Origin: Bacteroidia bacterium
GTDB taxonomy: Bacteria > Bacteroidota > Bacteroidia > JADZBD01
DNA: 64,000 bases
Assembly: GCA_020054095.1 (NCBI GenBank)
Contig: JAGVMA010000046.1
Location: forward strand, 1-64,000
Direction: 5' to 3'
In this document: positions 1 to 64,000 of the stretch, piece by piece
How positions within the stretch are numbered: position 1 is the first letter of the stretch
Layout: each line of letters opens with the position of its first letter
Made by a program: the position numbers and the translations under genes
The notes under the pieces: generated by a model
The model's database searches: none
What the model was told of the DNA's origin: nothing
The model's input: only the letters and a program-made list of their open reading frames with translations

Positions 1-100
1 AAAAAAAGACAAACGTATAAGCTCCTTTAGGAGCTAAACATTAATAGAAGAAAAAAAGACAAACGTATAAGCTCCTTTAGGAGCTAAACATTAATAGAAA
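1..100. repeat. Two tandem 50-bp hairpin repeats upstream of the Y1 transposase
   Basis: Bases 1-50 and 51-100 are the same 50-bp unit, differing only in the last base. Each unit holds a perfect 6-bp stem, AGCTCC-TTTA-GGAGCT, at 20-35 and 70-85, followed by TAAACATTAATAGAA. The second unit ends three bases before the transposase start. Y1 transposases recognise hairpins of this kind at element ends, or as REP repeats. The array may continue beyond the left edge of the window. The hairpin could instead act on the mRNA leader to control translation; the sequence alone does not decide. Confidence 0.85.
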
Positions 101-103
101 GAG

Positions 104-565
104 ATGCCCAACACGTACACGCAAATATATATACACATTGTTTTTGCCGTTCGTAATCGTGAAGCTTTAATAAATTCGGTATTAAAAGAAATGCTATATA
201 AGTACATATCGGGCACTATTGAAAAGCAAAATCAAAAGTTATACATCATAAATGGAATGCCCGATCACGTTCATATTTTAGTAAGCTTAAATGGCAGTTT
301 GTCAGTCGCTAATCTCGTTAAAGAAATAAAGGAACATTCTACCAAGTATATTAACGAACAAAATGTGCTGAAAGCTAAGTTTTATTGGCAAGAGGGTTAC
401 GGTGCTTTTTCTGTTTCTCAATCAGCGCTAAAAAATGTTATTGATTATATAAAAAACCAAGAGCATCATCATCTTAAAACAAATTTTATTGACGAATACA
501 AGTCGTTTTTAAAAGCATACAATATTGAGTTTAACGAAAAGTATATTTTTACAGAAATAGAGTAA
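104..565 (+). CDS. IS200/IS605-like Y1 (HUH) transposase, possibly REP-associated
   Basis: A 153-residue single-domain tyrosine transposase of the Y1_Tnp family, which cuts and joins single-stranded DNA at hairpins. The HUH metal motif is visible as His55-Val-His57 (PDHVHILV). The probable nucleophile is Tyr115 in VIDYIKNQEHHH, with Gln119 one helical turn on. Length and N-terminus (MPNTYTQIYIHIVFAVRNR) are normal for the family, so it looks intact. Two hairpin units lie immediately upstream. There is no accompanying tnpB, and the stop lies 5 bp before topoisomerase IV subunit A, so no room remains for a conventional right end outside that gene. A domesticated REP-associated (RAYT-type) transposase is therefore as likely as a mobile IS200. 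Confidence 0.9.
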   Translation: MPNTYTQIYIHIVFAVRNREALINSVLKEMLYKYISGTIEKQNQKLYIINGMPDHVHILVSLNGSLSVANLVKEIKEHSTKYINEQNVLKAKFYWQEGYGAFSVSQSALKNVIDYIKNQEHHHLKTNFIDEYKSFLKAYNIEFNEKYIFTEIE

Positions 566-570
566 TAATT

Positions 571-3177
571 ATGTCAATAGAAAAAGAAAACAACCAAGAG
601 CAAGAAGATGGGCACAACATTACCCACCTATCGGGGATGTACCAAAATTGGTTTTTAGATTACGCATCGTATGTTATTTTGGAGCGAGCTGTGCCTGCAA
701 TTAATGATGGATTAAAACCAGTGCAACGAAGAATTTTGCACAGTATGTGGGAGATGGAAGATGGACGTTACAATAAAGTTGCCAACGTAATAGGCAACAC
801 CATGAAATACCATCCGCATGGCGATGCCTCCATTGGCGATGCGCTGGTTCAAATAGGCCAAAAAGATTTATTGTTTGATACACAAGGCAACTGGGGGAAT
901 ATTTTAACAGGCGATAGCGCAGCAGCAGCACGTTATATCGAAGTGCGCTTGTCGCAGTTTGGTAAAGAAGTGGTATTTAACCCTAAAACTACCGAGTGGG
1001 GCATGAGTTACGATGGCCGTAACAAAGAACCATTAAAACTCCCGGTTAAATTTCCGCTGTTGCTTGCACAAGGAGCGGAAGGCATTGCTGTGGGCTTAGC
1101 TTGCAAAATGCTGCCACATAATTTTAATGAGTTATGTGATGCGTCAATTGCATCCTTAAAAGGACGTAAAACTGATATTCAACCCGATTTTATTACAGGC
1201 GGCTTGGCCGATTTTAGCAACTATAATGACGGATTACGAGGTGGAAAAATAAGAGTACGTGCACGCATAAGCATGCTCAATAAAAAAACATTAGTGGTTA
1301 CCGAAATTCCGTTTGGCTGCACCACCCAATCGCTTATTGATAGCATATTAGCTGCTAACGATAAAGGAAAAATTAAAGTACGCAAAGTAGAAGATAACAC
1401 TGCCGAGAATGTGGAAATTGTTATCCATCTTTCGGCAGATGTATCGCCCGATAAAACAATAGATGCACTTTATGCATTTACTGATTGCGAAGTTTCCATA
1501 TCGCCCAATGCTTGCATTATTGAAAACGATAAACCGCGTTTTGTTGGCATTAACGAAATGCTAAAAGTTTCTACGCAAAACACACTTGCGCTTCTTAAAA
1601 AAGAATTAGAAATTGAAAAACAAGAGTTAGAAGAACAATGGCATTTTTCTTCGTTAGAAAAAATATTCATAAAAGAAGAAATGTACATTGACTTTAAAAA
1701 ATATTCTAACAAAGAAGACTTATACAAGTATTTGCACGATTGTTTTAAACCGCACAAGAAAAAATTACTGCGCGAAATTACTGACAACGATTTAGAAAAG
1801 CTCACTCAAATACCTATGATTCGCATTACACGCTTTGATACAATAAAAGCCGATGAAAAAATGCGAGACATTGAAGATAAACTTGCGGTGGTAAAAAATC
1901 ATTTGGCTAATCTGGTAGAATATGCCGTTGAATACTTTAAAAATTTAAAAGCAAAATATGGTAAAGGCCGCGAACGCAAAACCGAAATACGCTCGTTTGA
2001 AACCATTGTGGCAAAACAAGTGGCAGTAGTAAACGAAAAATTGTACGTTAATCGTGATGAGGGTTTTGCCGGCACCGGCTTGCGTAAAGATGAATTTGTT
2101 TGCGATTGTTCGGATATGGATGATATTATTGCCTTTACCAGAGACGGCAAAATGAAAGTGCTAAAAATTTCGGAAAAAGCATTTTTCGGTAAAAACATTA
2201 TTCATATTGCCGTATTTAAGAAAAACGATAGCAATACAGTTTACAATATGATTTACCGCGATGGACCAAAAGGAGTTGCTATGATGAAACGCTTTTCGGT
2301 TACCGGAGTTACGCGCGATAAAGAATACGATTTAACAAAAGGCGCTGCCGGATCGGAAACACTTTATTTTTCTGCCAACCCTAATGGCGAAGCCGAAATA
2401 GTTACCGTTTTTTTAAAACCACTGCCGGGCATTCGTAAGCTGGAGTTTGTTCTTAATTTTTCTGAATTAGCTGTAAAAGGCAGAGACGTGCAAGGTAATG
2501 TGGTTACAAAATTGCCGGTGAAAAAAGTTGTTTTAAAACAAAAAGGAGTTGCCGAAATAAAAGCAGCGCGTATCTGGTTCGATGATAATGTACATCGCCT
2601 TAACGCAGATGAAAAAGGAACTTATTTGGGTGAGTTTTTGTCCGAGGATAAAATTTTATACATCACCCAAACGGGGCACTATCGTGTTTGTGGTTTTGAT
2701 TTTTCCACACATTTTGATGAAGACATTGTGCTCATCGAAAAATTTGATACCACCAAACCCGTTTCGTGTGTGTATTACGATGCCGAAAATAGATGTTACA
2801 TGGTAAAACGATTCATGATTGAAACTGCATCTAATAACAAGGTGTTAATCATCAGCGAAAGCGAGGGTTCGGCAGTAGAATTAGTAACTACTGATGCTGC
2901 TCCTGAAATAGAAATTGTGCACAAAGACAAAGGCAAGCGCAACAAGAAAATTAAACTTGCTGATTTTATTGAAGTAAAAGGATGGAAAGCAAAAGGAAAT
3001 AAACTTACCGAGGATAAAATTAAAGAAGTGAATTTGCTGAATGCGAAACCAATGCTTATGCCTAAAGAAACTGTTGCAGAAACTAAACCCGAACCGAAAA
3101 AAGAAATAAAGCCTGTCAAGGAAGAAAAGAAGAAAAAAGGCAAACCGGGAAAAGAAGAACAGGGTAGTCTGTTCTAA
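571..3177 (+). CDS. parC: DNA topoisomerase IV subunit A (GyrA/ParC family)
   Basis: An 868-residue type IIA topoisomerase A subunit that cleaves and passes duplex DNA, decatenating daughter chromosomes together with ParE. The N-terminal breakage-reunion domain carries KPVQRRIL (49-56), HPHGD (81-85) and the catalytic Arg121-Tyr122 in AAARYIEVRLS. A coiled-coil gate follows, then a beta-pinwheel-like C-terminal region from about residue 500. It ends in a Lys/Glu-rich tail. The C-terminal region lacks an obvious GyrA box, which favours topoisomerase IV over gyrase. parE would be expected upstream, beyond the window edge. The start follows the transposase stop by 5 bp, so transcription probably reads through the transposase or starts within it. 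Strong hairpins follow the stop. Confidence 0.93.
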   Translation: MSIEKENNQEQEDGHNITHLSGMYQNWFLDYASYVILERAVPAINDGLKPVQRRILHSMWEMEDGRYNKVANVIGNTMKYHPHGDASIGDALVQIGQKDLLFDTQGNWGNILTGDSAAAARYIEVRLSQFGKEVVFNPKTTEWGMSYDGRNKEPLKLPVKFPLLLAQGAEGIAVGLACKMLPHNFNELCDASIASLKGRKTDIQPDFITGGLADFSNYNDGLRGGKIRVRARISMLNKKTLVVTEIPFGCTTQSLIDSILAANDKGKIKVRKVEDNTAENVEIVIHLSADVSPDKTIDALYAFTDCEVSISPNACIIENDKPRFVGINEMLKVSTQNTLALLKKELEIEKQELEEQWHFSSLEKIFIKEEMYIDFKKYSNKEDLYKYLHDCFKPHKKKLLREITDNDLEKLTQIPMIRITRFDTIKADEKMRDIEDKLAVVKNHLANLVEYAVEYFKNLKAKYGKGRERKTEIRSFETIVAKQVAVVNEKLYVNRDEGFAGTGLRKDEFVCDCSDMDDIIAFTRDGKMKVLKISEKAFFGKNIIHIAVFKKNDSNTVYNMIYRDGPKGVAMMKRFSVTGVTRDKEYDLTKGAAGSETLYFSANPNGEAEIVTVFLKPLPGIRKLEFVLNFSELAVKGRDVQGNVVTKLPVKKVVLKQKGVAEIKAARIWFDDNVHRLNADEKGTYLGEFLSEDKILYITQTGHYRVCGFDFSTHFDEDIVLIEKFDTTKPVSCVYYDAENRCYMVKRFMIETASNNKVLIISESEGSAVELVTTDAAPEIEIVHKDKGKRNKKIKLADFIEVKGWKAKGNKLTEDKIKEVNLLNAKPMLMPKETVAETKPEPKKEIKPVKEEKKKKGKPGKEEQGSLF

Positions 3178-3206
3178 GAAAAAATTTTGGCACGATTAAT
3201 GAAATA

Positions 3207-3284
3207 ACTGCATAGCGCAGTTTTGTTTCGGTGCAAGTCCTCCCTTAGTTTCATGGGCAGTTTTTAAAACGGGGAGGGCTTGCT
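3207..3284. terminator. Two hairpins between convergent genes; probable bidirectional terminator
   Basis: A small stem AACTGC/GCAGTT (3207-3212 with 3218-3223) is followed by a T-rich run. A larger 12-bp stem pairs GCAAGTCCTCCC (3234-3245) with GGGAGGGCTTGC (3273-3284), with one G-U pair, and is followed by TATTTTTTTAAA. It lies between parC on plus and the PD40 gene on minus, so it can stop transcription from the left and probably from both sides. Confidence 0.75.
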
Positions 3285-3298
3285 ATTTTTTTAAATTT

Positions 3299-4858
3299 CT
3301 ATTTCGGTTTAACAATAATATCTCTGTTAATTTCCGGTTTAAACGAACTTTTGTCTAATACTTCTATGCTTTGCTCGTAGCTGCCGGCAGCGGTTACTTC
3401 CACAGATAATTGATACTTGCCAGGCGCCAAAATAATTACATATTTTCCTGAACTCGGATTGGGAATATAATTGCCTATCAGTTCCCCTGATTTAACATCG
3501 GTTACCGAAATAAAAACATCGCCATAGTTGTTATATTTACTTGAATCGGCAGCCAATACAAATCCTTTCAATATACTGTAATCAGGTTCTACCTCATTAA
3601 ATGTAACGCGGTAAATATCTAAATCGCCCATACCTTTGTCCATGGTAGCTGCAATGTAACCGTAGCGTCCTTTCTTTGAAATTCTGAAATTATAATTATC
3701 ATCGGGCGTGTTAATCGGGTAGCCCAAGTTTTTCACATTCACCCATTTTTGAGATGCTTCGTCCCATTCGGCTTTAAAAATATCGTAACCGCCCATGCTT
3801 GTGTGCCCACCCGAACTAAAGTACAGTGTTTTTCCATCGGGCGAAATGCTCGGAAAATCTTCGTTCATATCGGTATTTATTTCTTTTCCAAGATTTACTG
3901 CTTCGCCCCATTTGCCGCTTGGTAATTTTTTGCACACGTATAAATCTGTTCCGCCACTGCCACCATTTCTATCGCTGGCAAAGTAAAGTGTATTGCCATC
4001 GGGGCTTATGGCGGCAGCAATTTCCGATCCGTTTAGCGAGTTCACATTGTCTCCCACATTTTCGGGTTTATCAAAATTGTTGTTTTTATCGCCATAAGAA
4101 ATATAAATATCATCCACATTAGTGTAGTTGTTATAGTAGATAAGCATTACATCTCCACTCGATGAGAGGCCAACTACTTCTGCATCGCCCGATTTAGGAT
4201 TTACGGGAGAACCGATATTCTTCGCTTTGCTGAAACTGCCATCTTTTACTTTAGAAATATAAATTTTTGCACTGTAGCTTCCATCGCTTTGTTTTTCCTC
4301 GTTTATTTCCGGTCTGCGGCTGTTCACTAATAAAAAACTTTCATCGGCAGGCACAAACGGAAAATAATCGGCATAAGGTGTATTAATGTTTTTGCCCAAA
4401 TTCTCAAACGTAACATCTAACGGAAACTTCATCAGCTCTTTTGCATTGTAACAATATTGAATTTGAATTTCTGCATCCTTTAAATTTTCAGGCTTACCTT
4501 TTCCATCTTGTTTAAACTTAGTAAATGTTTTAATTGCATCATCAAAGCGGTAGCCGAATTGGTAAGCACGGCCAAGCAAGTAAAGTGCATCGGGTTCGTA
4601 TTTTGCCATGCGTGTTACAATTTCTAAATACGGAATTGCTTTCGCTTTATTTATGTTAGTGTTTAAATAACAAACAGCCACACGGTAATTGTATTTTTCG
4701 TTTTTAGGTTCTTTTTCTAAAAGTTCGAGATAGTCTTCAAGGGCATCTGCAAAATTGCGATTCATGAATTTTTCGTTTGCCGTTTTCGCATCCGCATCTT
4801 GCGCATTCGCAGAGGCGGCAGCAGTTAATAGAAGTATTAAAAAGAGTAAGCGTTTCAT
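3299..4858 (-). CDS. Secreted TPR / PD40 beta-propeller protein with C-terminal beta-sandwich
   Basis: A 519-residue exported protein of unknown role. A signal peptide (1-19, ending SANAQ) is followed by TPR-like helices at about 25-130. PD40/WD40-like blades occupy about 145-400, with repeats such as SPDGNTLYFASDRNGG and SPDGKTLYFSSGGH. A CarboxypepD_reg/CNA-B-like sandwich lies at about 430-519. This architecture resembles the first part of type IX secretion and OmpA-associated envelope proteins (PorE-like), but no OmpA peptidoglycan-binding domain is present. It is a shorter paralogue of the 949-residue protein at 34181-37030. A TACCTTTG -7 box lies just upstream. Location in the periplasm or at the outer membrane is inferred. 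Confidence 0.85.
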   Translation of the reverse strand: MKRLLFLILLLTAAASANAQDADAKTANEKFMNRNFADALEDYLELLEKEPKNEKYNYRVAVCYLNTNINKAKAIPYLEIVTRMAKYEPDALYLLGRAYQFGYRFDDAIKTFTKFKQDGKGKPENLKDAEIQIQYCYNAKELMKFPLDVTFENLGKNINTPYADYFPFVPADESFLLVNSRRPEINEEKQSDGSYSAKIYISKVKDGSFSKAKNIGSPVNPKSGDAEVVGLSSSGDVMLIYYNNYTNVDDIYISYGDKNNNFDKPENVGDNVNSLNGSEIAAAISPDGNTLYFASDRNGGSGGTDLYVCKKLPSGKWGEAVNLGKEINTDMNEDFPSISPDGKTLYFSSGGHTSMGGYDIFKAEWDEASQKWVNVKNLGYPINTPDDNYNFRISKKGRYGYIAATMDKGMGDLDIYRVTFNEVEPDYSILKGFVLAADSSKYNNYGDVFISVTDVKSGELIGNYIPNPSSGKYVIILAPGKYQLSVEVTAAGSYEQSIEVLDKSSFKPEINRDIIVKPK

Positions 4859-4876
4859 GGTTTGTTGTTATTTGTG

Positions 4877-4884
4877 CAAAGGTA
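4877..4884 (-). promoter_or_regulatory. Bacteroidota-type -7 promoter element TACCTTTG
   Basis: Read on the minus strand, the octamer is an exact match to TAnnTTTG, the -7 element used by the primary sigma factor of Bacteroidota. It sits 18 bases upstream of the PD40 gene start, implying a short leader. No clear TTTG -33 box was found at the expected spacing. Confidence 0.55.
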
Positions 4885-4930
4885 AAAAACTAAGTTAATT
4901 TCATTTTAAGTTGTTCGGCTTTCGTTCTAT

Positions 4931-5035
4931 CTATTTTTCAGGGGTTAATAACGATTGTTGTATCCGTTTTGCATACTTTACAGAGTCAATTTTTTCTTTT
5001 TGTTTTTCCATGTGAGCAGGTGTTTTGGCAGTCAT
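4931..5035 (-). CDS. 34-residue YAKRIQ-motif minigene, probably truncated by an amber codon
   Basis: The start codon overlaps the stop of the upstream aminotransferase (ATGA), suggesting translational coupling. The product begins MTAKTPAHMEKQKEKI and ends KYAKRIQQSLLTPEK before TAG. It matches the C-terminus of the TPR membrane protein at 15057-16322, which reads RYAKRIQTSLLTPEKYIEK. This linker helix usually precedes SpoIIE/PP2C-type phosphatase domains in Bacteroidota. After the TAG, the same frame continues IERKPNNLK to a TGA at 4901-4903. TAG therefore stands exactly where the homologue has Tyr, consistent with a nonsense change in a gene originally ending at 4901. Whether the short form is made or functional is unknown. 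Confidence 0.6.
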   Translation of the reverse strand: MTAKTPAHMEKQKEKIDSVKYAKRIQQSLLTPEK

Positions 5036-6201
5036 CGTAGTCGGTTTAAAATTACGTTACAAGTTTCTTTTATCTCATCTGTTGTGATGGTGAGTGGCGG
5101 TGCTAAACGCATGCTGTTTGCATTAAACAAAAACCAATCAGTAATTAATCCATCGGCAATACAATCAGCAATAATTTTTTTACAGTATGCTTCGGTTTCA
5201 AATTCAATGGCAATAAGTAAACCTTTGCTGCGTGTTTCTTTTATGCTTTTGTGTTTTAATAGCTGGAGAAATAGTTTTTCTTTTTCAGCAATTTGTTCAA
5301 TCAAATTTTCATTGATAATAAAATCGAGTGCCGCTTTTCCGGCAGCACAGCACACAGGGTGCCCGCCAAAAGTGGTTATATGCCCCAGCGGAGGATTATC
5401 GGCCAATTGCTGCATGTTCTCAATAGATGATACAAATGTGCCAAGAGGCATACCGCCTCCCAACGCTTTTGCTAAGCAAATTACATCGGGCGTAACGCCA
5501 TAATGTTCGTGAGCAAATAATTTTCCGGTGCGACCCATGCCGGTTTGTATTTCATCAAAAATGAGTAGCGCACCTGTTTCATTGCATCTTGCTCGCAGCA
5601 GTTGCAAGTAATTTTCTTGCGGATTAATTATACCAGCTTCTGCTTGTATTGGTTCCACTACAACGCATGCAGTTTTATGGGTTATAAATTTTAGATCATC
5701 AATATGGTTATAACGTATTTGTAATGTATCTGGTAATAGTGGACGATATGCGTTTTTAAAAAACTCATCGCCCATTATGCTAAGTGCGCCATGGGTGCTA
5801 CCGTGATACGCATTTTTAAAAGATATTATTTCTCTTCGTGCTGTAACACGCTTGGCAAGTTTAAGTGCACCTTCAATTGCTTCGGCCCCCGAATTGGTGA
5901 AATAAACCGATTGCAATTTTTCGGGTAAATGAGAGCAAAGCAATTCAGCAAAATTTATTTGTGCCGATTGAGCATACTCACCATAAACCATGAGGTGCGT
6001 GTGTGCATCTACCTGACTTTTTATTGCATCCGCCACCGCTTTATTCCCATGTCCCACATTGCTTACTGCAATACCAGAAATAGCATCAATATATTTTTTG
6101 CCATCGGCATCAATCAAGTAAATTCCTTCGGCTTTTACAAATTGCAAACCAACTGGATTGTTACTGGTGGGAGCCAAATACCTTTTAAATTTTTGGAGCA
6201 T
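5032..6201 (-). CDS. Class III PLP-dependent aminotransferase (acetylornithine/ornithine type)
   Basis: A 389-residue cytosolic aminotransferase of fold type I, class III. Diagnostic sites are SGAEAIEGALKLA (phosphate-binding region, about 104-116), Asp216 in IFDEIQTGMGRTGK, and the PLP-forming Lys245 in ICLAKALGGGMPLG. The family transfers an amino group between an omega-amine (ornithine, acetylornithine, GABA or related) and 2-oxoglutarate. The exact substrate cannot be read from sequence, and no arginine-biosynthesis genes flank it, so argD is not assigned. It lies 20 bp downstream of the LolD-like ATPase and overlaps the minigene by ATGA, so it is probably part of a minus-strand operon. 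Confidence 0.88.
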   Translation of the reverse strand: MLQKFKRYLAPTSNNPVGLQFVKAEGIYLIDADGKKYIDAISGIAVSNVGHGNKAVADAIKSQVDAHTHLMVYGEYAQSAQINFAELLCSHLPEKLQSVYFTNSGAEAIEGALKLAKRVTARREIISFKNAYHGSTHGALSIMGDEFFKNAYRPLLPDTLQIRYNHIDDLKFITHKTACVVVEPIQAEAGIINPQENYLQLLRARCNETGALLIFDEIQTGMGRTGKLFAHEHYGVTPDVICLAKALGGGMPLGTFVSSIENMQQLADNPPLGHITTFGGHPVCCAAGKAALDFIINENLIEQIAEKEKLFLQLLKHKSIKETRSKGLLIAIEFETEAYCKKIIADCIADGLITDWFLFNANSMRLAPPLTITTDEIKETCNVILNRLR

Positions 6202-6221
6202 CTCTGTTTCAGATTCGCATT

Positions 6222-6875
6222 TTACGATTCAATTTTTCCATCACGCATCTGTATTTTTCTGTCGGCCATGTTAGCCAATTCTTCGTTGTGTGTAACTATC
6301 ACAAATGTTTGATTTAATTTTTCGCGCAGCGATAAAAATAAATTATTCAATTCTCGGGCATTAGCCGAATCTAAATTTCCGGATGGCTCATCAGCAAAAA
6401 CTACAGATGGATTATTGATAAGCGCTCGTGCAATTGCTACACGTTGCTGTTCGCCCCCAGAAAGTTCATTGGGTTTGTGTGTCAGTCTGTTTTCGAGGCC
6501 GAGTAAGGTGAGTAGTTCTTTTGCCTTTTCTTCGGCAATTGCTTTTTTAGTTCCGGCAATAAATGCAGGCATACACACATTTTCTATTGCCGTAAACTCG
6601 GGCAACAAATGATGAAACTGGAATACAAAACCAATTTTTTGATTACGGAATACCGATAATTTTTTTGCGCTCAGCGAATTTATTTCGGTGTTACTGATGC
6701 TGATGCTGCCGCTATCTGCTTTATCTAATGTGCCGAGTATGTGAAGCAGCGTAGATTTTCCTGCGCCTGACGAACCAACGATAGCCACAATTTCGCCCGC
6801 CCGTATTTCAACATCAACGCCTTTTAGCACTTGCAGATTGCCGTATTGTTTGGTTATGTTTTTTGCGACTATCAT
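6222..6875 (-). CDS. ABC transporter ATP-binding protein, LolD/MacB-like
   Basis: A 217-residue nucleotide-binding subunit. Walker [10 protein letters not shown] is at 34-42, the Q-loop Gln at 86, the signature LSGGEQQR at 138-145 and Walker B VVFADEP at 158-164. Pattern and size match LolD, which powers release of lipoproteins from the inner membrane, or the related MacB/FtsE-type exporters. No permease is adjacent, so the partner is unknown. The reading frame is open to 6905, but the upstream part would run into a terminator stem (6898-6922). The internal ATG at 6875, giving [12 protein letters not shown], is the family-typical start. It is probably co-transcribed with the downstream aminotransferase. 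Confidence 0.9.
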
Positions 6876-6897
6876 TTTAATGTAGTTAAAAATAAAA

Positions 6898-6922
6898 AAA
6901 TCCACCCGAGCTGAGTGGATTT
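6898..6922 (-). terminator. Intrinsic terminator of the lipoprotein gene at 6944-7777
   Basis: An 8-bp perfect stem, AAATCCAC (6898-6905) with GTGGATTT (6915-6922), has a 9-base loop. Read on the minus strand it is followed by a T-run. It lies between the lipoprotein gene and the LolD-like gene, whose start it helps to fix at 6875. Confidence 0.8.
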
Positions 6923-6943
6923 CTTTTTATTGAAATTAACGGA

Positions 6944-7777
6944 TTACAATACTTTGCTCCTTAAATCGGTTATTGCTTTGCGCAATGCATCTAAATCGGC
7001 AGGGCCAAAAGTTGGTTTATTAGCAGCGTTAAAAGCCGGCTCAAATGGTTTTAACTCTGCTGCAAATTTGTCAATATCGGCATTGCCCTTATAAGCAGTA
7101 AGTAATTCTTTAATGTAGTTTACCGTGTAAGCGTGCTCATACAAATCGTGGTAAAGTCCTTTTGCTTTAGGGTCGTCCTTTTTAATGTTAATGTTTTCGG
7201 CAGCTACATAAATTCCTTCTATCCATCCGCCACAAATCATAAGCACTGCTAATTGTGTACGTTGGTTCGATTGCATATTGCGTTCTGCTTTATCGTAAGC
7301 TTTGTTTATCATCATGTCAAGCGTATCAGATTTGCCTAAACTGCTCAATAATTGTTTTACAAATTCAGGATCGAATGATGAACCAATGCCCAAATCATTT
7401 GCAAGTTTTGATAAGCCATTTAGGTATTCTAAAGCATCTTGTGTTTGGTTATAAGCACAAGCAAAACCTAAATCGGCACCAAAAGCGCCAAGTCCCATTG
7501 CTTTACCATAGTTGCCCGAAAAACCACTTGCTTTAGATGATGATAGCATGCTTGATTTATTGTAAGATAGTCCGGCAGCAGCAAATTTTTTGCCTAATAC
7601 CGATGGTTGCGGAATTTTTGCACGAATGGTTGCCATATCGGCTAATACTTCGCCTTTCACAGTGTCTTTTGTGTCTTCACGGTCGGTTAAAAATTCGTTT
7701 TGCTCGGCAGCACCGCAGCTCATTAATACAAGTGCAATTGCCGCTGCTAATACAGTAAGTGTTTTTAAGTTTTTCAT
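6944..7777 (-). CDS. Predicted lipoprotein of unknown function
   Basis: A 277-residue protein with a lipoprotein signal peptide. Hydrophobic residues 9-20 are followed by the lipobox LMSC, with Cys21 the probable lipidated residue, so it should be anchored in an outer or inner membrane. The rest is mainly helical and soluble, rich in Ala, Lys and Leu. I do not recognise a domain. It has its own terminator downstream and lies 71 bp after accA, so it may be a separate transcript. No function is proposed. Confidence 0.8.
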   Translation of the reverse strand: MKNLKTLTVLAAAIALVLMSCGAAEQNEFLTDREDTKDTVKGEVLADMATIRAKIPQPSVLGKKFAAAGLSYNKSSMLSSSKASGFSGNYGKAMGLGAFGADLGFACAYNQTQDALEYLNGLSKLANDLGIGSSFDPEFVKQLLSSLGKSDTLDMMINKAYDKAERNMQSNQRTQLAVLMICGGWIEGIYVAAENINIKKDDPKAKGLYHDLYEHAYTVNYIKELLTAYKGNADIDKFAAELKPFEPAFNAANKPTFGPADLDALRKAITDLRSKVL

Positions 7778-7848
7778 AGATTGATTTTAAGAGTGTGCAA
7801 ATTAAAATAATATCGGTGTTAGTTCAAAAATAATGTTTTAAATAATTT

Positions 7849-8805
7849 TTAACCTTCGTTAACTACTCCCATCGCACAAAATTTATCAATGCGCTGTTTT
7901 ATGAGTTCGGCAGTTGGCAGTTTGCTAAGTTCCCCAATGTGTTTGAGGATGGTTTGTTTAACGGTTTCAAATATTTCTTGTTGGTTAACGTGTGCTCCAC
8001 CTAATGGTTCGGGCACTATGCCATCAATAAGTTTGTTGCCAAACATATCGTTAGGAGTAAGTTTCAAAGCTTCGGCAGCTTTTTCCTTGTGTTCCCAACT
8101 GCGCCATAAAATAGATGAGCACGATTCGGGTGATATTACCGAATACCATGTGTATTCAAGCATCAATACTTTATCGCCAATGCCAATGCCCAGCGCACCG
8201 CCCGATGCCCCTTCGCCTATTATGATACAGATAACAGGCACTTTTAGCTTTGCCATTTCAAATAAATTACGAGCTATCGCTTCGCCTTGCCCACGCTCTT
8301 CGGCCTCTATGCCCGGAAATGCACCCGGAGTATCAATAAGCGTAACAATGGGCTTGTTAAATTTCTCGGCTAATTTCATCAGGCGTAGTGCTTTGCGGTA
8401 ACCTTCGGGGTTAGCCATCCCAAAATTGCGAAGCTGCCTCATTTTAGTATTTATACCTTTTTGATGCCCGATAAACATCATTGTTTTTCCGTTCACCTCG
8501 CCAAAACCGCCAACTATTGCTTTGTCATCTTTAACGGTGCGATCGCCATGCAATTCCATAAAACTGCCATTGGTGATGTAATCAATATATGCTAAAGAAT
8601 AAGGCCTATCGGGGTGGCGCGATACCTGAACACGCTGCCAGGCAGTAAGTTTGCCATAAATATCTTTGCGTGCCTCGGCTATTTTCGTTTCAATTTCCGA
8701 AACCGTTTTACTTACGTCTACTTTGGTTTTTTCGCCCGATTTTTTAACTTTTTCAAGTTCCTCTATCAGTTCTTGTATAGGTTTTTCAAAATCTAAAAAA
8801 TTCAT
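7849..8805 (-). CDS. accA: Acetyl-CoA carboxylase carboxyltransferase subunit alpha
   Basis: A 318-residue cytosolic subunit which, with AccD, transfers the carboxyl group from biotin-BCCP to acetyl-CoA to make malonyl-CoA, the first step of fatty acid synthesis. The N-terminal helical arm ([18 protein letters not shown]) and the crotonase-fold core are typical. [21 protein letters not shown] and [16 protein letters not shown], which form the CoA/biotin oxyanion sites, are present. Length is normal for AccA and start and end fit the family. It is divergent from bamD, with 152 bp between the starts. accD and accBC are not in the window. Confidence 0.96.
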
Positions 8806-8937
8806 TGGTCAAATTGGTTTTTTAAAAGGATGGCTAAAGTAGTAATTTTTGGTTACACCTACTTTGGCTTTATATCGCACAATAAATTGCACTTTATTTC
8901 GTTGTTACCCTACTGTTTTTCCTTTATTGTAAATATG

Positions 8938-8945
8938 TATATTTG
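8938..8945 (+). promoter_or_regulatory. -7 promoter element TATATTTG of the bamD operon
   Basis: An exact TAnnTTTG match lies 12 bases before the bamD start, implying a leader of only a few bases. No convincing TTTG box is present about 19 bases further upstream, so the assignment rests on the -7 element and position. Confidence 0.55.
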
Positions 8946-8957
8946 CCGCGGTTTTAA

Positions 8958-9779
8958 ATGAAAAAAACACTATCCATAATTATATTAGCTGCCATAGCGC
9001 TCTATGGCATAAGCAGTTGCAGCGATTACGAAAAACTGCTGAAAAGCAATGATTATGACAAAAAATACCACGCAGCATTAAAGTATTACGATGAAGGCGA
9101 GTGCAGCCGAACGCTCTCTATTTTAGAGGAACTAATACCTATTTACAAAGCAACAGCCCGTGCCGAAACCATTTATTATTATCACGCTTACTCTAACTAC
9201 TGTGTGGAAGATTACGTGCTTGCCGCTTACTTTTTCCGCAACTTTGTGAAGCTTTATCCTAATAGCAAACATGCTGAAGAATGTGCATATATGAATGCAT
9301 ATTGTTTCTATCAGCTATCGCCACGTTATACGTTAGACCAAGAAGACACTAAAATGGCGATTAAAGAAATGCAATCGTTCATTAACCGTTTCCCTAATAG
9401 CAGCCGCATAGAGCAATGCAATAAGCTAATAGACCAGATGCGCGGCAAACTCGAGAAAAAATACTTTGAAATAGCTCGGCAATATTACCACACCGAAGAT
9501 TATAAGGCAGCTATTACAGCGTTCCAAACCCTCTTAAAAGACTTTCCTGATACCAAGTACAGGGAAGAAGTACTTTTTTTGAGCGTAAAATCGAGCTACC
9601 GATATGCCAAACTAAGTGTGGTTACTAAACAAGAAGAAAGATATAGCGCTACTGTGGATTTTTATTATAAATTTGTGGTCGCTTTCCCGCAAAGCAAATA
9701 TGCCAACGAAGTGGAAGGTATGTTTACTGCATCGCAAAAAGCAATAGAAGAAATAAAAATAACGAAAACAAAAAAATAA
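8958..9779 (+). CDS. bamD: Outer membrane protein assembly factor BamD (TPR lipoprotein)
   Basis: A 273-residue lipoprotein of the beta-barrel assembly machinery, on the periplasmic face of the outer membrane, where it works with BamA to insert barrel proteins. The signal peptide ends ISSC with lipidated Cys21. About five TPR-like helical pairs follow, with the YfiO-type sequences YYHAYSNYCVEDYVLAAYFF and FVKLYPNSKHAEECAYMNAY. Length is typical. It is followed after one base by rpoZ, then by coaBC and a DUF4835 gene, an order I recognise as conserved in Bacteroidota. It probably has its own short-leader promoter upstream. Confidence 0.93.
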   Translation: MKKTLSIIILAAIALYGISSCSDYEKLLKSNDYDKKYHAALKYYDEGECSRTLSILEELIPIYKATARAETIYYYHAYSNYCVEDYVLAAYFFRNFVKLYPNSKHAEECAYMNAYCFYQLSPRYTLDQEDTKMAIKEMQSFINRFPNSSRIEQCNKLIDQMRGKLEKKYFEIARQYYHTEDYKAAITAFQTLLKDFPDTKYREEVLFLSVKSSYRYAKLSVVTKQEERYSATVDFYYKFVVAFPQSKYANEVEGMFTASQKAIEEIKITKTKK

Positions 9780-9780
9780 A

Positions 9781-10101
9781 ATGGATTACAAAAAAACCAG
9801 TGCCGACCAATCAACTGTTACGCGTAACACCAAAGCAATTGAGGCAGTAACCGGAAATATTTACGAAAGCATCTCTATTTTATCGAAACGTGCTAACCAA
9901 ATTAGCGCAGAGATGAAAGAAGAACTTACCTCTAAATTAGAGGAGTTTGCTACGCATACCGATAACTTGGAAGAGATTTTTGAAAACCGCGAGCAAATAG
10001 AAGTATCAAAACATTACGAAAAAATGCCAAAAGCATCCGCTATAGCTATTTCGGAGTTTAATGAGGATAAAATTTATTTCCGTAATCCTAATAAAGCATA
10101 A
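9781..10101 (+). CDS. rpoZ: DNA-directed RNA polymerase omega subunit, Bacteroidota type
   Basis: A 106-residue small subunit that helps assemble RNA polymerase by binding the beta-prime subunit. The Rpb6/omega core is visible as TGNIYESISILSKRANQISAEMKEEL (about 25-50). The family is divergent from proteobacterial RpoZ but is recognisable by this helix and by its place between bamD and coaBC. The start is one base after the bamD stop, so the two are co-transcribed and probably translationally coupled. A strong terminator follows at 10122-10147, ending this two-gene unit. Confidence 0.88.
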   Translation: MDYKKTSADQSTVTRNTKAIEAVTGNIYESISILSKRANQISAEMKEELTSKLEEFATHTDNLEEIFENREQIEVSKHYEKMPKASAIAISEFNEDKIYFRNPNKA

Positions 10102-10121
10102 TCTCAATCTTTTTTAAAATG

Positions 10122-10147
10122 GCCCTCACGATTAACCTCTTGAGGGC
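10122..10147 (+). terminator. Intrinsic terminator after rpoZ, abutting the coaBC start
   Basis: A 7-bp GC-rich stem, GCCCTCA (10122-10128) with TGAGGGC (10141-10147), is followed directly by TTTTT. The coaBC ATG is at 10159, only 11 bases past the stem. This leaves little room for a separate promoter, so coaBC is either fed by read-through or started from within the hairpin region. Confidence 0.85.
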
Positions 10148-10158
10148 TTTTTAGTTTA

Positions 10159-11355
10159 ATGCTGAAAAATAAAAAAATACTAATAGCCGTTTCGGGAGGC
10201 ATAGCTGCCTACAAAACACCTATGCTGGTGCGTGCGCTTGTAAAAATCGGTGCCGAGGTTAAAGTGGTTTTATCTCCATCGGCTAAAGATTTTGTTACAC
10301 CTCTAACCTTAGCCACTGTTTCAAAAAATGTAGTTTATTCCGATTTTGCCGATAATAAAACTGGTCAATGGGCTAATCATATTGAACTTGGTCTTTGGGC
10401 CGATTACATGGTAGTAGCTCCCGCCACAGCCAATACCATTGCAAAAATGGCAACCGGCCTGTGTGATAATTTATTGATGGCCGTTTATTTATCGGCACGT
10501 TGCCCTGTGTTTTTTGCTCCGGCAATGGATTTAGATATGTATAAGCACGCCACCACTCAGCAAAACATAGCAACACTTTTAAAGCACGGCAGTATTTTAA
10601 TAAAACCTGTCAATGGCGAATTGGCAAGCGGCTTAGTGGGCGAGGGCAGGATGGAAGAGCCCGAAAACATAGCTGCCTTTATTGATAAATACACATCGGC
10701 TAATTTACCATTAGCCGGCAAAAAAGCATTGGTAACTGCCGGCCCCACATACGAAGCTATAGACCCTGTTCGGTTTATTGGCAACCATTCAAGTGGCAAA
10801 ATGGGATTTGCCATTGCCGAACAATTAGCCAATGCAGGAGCTGAAGTTACGCTTGTGTGCGGTCCTAATGCATTGCCATCCGCTAAGCACATAAAAAGAT
10901 TAGACGTTGTAAGTGCCGATGAAATGAAAATTGCCTGTGAACAAAACCATGCTGCAAATAATATTTTTGTTTTTGCAGCAGCCGTTGCCGATTACAAACC
11001 GATAAATGCCGCAACTAAAAAGATTAAGAAAGGCGATGGCCTAAATACCATTGAATTAGCCGAAACCACAGATATAGCAGCACATTTAGGTAAACTTAAA
11101 AAGCCCGAACAATTGTATGTGGGCTTTGCTCTCGAAACCGATAACGAAGATGCCAACGCAGTTAAAAAACTAAAAAATAAGAACCTCGATTTTATTGTGC
11201 TTAATAGTTTGAACGATAAAGGTGCCGGCTTTAAAACTGATACCAACAAAATAAAAATTATAGACAGACACAATAAAACCACTAATTTTGAGTTAAAAGA
11301 TAAGCGCCAAGTGGCGCAAGATATTGTAAACTATATTATTCAGTTTAAAAAATGA
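10159..11355 (+). CDS. coaBC: Bifunctional phosphopantothenoylcysteine decarboxylase / phosphopantothenate-cysteine ligase
   Basis: A 398-residue fusion enzyme catalysing two successive steps of coenzyme A synthesis: CTP-dependent ligation of cysteine to 4-phosphopantothenate, then FMN-dependent decarboxylation. The N-terminal flavoprotein (CoaC) domain, about 1-180, has AVSGGIAAYKTP, VVAPATANTIAKMATG and the PAMDLDMY motif. The CoaB domain, about 190-398, begins ALVTAGPTYEAIDPVRFIGN and has FAAAVADYKP. The loop that carries the CoaC active-site Cys in many homologues reads LASGLVGEGRM here; I believe this is common in the phylum but cannot check. The stop overlaps the next gene (ATGA), so the two are coupled. 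Confidence 0.95.
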   Translation: MLKNKKILIAVSGGIAAYKTPMLVRALVKIGAEVKVVLSPSAKDFVTPLTLATVSKNVVYSDFADNKTGQWANHIELGLWADYMVVAPATANTIAKMATGLCDNLLMAVYLSARCPVFFAPAMDLDMYKHATTQQNIATLLKHGSILIKPVNGELASGLVGEGRMEEPENIAAFIDKYTSANLPLAGKKALVTAGPTYEAIDPVRFIGNHSSGKMGFAIAEQLANAGAEVTLVCGPNALPSAKHIKRLDVVSADEMKIACEQNHAANNIFVFAAAVADYKPINAATKKIKKGDGLNTIELAETTDIAAHLGKLKKPEQLYVGFALETDNEDANAVKKLKNKNLDFIVLNSLNDKGAGFKTDTNKIKIIDRHNKTTNFELKDKRQVAQDIVNYIIQFKK

Positions 11356-12263
11356 ATTTTAGCAAGTATATATTGGTTTTTGTTTTAAGCATTAGTACTT
11401 CCAATTTTTTGCAAGCGCAAGAGCTTAACTGCAATGTGCAAATACTATCGCCTACCATACAGGGAACATTAGAGAAACGTATTTTTCAAACCTTGCAGCA
11501 GCAAATTTTCGAATTTGTGAACAATACCCGCTGGACGAGCGATGTGTTCAAACCCGAAGAAAAAATAGAGTGCAGTTACACCATCACCATCAATAAAAAG
11601 GACAACGACATTTACGATGCCAATATACAAGTGGCTGCTAATCGCCCGGTGATTAATACTGCTTACAAATCGTTAGAGTTAAATATTATTGATAATAATT
11701 TAAAATTTCAGTACATCGAGTTTCAGCCGCTTGAGTTTAAGCAAACGGGGGCTAACACACAGTTAGTTGCTGTGCTTGCTTACTATGCTTTCATCATTTT
11801 GGGCACTGATTACGATACCTATTCGCTTGAGGGCGGAACAGCAAATTTTGTAAAAGCGCAACAAATAGTTGCCAATATGCAAAACACTGCTGAGGTTGGC
11901 TGGAAAGCATTTGAAGGAACCAAAAACCGCTACTGGTTGGTAGAAAACACACTTAACCAACAATTTAAACCCATGCGCGAGTGCATGTATAAATACCACC
12001 GCTTGGGTTTTGATGCAATGGCAAAAGATATGATTGCCGGCCGTGCAGCTGTGGTAGATGCACTTATGTTGCTCAATACAGTTTTTCAGTTAAAGCCGGG
12101 CTCATATAACATGGCGCTGTTTTTTCTGGCTAAAAACAAAGAGATAGTAGAATTATTTATGCAAGCGCCCACCGATGAGAAAACCAAAGTGGTGAACTTG
12201 CTCACCCAAATAGACCCCGGCAACAGCAATAATTATCAAAAAATAATGCAAAGCGGTAATTAA
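11352..12263 (+). CDS. DUF4835 family secreted protein
   Basis: A 303-residue exported protein with a signal peptide (1-22, ending LQAQ). It opens LNCNVQILSPTIQGTLEKRI, the characteristic start of DUF4835, and has a predicted alpha-helical C-terminal half. The family is found next to coaBC throughout Bacteroidota, but its function is not known to me. Here it overlaps coaBC by ATGA, so the pair is co-translated. The gene that often follows, recN, is absent; a convergent PAS gene ends 4 bp away instead. Periplasmic location is inferred from the signal peptide. Confidence 0.88.
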   Translation: MNFSKYILVFVLSISTSNFLQAQELNCNVQILSPTIQGTLEKRIFQTLQQQIFEFVNNTRWTSDVFKPEEKIECSYTITINKKDNDIYDANIQVAANRPVINTAYKSLELNIIDNNLKFQYIEFQPLEFKQTGANTQLVAVLAYYAFIILGTDYDTYSLEGGTANFVKAQQIVANMQNTAEVGWKAFEGTKNRYWLVENTLNQQFKPMRECMYKYHRLGFDAMAKDMIAGRAAVVDALMLLNTVFQLKPGSYNMALFFLAKNKEIVELFMQAPTDEKTKVVNLLTQIDPGNSNNYQKIMQSGN

Positions 12264-12267
12264 GGGA

Positions 12268-12828
12268 TTAGTTGCTTTTTTTCAACTCATTTTCCAAGCG
12301 TTCCACTTGCTTTTTTTGCTCGGTAATATCGCTTTCTATGGCAATAAATTTTTCAATGTTTCCTTTAAAATCAAGCACCGGTGTTATGGATAATGAAAGC
12401 CAATAGGTTTTCCCTGATTTATGATAATTAAGTATATCTTCTTTAAAAGTTTGTTTTTGTTTTAGTTTTTCGCGTATCCGCACCACCGTTTCCTTATTTG
12501 TTTCGGGGCCTTGTAAAATACTGCCGGGCTTTTTGCCTTTCACATCTAAAAAATTGTAACCTGTAATTTGCTCAAAACCACTGTTAACCCATTCAATGTT
12601 GCCATCTTTATCTGTAATAATAACTGCCTCGTAAGTTTTGCTGGCAACATCGGCAAGCATTTTTGAATATTTGTCGGCAAGTTGCATCCGCTCGTTAATG
12701 GCTTGCATTTGGTTATTGAGTTTTGATTTTAAATCGGCAATAGTTTCATTTTTCTTTTTTAATGAGAATACTATGGTGCAGATAATTATAAAAGCAAGTG
12801 CGAGCGAAACAATGAGTACAATATTCAT
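12268..12828 (-). CDS. Membrane-anchored single PAS domain protein
   Basis: A 186-residue protein from the ATG at 12828 (MNIVLI). The frame extends to 12870, but the internal ATG gives a cleaner membrane anchor, and a TACCTTCG sequence near a -7 box lies 15 bases upstream of it. One transmembrane helix (about 1-22) is followed by a coiled coil (about 25-55) and one PAS domain (about 60-165). The PAS has a LOV-like GKKPGSILQGPETN segment, but Pro/Gly/Ser stand where the flavin-reactive Cys (NCRFLQ) would be, so it is unlikely to be a photosensor. A C-terminal coiled coil (EQKKQVERLENEL) resembles the linker before a histidine kinase, but no kinase domain follows. Ligand and partner are unknown. 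Confidence 0.82.
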   Translation of the reverse strand: MNIVLIVSLALAFIIICTIVFSLKKKNETIADLKSKLNNQMQAINERMQLADKYSKMLADVASKTYEAVIITDKDGNIEWVNSGFEQITGYNFLDVKGKKPGSILQGPETNKETVVRIREKLKQKQTFKEDILNYHKSGKTYWLSLSITPVLDFKGNIEKFIAIESDITEQKKQVERLENELKKSN

Positions 12829-12897
12829 ATTTGTAAATTTTACCGAAGGTAACAAAACAAGCGCAAACATAGTTTCGGTTTTTATGCGATAATCTTA

Positions 12898-12905
12898 TAA
12901 ATTTG
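12898..12905 (+). promoter_or_regulatory. -7 promoter element TAAATTTG upstream of paaZ
   Basis: An exact TAnnTTTG match ends 19 bases before the paaZ start. A TTTCGG sequence lies near the position expected for the -33 box, but it is a weak match. Confidence 0.5.
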
Positions 12906-12924
12906 AAATCCTAAAAAAACAGAA

Positions 12925-15042
12925 ATGGCAACACTCACATCCGTAAAAAAACTTGAAAACTACGCTCTCGGAAAATTTATATCAGGCGATGGCGATGGGC
13001 AAATGCTTTATAACGCAATTACAGGCGAAGAGTATGCTTCGGCATCGAGCAAAGGATTGGATTTTGCCGCTATGTGTAATTATGCTCGCACTGTGGGCGG
13101 ACCAAAATTGCGTAAGCTTACTTTTCAGGAACGCGGCTTAATGCTGAAAGCACTTGCCATGCACTTGATGAGCAAAAAAGATTTGTTTTATAAAATTAGC
13201 TGGGCAACAGGTGCAACCAAAGCCGATAGTTGGGTAGATATTGAAGGAGGTATTGGTAATTTATTTGCTTATTCATCATTGCGCAGGCAGTTTCCTAACG
13301 AGTCGTTTTGCTTGGAAGGCGATGTGGCACGATTATCAAAACAAAATACATTTATCGGCCATCATATTTGTGTGCCCAAAGAAGGCGTGGCAATTCACAT
13401 CAATGCATTTAATTTTCCGGTGTGGGGTATGTTAGAAAAAGTTGCCGTTAACTGGTTTGCAGGGGTGCCTGCAATTGTAAAACCGGCAACTGTAACTTCG
13501 TTTTTAACCGAAGCTGTAGTGAAAGAAATTATTGCAAGTAAAATTTTACCTGAAGGTGCTTTACAGCTCATCTGCGGAAGCGCAAACGGAATTTTAGACC
13601 ACGTAATAAACCAAGATGTGGTTACATTTACCGGAAGCGCAAGCACCGGAAAAATGTTAAAATCGAATGCCCGATTACTCGAAGAATCGGTTCACTTTAA
13701 TATGGAGGCCGACTCGCTGAACGCTTGTGTGCTTGGTGATGATGCCGTGCCAGGAACTTCTGAGTTTGATATTTTTATTAAAGAAGTGGTGAGAGAAATT
13801 ACAACCAAAGCCGGACAAAAATGTACGGCTGTGCGCAGAATTATTGTGCCCGAAAAATTAGTTGACGATGTGCAAAAAGCAATTGCCAAACGATTAGAAA
13901 CAAATGTAATTGGCGACCCAAATGTGGAAGGAGTTCGCATGGGCTCACTTGCCGGCCAGTCGCAATTACGCGAAGTACTCGAGAAAGTAGATTTATTAAA
14001 ACGCACACAAGAAATTGTGTATGGCGATATGGCAAAATTAGAAGTGAAAGGTGCCGACAAAAACAAAGGCGCTTTTATTTCGCCATTTATTTTTGTCAAT
14101 ACTAATCCGTTTAAAAATATTGATTGTCATAACATAGAAGCATTTGGCCCCGTTAGTACTATTATGCCCTACAAAACTATTGACGAAGCGATAGATTTAG
14201 TAAAACTCGGAAAAGGTTCGCTCGTGAGTTCGATAGTTACAGCAAACGATAAAACTGCCAAACAATTTGTAATTGGCACTGCTTGTGTTAATGGCCGAAT
14301 ATTGGTTTTGAATAACGATTGTGCTAAAGAAAGTACCGGACATGGCTCACCAATGCCAATGCTGGTGCATGGCGGACCAGGTCGTGCGGGTGGTGGCGAA
14401 GAAATGGGTGGCAAGCGTGGCGTGTTTCATTACCTGCAGCGCACCGCTATTCAAGGTTCGCCTACTACAATTACTGCAATCACTAATCAATATCAAGTGG
14501 GCGGAAAATACATACAAACCGATGTCCATCCATTCCGCAAACATTTTGAAGAATTACAAATAGGCGAAACTTTAATTACTAAAACACACACCGTTGCCGA
14601 AGATGATATTGTAAATTTTGCCGAACTGAGTGGCGATAAATTTTACGCTCACCTGCAACCCGATTCACTTGAGGGAACTATTTTTAAACGCACCGTTGCA
14701 CACGGATATTTTGTTTTATCGCGTGCTGCCGGATTATTTGTAGATCCGCCTAAAGGGCCGGTGCTATTAAATTACGGAATTGATGAATGTAGATTTACCA
14801 AGCCCATTTATCCGGGTATGACTATTGGCGTGAGATTCACTTGCAAAGAAAAAATATCGAACGATAAGCCGCTTAAATCCGCTAAGGGTGAAGAAGTGAA
14901 AGTGGGCATTGTAAAATGGGTGGTTGATATTTATGATGCAAGTACCGAAGAAATGAGAAAAAAATACGAAGTGGATTTAACTACAGGCGATACAGTAGGG
15001 ATTGCCACCATTTTAACAATGGTTAAACTTAAAAATCAATAG
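12925..15042 (+). CDS. paaZ: PaaZ-type bifunctional oxepin-CoA hydrolase / aldehyde dehydrogenase
   Basis: A 705-residue two-domain enzyme of the phenylacetyl-CoA pathway. The C-terminal MaoC-like hydratase (about 535-690) opens the oxepin-CoA ring, and the N-terminal aldehyde dehydrogenase (about 1-515) oxidises the resulting aldehyde. The ALDH catalytic Cys300 is in KAGQKCTAVRR, with Glu261 in HFNMEADSLN. The hydratase acid pair is Asp571 and His576 in SGDKFYAHLQ, followed by VAHGYFVLSRAAGL. Length is close to that of PaaZ. No paaABCDE monooxygenase, paaG or paaJ gene is in the window, so either the rest of the pathway lies elsewhere or the enzyme serves another CoA-thioester aldehyde. The next gene begins 14 bp after its stop. 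Confidence 0.9.
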   Translation: MATLTSVKKLENYALGKFISGDGDGQMLYNAITGEEYASASSKGLDFAAMCNYARTVGGPKLRKLTFQERGLMLKALAMHLMSKKDLFYKISWATGATKADSWVDIEGGIGNLFAYSSLRRQFPNESFCLEGDVARLSKQNTFIGHHICVPKEGVAIHINAFNFPVWGMLEKVAVNWFAGVPAIVKPATVTSFLTEAVVKEIIASKILPEGALQLICGSANGILDHVINQDVVTFTGSASTGKMLKSNARLLEESVHFNMEADSLNACVLGDDAVPGTSEFDIFIKEVVREITTKAGQKCTAVRRIIVPEKLVDDVQKAIAKRLETNVIGDPNVEGVRMGSLAGQSQLREVLEKVDLLKRTQEIVYGDMAKLEVKGADKNKGAFISPFIFVNTNPFKNIDCHNIEAFGPVSTIMPYKTIDEAIDLVKLGKGSLVSSIVTANDKTAKQFVIGTACVNGRILVLNNDCAKESTGHGSPMPMLVHGGPGRAGGGEEMGGKRGVFHYLQRTAIQGSPTTITAITNQYQVGGKYIQTDVHPFRKHFEELQIGETLITKTHTVAEDDIVNFAELSGDKFYAHLQPDSLEGTIFKRTVAHGYFVLSRAAGLFVDPPKGPVLLNYGIDECRFTKPIYPGMTIGVRFTCKEKISNDKPLKSAKGEEVKVGIVKWVVDIYDASTEEMRKKYEVDLTTGDTVGIATILTMVKLKNQ

Positions 15043-15056
15043 TTATAAAAAATCAA

Positions 15057-16322
15057 GTGCGTTATCCTCTCTTTTCTCTACTAATTTTTTTTTCTGCATT
15101 TAAGTTCTCGGCAGCAGCTAAAGTTAACACCGACTCGCTAAAGGCGCTTGTTTTAACGAGTGCTAACGATACTAACAAAGTAAATCTCTATTATAAACTA
15201 TCAGGTCAGTACGATTATTTTTCATCTAAAGAAAAAGTTACCTATTTAGTTTCTGCTCTTGAATTATCACAACAGATAAATTTTGAACGTGGCATTAAAC
15301 GCAACTCGTTTGTTCTTATTACCGTTTTGTTTCATCGCGGTATGTACGATTTATCAATGCAGTATTGCCTAAAATATTTGTCGTACCTCGAAGAAAATAA
15401 TTTCACCGATGACATAGATAAACTAAACAACACCATTGGTAATTTACATTACAAGCAAGGAAATAACGCGGAAGCATATAGCTATTATCAAAAAGCAAAG
15501 CAGTACTATTTAAAAATTAACGACCAAGATAATTACGGAAAAGTGATGAATAATATCAGTTTAATTAAGCAAAGTATTAACGATTTTGATAGTAGTTTTT
15601 ATTATTCTAATCTCGCTATTGATGCCTTTACTACTACCGATAATAACTTGGCAAAAGCAAATTCTATTTTAAGTGTTGCATTTATACTCAACAAAAGAGG
15701 CAGTGCCAAACTTGCACTAAAAAAAGCAAACGATGCATATCAAATTTACAAAACAAATAATGTGGCGCTCGGAAAATTCAATTCACTTATCACCATTTCC
15801 GAAATTTATAGTGCTGCAAAGCAATACGATTCGGCAATTGTTAATTTAAGTGCAGCCAAATTTTTGGCTGATACCATTAAGCTTAATCATTTATATCAGG
15901 AATTATACAGGCAGTTGGCCGACAATTATTTCAACATTGGCGATTTTAAAAATGCTTACAACATGCAAGCGCTTTACAGCCAATACACCGATACAGTTAA
16001 TACTGCAAAAATCAGTGAAAAGGCAATAGAGATGGATGTGAAATACGATATTTCAAAAAAAGAAATAGAACTTAGCCGCATTCAATCAGAAAAAAAATTG
16101 CAACAAAACATTTTAATTGTAGTGAGCTTGGGACTTTTGCTTTTGCTTGCACTCACTTTTTATATTTTTAAATTGCTGAAGGTAAGTCGCATGCAAAAGA
16201 AAGCAATTGAGGAAAAACAAAACGAAATTTTAGATAGCATCCGTTACGCAAAACGTATTCAAACGTCTTTGCTCACTCCCGAAAAGTATATTGAGAAAAA
16301 TATAACAAGATTGAAAAAATGA
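15057..16322 (+). CDS. TPR membrane sensor ending in a YAKRIQ linker, without phosphatase domain
   Basis: A 421-residue protein starting at GTG. No nearby ATG would keep the signal peptide (MRYPLFSLLIFF...SAAAK). About six TPR repeats fill residues 40-330, followed by one transmembrane helix (about 347-367, LIVVSLGLLLLLALTFYIF) and a cytoplasmic coiled coil. The protein ends KQNEILDSIRYAKRIQTSLLTPEKYIEKNITRLKK split across the last 37 residues. In Bacteroidota this TPR-TM-linker layout usually continues into a SpoIIE/PP2C phosphatase, and here the stop falls exactly at the linker's end. It overlaps the downstream Ser/Thr kinase start by ATGA, suggesting the two work together. Ligand and output are not known. 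Confidence 0.82.
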   Translation: MRYPLFSLLIFFSAFKFSAAAKVNTDSLKALVLTSANDTNKVNLYYKLSGQYDYFSSKEKVTYLVSALELSQQINFERGIKRNSFVLITVLFHRGMYDLSMQYCLKYLSYLEENNFTDDIDKLNNTIGNLHYKQGNNAEAYSYYQKAKQYYLKINDQDNYGKVMNNISLIKQSINDFDSSFYYSNLAIDAFTTTDNNLAKANSILSVAFILNKRGSAKLALKKANDAYQIYKTNNVALGKFNSLITISEIYSAAKQYDSAIVNLSAAKFLADTIKLNHLYQELYRQLADNYFNIGDFKNAYNMQALYSQYTDTVNTAKISEKAIEMDVKYDISKKEIELSRIQSEKKLQQNILIVVSLGLLLLLALTFYIFKLLKVSRMQKKAIEEKQNEILDSIRYAKRIQTSLLTPEKYIEKNITRLKK

Positions 16323-17197
16323 TGCTCATTTATAGTTCGAACAATTGCTACTCTTTTTCTGATATAGAACACGCATTAAAGCTTGGCGGTAAGTTTAGCG
16401 ATACTTTTATTGCCGTTAGAAAATCGGATAATGCTAAAGTGATTTTAAAAAGAGCTTCACTTTCTGTTGCTAAAAGTGATGTTGCTTTAAAACGATTTTA
16501 TGATGAAGCATCTTTAAATACTAATTCAAAAATACTTGCAGCTTGTTTCGAGTGTTTTGAATTTGAAGGAAAACATTATTTGGTTCGCGAATACGTTGAA
16601 GGAAATAGCTGGAGAGAAGTTTCAAAAAAAGTAAAACTACAAACTGAGCATTTACAAATTGCAATAAGTTGTTTGCAATGCATTGCTGAATTACACCAAT
16701 CCAATATTATACATCGCGATATTAGGCCAGATAATTTTATCTTAAAAAAAAATGGTAACGAATGGCAAGCAGTTTTAATTGATTTGGGTTTGGCAAAAAA
16801 TCTAACCGACAAGAGCGAGAAAAAAGTTCCGTTTTCGCTTATTTATTCTCCGCCTGAGCAAATTATGAATTGCAATGCTGCAGTTGATTTTACTAGCGAC
16901 ATGTATGCTTTTGCGGTTTCGCTTTACGAAATGCTTACGCAATCTGTTCCGTTTTATAATGCCAACCCAGAACTGATGATGCACTTGCAAATTAACACGC
17001 CACTCCCCGAAAATAAAAAAGTGCCAACCCCAATTTTCGATTTGTTAAAGACAGCTACAAGCAAGCATAAATTTATGCTTCCAACAAATAGATACAGCAA
17101 GCAGCAATTAATAGAACTATTTTTGGCAGCAAATAATAGTCGAATCGCATCTGCTAAGGATTTCATTAAATCAATTCACGAAATACCAAGTTTGTAG
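16319..17197 (+). CDS. Hanks-type serine/threonine protein kinase
   Basis: A 292-residue soluble kinase consisting of little more than the catalytic domain. ATP-binding Lys44 is in VILKRAS. The catalytic loop HRDIRPDN (132-139) has Asp134 and Asn139, with Arg in place of the usual catalytic-loop Lys. The metal-binding Asp155 is in a DLG rather than DFG motif. PPE at 178-180 stands for APE, and Asp194 of the F-helix is present. The glycine-rich loop is poor (KLGGKFSDTFIAVRK). Despite these variants the key acidic residues are kept, so activity is plausible. The first ATG overlaps the stop of the TPR membrane protein. A SiaB-like double kinase lies 78 bp downstream, pointing to a phospho-signalling cluster. 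Confidence 0.85.
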   Translation: MMLIYSSNNCYSFSDIEHALKLGGKFSDTFIAVRKSDNAKVILKRASLSVAKSDVALKRFYDEASLNTNSKILAACFECFEFEGKHYLVREYVEGNSWREVSKKVKLQTEHLQIAISCLQCIAELHQSNIIHRDIRPDNFILKKNGNEWQAVLIDLGLAKNLTDKSEKKVPFSLIYSPPEQIMNCNAAVDFTSDMYAFAVSLYEMLTQSVPFYNANPELMMHLQINTPLPENKKVPTPIFDLLKTATSKHKFMLPTNRYSKQQLIELFLAANNSRIASAKDFIKSIHEIPSL

Positions 17198-17275
17198 TTA
17201 TTCACATTTGCCGCAGTTTATTAACAGATGTTCCACCATCATAAAATATATATATTTTAGCGTAACTCCATCAGT

Positions 17276-18415
17276 ATGAATGTGAAAGAGGATTCAAAAT
17301 TCGATTTCGTATATATTCTTTTTAAAGAAATGATGCGGTACGATATGAGCTATTTGTACCATGGCAATTTTTCTACCAATTTAACGGATAGTATTTTGTC
17401 GTTTTCTGAAACATGCTTGGATACTATTGGCGAATCAACTAAAGTGAGGAAGAAGGTTTATTTTATCATGGTTGAATCGTTGCAAAACATTACACGGCAC
17501 GAGGAGCGAATAGAGCAATTGGATGCTGATAGAGCAAGTTATTTTGTATTGCAAGGAATTAACAACGGCTATTTTATTACATCCGGAAATTTTATAAAAA
17601 ATGAAGCTGTAAAGCATATCAAATCGCGTATTGATATGGTTAATAGTTTAGATCCTGATTCGCTTAAATTATACCAGCAAGAAGTATTAGAGTCGGGAAC
17701 AATGTCAGACAAGGGTGGGGCTGGCTTAGGGTTGATTGAAATGGCGCGTAAATCCGGCAATAAATTGAAGTACGAATTTTCGGATGCCGATAAAACTCAT
17801 TCTTATTTCTACAGCCAGATAAAAGTTACTTCCGAGAAAGATTCGCCAGACGTTGATCAGAAATACGATGATAATTTTATTAATGCAAAAACAACCCACG
17901 AACATCTACTCCAAAATAAAATTAATATTGTTTATCAAGGTGGATTTAATAATGAAAACGTACAAGGCATTTTAACCATGATAAATGCTGCTGGCGATGG
18001 AAACTCCAGCTCGTTTTCAATCAGCGATAAAGCATATCAGGCAATTTCTGAATTATTAAAAAATATTTATTTGCATGCCGATTGTTTTGAAATTGATGCA
18101 GATAGTAAACCCGGAATTTTTATGCTTGGCTCAGATAAAGACAGCTACCAAGTGGTAACAGGTAATTTAGTTAAAAAGTTAAAATCGGATGCGCTTCTTG
18201 CAAAAATGAAAGATGTACTTGCTTTAGATTCTAAAAAAATTGAAGAAAAATATAAGCAGCTGATGAAAAGCGCTGCAATATCAAAGAAACAAAATGTGGG
18301 TGCCGGTTTTTATTTAATGTCGCTCATCAGCAATAATTTAATTGATTATAGTTTACAACCGGTAAGCGATGAGTTTGATTTTTTTACTTTCTCGGTAAAA
18401 GTTAAAGCAAATTAA
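17276..18415 (+). CDS. Tandem SiaB-like (DUF6272) protein kinase
   Basis: A 379-residue protein made of two related halves of about 185 residues, each resembling SiaB/DUF6272, a GHKL-fold Ser/Thr kinase that phosphorylates SiaC (DUF1987) in a partner-switching network. The first half has an N-box (ESLQNITRH, 67-75, Glu67 and Asn71) and a G-box (GGAGLGLIEMAR, 147-158). The second has a weaker N-box (ELLKNIYLHA, 259-268) and G-box (NVGAGFYLMS, 340-349). SiaB proteins as I know them have one copy, so this is a duplication-fusion, perhaps one active and one regulatory half. No siaC or siaA gene is nearby. No signal peptide or membrane segment is present. Confidence 0.75.
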   Translation: MNVKEDSKFDFVYILFKEMMRYDMSYLYHGNFSTNLTDSILSFSETCLDTIGESTKVRKKVYFIMVESLQNITRHEERIEQLDADRASYFVLQGINNGYFITSGNFIKNEAVKHIKSRIDMVNSLDPDSLKLYQQEVLESGTMSDKGGAGLGLIEMARKSGNKLKYEFSDADKTHSYFYSQIKVTSEKDSPDVDQKYDDNFINAKTTHEHLLQNKINIVYQGGFNNENVQGILTMINAAGDGNSSSFSISDKAYQAISELLKNIYLHADCFEIDADSKPGIFMLGSDKDSYQVVTGNLVKKLKSDALLAKMKDVLALDSKKIEEKYKQLMKSAAISKKQNVGAGFYLMSLISNNLIDYSLQPVSDEFDFFTFSVKVKAN

Positions 18416-18420
18416 TGCTG

Positions 18421-19374
18421 CTAAAAAAGCAGTGTTTCAATTTCCTGTCGCCATATAAGTACAATTACACCACCCACGGCAATAAGCGCACCTACAATTG
18501 ATTTAAGGGTGGGAACTTCTTTATTGAAAATATAATTAAGCGGCAAAACAAAAATTGGCACCATTGATAAAATGGTTTGTGTTACCGATGGTCGGTCGCT
18601 CATGAGCGAAACCGCAAGCATGGATAATGTTACGCCCACCACCGGCCCGAAAATAGTTCCTAAAATGGTAAGCGCAATGCCATTGTTTTTATTTTGTATA
18701 ACAGATGCAGCCACTTTTAATAAATTACCGCTTACTATTGTAACAAAAAATAATGCAGCGGTGCCGGTTAAAATTCTAATCCAAGTGGCATTTACATAAC
18801 TGAAGTTTTCTGTAGATGAAACATAACCTTTATTAGCTAATACTAATCCCAAACCTTGGCATATAGCGCCACATATACCATACACAATTCCTTTTTTGAT
18901 GTCCTTCTTCTCTTCGCTCGTTTTTTTTGAATTACTAATGTTGAGCCAAATAACTCCACTTATTGTTATTGAAATTCCGACAAGGCCCACTAAACTTATT
19001 TTCTCGTTCACCAATATCATCCCACTCATAAGTGCAGCGGCAGGTGCAAGTGCACTAAATACACTTGCTAAGCGCGGCCCTAAAGTAACATACACCTTAA
19101 ATGAAAAGTAATCGCCAATGGCAAGCCCCACAATGCCTGATAAGCCGAACCAAAGCCAATGTCCGCTTGTTGGATTAGAAAATAATTGTGGTAAAGAAGT
19201 TTTGAAAAATAAAAAAGGTATAATACTCATCATAACCAGCGCGAGCAAAAGCCGAAAATGATTTACGGCATTTACACCCATCCTATGCGATGCAGCTGTA
19301 AACGGAAAAATGCAAATACTCCACGATAAAGTGGTGCACAATGCTATCAGTTCTCCCAAATAATTTTGTAACAT
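18421..19374 (-). CDS. EamA/DMT family transporter
   Basis: A 317-residue inner-membrane protein with about ten hydrophobic segments in two homologous EamA halves: GELIALCTTLSWSICIFPF at the N-terminus and KKGIVYGICGAICQGLGLVL from about residue 155. Such proteins export or import small metabolites, often amino acids. The substrate is unknown. It is the last gene of the serC-serA operon and overlaps the PLP-binding protein by one base (TAATG). That context would suit an amino acid exporter, but this is only inference. A convergent SiaB-like gene ends 5 bp away. Confidence 0.88.
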   Translation of the reverse strand: MLQNYLGELIALCTTLSWSICIFPFTAASHRMGVNAVNHFRLLLALVMMSIIPFLFFKTSLPQLFSNPTSGHWLWFGLSGIVGLAIGDYFSFKVYVTLGPRLASVFSALAPAAALMSGMILVNEKISLVGLVGISITISGVIWLNISNSKKTSEEKKDIKKGIVYGICGAICQGLGLVLANKGYVSSTENFSYVNATWIRILTGTAALFFVTIVSGNLLKVAASVIQNKNNGIALTILGTIFGPVVGVTLSMLAVSLMSDRPSVTQTILSMVPIFVLPLNYIFNKEVPTLKSIVGALIAVGGVIVLIWRQEIETLLF

Positions 19375-20039
19375 TAGTTGTGCGAATAATTTCGTTCGCC
19401 AAAAAGTAAACTGCCCACTCTAATCATATTGCTGCCTTCTTCTATCGCAATTTTGTAATCGCTGCTCATTCCCATTGACAGTACATTTAATTTGTAACCG
19501 TTATTATTTAGTTTATCGTGAAATTTTTTAAGCGATTTGAATTCGGTGCGTATTTTATTTTCGTTAGTAGTATTAGTTGCCATTCCCATTAAACCGCTAA
19601 TGTTTATGTTGTTCATTTCTTTAAATTCTTTTGATGACAAAACATGCTCGGCCTCTTGAATTGAAAAACCAAACTTGGTTTCTTCATCGGCAATATATAT
19701 TTGCAAAAGACAATTAATTATTTTGTTGTTTTTTACTGCCTGTTTGTTTATTTCCTGAAGCAATTTAAAGCTATCCACACTATGTATTAGCGTTACGAAT
19801 GGAGCAATGTATTTCACTTTGTTGGTTTGCAAATGACCTATTAGGTGCCATTCAATATCTTTTGGCAATTGCTCGTATTTGCTCACCAGTTCCTGCACTT
19901 TGTTTTCGCCAAATATTTTGTGTTCACTTGCGTATGCTTCCATTATTTTTTCAATGCTTTGGGTTTTACTCACTGCAATTAAACTAATATGCTTAGGAAT
20001 ACACGATTTGAATTCTGAGATTTTTGCAGCAACACTCAT
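19374..20039 (-). CDS. YggS-family pyridoxal phosphate homeostasis protein
   Basis: A 221-residue single-domain TIM-barrel protein of the alanine racemase N-terminal family that binds pyridoxal 5'-phosphate and controls its free level. The PLP-binding Lys25 is in SLIAVSKTQ. FGENKVQELVSKYE, EWHLIGHLQTNKVKYI and VLSMGMSSDYKIAIEEGSNM are characteristic of the family. The gene overlaps the DUF1015 gene by ATGA and the EamA gene by one base, so all three are tightly co-translated. The link to serC, a PLP enzyme in the same gene run, is plausible but not proven. Confidence 0.93.
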   Translation of the reverse strand: MSVAAKISEFKSCIPKHISLIAVSKTQSIEKIMEAYASEHKIFGENKVQELVSKYEQLPKDIEWHLIGHLQTNKVKYIAPFVTLIHSVDSFKLLQEINKQAVKNNKIINCLLQIYIADEETKFGFSIQEAEHVLSSKEFKEMNNINISGLMGMATNTTNENKIRTEFKSLKKFHDKLNNNGYKLNVLSMGMSSDYKIAIEEGSNMIRVGSLLFGERNYSHN

Positions 20040-21280
20040 TCGGCAATGCTGTATATTACAAGAGCGCTTCGCATTTTAGGTTCCACCCAAGTGGTTTTTG
20101 GTGGCATAATATTATTTGTATCGGCAATCAGCTTTAACTGTTCCATTGCTACGGGATATAGGCCAAATGCAACTTTCGATTTCCAGTTGTCAACTTGGTT
20201 TTTTAATTCATCCATTCCTTTTATACCAGATACAAATCCAATTCGCTTATCAGTTTTTAAATCAATAATATTTAAGATGGGAGATAAAATATGCTCAGTT
20301 AAAATAGATGCATCCAAACTTCCTACCGGATCGTTTTTCACCACTCCATTCTTTGGTGTAAGCGAATACCAGTTGCCATCCATGTACATACTGAAATTGT
20401 GTTTTTTTTCAGGTTTGTAAACGGTAGTGCCTTTGTCTTCGATTTCAAATTTTTCTGAAATTTTTTTTAGAAAATCTTTTTCCGATAAACCGTTTAAATC
20501 TTTTACGGCTCTGTTAAAATCAAAAATCTTCAATTGCGTTTCAGGAAAAAATACACCTAAGTAGAAATTCCATGCTTCGGTGCCGGTGTAGTTTTTGTTT
20601 TTTTCTCTGCGCAATTTTCCGAGCAGGGCAGATGATGCCGATCGGTGATGACCATCGGCTATATATACAGATGGTATTTGCGAAAATCGCTCTTCAATCA
20701 ATTTCACTTCTTTTGCATTACTCACCACCCACAAAGTGTGTCGCACTTTGTCGGTAGTTGTAAAATCGTAAGTTGCTTGTCTTTTCGTTTCAGCTTCAAC
20801 TATTTCGTTTGTTTTTTCATCATCAGGGTAACAAAATAAAACGGGTTCGGCATTGTAATCGCACACTTCCAAATACTCTTTTAGTTTTTCTTCGCGCTCG
20901 GTAATTGTTTGCTCATGAATCTTAATGTTGCCGTTAAAATAATCATCTATTGATGTGCAGGCGATAATACCTGTGTAAGTGTTTTCGTTTTTTATTTGCC
21001 GATAGATATAATAGCTTGGTGCGGCATCGCTAACAAAAACAGAATCATTATGGAATGCATTGTATTTTGCTTTTATTTTTTTTAAGCGCTCAATGCTGCC
21101 AGGCTTTGTTTTTTTTCCATCAAAAAAATCGGGATTAATAACGTGCAAAAACGAATAAGGATTGCTTCGCAGTTTTTCATACAAATCGGTTTTGCTGTAA
21201 TTATCAACCGAGCGCGATGCCACCAAATGAACCAAGTGGGCAGCAGGCCTTATTGCTTTAAATGGAATTATAGTTGCCAC
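20036..21280 (-). CDS. DUF1015 family protein
   Basis: A 414-residue cytosolic protein of the DUF1015 family. It starts MATIIPFKAIRPAAHLVHLV and has the family segments YADGHHRS-like SVYIADGHHRSASSALL, PVLFCYPDD and FVSGIKGMDEL. The family often sits beside serA and serC in Bacteroidota and Clostridia. Some members have been linked to serine metabolism (ADP-dependent serine kinase-like proteins), but I would not assign an activity from sequence alone. It starts one base after serA ends and overlaps the next gene by ATGA, so it is part of a compact operon. Confidence 0.88.
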   Translation of the reverse strand: MATIIPFKAIRPAAHLVHLVASRSVDNYSKTDLYEKLRSNPYSFLHVINPDFFDGKKTKPGSIERLKKIKAKYNAFHNDSVFVSDAAPSYYIYRQIKNENTYTGIIACTSIDDYFNGNIKIHEQTITEREEKLKEYLEVCDYNAEPVLFCYPDDEKTNEIVEAETKRQATYDFTTTDKVRHTLWVVSNAKEVKLIEERFSQIPSVYIADGHHRSASSALLGKLRREKNKNYTGTEAWNFYLGVFFPETQLKIFDFNRAVKDLNGLSEKDFLKKISEKFEIEDKGTTVYKPEKKHNFSMYMDGNWYSLTPKNGVVKNDPVGSLDASILTEHILSPILNIIDLKTDKRIGFVSGIKGMDELKNQVDNWKSKVAFGLYPVAMEQLKLIADTNNIMPPKTTWVEPKMRSALVIYSIAE

Positions 21281-21281
21281 T

Positions 21282-22232
21282 TTATTGTAATTTGCTGATG
21301 ATTAATTCGGCTAATTCTATTCCTATTCGTTCTTGTGCTTCTTCAGTGGCTGCACCAATGTGTGGTGTTAGTGAAATTTGTGGGTGTGATAAAATTTCTG
21401 CAATTGGTGTTGGCTCGTTTTCAAAAACATCGAGGCATGCGTGAGCTACTTTTCCGCTGTTAAGTGCAACAATTAAATCGGCTTCGGCTATAACGCCACC
21501 GCGTGCAGCGTTTGCAATAATTACACCCTTTTTCATTTTAGCAAATTCATTAGCGGTAATCACTTTTCCGCCAGGTACATGCAGCGAAATAAAATCCGAT
21601 TGTATAAGTAAATCATCAAATGCTATTGTATTTATAGTTACGTTCACTGCATTTGCTCCTGCAATTTCTAACGTAACGGTTGCTCCTTTAATAAATGGAT
21701 CGCTGGCAACTACTTTCATTCCACAGCCCAATGCAATTTTGGCTACACTTTGTCCAATTCTGCCAAACCCGATAATGCCTATCGTTTTTCCTTTTAGCTC
21801 AATGCCTTTAGCGTATTTTTTTTTCAGCACATCAAATTGTGTTGCGCCTTCTTTTGGCATTTGTCTATTACTATCATACAAAAACCGAACAGCATTAAAC
21901 AAGTGAGCAAAAACTAATTCGGCTACCGAGTGAGATGAAGCGGCAGGAGTATTTACTACATACAAGCCTTTGCTGCGAGCATATTCCACATCTATATTAT
22001 CCATGCCCACGCCACCACGACCAATTAATTTTAAATCGGGGCAGGCGTCAATCACATCTTTTCGCACTTTGGTAGCGCTTCTAACCGTTAGCCCAACATA
22101 TTTATGTTCATTGATGGCCTGCGTCAAATTTTCTTGCGCCACTTTTTCAGTGATAACTGTAAATCCTGCTTTTTCAAGTAATGCTTTTCCGGTTTCGTCT
22201 ATACCATCGTTAGCTAAAATTTTTTTCGACAT
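21282..22232 (-). CDS. serA: D-3-phosphoglycerate dehydrogenase, short form
   Basis: A 316-residue NAD-dependent dehydrogenase that oxidises 3-phosphoglycerate to 3-phosphohydroxypyruvate, the first step of serine synthesis. The NAD-binding domain has [18 protein letters not shown] (about 150-167). Active-site elements are Arg in [13 protein letters not shown], Glu in DVFENEPTP and His in [14 protein letters not shown]. The ACT and intervening domains of longer SerA proteins are missing, so feedback by serine through an ACT domain is not expected. serC lies immediately upstream but is separated by a strong terminator hairpin, so serA may be partly uncoupled from it. Confidence 0.92.
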
Positions 22233-22250
22233 TGTTTTTGTTTTATTAAA

Positions 22251-22281
22251 AAACCGAAACCTCTATTAAAAGCTTCGGTTT
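22251..22281 (-). terminator. Hairpin terminator or attenuator between serC and serA
   Basis: An 8-bp perfect stem pairs AAACCGAA (22251-22258) with TTCGGTTT (22274-22281). On the minus strand it is followed by a T-run. It lies 23 bases after the serC stop and before serA. It should lower transcription of serA and the four genes behind it unless read-through is regulated. Confidence 0.75.
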
Positions 22282-22304
22282 ATATTATTAATTCATTGAT
22301 TTAG

Positions 22305-23378
22305 TTAAGCAAATTTTTTCTCAAACTCCGCCATCACATCTATCAGCACATTCACACTTTCCATTGGCAGTGCATTGTAAAGCGATGCGCGGTAGCCACC
22401 TACATCGCGGTGGCCTCTGATGCCACTTATGTTTGCAGCTTTCCATAGCTTATCAAATTCAGGTTCCAACTCTGCTTTGTGCATCACGAAACATACATTC
22501 ATATTACTGCGGTCTTCTTTTTCGCACACAGCGGTAAACATACTGTTACGTTCTATTTCGTTATAAAGTACATTTGCTTTATCGTTATTTATTTTTTCAA
22601 TCCACTCTACACCACCATTTTTTTTTAACCAGCGCATGGTGAGCAACGAAACATATATTGGGAAAACTGGAGGTGTGTTAAACATGCTATCACTTTTAAT
22701 GTGTACGCGATAATCCATCATGCTTAACATTTTACGTTCTGTTTTTCCGAGTAAGCGCTCATCCACGGCTACCATTGTAGCACCGGCAGGGCCCATGTTT
22801 TTCTGAGCTCCGGCATAAATTAATCCAAACATTTTTCCATCTACTTTGCGTGAAAAAATATCGCTGCTCATATCGCACACAATAGGGCAACGGGCAATAG
22901 GCCAGCGCCTAAGTTGTGTTCCATAAATGGTGTTATTAGATGTAATGTGTAAATAATCTAATTCATTTGAAACCGGATATTGCTTAGGTATATAACTGTA
23001 GTTTTTATCTTCGGATGAAGCAAGAATTTTTACGTTACCTATTAACTCAGCTTCTTTTGCAGCTTTACTTGCCCACACGCCTGTTTTAACATAGCCCGCA
23101 GTTCCGTTGCTACGCAATAAATTATATGGCACCATTGCAAATTGCATGCTTGCGCCACCGCCTAAAAACAACACTTTATAATTTTCGTTCAGCATTAACA
23201 ACTCGGCAGTTAATGCGCGCGCTTCTTCCATCACTTTTTCGTAATTTTTACTTCTGTGCGAAATTTCGAGTAACGATAAATTCATGTTATCGAAATTGAT
23301 ACAAGCTTCTGATGCTTCTTTTAAAACTTCGGGTGGAAGTATTCCGGGACCTGCGCTAAAATTGTGAACTTTAGTCAT
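22305..23378 (-). CDS. serC: Phosphoserine aminotransferase
   Basis: A 357-residue PLP enzyme converting 3-phosphohydroxypyruvate and glutamate to phosphoserine; it can also act in pyridoxine synthesis. The PLP Lys193 is in [27 protein letters not shown] at the start, [13 protein letters not shown] and [15 protein letters not shown] are typical. The frame stays open to 23558, but that would overlap the divergent aroC gene, and family homology begins at the ATG at 23378, which is chosen here. It is divergent from aroC with 103 bp between the starts. Its transcript ends at, or is attenuated by, the hairpin before serA. Confidence 0.94.
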
Positions 23379-23469
23379 AATTACTGTTCTTTTTGTTGTC
23401 TTATCTGAGCCGAAATTAAATAAGAAAACAATATGCAGGGCTATTTTTCGCATAAATAATATTTTACAG

Positions 23470-23477
23470 TACTTTTG
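23470..23477 (+). promoter_or_regulatory. -7 promoter element TACTTTTG directly before aroC
   Basis: An exact TAnnTTTG match ends 4 bases before the aroC ATG. A TTTCG sequence at 23446-23450, 19 bases upstream, is near the -33 position. This spacing would place the transcription start at or next to the start codon, making a leaderless mRNA. Confidence 0.6.
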
Positions 23478-23481
23478 GTCC

Positions 23482-24576
23482 ATGGCTGGCAACAGTTTTG
23501 GACAATTATTTAAGCTCACCAGTTTTGGCGAATCGCATGGCGATGCCTTGGGTGGCATTATTGACGGCTGCCCGGCTGGATTGCCTATTGATATGGATTT
23601 TATTCAGCACGAGCTTAACCGCAGACGGCCGGGGCAATCGCACATTGTAACACAGCGCAAAGAAGAAGATAAGGTGCAGTTTCTTTCGGGCATTTTTGAA
23701 GGCAAAACTACCGGAACGCCTATTGGTTTTATCATTGAAAACCAAAATGCCAAAAGCAAAGATTATGATCACAATGTGGATGTTTATCGCCCATCGCATG
23801 CCGATTACACTTACGATATAAAGTATAAAAACCGCGACCACAAAGGAGGCGGCAGGTCATCGGCACGCACCACTGTGGCATGTGTGGTGGCAGGCGCTAT
23901 TGCCAAACTTATTTTAAAACATCATGCCATTTCTGTTTCGGCTTACACAAGCCAAGTGGGCGATATAAAACTACTGAAACATTATACCGAACTTGATTTA
24001 ACTGCCACCGAGACTAACCCTGTGCGCTGCCCCGATAAACTGATAGCAGAAACAATGCTGAATAAAATTGAGCAGGTGCGTAAAGATGGCGATACAATAG
24101 GCGGAGTAATTACTTGCGTGGTGCAAAATATGTTGCCCGAATTAGGTGAGCCGGTTTTTGACAAACTGCATGCCGATTTGGCTAAAGCGATGCTGAGTAT
24201 AAATGCTGCAAAAGGATTTGAATACGGCAGTGGTTTTGAAGGGGTAAAAATGCTTGGCAGCCAACATAACGATGCTTTTTATTTTACAGTGGATAAAAGT
24301 GCAGAAGGCGAAGTGCGCACAAAAACAAATAACTCAGGCGGCATACAAGGCGGCATAAGCAATGGCGAAGATATTTATTTTAGAGTAGCATTTAAGCCCG
24401 TAGCCACCATAATGCAAAAACAACAAACAGTAAATGCAAAAGGCGAAACGGTGGAAATGCAAGGCAAAGGCCGCCACGACCCTTGTGTTTTACCTCGCGC
24501 AGTGCCAATAGTAGAAGCTATGGCCGCATTGGTTTTAGTAGATCATTTACTGCGAAATAGAGCGAGTGTGCTTTAG
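23482..24576 (+). CDS. aroC: Chorismate synthase
   Basis: A 364-residue FMN-dependent enzyme that converts 5-enolpyruvylshikimate 3-phosphate to chorismate, the last shared step of aromatic amino acid synthesis. Signature segments are [20 protein letters not shown] at 14-33, RSSARTT (about 127-133, with the catalytic Arg region) and [16 protein letters not shown] near the C-terminus. Length and start ([13 protein letters not shown]) match the family exactly, so the start is secure even though a -7 box lies only 4 bases upstream. A convergent DUF4411 gene ends 10 bp past the stop. No other shikimate genes are in the window. Confidence 0.97.
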
Positions 24577-24586
24577 TAGGGTATTT

Positions 24587-25108
24587 TTACTTCTTTCTCT
24601 CCATTCTTAAACCTCTTTCATTGAGAAAGTCGTTTATGTCAATAAATTTTACTCCGTTCTTTTTAGCTACAGCAGGAATTTTATTGTGTTTCGTTTTGCT
24701 TTCATTAGTAATCAAAACGCAATTGTGAACCTTGCAATATCCAATCAAGTAAGGGTCTGCTTCTTCTTTTCCTTCTGCTTGTTTCTTAGCATCAAAAAAT
24801 CCTGTGCTGTATTCTTCGTTTACAATTGGAATAGCAGCATTGATACTTGCTCCATCAGTTTTTACAACAAAATGTTTCTTCCATTTCTTAACCCAATTCT
24901 TTAAAAAATCTTGCTTCCCTTCGTAACTGTTTATTTCATATTCAACAAAATCAATTGTTCTGAATGTGCCTTGTGCAATCATTTCTTCAACTTCATCCCA
25001 AATAGCTTTGAACACGGGGTTATCATACTTGAACAAGTAGTCAAGATTGATTAGTCCGTTTGTATCAATGACATAAATTGTCTGCCCTTGGTTGAAGTCT
25101 AATTGCAT
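24587..25108 (-). CDS. DUF4411 PIN-like protein, predicted toxin
   Basis: A 173-residue protein of the DUF4411 family, related to PIN-domain ribonucleases. PIN-type acidic residues are visible: Asp15 in YVIDTNGLI, Glu56/Glu58 in VEYEIN, Asp118 in EEADPYLIGYCK, and Asn135-Glu136 in LITNES. The family is usually paired with an HTH-ImmA/IrrE protein, as here: the partner lies upstream with 2 bp between the genes. By analogy it is a toxin that cleaves RNA, but neither activity nor toxicity is shown by sequence alone. It lies between aroC and an M23 peptidase gene and is a likely acquired accessory locus. Confidence 0.85.
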   Translation of the reverse strand: MQLDFNQGQTIYVIDTNGLINLDYLFKYDNPVFKAIWDEVEEMIAQGTFRTIDFVEYEINSYEGKQDFLKNWVKKWKKHFVVKTDGASINAAIPIVNEEYSTGFFDAKKQAEGKEEADPYLIGYCKVHNCVLITNESKTKHNKIPAVAKKNGVKFIDINDFLNERGLRMERKK

Positions 25109-25110
25109 TA

Positions 25111-26259
25111 TCAGGCATTCAATAGTTGACGGGTTTTCGGAATGTAGGAAAACTTAATACCCAAAAAGTCAGAGAGGTCTTTCATGTCAATCCGATTTTG
25201 GTCAAATGCTGAAAATGCAAGTGAGATATATGTTTTGCCTTTTTCTTGTATTGCTTCTTTAGCAAGATTTCTTCCTTCGGGAACTTTTGCTCTGCCGAAT
25301 GTCGGCTTGTTCCATGCCAGATGTTTCTCGTTGTAAAATGCTGCCGTGGTCAATTTGTTTTCAAGCAAACTTCTAAGAATAGATAAAGGCCCAGCATGAA
25401 AATAATTTCCAAGAACAGCCAAATCTTTTAACCTCCAAATTATATTTCCTGCTTGCTTTTGTTCTTTCACAATATCCATTTGCACAATTTCAGCAGAAGG
25501 AATGATGACTTCGCCTGAAAAAGCGTTACACCATTTTTCAATTTCAATAGTTGATTTCTCTGACAAGTCGCACAAACCGCCTTCGTTTAAAATGATGTGT
25601 CCCAATTCATGAAACAGCGTAAATATTTTTGCTGTTGTTTGTTCGCCACCTCTTTTAATTCCAATGATTGGAATTGTTTCATCGATTAATGAAAATCCTC
25701 TCAGTTTGTCTTGGGTCAAACTCAACTGAAATACCGCAACACCTAGCGATTCAACTTTTTCAATGTAGGCTTCTAAAGCATGATTGATATTTTTGATTTC
25801 CCTCAACTCGTCAAGATTCAAAAGCTTGCGAAGTTTATTTGCAATCAATTGAGGTTGGTCTTTCAGGGATGCAAAAAAGTCGAACTTAGGAATTTCAATT
25901 CCTAATTCTTGTTTGAGTTCAATGTATGATTGAGATAATGCACGGGCTTTGCGAATTGCCATGATTGACTTTACGTGAAAGTTGCCAAGGTCTTTTGAAT
26001 CAATTGTTCTTCTGTCTTTTGGTAATGGTTTTTCTTTTGGTGGTTCTTTCAGTAGTAATGTTGCAATGGTTCGTTTGTATACTTTTGAAAACTCTTTCAA
26101 TTCGTCTAAAGTGACAGGTTTTTCCCCTTCTTCCAACTGAGTCAATCTCTTTGAAGATACTCCCGTTTTTTCTGCTGCTTGATTGCGATTCAGAGCAAGC
26201 GATTCCCTTGCCCAAATGAGGACTTTGTGATTAACTTGAATGTTTGTATTGTCAGACAT
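25111..26259 (-). CDS. XRE HTH / ImmA-IrrE zinc metallopeptidase, predicted antitoxin of the DUF4411 pair
   Basis: A 382-residue two-domain protein from the ATG at 26259; an upstream TTG in the same frame is less likely. The N-terminal XRE helix-turn-helix (about 12-65) includes NRNQAAEKTGVSSKRLTQLE. The ImmA/IrrE (DUF955) domain carries the zinc motif HELGH with His217, Glu218 and His221. The two together suggest a DNA-binding repressor that can be inactivated, or that inactivates a partner, by proteolysis, as in other ImmA/IrrE systems. The DUF4411 gene follows after 2 bp. The start lies 5 bp past the stop of the M23 peptidase, so the pair may be carried on that transcript. Confidence 0.88.
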   Translation of the reverse strand: MSDNTNIQVNHKVLIWARESLALNRNQAAEKTGVSSKRLTQLEEGEKPVTLDELKEFSKVYKRTIATLLLKEPPKEKPLPKDRRTIDSKDLGNFHVKSIMAIRKARALSQSYIELKQELGIEIPKFDFFASLKDQPQLIANKLRKLLNLDELREIKNINHALEAYIEKVESLGVAVFQLSLTQDKLRGFSLIDETIPIIGIKRGGEQTTAKIFTLFHELGHIILNEGGLCDLSEKSTIEIEKWCNAFSGEVIIPSAEIVQMDIVKEQKQAGNIIWRLKDLAVLGNYFHAGPLSILRSLLENKLTTAAFYNEKHLAWNKPTFGRAKVPEGRNLAKEAIQEKGKTYISLAFSAFDQNRIDMKDLSDFLGIKFSYIPKTRQLLNA

Positions 26260-26264
26260 ATAGT

Positions 26265-27236
26265 TCAATCAAACGATTGCGAAGCTTTAGAGGAAAGTTC
26301 AATCAACTGCTGGTATTCGGCAGGAGTTAAATCGTTATAGTAATAATTAATGGGGTTAACTTTTTCTTTGTTTTTAATTACTTCGTAGTGCACGTGTGGT
26401 GCGGTAGATAATCCTGTGCTGCCTACGTAACCAATTATTTGTCCGCGTTTTACTTTTTGCCCCACAGTTACAGCAATTTTGCTCATGTGGCCATATAAAG
26501 TTTGGTAGCCGTAATTGTGATTAATAACCACATGGTTGCCATAACCTTGCGCTGTGGCATCGGCACGTTCAATAATGCCATCACCGGTGGCGTAAATAGG
26601 AGTTCCGGTGGGGCAGGCAAAATCCATTCCGGGATGAAATTCACTTGTTTTGTAAATAGGATGTGTGCGCCAGCCAAAACCACTAGGTGCATGGCGCAAT
26701 TGCTTGTTAGAAACCGGCTGTATGGCAGGAATAGAAGCTAACATCTTCTCTTTGTTTTTGGCAAGTTTACTCAATTCATCAAACGATTTGCTTTGGATAT
26801 ACATTTGCTTTGCAATGCGATCGAGTTTTTGAGCAGTTTCCACAATGATGTCAGAGTTTTTAAAACCTTCTAAATCTTTATACCTATCCACACCGCCAAA
26901 TCCGGCTTTGCGAATATTATCGGGTATTGGTTCCGATTCAAATACTACACGGTAAATATTGTCATCGCGGTTTTGCAAATCGCTTAGCACGATAGTCATG
27001 TTATCTAATCGCTTGCTCACAATTTCGAACTGAGTGCGAAGGTTTTCGATTTCGCGTTGTTGTATTTTTTCTTTTGGGCTGGTAAAGTAATTGTAGGCAA
27101 TAAAAATGGTAACGGCAGCAAATACGGTTCCGGTAGCAATATAGGATAGCGCACGCCACACATATTGTTTCACCGATTTTTCTACTTTTTCGTACGATAA
27201 GGTTTTAGTATTAAACCTGTATTTTATCTTCGACAT
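26265..27236 (-). CDS. M23 family metallopeptidase (membrane-anchored peptidoglycan endopeptidase)
   Basis: A 323-residue inner-membrane protein. A short cytoplasmic tail is followed by a transmembrane helix at about 31-50, a coiled coil at about 57-92 and a periplasmic LytM domain at about 185-300. The zinc ligands His201 and Asp205 (EFHPGMDF) and His283 in HVHYEV are present, with GYGNHVVINH between them, so it should be catalytically active against peptide cross-links in peptidoglycan. The layout matches the Bacteroidota M23 proteins thought to work in cell division or wall remodelling. A good promoter lies upstream at 27262-27293. The gene is followed by the DUF4411/ImmA pair. Confidence 0.92.
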   Translation of the reverse strand: MSKIKYRFNTKTLSYEKVEKSVKQYVWRALSYIATGTVFAAVTIFIAYNYFTSPKEKIQQREIENLRTQFEIVSKRLDNMTIVLSDLQNRDDNIYRVVFESEPIPDNIRKAGFGGVDRYKDLEGFKNSDIIVETAQKLDRIAKQMYIQSKSFDELSKLAKNKEKMLASIPAIQPVSNKQLRHAPSGFGWRTHPIYKTSEFHPGMDFACPTGTPIYATGDGIIERADATAQGYGNHVVINHNYGYQTLYGHMSKIAVTVGQKVKRGQIIGYVGSTGLSTAPHVHYEVIKNKEKVNPINYYYNDLTPAEYQQLIELSSKASQSFD

Positions 27237-27261
27237 TTATGCCGTTTATTTTTCGGAAGCC

Positions 27262-27293
27262 CAAATGTAGTAAATAGGAGCGCTAATTGCAAA
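27262..27293 (-). promoter_or_regulatory. Bacteroidota promoter with -33 TTTG and -7 TACATTTG
   Basis: On the minus strand TTTG (27293-27290) and TACATTTG (27269-27262) are separated by 20 bases, close to the TTTG-N19-TAnnTTTG consensus. The -7 box lies 25 bases before the M23 peptidase start. This is the best two-element promoter seen in the window. Confidence 0.7.
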
Positions 27294-27343
27294 GCCGTTT
27301 TGGCATTTAACATTTATTAACGAGCGGTGCTTTTAGCATGTAA

Positions 27344-27625
27344 TTATTGGATGCAGATTTTTAATTCATTTTTTATATCGGGTTCTTTTTCGCTGATGTT
27401 AAAAATTACACTCATTGCGAATGCGCGAATGGCAACCGCCTCATTTTCATTCATCAAAATTTTAAAACAGCTGTCGGTAGCTTTGCCTAAATGTTTTCGT
27501 GATATTTCTATCAACTGAATCGCACGCGATGACTTGCATTTATAAAAAAATGTCAGTATCAACTTGTTGGTACTATAGGACAATACAAAATAATTTGTTT
27601 TTGAGTACCACAACTTCTTTTTCAT
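27344..27625 (-). pseudogene. Possible remnant of a HEAT-like small protein
   Basis: A 93-codon open frame. Its C-terminal half (about residues 35-92, including KHLGKATDSCFKILMNENEA and FAMSVIFNISEKEPDIKNEL) resembles the end of a small HEAT-repeat-like protein common in Bacteroidota and often mislabelled adenylosuccinate lyase. Those proteins are about 170-200 residues. The first 34 codons here do not look like the family, and no ATG-started frame continues upstream, so the gene seems to have lost its N-terminal half. This identification is from memory of the family's C-terminal pattern and is tentative. It lies in an AT-rich, otherwise empty stretch. Confidence 0.4.
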
Positions 27626-27905
27626 TTAACCAATGGTTGAAAATTTGTTTACGGTCTTTAAAATCATTGATATAAAAAGATGAAAAAATCATGTTTTGGC
27701 AAAGTATATTATAAATACTTTTTTGAAATGCCGATATGTGTTTGTTCAATTTCTTGTATCATTCTATCCCAATACAATAGCGTCAGCGTATTTTTCTTAA
27801 TATAAAGAAACGATATGTGGCTATTAAGCAAATTATAGTGCCGCTCGTTAGATAGTATTTTTGTGAAAATATGGCAAGTAATATTATGAATTATTGTAAA
27901 AGAAA
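27626..27905. other. AT-rich interval with broken frames only
   Basis: About 280 bases between the HEAT-like remnant and the rpsA terminator. On the minus strand there are only short frames, including one of 37 codons beginning MIFSSFYINDFKDRK. These may be the decayed upstream part of the same gene, but I could not match them to a family. No RNA gene was seen. Confidence 0.4.
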
Positions 27906-27933
27906 AAACCTCTCCTTTTTAAGGGAGAGGTTT
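27906..27933 (-). terminator. Intrinsic terminator of rpsA
   Basis: A 10-bp perfect stem pairs AAACCTCTCC (27906-27915) with GGAGAGGTTT (27924-27933) across an 8-base loop. On the minus strand it is followed by a T-rich tract. It lies 25 bases past the rpsA stop. Confidence 0.85.
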
Positions 27934-27958
27934 CTTCAGGAAATTATCTTGAGATAAT

Positions 27959-29785
27959 TTATTCGTTACTTCCTGTGTTTTTTTCAGATTGCTCTAAATC
28001 TTTTTTCAAATCAGAAAGTGCGCTTAAATCGCCAAGTGTAGATTTCTCTGAACTATCTTTAAGTTTTTTTACAACTTTTTTGGTTTCGTTACGTTCAGAT
28101 TTTTTGTCAGCAGACTTTTCTGCTTTTTCTTTTTCTACTATTTCTTCGTGTAAGCGAGTGTGTGAAAGAACAATTCGTTTTTGTTCTTTACCGAACTCAA
28201 TTACTTTAAATGGTAGTTTCTCTTCTGCTTTTGCGCTTGTTCCATCTGCTTTAGCCAAATGACGGCTTGGGCAGAAACCCTCCACACCATATTGCAACGA
28301 TACAACTGCACCTTTTTCAAGCAAGTTTACAATTGTTCCATCATGAATTGATCCTACTGTGAAAATAGTTTCAAAAACATCCCATGGGTTATCTTCCATT
28401 TGTTTGTGGCCCAATGAAAGTCTGCGGTTTTGAACATCTACTTCTAAAACCACTACTTCCATTTTCTCACCAGTTTTGGTAAACTCAGAAGGATGTTTTA
28501 TTTTTTTGCTCCACGATAAATCGCTGATGTGTACTAAGCCATCAATGCCTTCTTCTAATTCTACAAATACTCCAAAATTAGTAAATGCACGAACTGTGCC
28601 TGTGTGCTTAGATCCTTTTGGATATTTTTCCATTATGCTCATCCAAGGATCGGGTGTAAGTTGTTTTATACCAAGCGACATCTTACGTTCTTCTCTGTCG
28701 AGTGTTAAAACTAACGCTTCCACTTCATCGCCCACTTTCAAGAAATCTTGTGCTGAGCGCATTTGTTGACTCCAACTCATCTCCGATACGTGCACTAATC
28801 CTTCGATACCTGTACCTACTTCAATAAATGCACCATAGTCAGCCAATACAACTACTTTGCCTTTTATTTTATCGCCCACTTTTAAGTCAGCGCTAAGAGC
28901 ATCCCATGGATGAGCAGAAAGTTGTTTTAATCCAAGTGCAATACGTTTTTTCTCGTTATCGAAATCAAGGATAACAACATTAATTTTTTCATCGAGCTTA
29001 ACAATTTCTTCCGGATGATTAATGCGACCCCAAGATAAATCGGTGATATGGATAAGTCCGTCAACGCCACCCAAATCAATAAACACACCATAAGAGGTGA
29101 TGTTTTTAACGGTGCCCTCAAGTACTTGTCCTTTTTCAAGTTTGCTGATGATTTCTTTTTTCTGTTGTTCAATCTCAGCTTCGATAAGTGCTTTGTGTGA
29201 TACAACTACGTTTTTAAACTCTTCGTTTATCTTCACCACTTTAAACTCCATCGTTTTGCCCACATACACATCGTAATCGCGTATTGGTTTCACATCAATT
29301 TGCGAACCCGGCAAGAACGATTCGATACCAAAAACATCCACAATCAATCCGCCTTTAGTGCGACATTTTACATAGCCCTTAATTACTTCATCAGTAGCTA
29401 ATGCTTCTTTCACTCGCTCCCACGATTTAGTTGCGCGTGCTTTTTTGTGTGATAAAACAAGTTGTCCTGTTTTATCTTCGCTGTTTTCAATAAACACTTC
29501 CACTGTATCGCCCAATTTTAAATCAGGGTTGTAGCGGAATTCTGATAATGATACAACTCCATCAGATTTGAATCCGATGTTTATCACTACTTCTTTACTG
29601 TTTTTAGAAACTACAGTTCCTTCAACCACATCATTGTTATTGATGGTTTTGATGGTTTTTCCGTAAAGTTCTTCCAGTTTTTCTTTTTCGGCTTTAGAGT
29701 AGTTCTCTTGTTTCTTACCGATTGCATTCCAATCGAAATTTTCGAGTGGGTTTACAGCATTTGCTGTTTCTTTTGTGTCTGCCAT
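27959..29785 (-). CDS. rpsA: 30S ribosomal protein S1
   Basis: A 608-residue protein made of repeated S1 (OB-fold) RNA-binding domains. It binds mRNA leaders and docks them on the 30S subunit. S1 repeats are clear, for example GQVLEGTVKNITSYGVFIDL, LKVGDKIKGKVVVLADYGAF and GSKHTGTVRAFTNFGVFVEL, each followed by a GLVHISDLSW-type strand. About six copies span the protein, with a charged Lys/Glu/Ser tail. The ATG at 29785 (MADTKETANAVNPLENFDW) is preferred to the GTG seven codons upstream. In Bacteroidota many mRNAs lack Shine-Dalgarno sites, so S1 is thought to be important in start selection. A strong terminator follows. Confidence 0.95.
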   Translation of the reverse strand: MADTKETANAVNPLENFDWNAIGKKQENYSKAEKEKLEELYGKTIKTINNNDVVEGTVVSKNSKEVVINIGFKSDGVVSLSEFRYNPDLKLGDTVEVFIENSEDKTGQLVLSHKKARATKSWERVKEALATDEVIKGYVKCRTKGGLIVDVFGIESFLPGSQIDVKPIRDYDVYVGKTMEFKVVKINEEFKNVVVSHKALIEAEIEQQKKEIISKLEKGQVLEGTVKNITSYGVFIDLGGVDGLIHITDLSWGRINHPEEIVKLDEKINVVILDFDNEKKRIALGLKQLSAHPWDALSADLKVGDKIKGKVVVLADYGAFIEVGTGIEGLVHVSEMSWSQQMRSAQDFLKVGDEVEALVLTLDREERKMSLGIKQLTPDPWMSIMEKYPKGSKHTGTVRAFTNFGVFVELEEGIDGLVHISDLSWSKKIKHPSEFTKTGEKMEVVVLEVDVQNRRLSLGHKQMEDNPWDVFETIFTVGSIHDGTIVNLLEKGAVVSLQYGVEGFCPSRHLAKADGTSAKAEEKLPFKVIEFGKEQKRIVLSHTRLHEEIVEKEKAEKSADKKSERNETKKVVKKLKDSSEKSTLGDLSALSDLKKDLEQSEKNTGSNE

Positions 29786-29940
29786 GTTAGTTTGGCTTTG
29801 TATCACATCAGGCGGCTGTGAGGGTTTTACGTTTTAGCACCTGCCTGCAGGCACTTTCTTAAGGACAGCGAAGATAATACTTTTTAGCAAACAGTTTAAA
29901 AGAAATTTGCCTCTATTTTTGGAGTCAAGAATCTATGCGT

Positions 29941-30987
29941 TTATCTGATTTTACTTAGCACATCCACAGTTTTGTTAAGCATGGCATCTGTAAAATCTAA
30001 ATGGGTTACCATCCGAACTGTTTGCTTGCCAAATGCGGCAACTTTTATTGATTGCTCGGCAAGTTTATTTACAAAATCGGCAGCTGTTATTCCGCTCTTT
30101 AAATTGAAAATAACAATATTGCTTTCCACCGGCAATATGCTTTCAATGTATTGTTGCTTGGCCAGACATTCTGCTAATTGGCCGGCTCGCTTGTGGTCAT
30201 CTTTTAACCGTAGAATATTATTTTCTAAAGCAAAAATTCCGGCTGCTGCAAGGTATCCGGCTTGGCGCATACCACCACCAAATACTTTTCTTACTCTGCG
30301 TGCTTGTTTTATAAATGCAGCATCGCCAAGTAAAACCGAACCAACGGGCGCGCCTAATCCTTTGCTCAAACATACAGATACCGAGCTAAACAATGAACCC
30401 ATTTTTGCAGCCGTTTTTTCTATTTCGGGTTGCGCATGGTTATCAGTTAATTTTATAATTGCATTGAAAATTCGTGCGCCATCTAAATGGTATTTTAGTT
30501 GATGTCGCGTGCAGACATCGGCAATTGCCTCCATTTCATTAATTGTATAATAGCTGCCACCTGCACGGTTACAAGTGTTTTCTATTGATACAAGAGATGT
30601 TTTAGTTAGCCAATCGTAATTGGGTTGTATGGCTTCATCCACTTCTTGCGCACTTATTTTTCCTGCTTTTCCGTTTAATAGTTTTGCTTGTACGCCTGAG
30701 TTAAAACTAATTCCACCAGTTTCGTAATTATAAATATGCGCAGTGGCATCGCAAATTAATTCATCACCGGGTTGCGTGTGCACCTTTATTGCTATTTGAT
30801 TTGTCATCGTTCCTGATGGGCAAAACAAACCTGCCTGCATCCCGAACATATTTGCCAATTTTTTTTCAAGTTCAATTACAGTTGGGTCTTCGGCAAAAAC
30901 ATCATCGCCCACATTGGCATTTTGCATCGCATTAAGCATTTCTTTACTTGGTCGTGTTACGGTATCGCTTCGCAAATCAATCAGCAT
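29941..30987 (-). CDS. ltaE: Low-specificity L-threonine aldolase (GntG-type PLP enzyme)
   Basis: A 348-residue PLP-dependent enzyme that cleaves L-threonine or L-allo-threonine to glycine and acetaldehyde. It starts with the family-typical MLIDLRSDTVTRPSKEMLNAM, split by a single change. It has FCPSGTMTNQIAIK (phosphate region), HLDGARIFNA and the PLP Lys209 in VCLSKGLGAPVGS. Length is normal. It lies divergently to a secreted subtilase, with only 45 bp between the starts, so promoter elements for both must overlap. It supplies glycine independently of the serine pathway encoded at 21-23 kb. Confidence 0.9.
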   Translation of the reverse strand: MLIDLRSDTVTRPSKEMLNAMQNANVGDDVFAEDPTVIELEKKLANMFGMQAGLFCPSGTMTNQIAIKVHTQPGDELICDATAHIYNYETGGISFNSGVQAKLLNGKAGKISAQEVDEAIQPNYDWLTKTSLVSIENTCNRAGGSYYTINEMEAIADVCTRHQLKYHLDGARIFNAIIKLTDNHAQPEIEKTAAKMGSLFSSVSVCLSKGLGAPVGSVLLGDAAFIKQARRVRKVFGGGMRQAGYLAAAGIFALENNILRLKDDHKRAGQLAECLAKQQYIESILPVESNIVIFNLKSGITAADFVNKLAEQSIKVAAFGKQTVRMVTHLDFTDAMLNKTVDVLSKIR

Positions 30988-31032
30988 ACTTTTTATGTTT
31001 ACATTTATGCGATTAAATTAATAATAAATCAA

Positions 31033-32637
31033 ATGTGCCGAATCATTCTTTTACTTTGTGCTTTGTTGCTAAGCGATGGTGCATTTAGCCAAAACAAGTA
31101 TTGGGTTTTTTTAAAAGATAAAAAAGGCAGCACATTTAATCCTTACGAGTATTTTGATAAGCTGGCCATAAAGCGAAGATTAAAGCAAGGGATTAATTTA
31201 TTTGATTCTACTGATTTTCCGCTTTGCGATGATTATGTGAAAAAAATAGCAGCGCTTGCTGATTCAGTTTCGTGGAGCACGCGGTGGTTTAACGCAATAG
31301 CTGTGTATGCCGATGAAGAAAAAATTAATACCATATCGCAATTGCCATTTGTGAAGCAAATAAAACCAATGGATAATTATTTTAAAACCGCTTCGTTAAA
31401 AAATATAAACACAGAATTATCGGATACTGATAAAGATTTGCTGAAAGGACAAATAAAAAGTTTGCAGGGCGATTTTTTCATTAATAATAAATACGATGCC
31501 AAGGGAATTAGAATTGCGATACTCGATGCCGGCTTTTCATATTCCGATAATTGCGATGCGCTCGATCATATTTATCTCCGCAAAGGTGTGATTGAAACGT
31601 ATGATTTTTATAAAAAGAGCAGTAACGTATATAAGCACGATACGCATGGCACACAAGTTTTTTGCTGCCTTGCCGGAATTTTTGATTCGGTAAATGTGGG
31701 TTTAGCTGCAGGTGCCGAATTTCTATTAGGCCGCACTGAAGATGCTATGAATGAACGAATGGCCGATGAAGAATATTGGCTTGCTGGATTGGAATGGGCA
31801 GATAAGATGGGTGCAAAAATTGTGAGCAGTTCACTTGGTCATGCTTGGTGGTTTTATTTTACCGAAAACATGGATGGAAAAACAAGTATTGTTTCGCGGG
31901 CTGCAAATATGGCTGCGCGCAAAGGAATGCTTGTGGTTACTGCAGCAGGTAACGAAGGCAATAATCCTAATTGGAAATATATATTAACTCCGGCTGATGC
32001 CGATAGCGCTTTATCTATTGGCGGCATTTCGCACAGCACGGGCATTCACATTGGTTTTAGTTCTTACGGCCCCACTGCTGATGGACGAATGAAACCCAAT
32101 GTGTGTGCTTATGGCGAAGTGCTTTCGTTTGATGATGAAGATGAGTTTGTGGAAGGAACATCCTTTGCATGCCCACTTGTAGCAGGTTTTGCAGCATGCG
32201 TGTGGCAAAAATTTCCTGATTACACTAATATGCAACTGTTTCATGAAATTGAAAAATCAGCATCGCTCTATCCTTATTATGATTACGCGCACGGCTTTGG
32301 TGTGCCACAGGCATCTTATTTTTTTGATAAAACAATGCAAATGCCCGATACCACTTTTGATTTTGAATTTAAAACAGGATGTGTAGAAATTATTGTACGC
32401 GAAAAATACATAAACGATAAATGCGCCAAAGCAGATATAATGTATGCGCATGTGGAAAACGAAAAAGGAAAATTAGTTGAATATTTTGTGTGGGAAGTAA
32501 CTGAGAAAAAAGTGAAAAGATTCTACCTTAATATTTCTAATTTCTTTGTTGATACAGATAAAGACCGAGATTTAAAAGAAGGTTATAAAGTAATGGTTTA
32601 CTACAAAGGATTTGTGAACACATATATAGTAAAGTAA
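31033..32637 (+). CDS. Secreted S8 family (subtilisin-like) serine peptidase
   Basis: A 534-residue exported protease from the ATG at 31033, which gives a clean signal peptide (MCRIILLLCALLLSDGAFSQ); the longer frame upstream would overlap ltaE. An N-terminal propeptide-like region (about 21-150) precedes the catalytic domain, with Asp165 in AILDAGFS, His205 in HDTHGTQV, oxyanion Asn307 in TAAGNEGNN and nucleophile Ser377 in EGTSFACPLVAG. The final 115 residues form a beta-rich domain that is not a recognisable type IX sorting signal. A beta-barrel gene starts one base past the stop, so the two are an operon and may be functionally linked. Confidence 0.92.
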   Translation: MCRIILLLCALLLSDGAFSQNKYWVFLKDKKGSTFNPYEYFDKLAIKRRLKQGINLFDSTDFPLCDDYVKKIAALADSVSWSTRWFNAIAVYADEEKINTISQLPFVKQIKPMDNYFKTASLKNINTELSDTDKDLLKGQIKSLQGDFFINNKYDAKGIRIAILDAGFSYSDNCDALDHIYLRKGVIETYDFYKKSSNVYKHDTHGTQVFCCLAGIFDSVNVGLAAGAEFLLGRTEDAMNERMADEEYWLAGLEWADKMGAKIVSSSLGHAWWFYFTENMDGKTSIVSRAANMAARKGMLVVTAAGNEGNNPNWKYILTPADADSALSIGGISHSTGIHIGFSSYGPTADGRMKPNVCAYGEVLSFDDEDEFVEGTSFACPLVAGFAACVWQKFPDYTNMQLFHEIEKSASLYPYYDYAHGFGVPQASYFFDKTMQMPDTTFDFEFKTGCVEIIVREKYINDKCAKADIMYAHVENEKGKLVEYFVWEVTEKKVKRFYLNISNFFVDTDKDRDLKEGYKVMVYYKGFVNTYIVK

Positions 32638-32638
32638 G

Positions 32639-33349
32639 ATGAAAAAAAACATTCTGTTCTTATTGATTTTTTTCACCGTTGCATCTTTCGGGCAGCGAAC
32701 ATTGTTAACCCAAAATGTGGACAGCAATTATAGCAAATCGAAATACGGACCAAATCGTTTTTTTTATTCCTATCAGTACATGGCAATTGGACAATATGTA
32801 AATACTGATACAGTTAAAGCGCCAAGCAAACAATCAATTGGTTTTAAATACGGAACCAAATTCAAATTTAAAATTTGCAATTACTATGCAATTGGCTTAG
32901 ATATTAATTACGATTACACGTCTTATAGAATAAGACAAGATTCTACTAAAATTTTACCCGATAGTAATTTGCATTTTCGTGAGCGGATAAGTTTCCAATC
33001 AATTAATGCAGCATTGTTTAACCGCTTTAACTTTAAAAAACGTGGCGACAGGTTAGGCACTTATCTCGATTTGGGTGCTTATTACGGCTGGCTTTACAGG
33101 GGCAATCATTTCACTAAAGATAAAAACCAATACAATTCACCGGGTTATTCTAAGTACACAATCGTTAGAAATAAAAAAGTATCGTACGTTAATAATTATA
33201 ATTACGGTTTTTTTGCACGGCTGGGTGGCGAATACCTTTCGCTCAATGTTAGCTATCGTTTTTCTGATTTGTTTGTAAAAAACTATATCGTTAACTACCC
33301 CGAATTACCACGCTTGTTTTTCGGACTCGAAATTCGCCTGGCGCAATAA
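32639..33349 (+). CDS. Outer membrane beta-barrel protein
   Basis: A 236-residue protein with a signal peptide (1-19, ending SFGQ) and alternating aromatic/polar strands typical of a small outer-membrane barrel, such as YGTKFKFKICNYYAIGLDIN and YGFFARLGGEYLSLNVSYRF. It ends RLFFGLEIRLAQ, a plausible C-terminal strand. No specific family is recognised. It starts one base after the subtilase stop, so it is presumably co-expressed with it. The convergent methyltransferase gene ends at the very next base after its stop codon. Confidence 0.8.
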   Translation: MKKNILFLLIFFTVASFGQRTLLTQNVDSNYSKSKYGPNRFFYSYQYMAIGQYVNTDTVKAPSKQSIGFKYGTKFKFKICNYYAIGLDINYDYTSYRIRQDSTKILPDSNLHFRERISFQSINAALFNRFNFKKRGDRLGTYLDLGAYYGWLYRGNHFTKDKNQYNSPGYSKYTIVRNKKVSYVNNYNYGFFARLGGEYLSLNVSYRFSDLFVKNYIVNYPELPRLFFGLEIRLAQ

Positions 33350-33991
33350 TTAAAGTTTACGCGCAATCATCAATCCATCTCTCACCGGAAGTAGTAAATT
33401 TTCTACTCGCTTGTCGGTATTTATTTTTTTGCTGTAATTGTAAATAGCTTTTGTATCCACATCCATTTTACTTTCGTTATCCAAAACTTTTCCGCTCCAC
33501 AAAACATTATCGGCAATAATAAAACCACCTTTATTTACTTTATCAAAAACCAAATCGTAATAATTGCTGTAGTTTTCTTTATCGGCATCAATAAACACAA
33601 TATCGAACATAGCATTAATTGAGGGGATCAACTGCATGGCATTGCCAATTCTGTAATCTACTTTTTTATCAATACCTGCCTTTGCAAAATAGCTGCGTAC
33701 CATTTTTTCTAATTCTTCATTGATATCAATGGTATAAAGTTTGCCATCATCTGCTAATCCCTCGGCAAGGCAAATTCCTGAATAGCCGGTATAAGTTCCT
33801 ATTTCTAAAATATTTTTTGGTCGAATCATTTTGCTGAGCATACTTAACACACGCCCCTGCAAATGCCCCGATAGCATGCGGGGCATCATTACTTTTGCAT
33901 ACGTTTCGCGGTTTAATTCTTTTAATATTTCGCTTTCGTCTTGTGAATGGGCTAAAGCGTATTCCTCAATTTGTGGGTTTAAAAAATCCAT
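33350..33991 (-). CDS. Class I SAM-dependent O-methyltransferase
   Basis: A 213-residue methyltransferase of the catechol/caffeoyl-CoA O-methyltransferase (MTF3) family. Motif I is ILEIGTYTGYSGICLAEGL, which binds S-adenosylmethionine. FDIVFIDADKENYSNYYD and GGFIIADNVLWSGKV supply the metal-binding acidic residues. The start at 33991 gives MDFLNPQIEEYALAHS, the usual N-terminus; a longer frame to 34018 is less likely. The substrate is unknown: family members methylate small phenolics and, in bacteria, sometimes tRNA (TrmR). It ends directly against the convergent barrel gene. Confidence 0.9.
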   Translation of the reverse strand: MDFLNPQIEEYALAHSQDESEILKELNRETYAKVMMPRMLSGHLQGRVLSMLSKMIRPKNILEIGTYTGYSGICLAEGLADDGKLYTIDINEELEKMVRSYFAKAGIDKKVDYRIGNAMQLIPSINAMFDIVFIDADKENYSNYYDLVFDKVNKGGFIIADNVLWSGKVLDNESKMDVDTKAIYNYSKKINTDKRVENLLLPVRDGLMIARKL

Positions 33992-34180
33992 ATCTGTATT
34001 TTTTGCGCTAAAATACATTTAATATTATCGCTAACACATAATTCCGATTTGCCTTTGTAAAAGGAGTAGTCAGGACAATTACTAATAAGTGCAAAGATGC
34101 GTTATTAACGATGTGCTGTTTAAAAGTGAATTAACGCACATTAAAATCAACATTCATTTTATTGAATTTAGTGCAGGTTT

Positions 34181-37030
34181 ATGAACATCAAACAAACTAC
34201 CCTGAAAATATTTTCAATAATCATTTTATTATTGACTGTATTTTTGTCGGCTGCCGAAGCGCAGAAAAAGAAAAACCAAACTGGCGAAGAATTATCGCAA
34301 GCCGAAATGGATTTGTGGGATGATGCGGAATATTTTTACGAGCAAAAGAACTACATGAGGGCACTACAAGGGTTCGAGCAGTTAGTAAAAGCCCATCCTA
34401 AGGACGCATACTTTAATTATATGGCGGGTGTTTGCTATTTGCATAAGAGCGATGAAAAAGAAAAATCATTACTTTATCTATTGCGAGCAGATTCAATTGA
34501 CCATAGTTTGCTTGAGATAGATTATTTCCTTGGCAGAGCAAACCACCTTAACTATAAATTTGACGAAGCAATTATTTACTTCAACAGTTTTATTGGCAGC
34601 AAACCGAAACCCGATAAAATTATAACCGCACAGCGATATATCGAATATTGCAAAAACGGAAAAAAGTTAGTTGATGATGAAGTCGAAGCGCAAATAGATA
34701 ATATTGGTAATATTATTAATACTGCCGAACAAGAGTATGTTCCCACTATATCTTCAGATGAATCGGTTATGATATTTACCTACAGAGGTAAAAAGAGCAC
34801 AGGCGGATTGATGAATGCAAAATTTGAATCGGATAAGGATGGCGATTATTACGAAGATGTATTTATATCTACTAAAGTTGACGACCAGTGGATTGCGCCT
34901 CAATCAATAGGAATAAATATTAATACTAAAAACCACGATGCAAATATTGCGCTATCACCTGATGGACAAATGCTTTTTATTTTTAGAAGTACATCAAAAG
35001 ATAAAGGCGATATATATGTGAGCAAGTTAAACGGCAGCACTTGGGGAGTTCCGGTAAGAATGGGCGAAAGTATTAACACAAAATATTGGGAAGGAAGTGT
35101 TACAATTTCATCGGATGGTAAAACACTTTATTTTGCATCAGAAAAGCCGGGCGGGCTGGGTATGCGCGATTTGTATCGCTCTTACTTATTGCCAAACGGG
35201 CAATGGAGCAAAGCAGAAAACTTAGGACCGAAAATTAATACACCATATAATGATGATGCTCCATTTTTGCATGTTGATGGACATACGCTTTTCTTTTCAT
35301 CAGAAGGACACTCGAGCATGGGTGGATACGATGTTTTTTATTCTTCTTTAGATTCAGTTGGCGCATTTACTTCGCCCGAAAATTTAGGTTTTCCGGTTAA
35401 CACTACTGAGGATGATATTTATTATGTAATAAATGCCGATGGCGAAAGAGGATATTTTGCATCAAATAGAAAAGGCGGTTTCGGACAGCAAGATATATAC
35501 ACTGTTACACCCGGATTTAAAGGTAAAAAGCCCGTGCTTGCGCTTATTGTTGGGTTTGTGAAAAAAGACGGTAATCCGGTTAACGCTAATATTACTCTTA
35601 CTGATAACAAGACAGGAGAAAACAAAGGGACCTTCAATTCAAATTCATCAACCGGAAAATATTTAATTGCACTTACTCCGGGTGTTGAATATAAAGTTGC
35701 TTTTGAGGTTGAAGGGCAGCAACAGATAGAGTATGTAAATGTGTCGAAAATCGAAACATTTGTACAGGCAGATTTCAATGTTAATTTTTATTCGGAAGAA
35801 TATAAAACGCAAAACAATATAGCTGTTGATACTGCGAGTAATATCCAAAACAGTATTACTCAGCAACTCAATAAATTTAATTCGGCAAATAAAACCGAAT
35901 TGTGCGAAGCAAAGGTGTATAAAAACATTTTAACTGAATTTGGAATGGAGATGAAAGAGAATGTTTACTTCACTGTGGAATTAGGCACGTATGAAAACCC
36001 CAAAGATTTTAACCCGGATAAAATACGCCCGCTTGGCGCAATTGAGAGTAGAGTAGATGCTCTTGGCCACACCACTTTTTATATTGGCAATTACCAAATG
36101 CTAAGTGAGGCCGACCGACTAAAATCTAAAGTTTTAAAAACCGATTCGTCTTTTACAACTGCAATAGTATCAGTAAATGATAACGGGAAATTTAAACTCA
36201 TCACAAAATATTACGAGAAAGAATACATCAATGCAGGTTGTAATGCAATGACCGAAGTACCGGTTATTAAAAATAAATCGGGAGGTATAATTGGTTTACA
36301 AGACGATGCCGAGTACAAGCAAATAGTGAAGGATAATGGCACGAAACAAATAGAAGGATTAGAATACAAAATTGAAATTTGTTCCACTAAAGATTCTACT
36401 ATTATAGGACTTGATAAACTGAAAAAGTACGGTGAGATTCAGAAAAAAACTTACCCCGATGGTGTAACGCGCTATACAATGGGGCCATTTAAAACTTTAA
36501 ATGAAGCAGAAGCATTCAAACTAATGTTGATTGAGAATGAACCCGATTTTGGTTGTTCGTTTGTAACTGTGTTTTATTTCGGGCAACGCAAAACCGTGAA
36601 AGAACAATTTAACGGCAAGCCGCCTGTTAAAGATGGCCCTTGCGAAACTGCACCACCAATGGATTATTCGTTCTTTAAAGGTAAAGACCTTAATGATACT
36701 GCTGTTTACAACCGCTTGGTGCGAATGACAGGCAACTATTGTTTTGAGGGAATAATATTTAAAGTACAGATTGGCGCATACCGTTTTCCGCAAAATTTTA
36801 AATACCCTCAAGTAGAAGAATTTGGTCCGGCCGAAATTATTAAATACGAAGATGGCATTACCAGATTTACTCTCAAGCAATTTAAAACGCTAAAAGAAGC
36901 CGAAGCATTTCGCCAAGTATGTATTAAAAAAGGAATTAAAGATGCTTGGGTAACTGCAGTGTACCAAAACAAACGAGTACTGCTTTCTGATTTAATAAAC
37001 GTAAATTTTTACGGACAAACAGTAAATTAA
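34181..37030 (+). CDS. Large TPR / PD40 / SPOR-like repeat envelope protein
   Basis: A 949-residue exported protein. Signal peptide 1-28 (ending AEAQ) is followed by TPR repeats (about 45-165), PD40 beta-propeller blades (about 185-450; SPDGQMLFIFRSTS, SSDGKTLYFASEKPGG) and a CarboxypepD_reg/CNA-B-like sandwich (about 460-545). Three SPOR-like repeats then fill about 593-672, 725-803 and 856-930, each with an F/Y-K-V/I-E/Q-I/L-G/C start and a FKTLxEAEAF-type helix. SPOR domains bind denuded peptidoglycan, so these could anchor the protein in the wall in place of an OmpA domain. It is a longer paralogue of the protein at 3299-4858. A role in type IX secretion or gliding is possible but unproven. 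Confidence 0.85.
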   Translation: MNIKQTTLKIFSIIILLLTVFLSAAEAQKKKNQTGEELSQAEMDLWDDAEYFYEQKNYMRALQGFEQLVKAHPKDAYFNYMAGVCYLHKSDEKEKSLLYLLRADSIDHSLLEIDYFLGRANHLNYKFDEAIIYFNSFIGSKPKPDKIITAQRYIEYCKNGKKLVDDEVEAQIDNIGNIINTAEQEYVPTISSDESVMIFTYRGKKSTGGLMNAKFESDKDGDYYEDVFISTKVDDQWIAPQSIGININTKNHDANIALSPDGQMLFIFRSTSKDKGDIYVSKLNGSTWGVPVRMGESINTKYWEGSVTISSDGKTLYFASEKPGGLGMRDLYRSYLLPNGQWSKAENLGPKINTPYNDDAPFLHVDGHTLFFSSEGHSSMGGYDVFYSSLDSVGAFTSPENLGFPVNTTEDDIYYVINADGERGYFASNRKGGFGQQDIYTVTPGFKGKKPVLALIVGFVKKDGNPVNANITLTDNKTGENKGTFNSNSSTGKYLIALTPGVEYKVAFEVEGQQQIEYVNVSKIETFVQADFNVNFYSEEYKTQNNIAVDTASNIQNSITQQLNKFNSANKTELCEAKVYKNILTEFGMEMKENVYFTVELGTYENPKDFNPDKIRPLGAIESRVDALGHTTFYIGNYQMLSEADRLKSKVLKTDSSFTTAIVSVNDNGKFKLITKYYEKEYINAGCNAMTEVPVIKNKSGGIIGLQDDAEYKQIVKDNGTKQIEGLEYKIEICSTKDSTIIGLDKLKKYGEIQKKTYPDGVTRYTMGPFKTLNEAEAFKLMLIENEPDFGCSFVTVFYFGQRKTVKEQFNGKPPVKDGPCETAPPMDYSFFKGKDLNDTAVYNRLVRMTGNYCFEGIIFKVQIGAYRFPQNFKYPQVEEFGPAEIIKYEDGITRFTLKQFKTLKEAEAFRQVCIKKGIKDAWVTAVYQNKRVLLSDLINVNFYGQTVN

Positions 37031-37924
37031 TTATTCGGTAGCGTTTACAATTGCAATTTTTTTCATGTTGCGGCTCACACACAATCGTGTAATGTTTTTT
37101 AATCCATATTTTTCTAAATCAGCAACCTCTGTCCATTTAGTATCGCTATAAAGTTCATACTTGTATATCTTACTTCCGGCAGCGCAAAAGAAAACATTAC
37201 TCATAAACGAAAAATACTCAGCGCCTTTGGGCATTAGTATCACTTTGTCAAGTTCGTATTCGTTTTTATTTATTTTTTTTAAAGGAGTTATGTAAATGGT
37301 GTTGCCATCTGGCCCCGACTTAATATAAATGCCTCCGGCTGAGCCAATAAAAGTAAAGCGCGAAAGTGATTTTCCTATGCTATCATCCACAACTATAGCC
37401 GTTTGTTTTTTTAAACTGATTAATTGCAGTGTAAAAGGTTGTGTTAAAATAAAGGTAAGTAGCGTATCGTTATCTACCCAGCAGTGGTATCCTATTGAGT
37501 CTATTTTTTCTGTGAGCAGCAAAGGTGCACCACCTACTAATGGAAATTTCCATAAACGCTGTGCAGAATCTTTTTCAACGCGAACCACCGATAGATATTT
37601 TTTATCTGGCGTATATGTTGGCGAGTATTCGCTTTCAGGTGTGCTCCACACTTGTGTGGTTTTTTCTGTTTTAATGTTATAGTTATATATATCGGTTTGT
37701 GAGCTGCCTCGTGCCGATGTAAAGTAGATGGATTGTAAATCAATTGAAAACAACGGTTGATTATCATAGCCCTTGTTGTTAGTTATGTTTTTCGGTTTAC
37801 CTATGCTAATTGTCCCGAGGGTATCTTTCATATCGGCTAACCAAATATCAAACTCGGGTAGTTGTGCAAATGATTGTGTTACTGAGGCAAATAGTAATGT
37901 TATGGTGATGTATCTTTTTTGCAT
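37031..37924 (-). CDS. Secreted PD40/TolB-like beta-propeller protein
   Basis: A 297-residue exported protein with a signal peptide (1-20, ending SFAQ). WD40-like PD40 blades follow: GYDNQPLFSIDLQSIYFTSA, ESEYSPTYTPDKKYLSVVRV and VGGAPLLLTEKIDS. The whole mature protein seems to be one propeller, with no catalytic domain. Propellers of this sort usually mediate protein-protein contact in the periplasm or at the surface. Its stop abuts that of the convergent 949-residue PD40/SPOR protein, and paiB lies 5 bp upstream in the same direction, so it is probably in an operon with paiB. Function unknown. Confidence 0.82.
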   Translation of the reverse strand: MQKRYITITLLFASVTQSFAQLPEFDIWLADMKDTLGTISIGKPKNITNNKGYDNQPLFSIDLQSIYFTSARGSSQTDIYNYNIKTEKTTQVWSTPESEYSPTYTPDKKYLSVVRVEKDSAQRLWKFPLVGGAPLLLTEKIDSIGYHCWVDNDTLLTFILTQPFTLQLISLKKQTAIVVDDSIGKSLSRFTFIGSAGGIYIKSGPDGNTIYITPLKKINKNEYELDKVILMPKGAEYFSFMSNVFFCAAGSKIYKYELYSDTKWTEVADLEKYGLKNITRLCVSRNMKKIAIVNATE

Positions 37925-37929
37925 GGCAT

Positions 37930-38544
37930 TTATTGTTTGTTAGTTGTTTCCATTAAATCTGCAAGGGCAATGTTATTTGTATCGGCCGATGAGCGCAGAT
38001 AATTAATAATGGTTTTTATTTCGTACGGGGTTTTGTTTTGGCTCAATTTGAATTTGGCTTCCACACGGGTTGCTTCTATTTTAAAACCAACAATTGCATT
38101 AAGCATTCCTCTAATGTATTTTTCATCTAAGTTTTCCCATTGGACTAAGAATGCCGGCTCGTAAAATTCGATTGTTTTTTTTAGCAAATCAATTTTATCC
38201 TCATCAACTTCAATTAATTGTGCTTTGCCATAAATGTGCACTGCTGTGTAATTCCAGGTAGGCACGTTTTGTTGCTTCTCATAAAGGGTGGGCGATATAT
38301 AAGCATGCGGGCCATTAAAAATTACTAATTGCTCGCTATCAGCAAAACTTTCCCAATGCGGATTAGCTTTTGCCAAATGAGCATATAAAACTACTTTTTC
38401 GTTTTCTGTTTCGGTAACAAAGGGCAGGTGAGTGGCAACCATGCCATTATCTCCGGCTCCTATTATGGCACCAAAATTGTACTTTTTTACAAACGCAACT
38501 ATCTCGTTAAAATTCGATTGTTTGTAGTAATGCGGAATATACAT
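37930..38544 (-). CDS. paiB: PaiB-family FMN-binding protein
   Basis: A 204-residue split-barrel flavin-binding protein. MYIPHYYKQSNFNEIVAFVK at the N-terminus, HLPFVTETENEKVVLYAHLA, PHAYISPTLYEKQQNVPTWN and the following YTAVHIYGKAQL are the PaiB signature. Bacillus PaiB was described as a negative regulator of sporulation and protease genes, but its biochemical activity is unclear, and many homologues may simply be flavin or heme oxidoreductases. It is divergent from the small secreted protein at 38589 and 5 bp upstream of the PD40 propeller gene. Confidence 0.88.
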   Translation of the reverse strand: MYIPHYYKQSNFNEIVAFVKKYNFGAIIGAGDNGMVATHLPFVTETENEKVVLYAHLAKANPHWESFADSEQLVIFNGPHAYISPTLYEKQQNVPTWNYTAVHIYGKAQLIEVDEDKIDLLKKTIEFYEPAFLVQWENLDEKYIRGMLNAIVGFKIEATRVEAKFKLSQNKTPYEIKTIINYLRSSADTNNIALADLMETTNKQ

Positions 38545-38588
38545 CGGTGAAAAAATTATTATCGCTAAATTTATAAATTAATGGCAAG

Positions 38589-39038
38589 ATGAAAACAAGA
38601 TTAATTATCATACTCTCTTTCGCGTTCCTTTTTATTTTAAAGGTATCGGCACAAAAACTTAAGTTAATTACTGCTACACAGCAAACTTTAATGCCCGGAA
38701 TGGGCGGAGCAAAATACGTAAACTATGTTTTAGAATTAAAGCAAGGCACAAGCAAAACTGTGGTGATTGATTCGGTGGTGAGTGTGGCGGGCTTAAAAAA
38801 AGTAAAGGTTAATGCAACTAATGCTAAAATTACTACGCGCACATCCACTATTTACACCATTACTTACAGCAAAATTATACCAATGCCGCCCTGCTGCGGT
38901 AGAGAAAATTTGCCGCCCGTTCCCACTGATGAAATTGATTTTACCGAGGGAGTAATAGTTTATTACACTATAAATGGTAAGCGAAAAAAAATAAAGGTAA
39001 GCACATTTAAAGTGCTGGCTAATATTAACGCGCCTTAG
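38589..39038 (+). CDS. Small secreted protein of unknown function
   Basis: A 149-residue protein with a signal peptide (1-21, ending VSAQ). The mature part is beta-rich, with a PMPPCCGRENLPP segment containing adjacent cysteines. I recognise no family. It stands alone on the plus strand, divergent from paiB with 44 bp between the starts. Its end overlaps the end of the convergent rpe gene by 14 bp. A TAAATTTA sequence in the divergent gap reads nearly as a -7 box on both strands. Confidence 0.7.
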   Translation: MKTRLIIILSFAFLFILKVSAQKLKLITATQQTLMPGMGGAKYVNYVLELKQGTSKTVVIDSVVSVAGLKKVKVNATNAKITTRTSTIYTITYSKIIPMPPCCGRENLPPVPTDEIDFTEGVIVYYTINGKRKKIKVSTFKVLANINAP

Positions 39039-39687
39039 GCAAGGCTTTTAAATCCTTTATTGTTTTTATCGGATTTTCGGATGCAAATACAGTATTGCCT
39101 GCAACTAAAACATCGGCACCTTTTTTTATAAGTTTACCTGCATTTTTCAAATCTACTCCGCCATCTACTTCAATTAATGCTTTTGATTTATGCGAATTAA
39201 TCAACTGTTTTAGCTGGTGTACTTTTGAGTAAGTGTTTTCAATAAATTTTTGGCCGCCAAAACCAGGGTTTACACTCATCACGCAAACTAAATCTAAGTC
39301 AGCAATAATATCTTCAAGCGTAATAACGGGCGTGTGCGGGTTAATAGCCACGCCAGCTTTCATACCCATTGATTTAATGTTTTGAATTGTGCGGTGCAAA
39401 TGCACACAAGCTTCGGCATGCACTGTTAAGTTTGTAGCACCTGCATCTTTAAATGCTGCAGTGTATTTATCTGCATCAGCAATCATCAAGTGCACATCAA
39501 GTGGTTTTTTTGCATGTTTTTGTAATGCTTTTAAAAGCGGAAAACCAAACGATATGTTAGGTACAAATACGCCATCCATTATATCAACATGAAACCAATC
39601 GGCAGCACTGTTGTTTATCATTTCAATATCGCGCTGTAAGTTGCCGAAATCGGCTGATAATACGGATGGTGCAATTAAGTGTTTCAT
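39025..39687 (-). CDS. rpe: Ribulose-phosphate 3-epimerase
   Basis: A 220-residue TIM-barrel enzyme interconverting ribulose 5-phosphate and xylulose 5-phosphate in the pentose phosphate pathway. The metal and acid/base residues are in IAPSVLSADF, WFHVDIMDGVFVPN, DVHLMI, MSVNPGFGGQKFI and IEVDGGVDL. The ATG at 39687 (MKHLIAPSVLSAD) is the family start; the TTG three codons upstream is unlikely. A -7 box ends 6 bases before this ATG, suggesting a leaderless or nearly leaderless mRNA. Its 3' end overlaps the convergent secreted-protein gene by 14 bp. Confidence 0.95.
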   Translation of the reverse strand: MKHLIAPSVLSADFGNLQRDIEMINNSAADWFHVDIMDGVFVPNISFGFPLLKALQKHAKKPLDVHLMIADADKYTAAFKDAGATNLTVHAEACVHLHRTIQNIKSMGMKAGVAINPHTPVITLEDIIADLDLVCVMSVNPGFGGQKFIENTYSKVHQLKQLINSHKSKALIEVDGGVDLKNAGKLIKKGADVLVAGNTVFASENPIKTIKDLKALPKAR

Positions 39688-39693
39688 GGTGAA

Positions 39694-39701
39694 CAAATGT
39701 A
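39694..39701 (-). promoter_or_regulatory. -7 promoter element TACATTTG directly before rpe
   Basis: On the minus strand the octamer is an exact TAnnTTTG match ending 6 bases before the rpe start codon. It begins in the T-run of the rpoD terminator, so terminator and promoter are nested. Confidence 0.55.
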
Positions 39702-39704
39702 AAA

Positions 39705-39739
39705 AAAAAGCTGCCGAAGGGAGAGCTCGACAGCTTTTT
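39705..39739 (-). terminator. Intrinsic terminator of rpoD
   Basis: A 9-bp perfect stem pairs AAAAAGCTG (39705-39713) with CAGCTTTTT (39731-39739). On the minus strand it is followed by a T-run that extends towards rpe. It lies 28 bases past the rpoD stop. Confidence 0.8.
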
Positions 39740-39767
39740 CACCAATTAAACTAAACTAATAAAAGTT

Positions 39768-40640
39768 TTAAGACCCCAAATATGCTTTTAGCAGTTTGCT
39801 GCGCGATGTATGTTTTAATCTGCGAACTGCTTTTTCTTTTATTTGACGGACACGCTCGCGTGTAAGGTCAAACTTTTCACCTATTTCTTCTAATGTCATG
39901 GCATGTGTTCCGCCTAAGCCAAAGTACATGCGTACCACATCGGCTTCGCGAGCCGTTAAAGTAGTTAATGAGCGCTCTATTTCTCTGCGTAAGGAGTCGG
40001 TTAACAATCCTTTTTCGGGGCTTGGGCTGTCATCGCTTTCAAGCACGTCATACATATTGCTTGCATTATCATCTGAAGTTTGCAATGGTGCGTCCATTGA
40101 TACATGGCGGCCACTCGAACGCATTGACTCTTTCACTTCAATCTCGGTAATATCAAGAATTTTAGCTATTTCGTCAATGGTTGGTTCGCGTTCATACTCT
40201 TGCTCAAGTTTCGAAAATGTTTTATTTATCTTGTTTATCGAACCTATTTTATTTAGTGGAAGGCGCACAATACGTGCTTGTTCTGCCAATGCCTGCAGTA
40301 TAGATTGGCGTATCCACCACACTGCATACGATATAAATTTAAAGCCCCTTGTTTCGTCAAAACGCTGTGCAGCTTTTATTAAGCCTAAGTTACCTTCGTT
40401 AATTAAATCGGGCAAACTTAAACCCTGGTTTTGATATTGTTTTGATACCGATACCACAAATCGGAGGTTGGCGTTCACTAATTTCGAGAGTGCTAATTGG
40501 TCGCCTTGCTTTATTTTTTTTGCCAATTCTACTTCTTCATCTGCAGTTATAAGTTCAAGGCGGCCTATTTCTTGAAGGTATTTATCGAGCGAAGCGGTTT
40601 CGCGATTGGTAACTTGTTTGGTAATTTTTAGTTGTCTCAT
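39768..40640 (-). CDS. rpoD: Primary RNA polymerase sigma factor, short Bacteroidota RpoD
   Basis: A 290-residue sigma-70 group factor that directs RNA polymerase to TTTG/TAnnTTTG promoters. Region 1.2 is [19 protein letters not shown]. Region 2 includes [19 protein letters not shown] and [16 protein letters not shown], which contact and melt the -7 element. Region 3 follows, then region 4 with [20 protein letters not shown] for the -33 box. The long N-terminal region 1.1 of proteobacterial RpoD is absent, as is typical of the phylum, whose housekeeping sigma is about 290 residues. A terminator lies just downstream, and rpe follows on the same strand. Confidence 0.95.
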
Positions 40641-40749
40641 GCGTAATTGGGGTTAAGGGGTTGCCACTTTTACGATAAGACTTTATAAAGGTTACAGTTT
40701 TTTACTATTTATTTTTTAGAACATTATTAGCAATTGGCTTGGTTATTTA

Positions 40750-41364
40750 TCAAACATTACACGGTTTCCTTATATCAATAACGGTTAAATACCAATTGCT
40801 GCCATAATAGTTAAAATAATAAACGTAGCCATAGGTGGTAATAACAGTTTTGCCTATTGCTGCAATTGCTTTTTCGGCATAAAACTGATCTTCGGCTGAA
40901 AGGTTTCCGTATTTCCATATTTCGCTTGCGCTTAAAATATTAGTGTCTTGCACATAGCTGCCTGCCTTGGTATATAACAGTGGCGAATTGCAATCTATCA
41001 TCGGCAGTGATTCGGTTCTTAATTGCCCATCGTAGCTGATGGTGGCCGCCATGTTTTCGAGCAGTTGGTTATACTCACGGTCGTCAGTCTTTTGTATTCT
41101 AAACTGTGGCATTGCGCCATCCTTGTTCTCAATAATTAAGAGCCCAAATTGTGGTGATATAAAAGCATTCAGCTCATCAAAGTTCTGGGAGCCAATAGTG
41201 TTTATTATAGCACCAAAGCGTTGTTCAAAATTTACAATAGAGTCAGCTCGATTCATGGTTTTTAGCGGTATGCTATCTTTCTTACTTTCTTTAGCAAATT
41301 CATTATTGATATTGCTGCATCCAAAGAATAGTATTGTAAAGGTGAAAATGAAAATTAGCTTCAT
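40750..41364 (-). CDS. Predicted lipoprotein of unknown function
   Basis: A 204-residue protein from the ATG at 41364. The signal peptide MKLIFIFTFTILFFGC ends in a lipobox with Cys16, so it is membrane-anchored. The frame is open further upstream, but a TAGGTTTG -7 box 5 bases before this ATG and the clean signal peptide support it. The mature part has no family I recognise; it contains conserved-looking aromatic stretches such as YGYVYYFNYYGSNWYLTVID. No neighbours suggest a role: rpoD lies downstream on the same strand, and 320 bases of noncoding DNA lie upstream. Confidence 0.75.
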   Translation of the reverse strand: MKLIFIFTFTILFFGCSNINNEFAKESKKDSIPLKTMNRADSIVNFEQRFGAIINTIGSQNFDELNAFISPQFGLLIIENKDGAMPQFRIQKTDDREYNQLLENMAATISYDGQLRTESLPMIDCNSPLLYTKAGSYVQDTNILSASEIWKYGNLSAEDQFYAEKAIAAIGKTVITTYGYVYYFNYYGSNWYLTVIDIRKPCNV

Positions 41365-41369
41365 TGTTT

Positions 41370-41377
41370 CAAACCTA
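41370..41377 (-). promoter_or_regulatory. -7 promoter element TAGGTTTG directly before the lipoprotein gene
   Basis: Exact TAnnTTTG match on the minus strand, 5 bases before the ATG at 41364. It suggests a leaderless or nearly leaderless transcript. The noncoding DNA from 41378 to 41684 holds nothing else recognisable. Confidence 0.5.
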
Positions 41378-41684
41378 CGCAAAAAACATTGATTATAGTT
41401 TTTTGTAAACGCAGTCATTAATAAACGGCTATTGTGCTGTGATAAACTCTGGTTAGAATAACTATAACAGTCGAAACTGTGGCAACCACAATACGTGAAT
41501 CAGTAATCGTTCAATCAATTAAAAGCGAGCATAGCAAGTAAAAGTTTCGACAGCAGTAAACTGCAGGTAACAAAACTATTACATCGTAAATAATGCGTTT
41601 GATTTTATCAGCAGTATTGGCAATTTAAACCAATGCGTAGCAAATAATTAAAATTAGGCGGGCAGGATTGAGGTGGGGCGTGGG

Positions 41685-43247
41685 TTAAAATACAAGTCCC
41701 GCTTTTATTGCTATTGCCTCGGCACACTTTTGTCCATCAATGGCAGCCGAAATAATTCCCCCGGCATATCCCGCACCTTCCGCACAAGGGTAAAGGCCTT
41801 TTACCTCTATATGCTCGTAAGTGTTTTTATCGCGCGGGATTTTTACTGGCGATGATGTGCGCGATTCAACTCCGTGTATAACAGCTTCATTGGTATAATA
41901 ACCTCTCATTTTTTTACCCACATTTTTAAATGCAGTTTGTAGTCGGCTATTAAAATGCGGATGCAGCAATTGGTGCATTGGTGCCGATGTTATACCCGGC
42001 TGGTAAGAGCTAATCGGCAGCGTTGATGATAGTTTTCCTTCGCAAAAATCAACTAATCGCTGGGCAGGCGCAGTTTGGCTTTCGCCACCCGCAATAAAAG
42101 CCATTTTTTCAAACTCTTGCTGAAATGCAAGACCTGCCAAAGCATCGTGCTGCTCATAAGGTTTTAAATCAAACATGTCAATTGCCACCACAATCCCTGA
42201 GTTTGCAAAAGGATTATTTCTTTTTGATGGCGACCAGCCGTTTGTAACCAGTTCGCCCGCAGCAGTGGCGCATGGTGCAATTATTCCGCCCGGGCACATG
42301 CAAAAAGAAAATACTCCACGCCCGTTCACTTGCTCCGCCCAACTGTAAGCAGCAGGTGGTAAAAGTTCATCGCGTGTAGTACTGCGATATTGTATGTTAT
42401 CAATAATACTTTGTTCGTGTTCTACACGCACTCCCATTGCAAATGGTTTAGCTTCAATTTTTACATTGTTTTTTTTCAGCAGATAAAAAACATCACGTGC
42501 TGAGTGGCCGGTAGCTAAGATTAAATTATCGGCAAAAAATTCTTTTTCCCCGGCTACAATTCCTTTTATGTGGTTGTTTTCAATTATAAAATCAGTAAGT
42601 CGTGTGCCGAAGTGTATTTCGCCACCGTGTTTTATAATTGTTTGACTTATATCGGTAATTATTGCCGGTAGTTTGTTGGTACCTATGTGTGGATGACTTT
42701 CAACTAAAATAGCTCCATCAGCGCCATGCGCTACAAGTGTTTCTAATATTTTTGTAACATCGCCACGTTTGGTAGAGCGTGTATAAAGTTTACCATCCGA
42801 ATAAGTTCCGGCACCGCCTTCGCCAAAACAATAATTAGAATCGGGATTTACAATGTGTTCTTTGTTTAGTGCTGCCAAATCGCGTCTGCGCTCGCGCACA
42901 TTTTTTCCTCGTTCAATTATTATTGGTTTTAAACCTAATTCTATAAAACGCAATGCTGCAAACAAGCCTGCCGGGCCGGCTCCAATGATAAGTATTCCTT
43001 TACTATTGTGTACATCTTTGTACTTAGGTGCTATTTCGGTTTTTTGCAGAGGTGTTTCGTTAATATAAACATCGGCTTTCAGCCGTATTTTTATTTGTTT
43101 TGAGCGCGCATCTATTGAGCGTCTTAGCTTATCAATAAAAATTATTTCATTTGCTTTTACGCCAATATTAAAAGAAATGTACTTGATTAGTTGCTGCATA
43201 TCCGCTTCGGTATGCAGCGGAATATCCATGTTAATTTGCTTTATCAT
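41685..43247 (-). CDS. COG2509-type FAD-dependent oxidoreductase
   Basis: A 520-residue flavoprotein. An N-terminal domain (about 1-80) with LRRSIDARSKQIKIRLK precedes the FAD-binding GILIIGAGPAGLFAALRF (about 84-101). Later comes DNLILATGHSARD, the second nucleotide contact, and YCFGEGGAGTYSDGKLYTR is typical of this uncharacterised dehydrogenase family. CMCPGGIIAPCATAAGE near residue 317 carries cysteines. Substrate and physiological role are not known to me. Its ATG overlaps the porT stop (TGATG), placing it last in a five-gene minus-strand operon. It may be NAD(P)H-linked, but this cannot be settled here. Confidence 0.88.
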   Translation of the reverse strand: MIKQINMDIPLHTEADMQQLIKYISFNIGVKANEIIFIDKLRRSIDARSKQIKIRLKADVYINETPLQKTEIAPKYKDVHNSKGILIIGAGPAGLFAALRFIELGLKPIIIERGKNVRERRRDLAALNKEHIVNPDSNYCFGEGGAGTYSDGKLYTRSTKRGDVTKILETLVAHGADGAILVESHPHIGTNKLPAIITDISQTIIKHGGEIHFGTRLTDFIIENNHIKGIVAGEKEFFADNLILATGHSARDVFYLLKKNNVKIEAKPFAMGVRVEHEQSIIDNIQYRSTTRDELLPPAAYSWAEQVNGRGVFSFCMCPGGIIAPCATAAGELVTNGWSPSKRNNPFANSGIVVAIDMFDLKPYEQHDALAGLAFQQEFEKMAFIAGGESQTAPAQRLVDFCEGKLSSTLPISSYQPGITSAPMHQLLHPHFNSRLQTAFKNVGKKMRGYYTNEAVIHGVESRTSSPVKIPRDKNTYEHIEVKGLYPCAEGAGYAGGIISAAIDGQKCAEAIAIKAGLVF

Positions 43248-43978
43248 CAGCCCTCAAAATGCAACGAGATTAAAAACAAGCGAGTGCTCATTTTGTCAAT
43301 TGCATCGGCAAAAATATTAGCATCGCGTACGAGCAAGTTTTTGATGCCGTATTGGTATTTGCCTTCAATTGAAAACTTGAAATAAGGCAAATAAAAATCT
43401 ATGCCAAAGCCGCCTTGCAACGACCAATCGTTTTTTTTTAATTTCACGATCACGTCTTTCGGAACATTCGAGTTTATCACATCTTTCTGCGATGCTAAAT
43501 CAAAAGAGTAATTACCACCGCCAATTAAATAACACGCAAAATTATTTAATCGCTTGGATCGTATTTTTATGTTAAGCGGAAAATCAAGTATAGTTGATTC
43601 TATATTTTTTTTAAATGTAACAGTGTCAATGCTATTTCCTACGGGCATTACCAGCGTGTAGTTTAGTATCCGTTCTTGAAAAGATAAATCGGGTAAAAAA
43701 CGCAGCGTAGCATATTCGTGAATACGCAAATCTGTAACGATGCCCAAATTAAAACCAAACTGTGCTGTGGGTAAAATAGCTAAAACGGTATCTACCGATG
43801 CCAAATTTTTAATGGGCGTGATTTGGAAATTAGCTTTATTAAGTCCCAAGCTAAAACCAAAATGCAACCAGTGGCTATTGTAAGTAGGCAGGTTTAATAC
43901 TTTTTTCTTTTGCGAAAATGAATTAGTTGCAAAAAGAAAAACAAAAACTAAAATTATATGTAAGCGCTTAGCGAGCAT
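43247..43978 (-). CDS. porT: Type IX secretion system protein PorT (outer membrane beta-barrel)
   Basis: A 243-residue outer-membrane barrel protein. The signal peptide (1-22, ending NSFSQ) is followed by KKKVLNLPTYNSHWLHFGFS, the usual PorT opening, then paired strands such as IHEYATLRFLPDLSFQERIL and YFKFSIEGKYQYGIKNLL. PorT is required for export of type IX cargo, including gliding adhesins and gingipains in relatives. The ubiE-porT gene order is conserved in Bacteroidota and supports the call. It lies 28 bp past ubiE and overlaps the next gene by one base. No porKLMN genes are in the window. Confidence 0.85.
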   Translation of the reverse strand: MLAKRLHIILVFVFLFATNSFSQKKKVLNLPTYNSHWLHFGFSLGLNKANFQITPIKNLASVDTVLAILPTAQFGFNLGIVTDLRIHEYATLRFLPDLSFQERILNYTLVMPVGNSIDTVTFKKNIESTILDFPLNIKIRSKRLNNFACYLIGGGNYSFDLASQKDVINSNVPKDVIVKLKKNDWSLQGGFGIDFYLPYFKFSIEGKYQYGIKNLLVRDANIFADAIDKMSTRLFLISLHFEG

Positions 43979-44006
43979 TTTTAATAATAACGGCTGAATT
44001 TATAAT

Positions 44007-44735
44007 TTATTTTGTTGCGGTGTAAATAGATGCTATTCCAAAACTTAGCTTTTGGGTTTTTATTTCGGTAAAACCATTGCGACTAAGCACTTCTTCAAAT
44101 TTTTTGCCATACGGAAACGCATCTACAGAATCGTGCAGGTAGGAGTATGCTCTGCTGTCTTTAGAAAAAAGTTTTCCCATTAACGGGCATATATATTTAA
44201 AATAAAACTGATACAATTGTTTTACCGGAAATATTTCGGGTTTTGAAAATTCTAACACAGCTATAATTCCGCCTGGTTTTAAAACGCGGTTAATGTTTTT
44301 TATCCCTGCATCTAAGTTTTCAAAATTTCGCACACCAAAACCCACTGTTACAGCATCAAAACTGTTATCGGCAAATTGTAAGTTTTCTGAATCGCCTTGC
44401 AGTAATTCTATTTTAGTTTGCAAATTGAGTTTCGCAATTTTTTCGCGCCCTACTTTCATCATTTCTGTTGAAATATCTACACCTGTAACTTTTTCGGGAT
44501 TAATTTTTATTGCTTCAATAGCGAAATCGGCAGTGCCGGTAGCTACATCCAATATTAGTTTTGGTTTTTTACTACGCAGTAAATTAATTGTTTTTTTTCG
44601 CCATAGCTTGTGTATGCCCAATGAAAGCAATTGGTTCATGGCATCGTATCGGCCTGCAATGTTGTTAAACATGGTTGCCACTTGTTGCTTTTTACTATCG
44701 GCAGTTGTATTGTATGGTGTAACGGTGGTGCTCAC
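44007..44735 (-). CDS. ubiE: Demethylmenaquinone methyltransferase (UbiE/MenG)
   Basis: A 242-residue S-adenosylmethionine-dependent C-methyltransferase that finishes menaquinone synthesis. SAM motif I is LILDVATGTADFAIEAIK. The UbiE signatures are FNNIAGRYDAMNQLLSLGIH at the N-terminus, then FDAVTVGFGVRNFENLDAGI and VLKPGGIIAVLEFSKPE. Bacteroidota use menaquinone, so the MenG activity is the likely one. The start overlaps the stop of the PfkB kinase gene by ATGA and porT follows, so the operon mixes quinone, LPS-precursor and secretion genes. Confidence 0.94.
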   Translation of the reverse strand: MSTTVTPYNTTADSKKQQVATMFNNIAGRYDAMNQLLSLGIHKLWRKKTINLLRSKKPKLILDVATGTADFAIEAIKINPEKVTGVDISTEMMKVGREKIAKLNLQTKIELLQGDSENLQFADNSFDAVTVGFGVRNFENLDAGIKNINRVLKPGGIIAVLEFSKPEIFPVKQLYQFYFKYICPLMGKLFSKDSRAYSYLHDSVDAFPYGKKFEEVLSRNGFTEIKTQKLSFGIASIYTATK

Positions 44736-45742
44736 TTATTTTTTTTGTTTTTCATGTATGCTAAAGTTTCGCGCAGCAATTGTTTTTTATTAATAGGCAC
44801 TACGCCCACTTTTTCGCACACTTGGCCACCCGCCAAATTAGTGATGGTGGCAATACTTGTAGTATCTAATCCGGCAGCTAAGCAAAGTGCTGCAATACTA
44901 ACTACCGTATCGCCCGCGCCTGATACATCCGAAATATTACGCACCACAGCCGGAATTTGCTTTTTTGCATCGCCATCATCCACATATATACCATGTTCTG
45001 ATAAGGTAAGCAAAACAGTATCTATATTTTGTTTGTCGCGAAACTGGTTCACTGCTTTTTCTAATTGTTTTTTATTGGTAACATCAAAGTCCCATTTAAT
45101 GCCCTCTTTCATCTCTTTTAAATTAGGTTTAAAGAGCGATACATTTTTGTAATCCGAAAAATTTCTTTTTTTAGGATCAACCACCACCGGAATTTTTTTC
45201 TTTTTTGCTTCGCTTATCACTTTATTAATAAGTGCCGGTGTTATTAATCCTTTGTCATAATCTTCAAATATCACTACGTTCACTTTTTCGTTGCGGAGCA
45301 AGTATATAATGATGCGTAATAATTGTTCTGTTTCTAATTTAGTAATATCTGTTTCCACTTCTTCGTCCACACGCAGCAGATGATGGTTACTGCTGATAAC
45401 TCGCGTTTTTGATGTAGTTATTCTTCCTCTGCATTTTAATATTCCTTTTTGCGATAATTTTTGGGTGCGCATGAGCGATAAAAAATCATCGCCCTCTTTA
45501 TCTACCCCAATAACGGAACATAAAATAGGGTTAGCGCCCATTGCTTGCACGTTTAGCGCCACGTTTGCAGCTCCGCCCAAGCGTATTTCTTTTTTGTTCA
45601 CCGCTACTATGGGCACAGGTGCTTCGGGCGATATGCGCGAAACTTTTCCCCACATGTAGGCATCTATCATTACATCCCCAATAATTAGGACGTTCACATT
45701 TTTGAATGATTCAAATGCTCTTATAATTTGTCTTTTGTTCAT
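44732..45742 (-). CDS. PfkB family sugar kinase, heptose 7-phosphate kinase (RfaE1/HldE1-like)
   Basis: A 336-residue ribokinase-fold protein. GGAANVALNVQAMGANPILC and the second signature DVSGAGDTVVSIAALCLAAG, with the catalytic Asp in GAGD, define PfkB. FKPNLKEMKEGIKWDFD and IGDVMIDAYMWGKVSRISPE match the kinase half of HldE/RfaE, which phosphorylates heptose 7-phosphate for ADP-heptose and lipopolysaccharide core synthesis. The cytidylyltransferase half is absent, so a separate HldE2 would be needed. It is third-to-last in the operon starting at the aminotransferase gene. Confidence 0.88.
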   Translation of the reverse strand: MNKRQIIRAFESFKNVNVLIIGDVMIDAYMWGKVSRISPEAPVPIVAVNKKEIRLGGAANVALNVQAMGANPILCSVIGVDKEGDDFLSLMRTQKLSQKGILKCRGRITTSKTRVISSNHHLLRVDEEVETDITKLETEQLLRIIIYLLRNEKVNVVIFEDYDKGLITPALINKVISEAKKKKIPVVVDPKKRNFSDYKNVSLFKPNLKEMKEGIKWDFDVTNKKQLEKAVNQFRDKQNIDTVLLTLSEHGIYVDDGDAKKQIPAVVRNISDVSGAGDTVVSIAALCLAAGLDTTSIATITNLAGGQVCEKVGVVPINKKQLLRETLAYMKNKKNK

Positions 45743-45766
45743 CTCTTTTATAAAACAATTGTGCTG

Positions 45767-46957
45767 TTATTTTAATTCTGCCAATGCGTTTTTAATGCGT
45801 TTTATTGCTTCAGCTAATTTGTCTTCGGATGTAGCGTAAGAAATACGCAGGTAATTATCATCGCCAAATGCTTCGCCCGGCACAAGTGCCACATGTGCTT
45901 TGTCTAATAAGTATGCGCATAAATCGGTAGCGTTTTTTATTACTGCGTTACCGCTGCTTTTTCCAAAGTAGGCACTCACATCCGGAAAAACATAAAATGC
46001 ACCTTGCGGATTATTTACACGCAGGCCATCAATTTCTTTGAGCAATTTCACAACTATGTTTTTTCTGCTTTCAAATGCTTTTCGCATTGGTTCGATGGTT
46101 GCAGTTTCCATTTCCATGGCTGCATGTGTAGCTTTTTGGGCTATGGAGCAGGTAGCAGATGTAAACTGTCCTTGCATTTTATCGCATGCTTTCGCAATAT
46201 CAAGTGGCGCAGCAATATAGCCAACACGCCAGCCTGTCATTGCAAATCCTTTTGAAACACCGTTAATGGTAATTACTCGTTCTTTTATATTGTCGAACTG
46301 TGCCATGCACTCATGTTTTCCCACAAAGTTTATATGCTCGTATATTTCGTCTGATATAATATAAATATCGGGATACTGTGCAATAAGATGGGCAATTGCT
46401 TTCAACTCGGCTTTAGAATAAACGCTGCCTGTAGGATTGCAAGGTGTGCTGAAAATTAACATTCGCGTTTTAGGTGTGATTGCTTTTTTCAATTGCTCGG
46501 GAGTTACTTTAAAATCGCTATCAATATTTGTTTTAATAACTATTGATTTGCCTTCGGCTAATTTTATTATTTCGAGATAACTTACCCAGTAAGGAGCTGG
46601 CACAAGAACTTCATCTCCGGGGTTAATTAAACTTAGCACCACATTGGCGATACTCTGTTTGGCACCGGTAGATACTACAATGTTATCGGCAGTGTAATTT
46701 AGATTGTTATCGCGTTTCAGTTTATTGGCAATTGCCTGGCGTAATTCCAAATAACCCGAAACATGGGTGTAATAACTAAAGTCGCCATCAATGGCAGTTT
46801 TTGCGGCTTGCTTTATAAAATCAGGAGTTTTAAAATCGGGCTCGCCTAAACTTAAGCTGATAATATCTATGCCTTGTGCTTTTAGTTCACGACTGCGCCT
46901 TGCCATCGCAATTGTTTGAGATTCGCTCAGACTTTTAATTCTATTAGATAGTTGCAT
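45767..46957 (-). CDS. Class I/II PLP aminotransferase, aspartate aminotransferase type
   Basis: A 396-residue fold-type I transaminase. PLP Lys236 is in INGVSKGFAMTGWRVGY. Asn174 (STPCNPTGSVYS), Asp203 and Tyr206 (ISDEIYEHI) and the Arg of FMTGWR-type are in place. The N-terminus MQLSNRIKSLSESQTIAMAR is that of the 1-beta aspartate aminotransferases. It exchanges the amino group of aspartate with 2-oxoglutarate, perhaps with broad specificity including prephenate or aromatic substrates. It heads the operon, 24 bp before the sugar kinase, and is divergent from the GlmU-like gene. Confidence 0.9.
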   Translation of the reverse strand: MQLSNRIKSLSESQTIAMARRSRELKAQGIDIISLSLGEPDFKTPDFIKQAAKTAIDGDFSYYTHVSGYLELRQAIANKLKRDNNLNYTADNIVVSTGAKQSIANVVLSLINPGDEVLVPAPYWVSYLEIIKLAEGKSIVIKTNIDSDFKVTPEQLKKAITPKTRMLIFSTPCNPTGSVYSKAELKAIAHLIAQYPDIYIISDEIYEHINFVGKHECMAQFDNIKERVITINGVSKGFAMTGWRVGYIAAPLDIAKACDKMQGQFTSATCSIAQKATHAAMEMETATIEPMRKAFESRKNIVVKLLKEIDGLRVNNPQGAFYVFPDVSAYFGKSSGNAVIKNATDLCAYLLDKAHVALVPGEAFGDDNYLRISYATSEDKLAEAIKRIKNALAELK

Positions 46958-47036
46958 AGAATTGGTTTGTGGTTTTAGCTAAATTTATAAGTTGGTAAAG
47001 CTAATAATTTTCAATTTAGAAAATCAGCAATTTCCG

Positions 47037-47044
47037 TACCTTTA
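47037..47044 (+). promoter_or_regulatory. Near-consensus -7 element TACCTTTA upstream of the GlmU-like gene
   Basis: Seven of eight bases match TAnnTTTG. It lies 21 bases before the start of the GlmU-like gene, and no clear -33 box was seen. Confidence 0.4.
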
Positions 47045-47065
47045 ACGGAGCTAAAACACAAGCAG

Positions 47066-48259
47066 ATGAATTATATTTTGTTCGATGATAACCGCGATAA
47101 TCTTTTACCGATAAGTTTTACACGCCCGGTAGCCGAAATCAGAATCGGCATTTTAACCATTCGCGAAAAGTGGGAAAAATACCTTGGCAACACCTGCTCG
47201 TTTTACACGCAAGAATACCTGCAAGGCAAATATAAATTTGAACCTACTATTGATGATGATAATGTATGGATTAACGGTAGCTTTTGCCCCAATCCGAAAT
47301 TAGCGGAAGAGATTAATAACTTAAAAACAGAAGAATCGCTTTTTATGGGCGATGTTTTAATTGCACTTAATTCGGGCAAAATTACTCAAATAGATTTTAC
47401 GATTGATGAGCGCTTTGGCACTTTGTTTAAAAAATTTGAGAGCCATGCTGCGCCAGTTCAAGTGAAAAATTTGTGGGATATATTTTCAAAAAACGGGGAA
47501 GAGTTAAAACGCGATTTTGATTTAATTACTCACGGCAGAAATTCTGTGGCACTGAGCAAAACTAATCAGGTAATAGGCCTTGAAAATATTTTTGTGGAAG
47601 AAGGCGCTAAAGTAGAATGTGCAATTCTGAATGCTACAAGTGGGTCTATTTACATTGGTAAAGATACTGAAATAATGGAGGGCAGCATTGTGCGCGGGCC
47701 ATTTGCATTGTGCGAACACTCGGCATTAAAATTGGGTGCTAAAATTTACGGACCCACTACCATAGGGCCGCATAGTAAAGTGGGAGGTGAAGTAAACAAT
47801 AGTGTGATTTTTGGTTACAGCAATAAAGCCCACGATGGTTTTTTGGGCAACAGTGTAATAGGTGAGTGGTGCAATATTGGTGCTGATAGCAATAACTCTA
47901 ACCTTAAAAATAATTATGCCGATGTTAAGCTATGGCATTATGTGAAACAAAAGTTTGTAAACACAGGTTTAACTTTTTGTGGTTTAATAATGGCCGACCA
48001 CAGCAAGTGCGGAATAAACACCATGTTTAATACCGGAACAGTAGTGGGAGTTAATGCTAATATTTTTGGAGCAGGTTTCCCGCGCAATTTTTTACCCGAT
48101 TACAGTTGGGGTGGTGCAGCAGGTTTTACTACTTATAAAATAAGCGAGGCATTAGCCGTAGCCGAAAAAGTGATGCAGCGCAGAGCCATTGCACTTACCG
48201 ATGATGATAAAGCAATTTTAACGCACGTTTTTAATTTAACTGAACAGTTTAGGAAATAA
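47066..48259 (+). CDS. GlmU-like putative sugar nucleotidyltransferase
   Basis: A 397-residue protein. The N-terminal half (about 1-170) is the short nucleotidyltransferase-like domain, beginning MNYILFDDNRDNLLPISFTR with PVAEIRIGILTIREKW. The C-terminal half (about 180-395) is a left-handed beta-helix of hexapeptide repeats: IGKDTEIMEGSIVRGPFA, LGAKIYGPTTIGPHSKVGGE. The protein is conserved in Bacteroidota and labelled GlmU family, but it differs from true GlmU, which is longer and has a GXGTRM signature. The nucleotide loop here is not evident, so transferase activity is doubtful. It probably binds a sugar phosphate or acyl/acetyl-CoA substrate. Confidence 0.85.
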   Translation: MNYILFDDNRDNLLPISFTRPVAEIRIGILTIREKWEKYLGNTCSFYTQEYLQGKYKFEPTIDDDNVWINGSFCPNPKLAEEINNLKTEESLFMGDVLIALNSGKITQIDFTIDERFGTLFKKFESHAAPVQVKNLWDIFSKNGEELKRDFDLITHGRNSVALSKTNQVIGLENIFVEEGAKVECAILNATSGSIYIGKDTEIMEGSIVRGPFALCEHSALKLGAKIYGPTTIGPHSKVGGEVNNSVIFGYSNKAHDGFLGNSVIGEWCNIGADSNNSNLKNNYADVKLWHYVKQKFVNTGLTFCGLIMADHSKCGINTMFNTGTVVGVNANIFGAGFPRNFLPDYSWGGAAGFTTYKISEALAVAEKVMQRRAIALTDDDKAILTHVFNLTEQFRK

Positions 48260-48276
48260 ACATTAAACAACAATCC

Positions 48277-49086
48277 ATGCTTAAATATTATAATAATCTG
48301 ATGCATAAAGCAAGTATTCTTTTTTTGTTAGCTATGATTTTTGGCACTTCGCTGTATGCTAATCCCGATTCAACAGTGTATCGGAAAAACGAAGTAGGAC
48401 TTAACCTTTTGCCTGCAATTGTTATTCCTTCAGTATCATCAAATCAGCGATTCGATTATAATCCGATTTTTGGTTTGTATTATAAACGCGAATTTTGTAA
48501 AAAAAATTTTCTTCGCTTCCGCTTTCAGTATTCACCGCAATTCGATATAATTAATCGTTATTCATCTTCTTATTCTGTTCCTGAAAACGATTCTATGTAT
48601 TACAGCTATACACGTAATTTTGATTCTAAGCCCTTTATGCTTCAATTAAACATAGGGTATGAAAGAGTAAAGGCATTAAAAAAGGTTTCATTTTTTTATG
48701 GAGCAGATTTGTATTACAATTTTGGGCATCACAAAGTAAGTACGTATTCAGAAAAAATACTTACGCGTAATATATTTCCACCTAGTCCCAATGCAGGATC
48801 ATATAGTTATATTATTGAAGATAAAAAATATACAAGTGGATTTGAAACAAAATATCAAAGTGCAGGTGCCTTAATACATGGTGGTATAAGGTACCCACTT
48901 TCAAAACGATGGTTGCTTTCAGCTCAATGTGGTCTTGATTTTAACATGTTTTATTTATCCAACCAGAAGAGTACAGATACAAACGGTAACACTTTTGCTT
49001 CCGGATTTCAAGGAATTTATAATCCTCTCACAAATTTTGAATTGTTTCCGTTGTTAAACGATATATCGGTGGTTTACAGCTTTTAA
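48277..49086 (+). CDS. Predicted outer membrane beta-barrel protein
   Basis: A 269-residue protein with a signal peptide (MLKYYNNLMHKASILFLLAM to about residue 28, ending LYAN). The start could also be the ATG nine codons in. The mature part is a series of amphipathic strands with aromatic girdles, for example FLRFRFQYSPQFDIINRYSS and PFMLQLNIGYERVKALKKVS. It ends LFPLLNDISVVYSF, whose C-terminal Phe suits Bam recognition. No specific family is recognised. The gene is 17 bp past the GlmU-like gene and probably co-transcribed with it. Confidence 0.75.
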   Translation: MLKYYNNLMHKASILFLLAMIFGTSLYANPDSTVYRKNEVGLNLLPAIVIPSVSSNQRFDYNPIFGLYYKREFCKKNFLRFRFQYSPQFDIINRYSSSYSVPENDSMYYSYTRNFDSKPFMLQLNIGYERVKALKKVSFFYGADLYYNFGHHKVSTYSEKILTRNIFPPSPNAGSYSYIIEDKKYTSGFETKYQSAGALIHGGIRYPLSKRWLLSAQCGLDFNMFYLSNQKSTDTNGNTFASGFQGIYNPLTNFELFPLLNDISVVYSF

Positions 49087-49147
49087 TTTTTTAAAGATAT
49101 AAGCTTATCTCTCTATTTTTCATCTTTCTATCATATACAACTAAACC

Positions 49148-49420
49148 ATGCCAAAGATCGACAAACGTATAGACGCATACATCGCTAAAGCGCAACCATT
49201 TGCACAGCCCATTTTAAAAAAGCTACGCTCGCTTATTCATAAAGCTAATGCGAATATGGAAGAAACTATAAAGTGGGGGATGTCCGCTTTTTACTACAAA
49301 GGGCCAGTTTGCGGTATGGCCGCATTTAAGCAACATGCTGTTTTTAGTTTTTGGAAATATAATAAGAGGCATTTATGCCAAAAAGGCGCTCGTAAACAGA
49401 TGGCACTATCATTGACTTAA
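49148..49420 (+). pseudogene. Truncated DUF1801 protein
   Basis: A 90-codon frame whose first 70 residues match the start of DUF1801/YdeI-type proteins: MPKIDKRIDAYIAKAQPFAQ, then WGMSAFYYKGPVCGMAAFKQ and HAVFSFWKYN. The family's full protein is about 190-200 residues and continues past the FGFWK position. Here the frame ends after KRHLCQKGARKQMALSLT, which does not look like the family. A deletion or frameshift has probably removed the rest. The next gene, lon, starts 28 bases after the stop. It could still make a small protein, but function is unlikely. Confidence 0.65.
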
Positions 49421-49448
49421 ACTAACAGAATATTAAAAATAATTAGTG

Positions 49449-51908
49449 ATGAACGATAATTTTTTACCCGAAAACCTCCATTTGCATAACATTCCGGATG
49501 ATGATGCCGAGTTTATTCCATTGCTTACATCCGAGGAAGAAGACCAACTTAATGCAGAAAAGCTACCTGAAATGCTGCCAATATTACCGCTTCGTAATAT
49601 GGTTTTGTTTCCGGGTGTGGTTATGCCCATCACCGTAGGACGCGATAAATCAATTAATCTTATAAAAGAAGCCAATAAAGGCGATAAAACAGTGGGCGTA
49701 ATTTCGCAGCGAACCGATAAAGTGGACGATCCATCATTTGATGATTTATATAAAATTGGAACCGTAGCACAAATACTTCGTGTGTTGCGTATGCCTGATG
49801 GAAACACTACTGCTATTATTCAAGGTAAACGCAGATTTGAAGTGGTGGAGCCCGTTTCTTCCGAGCCTTATTTGGTTGCCAAAGTAAAACAGTTTGTTGA
49901 AACTAAGCCCGAACAAATCGATAACGAATTTTCTGCATTGGTAAGTTCGTTAAAAGATCATGCGCTTAATATCATTAAGCTATCGCCACACATACCAAGC
50001 GAAGCTACCTTTGCAATTCAAAATATTGAAAGTCCATCGTTTTTGGTGAATTTTATTTCATCGAACATGAATGCGTCAATAATTGAAAAGCAGCGCTTGT
50101 TAGAGCTTGCTGATTTAAAGGAGCGTGCCACACAAGTGCTCTCGCATCTTACCAAAGAAATTCAGATGCTTGAACTAAAAAACCAAATTCAATCAAAAGT
50201 AAAAACCGATTTAGATAAGCAGCAGCGCGAATATTTTTTACATCAGCAAATAAAAACCATACAAGAAGAATTAGGCGGCAATAGTTTTGAACAGCAAATG
50301 GAAGAATTAAAAGAACGAGCTAAAACTAAAAAGTGGGCAAAAGAAGTAGCTGATGTTTTCGCAAAAGAAATTAAGAAGCTTGAGCGAATGAACCCGAATG
50401 CTGCCGAGTTTTCGGTACAAACTAATTATTTAGAATTGCTTTTAGATTTGCCTTGGAGCGAATACACTACTGATAATTTTGATTTAAAACGTGCCAACAA
50501 AATTTTAAACCGCGATCACCACGGATTAGAAAAAGTGAAAGAACGTATATTAGAACACCTTGCAGTTTTAAAACTAAAAGGGAATATGAAAGCGCCAATT
50601 CTTTGCCTGTATGGCCCTCCGGGCGTAGGTAAAACTTCGTTGGGCAAATCGGTAGCTGAAGCACTTGGCAGAAAATATGTGCGTATGAGTTTAGGTGGTT
50701 TAAAAGATGAGAGTGAAATAAGAGGCCACAGAAAAACTTACATCGGTGCAATGCCGGGTCGTATTTTGCAAAATCTGAAAAAAGCACAATCATCTAATCC
50801 TGTTTTTATTTTAGATGAAATAGATAAAGTAGGTGCTGATTACCATGGCGATCCATCATCGGCTTTGCTCGAAGTACTTGACCCTGAGCAAAACAGCACC
50901 TTTTACGATAATTTTGTGGAACTCGATTATGATTTAAGCAATGTAATGTTTATTGCAACCGCTAATTCGCTTAACAGCATTCAGCCGGCCTTGCTCGATA
51001 GGATGGAAATAATAGATGTAACAGGATACACTACGGAGGAAAAACTACAAATTGCAAAAAAACATTTAGTCCCTAAGCAATTAGAAGAGCACGGAGTAAA
51101 ACCTCGCCAAATTAATTTTACCGATTCGGCAATTGAATATGTTATTGAAAACTATACGCGCGAATCGGGTGTGCGCGGGCTTGAGAAAAAATTAGCAAAA
51201 CTTATTCGTAATGCTGGAAAAAGCATTGCTACTAAAGAAAAATATAAATTAACGCCTACCGAAAAAGAGTTGACCAAAATTTTAGGTCCTGCTCACATAA
51301 AAGATAAATACCAAGGTAACGATGTGGCAGGTGTAGTTACCGGTCTTGCATGGACTCCCGTTGGTGGCGATATTTTATTTATCGAAACATCATTAAGCAG
51401 AAGCAAAGGGGGCAAATTAACGCTCACCGGTAATTTAGGCGATGTAATGAAAGAATCAGCAACCATTGCATTGGAATATTTAAAAGCACATAGCGATTTA
51501 ATTGGCCTTGCGCCCGATGTTTTTGAAAATTGGAGCATTCACTTGCATGTGCCCGAAGGCGCCACTCCTAAAGATGGACCAAGTGCTGGTATAGCAATGC
51601 TCACCGCATTAGCATCGGCATTAACGCAACGCAAAGTGAAAAAAAATATTGCCATGACGGGTGAAATTACTTTGCGTGGAAGAGTAATTGCAGTAGGAGG
51701 CATAAAAGAAAAAATATTAGCTGCCAAACGTGCTGGAATAAAAGAAATTATTTTAAGCGAAGAAAACCGTAAGGATATTGAAGATGTAAAACCTGAATAT
51801 ATAAAAGGTTTAACTTTTCATTACGTTACGCAAATGACCGAAGTGCTTGATTGTTCTTTGCTGAAAGAGAAAGTGAAAAATCCTGTAGATTTAAAAGTTG
51901 TAGCTTAG
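49449..51908 (+). CDS. lon: ATP-dependent protease La
   Basis: An 819-residue AAA+ serine protease that degrades damaged and short-lived proteins in the cytosol. The ATG at 49449 is preferred to the GTG one codon upstream. The N-terminal LON substrate domain (about 40-240) has LPILPLRNMVLFPGVVMPIT. Walker A is GPPGVGKTSLGKSVAEALGR and Walker B FILDEIDKVG. The catalytic dyad is Ser712 in KDGPSAGIA and Lys755 in GGIKEKILAA. Length and layout match Lon. The final 4 bp overlap the convergent lipoprotein gene. Confidence 0.97.
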   Translation: MNDNFLPENLHLHNIPDDDAEFIPLLTSEEEDQLNAEKLPEMLPILPLRNMVLFPGVVMPITVGRDKSINLIKEANKGDKTVGVISQRTDKVDDPSFDDLYKIGTVAQILRVLRMPDGNTTAIIQGKRRFEVVEPVSSEPYLVAKVKQFVETKPEQIDNEFSALVSSLKDHALNIIKLSPHIPSEATFAIQNIESPSFLVNFISSNMNASIIEKQRLLELADLKERATQVLSHLTKEIQMLELKNQIQSKVKTDLDKQQREYFLHQQIKTIQEELGGNSFEQQMEELKERAKTKKWAKEVADVFAKEIKKLERMNPNAAEFSVQTNYLELLLDLPWSEYTTDNFDLKRANKILNRDHHGLEKVKERILEHLAVLKLKGNMKAPILCLYGPPGVGKTSLGKSVAEALGRKYVRMSLGGLKDESEIRGHRKTYIGAMPGRILQNLKKAQSSNPVFILDEIDKVGADYHGDPSSALLEVLDPEQNSTFYDNFVELDYDLSNVMFIATANSLNSIQPALLDRMEIIDVTGYTTEEKLQIAKKHLVPKQLEEHGVKPRQINFTDSAIEYVIENYTRESGVRGLEKKLAKLIRNAGKSIATKEKYKLTPTEKELTKILGPAHIKDKYQGNDVAGVVTGLAWTPVGGDILFIETSLSRSKGGKLTLTGNLGDVMKESATIALEYLKAHSDLIGLAPDVFENWSIHLHVPEGATPKDGPSAGIAMLTALASALTQRKVKKNIAMTGEITLRGRVIAVGGIKEKILAAKRAGIKEIILSEENRKDIEDVKPEYIKGLTFHYVTQMTEVLDCSLLKEKVKNPVDLKVVA

Positions 51909-52141
51909 TGAGCTACGTACTTTTCGTTTTTTTCTAAATCCATATCGCAACTTTTACATTTGCCCGGTTCCATTGCATGGCCACACTCATAACCCATGGG
52001 GCATAAGTAGGCAGCATGTGCCGATGAATCTATTTTTACTTCGTTAGGTGCATCGGTAGGTTTGTTGCTTCCGCCACAGCTTGTGAAACAAAACAAAGCA
52101 GTAGCGAATAATACAGTGGAGAGGAGGATAGTTTTTTTCAT
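51905..52141 (-). CDS. Small lipoprotein with heavy-metal-binding domain
   Basis: A 78-residue protein with a lipobox (CFTSC, lipidated Cys22). Residues 45-71 read YLCPMGYECGHAMEPGKCKS followed by CDMDLEK. This matches the YHS/heavy-metal-binding domain found in copper-efflux membrane fusion proteins and P-type ATPases, with Cys, Met and His as ligands. A periplasmic role in binding copper or another soft metal is likely but inferred. It follows the HTH gene after 1 bp and probably belongs to an operon with it and the thioredoxin-like gene. Its 3' end overlaps lon by 4 bp. Confidence 0.82.
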   Translation of the reverse strand: MKKTILLSTVLFATALFCFTSCGGSNKPTDAPNEVKIDSSAHAAYLCPMGYECGHAMEPGKCKSCDMDLEKNEKYVAH

Positions 52142-52142
52142 T

Positions 52143-52514
52143 TTATTTTTTTGTTAATTCTTGTTGTAATTTTTTTATCAGCGCATCTTTTTCAAAAATA
52201 TCGAGTTTTAGTTTTGATATTTCTAATTGCAGCGATGCAATTATTCTTCGGTTATCAATTTCGTTATCGCCCCAAATATTAGTGGTGTAAAATGGCTCTT
52301 GCGAATAATCAAAACCCATATTAGGGTCGCGAAAAAAACTATAAAGCGGAATACGCAACTCTTTCGAAATTAATTCGAGTGTGCGTATTTCAATCGTGTT
52401 GGTATCAAATGCTTGATCTAATTCTACTTCAGAGATATTGAGGTATTTGGCTAAATCTTCATACGTATATTTTTGTGCCTCTATGAGTTTTAAAATTCGT
52501 TGCTTTAAATTCAT
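52143..52514 (-). CDS. Small HTH protein with C-terminal coiled coil
   Basis: A 123-residue protein. An N-terminal XRE-like helix-turn-helix (about 1-60; KYTYEDLAKYLNISEVELDQ) is followed by a linker and a C-terminal coiled coil (about 85-120; ISKLKLDIFEKDALIKKLQQ). It should bind DNA as a dimer. Its target is unknown; an obvious candidate is its own operon with the thioredoxin-like protein and the metal-binding lipoprotein. There is no peptidase or ligand domain. Six bases separate it from the thioredoxin gene upstream. Confidence 0.75.
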   Translation of the reverse strand: MNLKQRILKLIEAQKYTYEDLAKYLNISEVELDQAFDTNTIEIRTLELISKELRIPLYSFFRDPNMGFDYSQEPFYTTNIWGDNEIDNRRIIASLQLEISKLKLDIFEKDALIKKLQQELTKK

Positions 52515-52520
52515 GGTAAT

Positions 52521-53034
52521 TTATTTTACTTCTCCGCTAAATGTTTTTTGGTACTCGTCCCAAGGTATTGTTTTGTGAGCATCTTCGGCAAAATAATGCA
52601 AAACCATTTCCATCGTTTTTGCATCCATATAACCGGGTATGGCCTGTATTACGCTTAAATCTTCATCTACTATTACCGTAGTGGGATACGATAATTTATT
52701 GCTCAATAAATAGGATGCCAATTTATGTGTACCCGCAGTTGCTGAGTAATTAGTTCCGTTAAACTTTACAGCTTCTTTGCCTTCGGCATTAAATTTTATG
52801 GCGTAATATTTTTCGTTGGTATATCTTACAATCTCTTTGTTTTTGTAGGTTGACGCATCTAATTTTTTGCACCATCCGCACCAGTCGGTATAAACATCAA
52901 TAATTATTTTTCTCGATTTTTTTTTTATTTTCTGTTTGTGCATCATCAAACGTAAGCCATTTAATTTCTTCGCCTTTTTTAAATGTAAAAGCGGTGGCAG
53001 AAATTACCAACAACAGAAGTGCTATCTTTTTCAT
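52521..53034 (-). pseudogene. Thioredoxin-like protein with a frameshift at a 10-A run
   Basis: The gene starts at ATG 53034 with a signal peptide (MKKIALLLLVISATAFTFKK) and continues WLTFDDAQTENKKK. It then meets ten consecutive A bases on the minus strand (T-run at 52917-52926). In the present frame it stops soon after (KIEKNNY). Shifting by one base restores the thioredoxin fold: SRKIIIDVYTDWCGWCKKLD, with a CGWC redox motif, and the frame runs to 52521. With nine A's the protein would be about 170 residues. It may be a pseudogene, a homopolymer sequencing error, or a slippage-controlled gene. The product would be a periplasmic thiol-disulfide protein. Confidence 0.75.
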
Positions 53035-53060
53035 GTTCGCGATAAAAAACTGAAATAAAA

Positions 53061-53498
53061 TTAAACAATTTTATGAAGCACTACCGAGTTTAATGCTGAA
53101 ACTAATTCGCCATTATCGGTAGTGAATTTGTACCTCCATTTAACGGCTGCATGTTTTTTTTCCGCATTAGGTTTTATGGATAGTACTTTTACCTGCGCAT
53201 GCACAGGCATATCGGCAAAAACGGGTTTCAGAAATTTCCAATCGTTTATTTCCAATCCACATATTACAGTTTTGCCAAAAAGCGGAATCCATTTGGTGCG
53301 ATGCACCAAGTTAAATACGTGCGGACCGCTGGCGATTAAATTTTTGAAAAAACTTTGTTTCGCTTTTTCTTTATCAGTATGGAATTCAAGAGGGTCGAAG
53401 GACTTGGCAAAATCAATAATTTCCTGTTCGCTTAAAACAGTTTCACCAAAATCGAAAACATCGCCTACTCTAAAAGTGTTTAAATCTAATGCGTGCAT
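53061..53498 (-). CDS. MaoC-like acyl-CoA dehydratase (hotdog fold)
   Basis: A 145-residue single hotdog domain. FRVGDVFDFGETVLSEQEII at the start and IIDFAKSFDPLEFHTDKEKA carry the (R)-hydratase Asp/His type motif (Asp-x4-His, FDPLEFH). FKNLIASGPHVFNLVHR follows. It probably adds water to, or removes it from, an acyl-CoA or acyl-thioester. The natural substrate is not known. It overlaps the upstream peptide transporter by one base (TAATG), so the link to peptide uptake may be positional only. It is a shorter relative of the hydratase half of paaZ at 12925. Confidence 0.85.
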   Translation of the reverse strand: MHALDLNTFRVGDVFDFGETVLSEQEIIDFAKSFDPLEFHTDKEKAKQSFFKNLIASGPHVFNLVHRTKWIPLFGKTVICGLEINDWKFLKPVFADMPVHAQVKVLSIKPNAEKKHAAVKWRYKFTTDNGELVSALNSVVLHKIV

Positions 53499-55069
53499 TA
53501 ATTAATACCGTGCATTTTCTTTTTCAGCATTTTGTTCAGCATTATCATCACTAATCCGGCACCCACAGGAATAAAAGTAAAGATGAGGAAGAAGATAGAA
53601 ATAGAATAGTGTTCAGAAATTTTGTCAATATAGCTTCCTGTTAATCCTGCCAAAAAATTTGCTATGAAAGTTGCCAAAAACCAAATACCAAACATCATAC
53701 CCACAAGGCGTGCCGGTGCAAGTTTACTTACATAGGACAAGCCAACGGGCGATACGCACAATTCGCCAAGTGTGTGAAATAGGTATGCAAGTATTAACCA
53801 CACCATGCTCACCGATGCAGTTTGAGCGCCTTGGGCTATGTCTCGTCCGCCATAAGCCAAAATGGCAAAACCTAAACCGAGTAATATTAAACCCATCCCA
53901 AATTTTATAGGGCCCGATGGATTGTATTTGCTTTCCCAAATTTTTGAAAATAGTGGAGCGCAAGCGATTATGAAGAATGAATTTAAAATGCCATACCACG
54001 ATGCAGGTATGGCGGCAACGTCTGCCTGAAATTCCTTTCTAAGCATCCAAATTGCAATGCCCCATATAATAACAAAGCTTGTTACAATTGAAATTACTGC
54101 TAATGGAAAATCTTTTACAATTGATTTGGCTAATGAGAATAAAACCCATGTAACAAGAATAAGAGGAACGACAGTTAAGAGCGTATTGAAAATCTTAAAT
54201 GTATTCGCCTGGCTCGATTCTAAAATATTGTTTGTGTAATCTTTTGCAAAAATAGTCATACTTCCTCCTGCTTGTTCAAAAGCCATCCAAAAGAAAATAG
54301 TGAAGAAGGAGAAAACGCTAATAACTATTAATCGGTCGCGAACAACATTGGCAGGTGTGTTATCTGATGCTGTGTTTGCCGAATCACTTTTTTTAGCATC
54401 GGGTGTGAGCCCTATATTCCCAAATATTTTTTGCCCGAAGCCAAACATTATTAAACCAAGCAACATGAAAATTCCGGCTAAACCAAAGCCATAACTCCAA
54501 CCAACTTTTTCGCCAATATAACCACACAGCAATATTCCCAAGAATGCACCTGCATTTATTCCCATGTAAAATATAGTGTAAGCAGCGTCTTTCTTTTCGC
54601 TTTTTCGTGAATATAGTTGCCCTACTATTGATGAAATATTTGGTTTAAAAGCACCGTTGCCAAGTATTAATAAACTTAATCCGAGGTAAAACGTTGCGGG
54701 TGTTTCAAGTGCCATTGATGCGTGACCAAGTGTCATTAAAAGCGCACCAAGCATTACTGCTTTGCGGTATCCTAAAACTCTATCAGCAAGCATACCCCCT
54801 AAAATTGGCGTGAGGTAAACCAGGCCCGTGTACCAAGCATATAAATACAATGCGTCCTCTCTGCTCCAAGCCCAGCCACCTGCCGATGCATCACTCACTA
54901 AAAATAAAACCAAAAGTGCACGCATGCCATAGTAGCTAAATCGCTCCCACATTTCAGTAAAAAACAATAAGAACAATCCGGAAGGATGACCTAAAATGTT
55001 ATGCTTCCAAATCATTTCTTTACTGTCATCAGTATTACTGTTTAAATCATTATCTAATACTTGGCTCAT
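53498..55069 (-). CDS. POT/PTR family peptide:proton symporter
   Basis: A 523-residue inner-membrane transporter with about 14 transmembrane segments. MWERFSYYGMRALLVLFLVS (the ExxERFxYYG motif) and KPNISSIVGQLYSRKSEKKD are POT signatures. It imports di- and tripeptides with protons. A dipeptidyl peptidase gene lies 36 bp upstream on the same strand, so secreted DPP-IV would release dipeptides that this carrier takes up. It overlaps the MaoC-like gene by one base. Length is within the family's range. Confidence 0.92.
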   Translation of the reverse strand: MSQVLDNDLNSNTDDSKEMIWKHNILGHPSGLFLLFFTEMWERFSYYGMRALLVLFLVSDASAGGWAWSREDALYLYAWYTGLVYLTPILGGMLADRVLGYRKAVMLGALLMTLGHASMALETPATFYLGLSLLILGNGAFKPNISSIVGQLYSRKSEKKDAAYTIFYMGINAGAFLGILLCGYIGEKVGWSYGFGLAGIFMLLGLIMFGFGQKIFGNIGLTPDAKKSDSANTASDNTPANVVRDRLIVISVFSFFTIFFWMAFEQAGGSMTIFAKDYTNNILESSQANTFKIFNTLLTVVPLILVTWVLFSLAKSIVKDFPLAVISIVTSFVIIWGIAIWMLRKEFQADVAAIPASWYGILNSFFIIACAPLFSKIWESKYNPSGPIKFGMGLILLGLGFAILAYGGRDIAQGAQTASVSMVWLILAYLFHTLGELCVSPVGLSYVSKLAPARLVGMMFGIWFLATFIANFLAGLTGSYIDKISEHYSISIFFLIFTFIPVGAGLVMIMLNKMLKKKMHGIN

Positions 55070-55105
55070 AGTTTATTTTTTAGTTAAAGCGAATATAAAA
55101 ATTGT

Positions 55106-57304
55106 TTACAGGTTGGCAATAATATAATCAGTCATCATGTTATATAAATGCAGGCGTGTATTGCCACCGCCTATGCCATGGTTTTTATTCGGGTAGTAAA
55201 ACGAATCGAATTTTTTATTTGCTTTTACTAATGCGGTTACCATGTCAACTGCATTTTGAAAATGAACATTGTCATCGGCAGTGCCGTGTATGAGTAAATA
55301 TTTCCCTTTTAATTTGCTTACATGATTGATTGGTGAGTTGTCGTCATATCCGCTGGAATTAGCTTGTGGCAAGCCCATGTAACGCTCGGTGTAAATGCTA
55401 TCGTAATAGCGCCAAGTAGTAACCGGTGCCACGGCAATTGCCATTTTAAAATAATCTGCCCCTTTAGTAATGCAAAGCGAACTCATGTAACCGCCATAGC
55501 TCCAGCCAAAAACTCCTATTCTGTTTTTGTCAACATAAGGCAAGTTGCCGAAATATTTTGCTGCTTCTATTTGGTCAATCACTTCGTTTTTTCCTAATTG
55601 CCCATAAGTGCAATGCTTAAATTTTTTGCCGCGTTGTCCCGTTCCGCGGTTATCAACCGAAACCACTATGTAGCCCTTTTGTGCCAATAGCTGATGCCAC
55701 ATGTAATTTATTCCTTCCCACGTGTTGTCAACAGTATTATTACCCGGCCCGCCATAAATGGTAAAGAAAACAGGGTATTTTTTATTTGCATCAAAATTGG
55801 CAGGTTTTATCATCCAGGCATTAAGCATCACATCGCCTTCGGTTTTTATTTGCATAAATTCTTTTTTGCCAAGTGCGTATCCGCCTAATTTTTCTACTAG
55901 CTCTTTATTATCATCCAGCACTTTTATTTTTTTGCCATCGGCCGTGTGCAGCGTAACCATAGTGGGTGTATTGGCATCGCTTTGCGAAAGAATATAGTAT
56001 TTGTAACCGGCACTAAAATCGGCACTGCTTTGTCCTTTTTTTGTGCTAAGCATTTTCATGTTGCTGCCATCTAATTTTATTGAATACACTTCGCGCTCGG
56101 TAGCATTAATGGCTGCCGCTTGAAAGTAAATAAGTCCTTTTTTCTCATCCACACCATATAACTCGGTTACTTCCCATTCGCCTTTTGTAATTTGGTTTAC
56201 TTGCTTTCCGTTCATATCCATAAGGTAATAGTGCATCCAGCCTTCTTTTTCGCTGCACCATATAAATTGTTTTCCGTTTTCCAGAAAATACAAATCATCA
56301 TTTATTTCAATGTACGTGTCGCTTGTTTCGGTATAAATGGTGTTTACCATATCGGCACCGGTTTTAGTAAAATCGGCAAGCATTAGTTCTAATTTATTTT
56401 GCAATCGGTTCATTCGTTGCACCGATAATACATTAGAATTAGTTGTCCATTTAAAACGAGGAATATATTCCGAAACACCTTTTACGTTAAGCACATTAAT
56501 ACTCTTTTTTGCTTTCACATCGTACACCATCAGTGTAACATCCGAATTATCTTCACCCGCTTTTGGGTATTTGTATTTATTATCGTTAGGATAAAGTTCA
56601 CCGTAAGTTTGAAAATTAAATTCTTTCACCGCAGTTTCATCAAAACGGTAATAGGCGAGGCGAGAGCCATCGGCCGACCATTCGTAACCAATGGCCATTG
56701 TAAATTCCTCTTCATATACCCAATCAACAGCGCCATTTATAATGCTATTGTTTTTTCCATCAAAACTAATTTGCGTTTCGGTGCCCGATATTAAATCCTT
56801 AAAAAACAAATTGTTTTCGCGCACAAATGATACTTTGCTGCCATCGGGCGAAAAGCGCGCATAACTTTGTTTGCCGCTGGCCGATAGTTCGGTAATTTTT
56901 TTGGTAGCAATATCAATAATGTAATAACTCTCTCGGGTTGAGTGGCGGTAAATTTGCTCCGTTCCGTTCCATATCAATAATTGTTTTTCATCCGGACTAA
57001 ACAGGTAACCCTCAATGGTAATTGGCACAGCTTTTCTGTTAGGCGCTGTGGGCACCAGTTCGGCACCTTTAAGTATAACGCCCAGCTCTTTAAATGTTTT
57101 GTATTCATATTTCACTATTTCGCCATAATTATCGTTGTATTGCAGTTGTGTAAAATGTTCGCCATTGTTCATGGAAGTAGGTGCCGAGAAATACGAACCT
57201 GCAAAATCGTAGGTTTTCCATAACGATTCCATGCTTATTTCCTTTACCTGCTTTTGTGCGAATACACTTGTTGAAATCAGTACTGATAAAATGATTTTTT
57301 TCAT
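55106..57304 (-). CDS. S9 family dipeptidyl peptidase IV, secreted
   Basis: A 732-residue exported serine peptidase that removes Xaa-Pro dipeptides from peptide N-termini. From the ATG at 57304 the signal peptide is MKKIILSVLISTSVFAQ; the longer upstream frame lacks it and would overlap the glcD-like gene. An N-terminal beta-propeller (about 40-480, DPPIV_N) includes the substrate-docking EE pair in VYEEEFTMAIGYEW. The alpha/beta hydrolase domain has Ser602 (GWSYGGYMS), Asp677 (GTADDNVHF) and His709 (KNHGIGGG). It leads an operon with the peptide transporter and a MaoC-like gene. Confidence 0.94.
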   Translation of the reverse strand: MKKIILSVLISTSVFAQKQVKEISMESLWKTYDFAGSYFSAPTSMNNGEHFTQLQYNDNYGEIVKYEYKTFKELGVILKGAELVPTAPNRKAVPITIEGYLFSPDEKQLLIWNGTEQIYRHSTRESYYIIDIATKKITELSASGKQSYARFSPDGSKVSFVRENNLFFKDLISGTETQISFDGKNNSIINGAVDWVYEEEFTMAIGYEWSADGSRLAYYRFDETAVKEFNFQTYGELYPNDNKYKYPKAGEDNSDVTLMVYDVKAKKSINVLNVKGVSEYIPRFKWTTNSNVLSVQRMNRLQNKLELMLADFTKTGADMVNTIYTETSDTYIEINDDLYFLENGKQFIWCSEKEGWMHYYLMDMNGKQVNQITKGEWEVTELYGVDEKKGLIYFQAAAINATEREVYSIKLDGSNMKMLSTKKGQSSADFSAGYKYYILSQSDANTPTMVTLHTADGKKIKVLDDNKELVEKLGGYALGKKEFMQIKTEGDVMLNAWMIKPANFDANKKYPVFFTIYGGPGNNTVDNTWEGINYMWHQLLAQKGYIVVSVDNRGTGQRGKKFKHCTYGQLGKNEVIDQIEAAKYFGNLPYVDKNRIGVFGWSYGGYMSSLCITKGADYFKMAIAVAPVTTWRYYDSIYTERYMGLPQANSSGYDDNSPINHVSKLKGKYLLIHGTADDNVHFQNAVDMVTALVKANKKFDSFYYPNKNHGIGGGNTRLHLYNMMTDYIIANL

Positions 57305-57422
57305 GATATGCTTCTTTTTGCTTTGTTTAATTTTGATGTGTGAAGATATAAAAATACAATGCACCACTGTTACTTGAATTATGAATGGTGAATTATAAAT
57401 TGTGAGTGGCAAAATTCTCTTT

Positions 57423-58823
57423 ATGAACTATAATAGTATTACAAAAGCCGACATTGATTTTTTTATAAAAACGCTTGGCGAGCAATATGTTTTTGCGGAT
57501 AACGAAACACTTAAAAACTATTCGCACGATGAAACCGAAGATTTATCGTACCTGCCCGAGCTGGTACTAAAGCCACTAACAGCACAAGAAATTTCCGCAA
57601 TACTAAGGTATTGCAACACACGATTAATACCCGTAACACCACGCGGAGCAGGCACAGGCCTTAGCGGTGCAGCTTTACCTATTCATAAAGGTGTGTTGCT
57701 TTCCGTTGAGCGCATGAATGCAATTTTGCAAATAGACGAGCGCAATTTGCAAGCTACTGTGGAGCCGGGCGTTATCAACGAAGTTTTTCAGCAAGCAGTA
57801 AAAGAAAAAAAATTGTTTTATCCTCCAGACCCTGCCAGCAAGGGCTCCTGCTTTTTGGGTGGCAACATTGCACTATCATCGGGCGGACCAAAAGCTGTGA
57901 AATACGGCACCACTAAAGATTATGTTTTAAACTTAGAAATGGTGTTGCCCACAGGCGAAATAATTTGGACAGGTGCCAATGTTTTAAAAAACTCTACCGG
58001 ATTTAACCTCACCCAATTAGTAGTAGGCAGCGAGGGTTTGCTGGGTGTGGTAACAAAAATTGTTTTCAGGTTAATACCACTGCCGCAACATACCGTGGTG
58101 ATGCTCGTACCATTTTTCTCGGCCGAAAAAGCGTGCGAAAGCGTGGCAGCGGTTTTTAGAGCCGGTATCACGCCCAGTGGTATGGAATTTATGGAACGCG
58201 ATGCCATTGACTGGGCACTGAGATATGTGAGCAATGTTACCATTGATATTAAACAAAACCATGCAGCACATTTGCTGATAGAATTAGACGGCAATAATGC
58301 AGAAACACTGATGCTCGAAGCAGAACAAATTGCAACCATTATGCAAGCGCACGATGCTGATGAAATTTTATTTGCCGATACCGATGAACAAAAAAACAAC
58401 CTGTGGCGCATGAGGCGTGGAGTGGGTGAGGCAGTAAAAGCACATTCTGTTTACAAAGAAGAAGATACCGTGGTGCCCCGTGCCGAATTGCCTGCATTAC
58501 TAAAAGGAGTAAAAGAAATAGGCGCACGTTACGGATTTAAATCAGTGTGTTATGGCCATGCTGGCGATGGCAACCTGCACGTAAACATTATAAAAGCCAA
58601 TATGCCCGATGAAAAATGGAACAACGAACTTACACACGGCATTACCGAAATTTTCGAGCTCTGCAAAAAATTAGGCGGCACCATTTCCGGTGAACACGGC
58701 ATAGGGCTGGTGCAAAAGCAATACATGCCCATCATGTTTACGCCTCATTTAATACAATTGCAAAAACAAATTAAAGCCGCCTTTGATCCTAATACTATTA
58801 TGAACCCTGGCAAGATGTTTTAA
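57423..58823 (+). CDS. FAD-binding oxidase, glycolate/D-lactate oxidase GlcD type
   Basis: A 466-residue flavoprotein from the ATG at 57423; a GTG seven codons upstream is possible but not favoured. The FAD_binding_4 domain (about 40-215) has TPRGAGTGLSGAALPI for FAD contact. The FAD-oxidase C domain ends YGHAGDGNLHVNI and GTISGEHGIGLVQKQYMPIM, with the conserved GEHG histidine, and NPGKMF. The family oxidises 2-hydroxy acids (glycolate or D-lactate) to keto acids and passes electrons on. No glcE or glcF genes are adjacent, so a single-subunit D-lactate dehydrogenase is an alternative. Divergent from the DPP-IV gene. Confidence 0.9.
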   Translation: MNYNSITKADIDFFIKTLGEQYVFADNETLKNYSHDETEDLSYLPELVLKPLTAQEISAILRYCNTRLIPVTPRGAGTGLSGAALPIHKGVLLSVERMNAILQIDERNLQATVEPGVINEVFQQAVKEKKLFYPPDPASKGSCFLGGNIALSSGGPKAVKYGTTKDYVLNLEMVLPTGEIIWTGANVLKNSTGFNLTQLVVGSEGLLGVVTKIVFRLIPLPQHTVVMLVPFFSAEKACESVAAVFRAGITPSGMEFMERDAIDWALRYVSNVTIDIKQNHAAHLLIELDGNNAETLMLEAEQIATIMQAHDADEILFADTDEQKNNLWRMRRGVGEAVKAHSVYKEEDTVVPRAELPALLKGVKEIGARYGFKSVCYGHAGDGNLHVNIIKANMPDEKWNNELTHGITEIFELCKKLGGTISGEHGIGLVQKQYMPIMFTPHLIQLQKQIKAAFDPNTIMNPGKMF

Positions 58824-59136
58824 GTTGTGATTGTGCTGCGCGTCATTGTGCACATAGCCCCGAAGCATTGGGAGAAGTGTTATTAGTTGTAAATTAATGT
58901 TGTTGCTATGCTGAGCTAAGCTAAGCATCTTTTTGTGTTAGCGCAGCAAAATTGTTTTGTGAGAGCGGTTCGCTTAGCTCAGCATCACATTTTTTTATTC
59001 GCGACATGATGAAATAAATTTCAAAAACAAAAGCGCTTAAAACGTAAAAAAACGATTCTCTTTTTCAAAAGAATCGTTTTTTTATGAATTAATTTTATTT
59101 TTTAGGGTTGTGCACGGTTCCCCTTGTTAGGTGTCG
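58824..59136. repeat. Noncoding interval with an inverted repeat
   Basis: The 313-base interval between two convergent genes. A perfect 14-bp inverted repeat pairs ATGCTGAGCTAAGC (58908-58921) with GCTTAGCTCAGCAT (58972-58985), 50 bases apart. Direct repetition of GCTAAGC occurs inside the left arm. The loop contains TTAGCGCAGC and GAGCGG but no open frame. It may be a REP-like or mobile-element end, or a structured RNA; no match was recognised. The bidirectional terminator at 59046-59083 lies downstream in the same interval. Confidence 0.65.
59046..59083. terminator. Symmetric bidirectional intrinsic terminator
   Basis: A perfect 14-bp stem pairs AAAAAAACGATTCT (59046-59059) with AGAATCGTTTTTTT (59070-59083) across 10 bases. 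The A-run and T-run lie at the ends of the arms, so it can terminate transcription from both directions. It lies between the GlcD-type oxidase and the convergent hydroxylase gene. Confidence 0.9.
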
Positions 59137-60384
59137 TTATTTTGCTCTGTAATAAGTTTCGGTCGTACCAAAAAGTGTTATGCCGTGATACCCTGTTATT
59201 TCTAATGTGTTTATGTCTTTCATTTTCACATAACAGCTTGCTGAATGGGCCATATTCGGTAGTTTTACCTCTCCATTATTCCACTCGATATCACTTTTGT
59301 CAAACTCTAAACCCCAGATAATTATTTTGCCAATTTGATTTTTGTCGGTTGCATTGATAATTTTTGCGGAATATGTTTTGTCTTTCTTGAATACTAAAAC
59401 GGTCATTGAAGATTTAGTGCTTGTCCATTTTCCAATAATATCATCAGCACTTGTTTGGGAAAATGCCTTTGATGTAAAATTAACGAAGAGCATTATTACA
59501 CCTATTAATTTTGCTGTTTTTTGTAATTTAGTACTAAAAGGGTATTGAGCTTGTTTTATATAGGTTTTCGGAAAGTTTGGTTCTTCCTTTATTCCTATTT
59601 CGCCAATGTCATCACGGCTCATTATTTCTTTACTATCGTAATTAGTCTTAAAAATTCTGTCCCAAATGGTAAGCCATGCACCAAAATTTACTTGTGCATC
59701 CTTATAGTCCGCTCTATGATGCCATCTATGTAATTCTGCTACACAGAAAAACTTTTTTAACACACCTGCTTTGTAGTCTAAATTAGTGTGTTGCATCATC
59801 ATATTGATTGCTAACAGGGCTAATGCTGCTACAACCACCTGCTGTGGCGAACCAATAATCATACAAATCAAAATGCCCGGTAAGCCTTCTAATATTTGAT
59901 GTAAGGCGTGGCGTTTTTCTCCATTCAAAAAGTAGAGCCTTTCAGAACTGTGATGTATAGCGTGCAATTTCCAAAGCCATTCGTATTTATGACTTTGCCA
60001 ATGCACAAAAAACAGAAAGAAATCAATGATAATTAAAGCAATAATTACTTGTACTCCAAAGGGTAAGTTTACAGGAAACCAATTGAAGAAGTGTAAGTAC
60101 GTTGCCAACCAGACAAAGCCAATTTGTGCAATTGTTTTTATTGTATAGTTGATTATGTAATAGGTCAAGTCTAAATTCCAGTCATTACCATTCAACCAAT
60201 CTTTCTCAAATGGTAAAACTTTTTCAAGCAAAAGTATAATTAAGCCGTAAAAAAATATTACAGGAATTGTTGCCAAATATTGATTTAGCCCACTTTCCAT
60301 TCCCCATAAAATGAGTAGCCAAGCCGACAGCATATACAAAGGGTAAATACTGTACTGAAATGCGGTTTTTGTTGTTGCAGTCAT
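59137..60384 (-). CDS. Fatty acid hydroxylase / sterol desaturase fused to DUF2147
   Basis: A 415-residue protein of two unrelated parts. Residues 1-285 form an integral membrane di-iron hydroxylase with several transmembrane helices and the histidine clusters HWQSH (128-132), HAIHH (141-145) and HRWHH (219-223), which would hydroxylate or desaturate a lipid. Residues 292-310 (KLIGVIMLFVNFTSKAFSQ) look like an internal signal peptide. They are followed by a DUF2147 lipocalin-like domain (about 313-415, DIIGKWTSTKSSMTVLVF). The second part reads like a normal secreted DUF2147 protein, so the gene is probably a fusion of two once-separate genes. It is downstream of an AraC regulator on the same strand. 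Confidence 0.85.
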   Translation of the reverse strand: MTATTKTAFQYSIYPLYMLSAWLLILWGMESGLNQYLATIPVIFFYGLIILLLEKVLPFEKDWLNGNDWNLDLTYYIINYTIKTIAQIGFVWLATYLHFFNWFPVNLPFGVQVIIALIIIDFFLFFVHWQSHKYEWLWKLHAIHHSSERLYFLNGEKRHALHQILEGLPGILICMIIGSPQQVVVAALALLAINMMMQHTNLDYKAGVLKKFFCVAELHRWHHRADYKDAQVNFGAWLTIWDRIFKTNYDSKEIMSRDDIGEIGIKEEPNFPKTYIKQAQYPFSTKLQKTAKLIGVIMLFVNFTSKAFSQTSADDIIGKWTSTKSSMTVLVFKKDKTYSAKIINATDKNQIGKIIIWGLEFDKSDIEWNNGEVKLPNMAHSASCYVKMKDINTLEITGYHGITLFGTTETYYRAK

Positions 60385-60446
60385 ATTTTTTTTGTTTTAT
60401 GATGCAAAAATGTAAAACTTCACACTGCCAAACTTGTATAAACTTG

Positions 60447-61199
60447 CTATTCTTTTAAAACTGCTGATGGTGTTATGCCAAACATTTCCTGAAACACCTT
60501 GTTGAAGTGTGGCAAGTCGGAAAAGCCGCCATCGTATGATGCAGATGTTAATGAATTTCCTTCCATTATTGATTGAATTGTTTTTTGCATTCTAAGCCAT
60601 AAAACATATCTTCTGAATGGAATACCGACTTGTGTTTTAAACAAATGAGCATACCTGCTCTCTGATAAAAAAATGGATTCAGCAATTTTTTTGATACTTA
60701 TATCTTTATTCAAGTTGTCGGAAATAAACTGAAAACTTTTTGTAATCCGATAGTCTGTTTTATTCTCAATATGGCTTTTGCGTGTGAGTTGCTGCACAAG
60801 ACTACTAATAGTTTCAAATAAATTATTATTATCCACATCTATCCACTGCTGTATAGATGGAAATGAAATCTTTTTATTTATTGCTAAGTCAGTAATTATG
60901 AGTGACGACAATTCAAATTCATTTTCGAGAAAGTTGGAAAGGTGATGAAACGGGTCGAGATAAATAAAAACTTGAAAATCGCCAGGGCTGCTGATAAATT
61001 GATGTTCAATATTTTTGGGTATAATAGCAAAAGTACAATCTGTATAAGATTTTTCATTTGTTATAATTTGAAATGACTTGTCAAATGAAAGAGCTATTTC
61101 TAAAGCGTAATGTCTATGCAGATTTGTCTTGATGCCATTTCCAATGTACACCGCAAGTCCATCTTTGAATTTTAGTTTATGTTCAAGTGTCTGTTTCAT
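60447..61199 (-). CDS. AraC family transcriptional regulator
   Basis: A 250-residue regulator. The N-terminal cupin-like ligand domain (about 1-140) begins MKQTLEHKLKFKDGLAVYIG. The C-terminal AraC double helix-turn-helix (about 150-250) has FLSESRYAHLFKTQVGIPFR and SYDGGFSDLPHFNKVFQEMF followed by GITPSAVLKE. The fused hydroxylase gene starts 62 bases downstream on the same strand and is the obvious candidate target. The effector is unknown. The pair is bounded by a decayed IS on one side and a terminator on the other, so it may be an acquired accessory unit. Confidence 0.9.
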   Translation of the reverse strand: MKQTLEHKLKFKDGLAVYIGNGIKTNLHRHYALEIALSFDKSFQIITNEKSYTDCTFAIIPKNIEHQFISSPGDFQVFIYLDPFHHLSNFLENEFELSSLIITDLAINKKISFPSIQQWIDVDNNNLFETISSLVQQLTRKSHIENKTDYRITKSFQFISDNLNKDISIKKIAESIFLSESRYAHLFKTQVGIPFRRYVLWLRMQKTIQSIMEGNSLTSASYDGGFSDLPHFNKVFQEMFGITPSAVLKE

Positions 61200-61639
61200 A
61201 ATGGCACATAACGCTTTTAGTTTCGTTTTTAAATCAATACTTTACGAAACCGAGATATAAATTAGTCGGGCGAATTTATCAATTTGTTTTTTGATACGAT
61301 TGAGGACAGCGAGTTTTCTTTTTGCTCAACAAACGAATATTCTGTTGGTGGTTTGTAAGGCATTTTTTTATCACCATGTTGCATATAATGATGGCAAGTT
61401 TGTGGCAGTTGCGCCTACAGCAACAGTTATGCCTTTTCTGAAGGCAACTCGTTTGAAGAAGTTGGACAGTTGTAAGTCTTTTCACTATTACTTCTTCAGC
61501 AAATAGTTTTATACCTATTCGTTTCTTGCTAAAATCTTTGTATTGCTGTAAAAGCAGAAAAAATAAGAGAATTGATTTTAAGGATATTCTATAAAGACTT
61601 AGAAAATTTTGAGCCCACATTAGTCAAGCGACTTACCAT
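61200..61639. other. Degenerate interval upstream of the IS relic
   Basis: 440 bases with only interrupted frames in all directions; frames of up to 113 codons exist but have no family resemblance and overlap each other. It may hold the ends or neighbours of the decayed IS5-like element that follows. No promoter matching TAnnTTTG was found before the AraC gene. Confidence 0.5.
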
Positions 61640-62187
61640 GTGTTATATAATGAGGTTTTTTTTGCCAATGTTGGATTGCATTACAACCTCTAAAGAACAG
61701 CAATGAAAACACGCAACCCGGGGCAAGTCTCCTGCATTAAGTTATGCGGACAAACTTTTGATTATGCCCATGTACAAAAGGGGTTATCGTAGCCAACTTC
61801 ATAGTGGAATCACTTACGGTATTGGGGAAGTAGCGTATGCGAATTTATCAGCAAAATGGAACTTGTTTTGATTGGGTATAAACGTGTTCATTTAACCGGT
61901 AAAAAGATAGTGCGAGAAAACACCTTGTAGGTATTCGGAGCAGAGGCTATCAAGGCATTGCAAAATTTTATGCCAATGAGTAAATACCTGAAAGAAGAAG
62001 CAAGAAAAACGCATTGCCCAAAGAAGAAAAACAACGAAACATAGAAATATAGTCTGATGGGTTTAGGTTGAAAACATAATAAGGGAAGTAAAAATATTTA
62101 TAATAATGGCTGAAAAGTACCGAAACAGAAGAAAAAAAATTGGGCTGAGATTTAATCTTATTACTGTTGTGTATCATTCAAATTTAT
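61640..62187 (+). pseudogene. Decayed IS5-family transposase
   Basis: Fragments of an IS5-like DDE transposase are recognisable across three frames. An N-terminal helix-turn-helix piece at about 61734-61872 (ALSYADKLLIMPMYKRGYRS) ends at a stop. A middle piece follows at about 61880-62040, containing LTGKKIVREN and YLKEEARKTH-like sequence. A well-kept C-terminal end at 62106-62187 reads MAEKYRNRRKKIGLRFNLIT then VVYHSNLS, where functional relatives have AEKYRNRRKRFGLRFNLIAG. Several stop codons and frameshifts lie between the pieces, so the gene is dead. No clear terminal inverted repeats were found. Confidence 0.7.
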
Positions 62188-62475
62188 CACAAAATGCTTT
62201 TCCAAAAATGCCTATTATCGTTCCTCGGTTGGCTCCATAGCAATATGGGTGTTGACTGTTAATTCAATTGATACACTCGGAGGACAAGATACTGCAATAC
62301 GAAACCATGGTTATAATAAGCACTTGTGGCAATAGTATAGAATGTGGGTACATAAGCATTATTTCATTAAATTTACATCGTGCAAGTTTGACGGGGGGGT
62401 AGTGTCTCAAAACCTCTACATCGCCAGTTGGCAAGCCGTTACTTTAAGTTGTATTTTTACATGTAAATTGTTTTT
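62188..62475. other. Noncoding interval before the M16 gene
   Basis: 288 bases between the IS relic and the M16-family gene, without an open frame of note. A run of seven G bases stands out at about 62393-62399 in otherwise AT-rich DNA. The end of the IS element probably lies here but could not be fixed. No -7 promoter element could be assigned to the downstream gene. Confidence 0.45.
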
Positions 62476-63759
62476 ATGCTAAATCGAGCCGTTGCACCAG
62501 TTATAAATGCCATAAAATCGGTGGAAATTACTAAAGCTGCCGAACAGAAATTAGACAATGGTATTCCGTTAAATGTTATTAATGTTGGCTCGCAAGAGCT
62601 TATAAAAATTGAATTTCTGTTTGCTGCCGGTTACGTTTATCAGCAATCGCCATTGGTGGCATCTACGGTTAATGAGTTGATAGACTCTGGAACACATAAA
62701 ATGAGCGCCTGCCAAATTGCCGATGCAGTGGATTATTACGGTGCTTTTTTAGAAACCGAAGTAGCTGCCGACTTTGCAAGCTTAAGTGTTTTTACGCTTA
62801 ACAAGCATTTAGACAAAATACTACCCGTTATAGAAGATGTGATTAAAAACGCCCAGTTTCCGGATGAGGAAATTGCCCTAAATATCACAAATAAACAGCA
62901 GCGCTTTTTGGTGGATGAGCAAAAGGTGAATACCGTAGCCCGAAGACATTTTCTAAATCTGCTTTATGGTGATAATACCTATTATGGTTATTTACTTAAA
63001 CATGCTGATTTTGAAAAAGTTACAAAATCTCAGTTAGTTCAATTTTTTAAGCAATATTACAACCCTGCCACTTGCCGCATTATAGTTTCCGGAAAGGTAA
63101 GTGCTGAAATAAGCACTAAGTTAAATGCACATTTTGGTGGCAACGATTGGCTTTCGCAAACGTCAATAAATCAAGTAAATACAATTAGCCCAAATGCAAC
63201 TAAAACGGGTGAAAATATTGTCTTAAAGCAAGATGCATTACAATCGGCAATAAGAATAGGAAGGGTGCTTTTTAATAAAACTCACCCCGATTATTTGCCA
63301 ATGCAGGTGCTTAATACTGTTCTTGGAGGTTATTTTGGTTCCAGATTAATGTCGAACATCCGTGAGGATAAAGGTTATACCTACGGCATTGGTTCGGGCA
63401 TTGCATCGCAAAAATACAGCGGCTATTTCTTTATCAGTACCGAAGTGGGCGTGGATGTGTGTGCCGATGCAATTAATCAAATATATATTGAAATTAACCG
63501 TTTAAGAGAAGAAGAAATTAGTGCGGATGAAATGGAGTTGGTACGTAATTACATGTTGGGCTCGTTCTTATCAACTATTGATGGCGCATTTGCGTTGGCA
63601 GACAGGTTTAAGGGCATTGCCATTTATGACTTAGATTATGATTATTACGATAAATACCTATCTGCTATATGCAACACCACGCCTAAGCAATTGCAAGAAC
63701 TGGCTAACAAATATTGGCAAAAAGCCGATTTAACGGAGTTGATAGTTGGAAAAAAGTAA
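62476..63759 (+). CDS. M16 family protein lacking the zinc-binding motif
   Basis: A 427-residue protein with the two-domain M16 (insulinase-like) fold. Where active members have HxxEH, this one has STVNE in the sequence PLVASTVNELIDSGTHKMSA, so both zinc-binding histidines and the catalytic Glu are missing. The C-terminal domain keeps the substrate-binding SNIREDKGYTYGIGSG motif (Arg and Tyr). This is the pattern of the inactive subunit of M16B pairs, which completes the chamber for an active partner. No active partner is in the window: a decayed IS lies upstream and a different gene downstream. No signal peptide is evident, so it may be cytosolic. Confidence 0.85.
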   Translation: MLNRAVAPVINAIKSVEITKAAEQKLDNGIPLNVINVGSQELIKIEFLFAAGYVYQQSPLVASTVNELIDSGTHKMSACQIADAVDYYGAFLETEVAADFASLSVFTLNKHLDKILPVIEDVIKNAQFPDEEIALNITNKQQRFLVDEQKVNTVARRHFLNLLYGDNTYYGYLLKHADFEKVTKSQLVQFFKQYYNPATCRIIVSGKVSAEISTKLNAHFGGNDWLSQTSINQVNTISPNATKTGENIVLKQDALQSAIRIGRVLFNKTHPDYLPMQVLNTVLGGYFGSRLMSNIREDKGYTYGIGSGIASQKYSGYFFISTEVGVDVCADAINQIYIEINRLREEEISADEMELVRNYMLGSFLSTIDGAFALADRFKGIAIYDLDYDYYDKYLSAICNTTPKQLQELANKYWQKADLTELIVGKK

Positions 63760-63816
63760 AAATTACTTTACTCGTAAAAACCGAATAAAAACTAAATTAG
63801 TAGCTTAAATAAATTA

Positions 63817-64000
63817 GTGATTAACTATTTAAAAATAATAATTGTGATTTGCGCACTTGGTTTCACCAAGCTAAATGCACAGTTGCCTTCGCCCGATTTG
63901 CGTTGCCTATCGGTAGCAGCAAATGGCGATGTTACACTTACCTGGCTAATACCACCCGACCCAAGCAACATATTTATTCAATACAACATTTGGTATTCTA
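63817..64000 (+). CDS. N-terminus of a secreted, probably FN3-containing protein (truncated by window end)
   Basis: An open frame starting at GTG 63817 and running off the window after 61 codons. The product begins MINYLKIIIVICALGFTKLN with a signal peptide ending AQ, followed by LPSPDLRCLSVAANGDVTLT, WLIPPD and FIQYNIWYS. This looks like the first strands of a fibronectin type III domain, as in large gliding-motility or type IX-secreted surface proteins of Bacteroidota. The rest lies outside the window. An alternative start in the same frame is not evident. It is 57 bases past the M16 gene. Confidence 0.65.
   Translation, partial: MINYLKIIIVICALGFTKLNAQLPSPDLRCLSVAANGDVTLTWLIPPDPSNIFIQYNIWYS

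Follow-up and report, generated by a model that had tools for sequence, protein, structure and literature searches.

A gene for an exported thioredoxin-like protein, located on the minus strand of the analysed stretch of 64,000 nucleotides (the window), is divided into two coding frames that overlap at a run of ten adenines (A10) and lie one base out of register. The gene is broken, its relatives are intact and further damage is absent. Among the explanations considered, a real, recent and leaky lesion at a slippery run is the likeliest, at roughly even confidence, and an error in the assembled consensus comes second, as a possible but rather unlikely reading. The gene and its neighbours are arranged as follows:

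53061-53498, minus strand: MaoC-like gene, lying upstream of the thioredoxin gene and found close to it in 8 of 109 relative loci
52897-53034, minus strand: upstream frame of the thioredoxin-like gene; by translation 45 codons for a signal peptide and the start of the mature part, then a stop
52917-52926, minus strand: A10 on the coding strand (T10 on the plus strand), the point where the frames part
52869-52880, minus strand: codons of the CGWC active site
52521-52949, minus strand: downstream frame with the thioredoxin-like domain; counted from the earliest possible start codon, 142 codons up to the normal stop of the gene
52143-52514, minus strand: next gene, helix-turn-helix-like regulator recognized by eye, no Pfam match; adjoins the thioredoxin gene in 9 of 109 relative loci
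51905-52141, minus strand: small exported protein, weak match to a heavy-metal-binding domain (E=3.2e-4, below the Pfam cut-off); 2 of 109 loci have it close to the thioredoxin gene

The upstream frame begins with an ATG at 53034 and its stop codon ends at 52897; its signal peptide was called by eye, without a signal-peptide program. The distance between its start and the stop of the downstream frame is 514 nt, a multiple of three plus one, and the arithmetic of the original prediction, in which removal of one base yielded a protein of 170 residues, is therefore right. Coding-like codon usage was observed in both frames. The run is the only one of ten in the window, where nine-mer A/T runs are depleted (8 matches versus 26.8 expected from shuffles). 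A10 thus does not reflect an excess of runs, and it is notable for lying where two coding frames meet. The shortage of nine-mer runs fits the selection that has been described against runs of this kind in coding sequences (PMC1088944; this and the other papers below are cited from excerpts of their texts). A run of at least nine A or T at the point where two frames join, as is characteristic of slippage genes, is present in the form of A10, and this slippery tract lies within the gene, as is the case for contingency loci. Lesions beyond the first, the mark of a pseudogene, were found in neither frame by translation and by alignment to the homolog from G001, a genome of the same family, and the downstream frame is complete and could be aligned to its last residue. 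Since the offset is the sole lesion, the change is either recent, or tolerated, or not real.

The downstream frame matches the Pfam family Thioredoxin_2 (PF13098, E=2.4e-10, 41.1 bits versus a curated cut-off of 27) and carries the CXXC motif of the thioredoxin-like family as CGWC. Its nearest solved chain is 2kuc, a putative disulphide-isomerase (E=8.1e-6). With the unbroken protein of 188 amino acids encoded in G001 it shares 52% identity over 138 residues, with one length difference of 5 residues, and a weak alignment of the 45-codon piece was obtained to the N-terminus of this protein (E=3e-4 in a single comparison). The CGWC domain that had been proposed from the sequence is thereby confirmed. 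Judged by these matches, the gene, which is offset by one base at a slippery run, codes for an ordinary exported thioredoxin-like protein, predicted to be a thiol oxidoreductase. This protein shares a thioredoxin-like domain and the CGWC motif with the PF13098 family and 2kuc, but unlike in these, signal peptide and domain are in different frames here. A second close copy that might cover the loss was looked for in the same genome and none was found; the one other match, at 26%, lies inside a frame of 706 amino acids.

The genus is represented by this genome alone and the order by two genomes, which ruled out a comparison of strains among close relatives. The gene was compared in 109 relative loci, comprising 80 that were kept of 190 confirmed, G001, and 28 from a class-wide search. 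Downstream of the unbroken gene in G001 come genes for the same regulator and small lipoprotein-like protein, in unchanged order. In 79 of the 80 loci a start codon can be reached upstream in the frame of the domain without meeting a stop, the remaining locus being cut by a contig end, and in all nine loci with an adjacent regulator the thioredoxin frame is unbroken. The spacing between a Trp codon and the CXXC codons was readable in 105 of the 109 loci; it amounts to 26 codons (78 nt) in 88, to 27 codons in 15 and is longer in two. This genome has 79 nt, one base more than 26 codons, which together with the translations bears out what had been described earlier: the run, a pair of frames and their offset by one base. 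Within this stretch the longest A/T run of the relatives is 8, reached in three of them, and runs longer than 8 occur in none of the 105 readable relatives, so that neither the run nor the split is conserved. One relative, G136 (L122), has the same lysine stretch with an A8 that is terminated by G, and there the regulator adjoins as well. A fixed frameshift with further decay in relatives, which the original prediction had named as evidence against it, was not encountered.

The MaoC-like, thioredoxin-like and regulator genes (51905-53498 in the window) stay together in several Bacteroidia. Scans for promoters and terminators as operon signals gave results at chance level. The class-wide search returned a match in 345 of 395 genomes and none at E≤0.001 in 50. 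Among the matches listed, an in-frame stop inside the thioredoxin match was seen once each in G288 (C33:16931-17344) and G339 (C6:55353-55757).

A second gene of the same genome, dnaX, is split at a run of eleven adenines (L120:1413-3204, on C84). Its first frame corresponds to the gamma part of NCBIfam NF011531 (E=4e-211) and its second frame to the C-terminal part of this model (E=9.7e-26). For a survey of this site, 60 genomes of the class were searched with the first part, 58 matched, and the best-scoring 30 loci (L150-L179) were taken. The site was readable in 29 of these: 20 have A10, two have A9, six have runs of 4-7, and this genome alone has A11. The A-run is found where tau is encoded in one long frame as well as where it is split, and the split form was identified in five clear cases among the best 30 loci, including this genome, plus one that is cut by a contig end. 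G001 contains just three A10 matches in 3.3 Mb, one of which (C24:70728-70737) lies inside its dnaX match (C24:69620-70738). On sequence grounds, A10 at Bacteroidia dnaX is a conserved slippage element in a known slippage arrangement. Two-ORF dnaX with ten A has been described and ascribed to transcriptional slippage (PMC3711429, in the excerpted text), and in Thermus dnaX slippage occurs at nine A (PMC3711429; PMC1088944). In the excerpts of the literature searched, no statement was found of a ten-A run kept across Bacteroidia dnaX including the one-frame forms, which may still be published. The dnaX of this genome belongs with the two-ORF type. Like the two-ORF and Thermus dnaX genes, the thioredoxin gene has an A-run at the junction of two frames; however, in dnaX the run is conserved and both products are functional, whereas the run in the thioredoxin gene is not conserved.

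The genome is a draft assembly of 3.17 Mb in 87 contigs, and the state of its other long runs bears on a consensus error, according to which the gene would be unbroken in the organism and the assembly would have a wrong length at A10. The genome has 31 distinct runs of at least ten A (38 overlapping matches). By reading, 12 of them lie in unbroken frames and 5 at breaks, another 5 are close to the end and 4 close to the start of a gene, and 5 are intergenic or unclear; of the 17 runs inside genes, 12 are thus in frame and 5 broken. The broken ones are the thioredoxin gene, dnaX, two membrane protein genes with T10 (L092 and L114) and, less surely, a small gene with A11 (L090). All five are shifted in one and the same direction; nothing was drawn from this because lengthened runs are favoured when a census covers long runs only. 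In a codon-usage scan of ∼392 kb of readable sequence, 112 candidate junctions were obtained. Ten of the more doubtful ones were checked by translation and all turned out to be neighbouring genes, and the remaining junctions, other than those of dnaX and the thioredoxin gene, were set aside by reading the list (start of a second gene nearby, or one short weak side), which is weaker evidence. The only accepted breaks within a gene in the scanned sequence were those of the thioredoxin gene and dnaX. A generally poor assembly was rejected on these counts, and since most in-gene long runs are in frame and accepted breaks are few, errors would not be general. It also speaks against a consensus error that dnaX is split in other genomes of the class. 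That every relative with the same gene order is unbroken, that the thioredoxin gene has no further decay and that all accepted breaks of the genome are at runs of at least ten are what such an error would produce. In addition, the dnaX of this genome is one A above the commonest length, which a systematic error in the length of long runs would equally give. A consensus error is kept as a rather unlikely second explanation.

The two membrane protein genes (L092:1056-2445 and L114:952-2422) are multi-pass and seemingly split at or near T10. Codon usage switches frame near the run in both; in L114 shorter runs nearby could equally contain the break. No Pfam or NCBIfam match was obtained for the pieces, and that each is a single gene is therefore suggested by frames and codon usage. 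The small gene (L090:1300-1700) lies near a contig end and is possibly split at A11, for which the evidence is weak.

Mutation can be rapid at a run of ten that lies towards the 5′ end of a gene whose product is exported. Phase variation, in which rapid changes of run length in the population would switch the exported oxidoreductase on and off, is nevertheless improbable, as the run is absent from this site in all readable relatives and dnaX, which is not a contingency gene, is among the genes broken elsewhere in the genome. Similarly little credence is given to a broader proposal, namely that Bacteroidia might use RNA-polymerase slippage at ten A class-wide, fixed in dnaX, and that this genome might be recruiting more genes, the thioredoxin gene included, to make short and long products.

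The split could also be kept for two useful products, through programmed slippage or an internal start. One product would be the exported enzyme, the other either a short peptide or a domain made in the cytosol from the ATG at 52946. The architecture resembles that of mxiE, tssM and two-ORF dnaX (PMC1088944, PMC4256274, PMC3711429, as far as excerpted), and a pair of ATG codons lies just upstream of the run in the frame of the domain. Run and split are conserved in no relative, however, and are absent already at family distance, which leaves this reading as a whole very unlikely. As neither the run nor the break is conserved, we find no support in the sequences for programmed use or phase variation of the thioredoxin gene. 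A dead gene whose decay is just starting is scarcely probable either: the 50 genomes of the class in which no match was obtained indicate that the protein can be dispensable, but a second lesion is absent from both frames and a run of ten would leak.

The leaky lesion is favoured by the unbroken gene in the same order in G001, the spacing of one base over the 26 codons of most relatives, the lysine stretch of G136 with its run ended by G, the slippage context of dnaX with A11, and the two membrane genes broken near T10 runs. According to this explanation, a one-base change hit the only close copy in the genome of an exported thioredoxin-fold protein with predicted thiol oxidoreductase activity. 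An A-run of lysine codons would recently have changed its length by one base, for which replication slippage is the simplest cause, and this would have placed the CGWC domain out of frame with the signal peptide. RNA polymerase would slip on such a run and bring part of the mRNA back into register, so that some full-length exported protein would be made besides much 45-residue peptide, as suggested by the dnaX of the same genome and by published cases. The lesion would thus be leaky and adventitious and not a programmed switch. Should the break be real, slippage of RNA polymerase on runs of this kind means that the complete protein is probably still produced to some extent. In E. coli, A-runs are reported to make the polymerase slip less than T-runs do, and insertions to be favoured over deletions (PMC6260861), and the rescued fraction may therefore be low. 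Ribosomal -1 frameshifting was rejected as the means of rescue, as going from the upstream to the downstream frame takes a step of one base forward and not back. The interpretation offered by the original prediction holds in part: slippage as a leaky rescue gains from its context, the A11 of dnaX and the A10 at most Bacteroidia loci examined, and phase variation has no specific support.

Comparable breaks are described in excerpts of two reports. In Blochmannia (and Buchnera), genes are frameshifted at poly-A/T tracts and rescue by transcriptional slippage has been proposed, with dnaX among them (PMC3017870). As in the thioredoxin gene, one indel in a long A/T run is found there in a gene that is otherwise in frame; those genomes are of reduced symbionts, whereas the present one has 3.17 Mb and comes from a single species. 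In tssM1 of Citrobacter rodentium, slippage and the need for both products were shown experimentally (PMC4256274). A stop just past an A-run, of eleven in tssM1, and an out-of-frame continuation downstream are common to both genes, but the split of tssM1 is backed by experiment and by its presence in a second species and that of the thioredoxin gene by neither. Since rescue at such runs has been published (PMC3017870, PMC4256274), the thioredoxin break is best regarded as another example of a phenomenon already known. Taken by itself, an additional gene with a break at a long A-run carries little weight. For annotation it advises caution, as genes broken at long A-runs are probably leaky and not dead, and with dnaX as a built-in positive control this genome offers a natural test case for slippage rescue outside insect symbionts.
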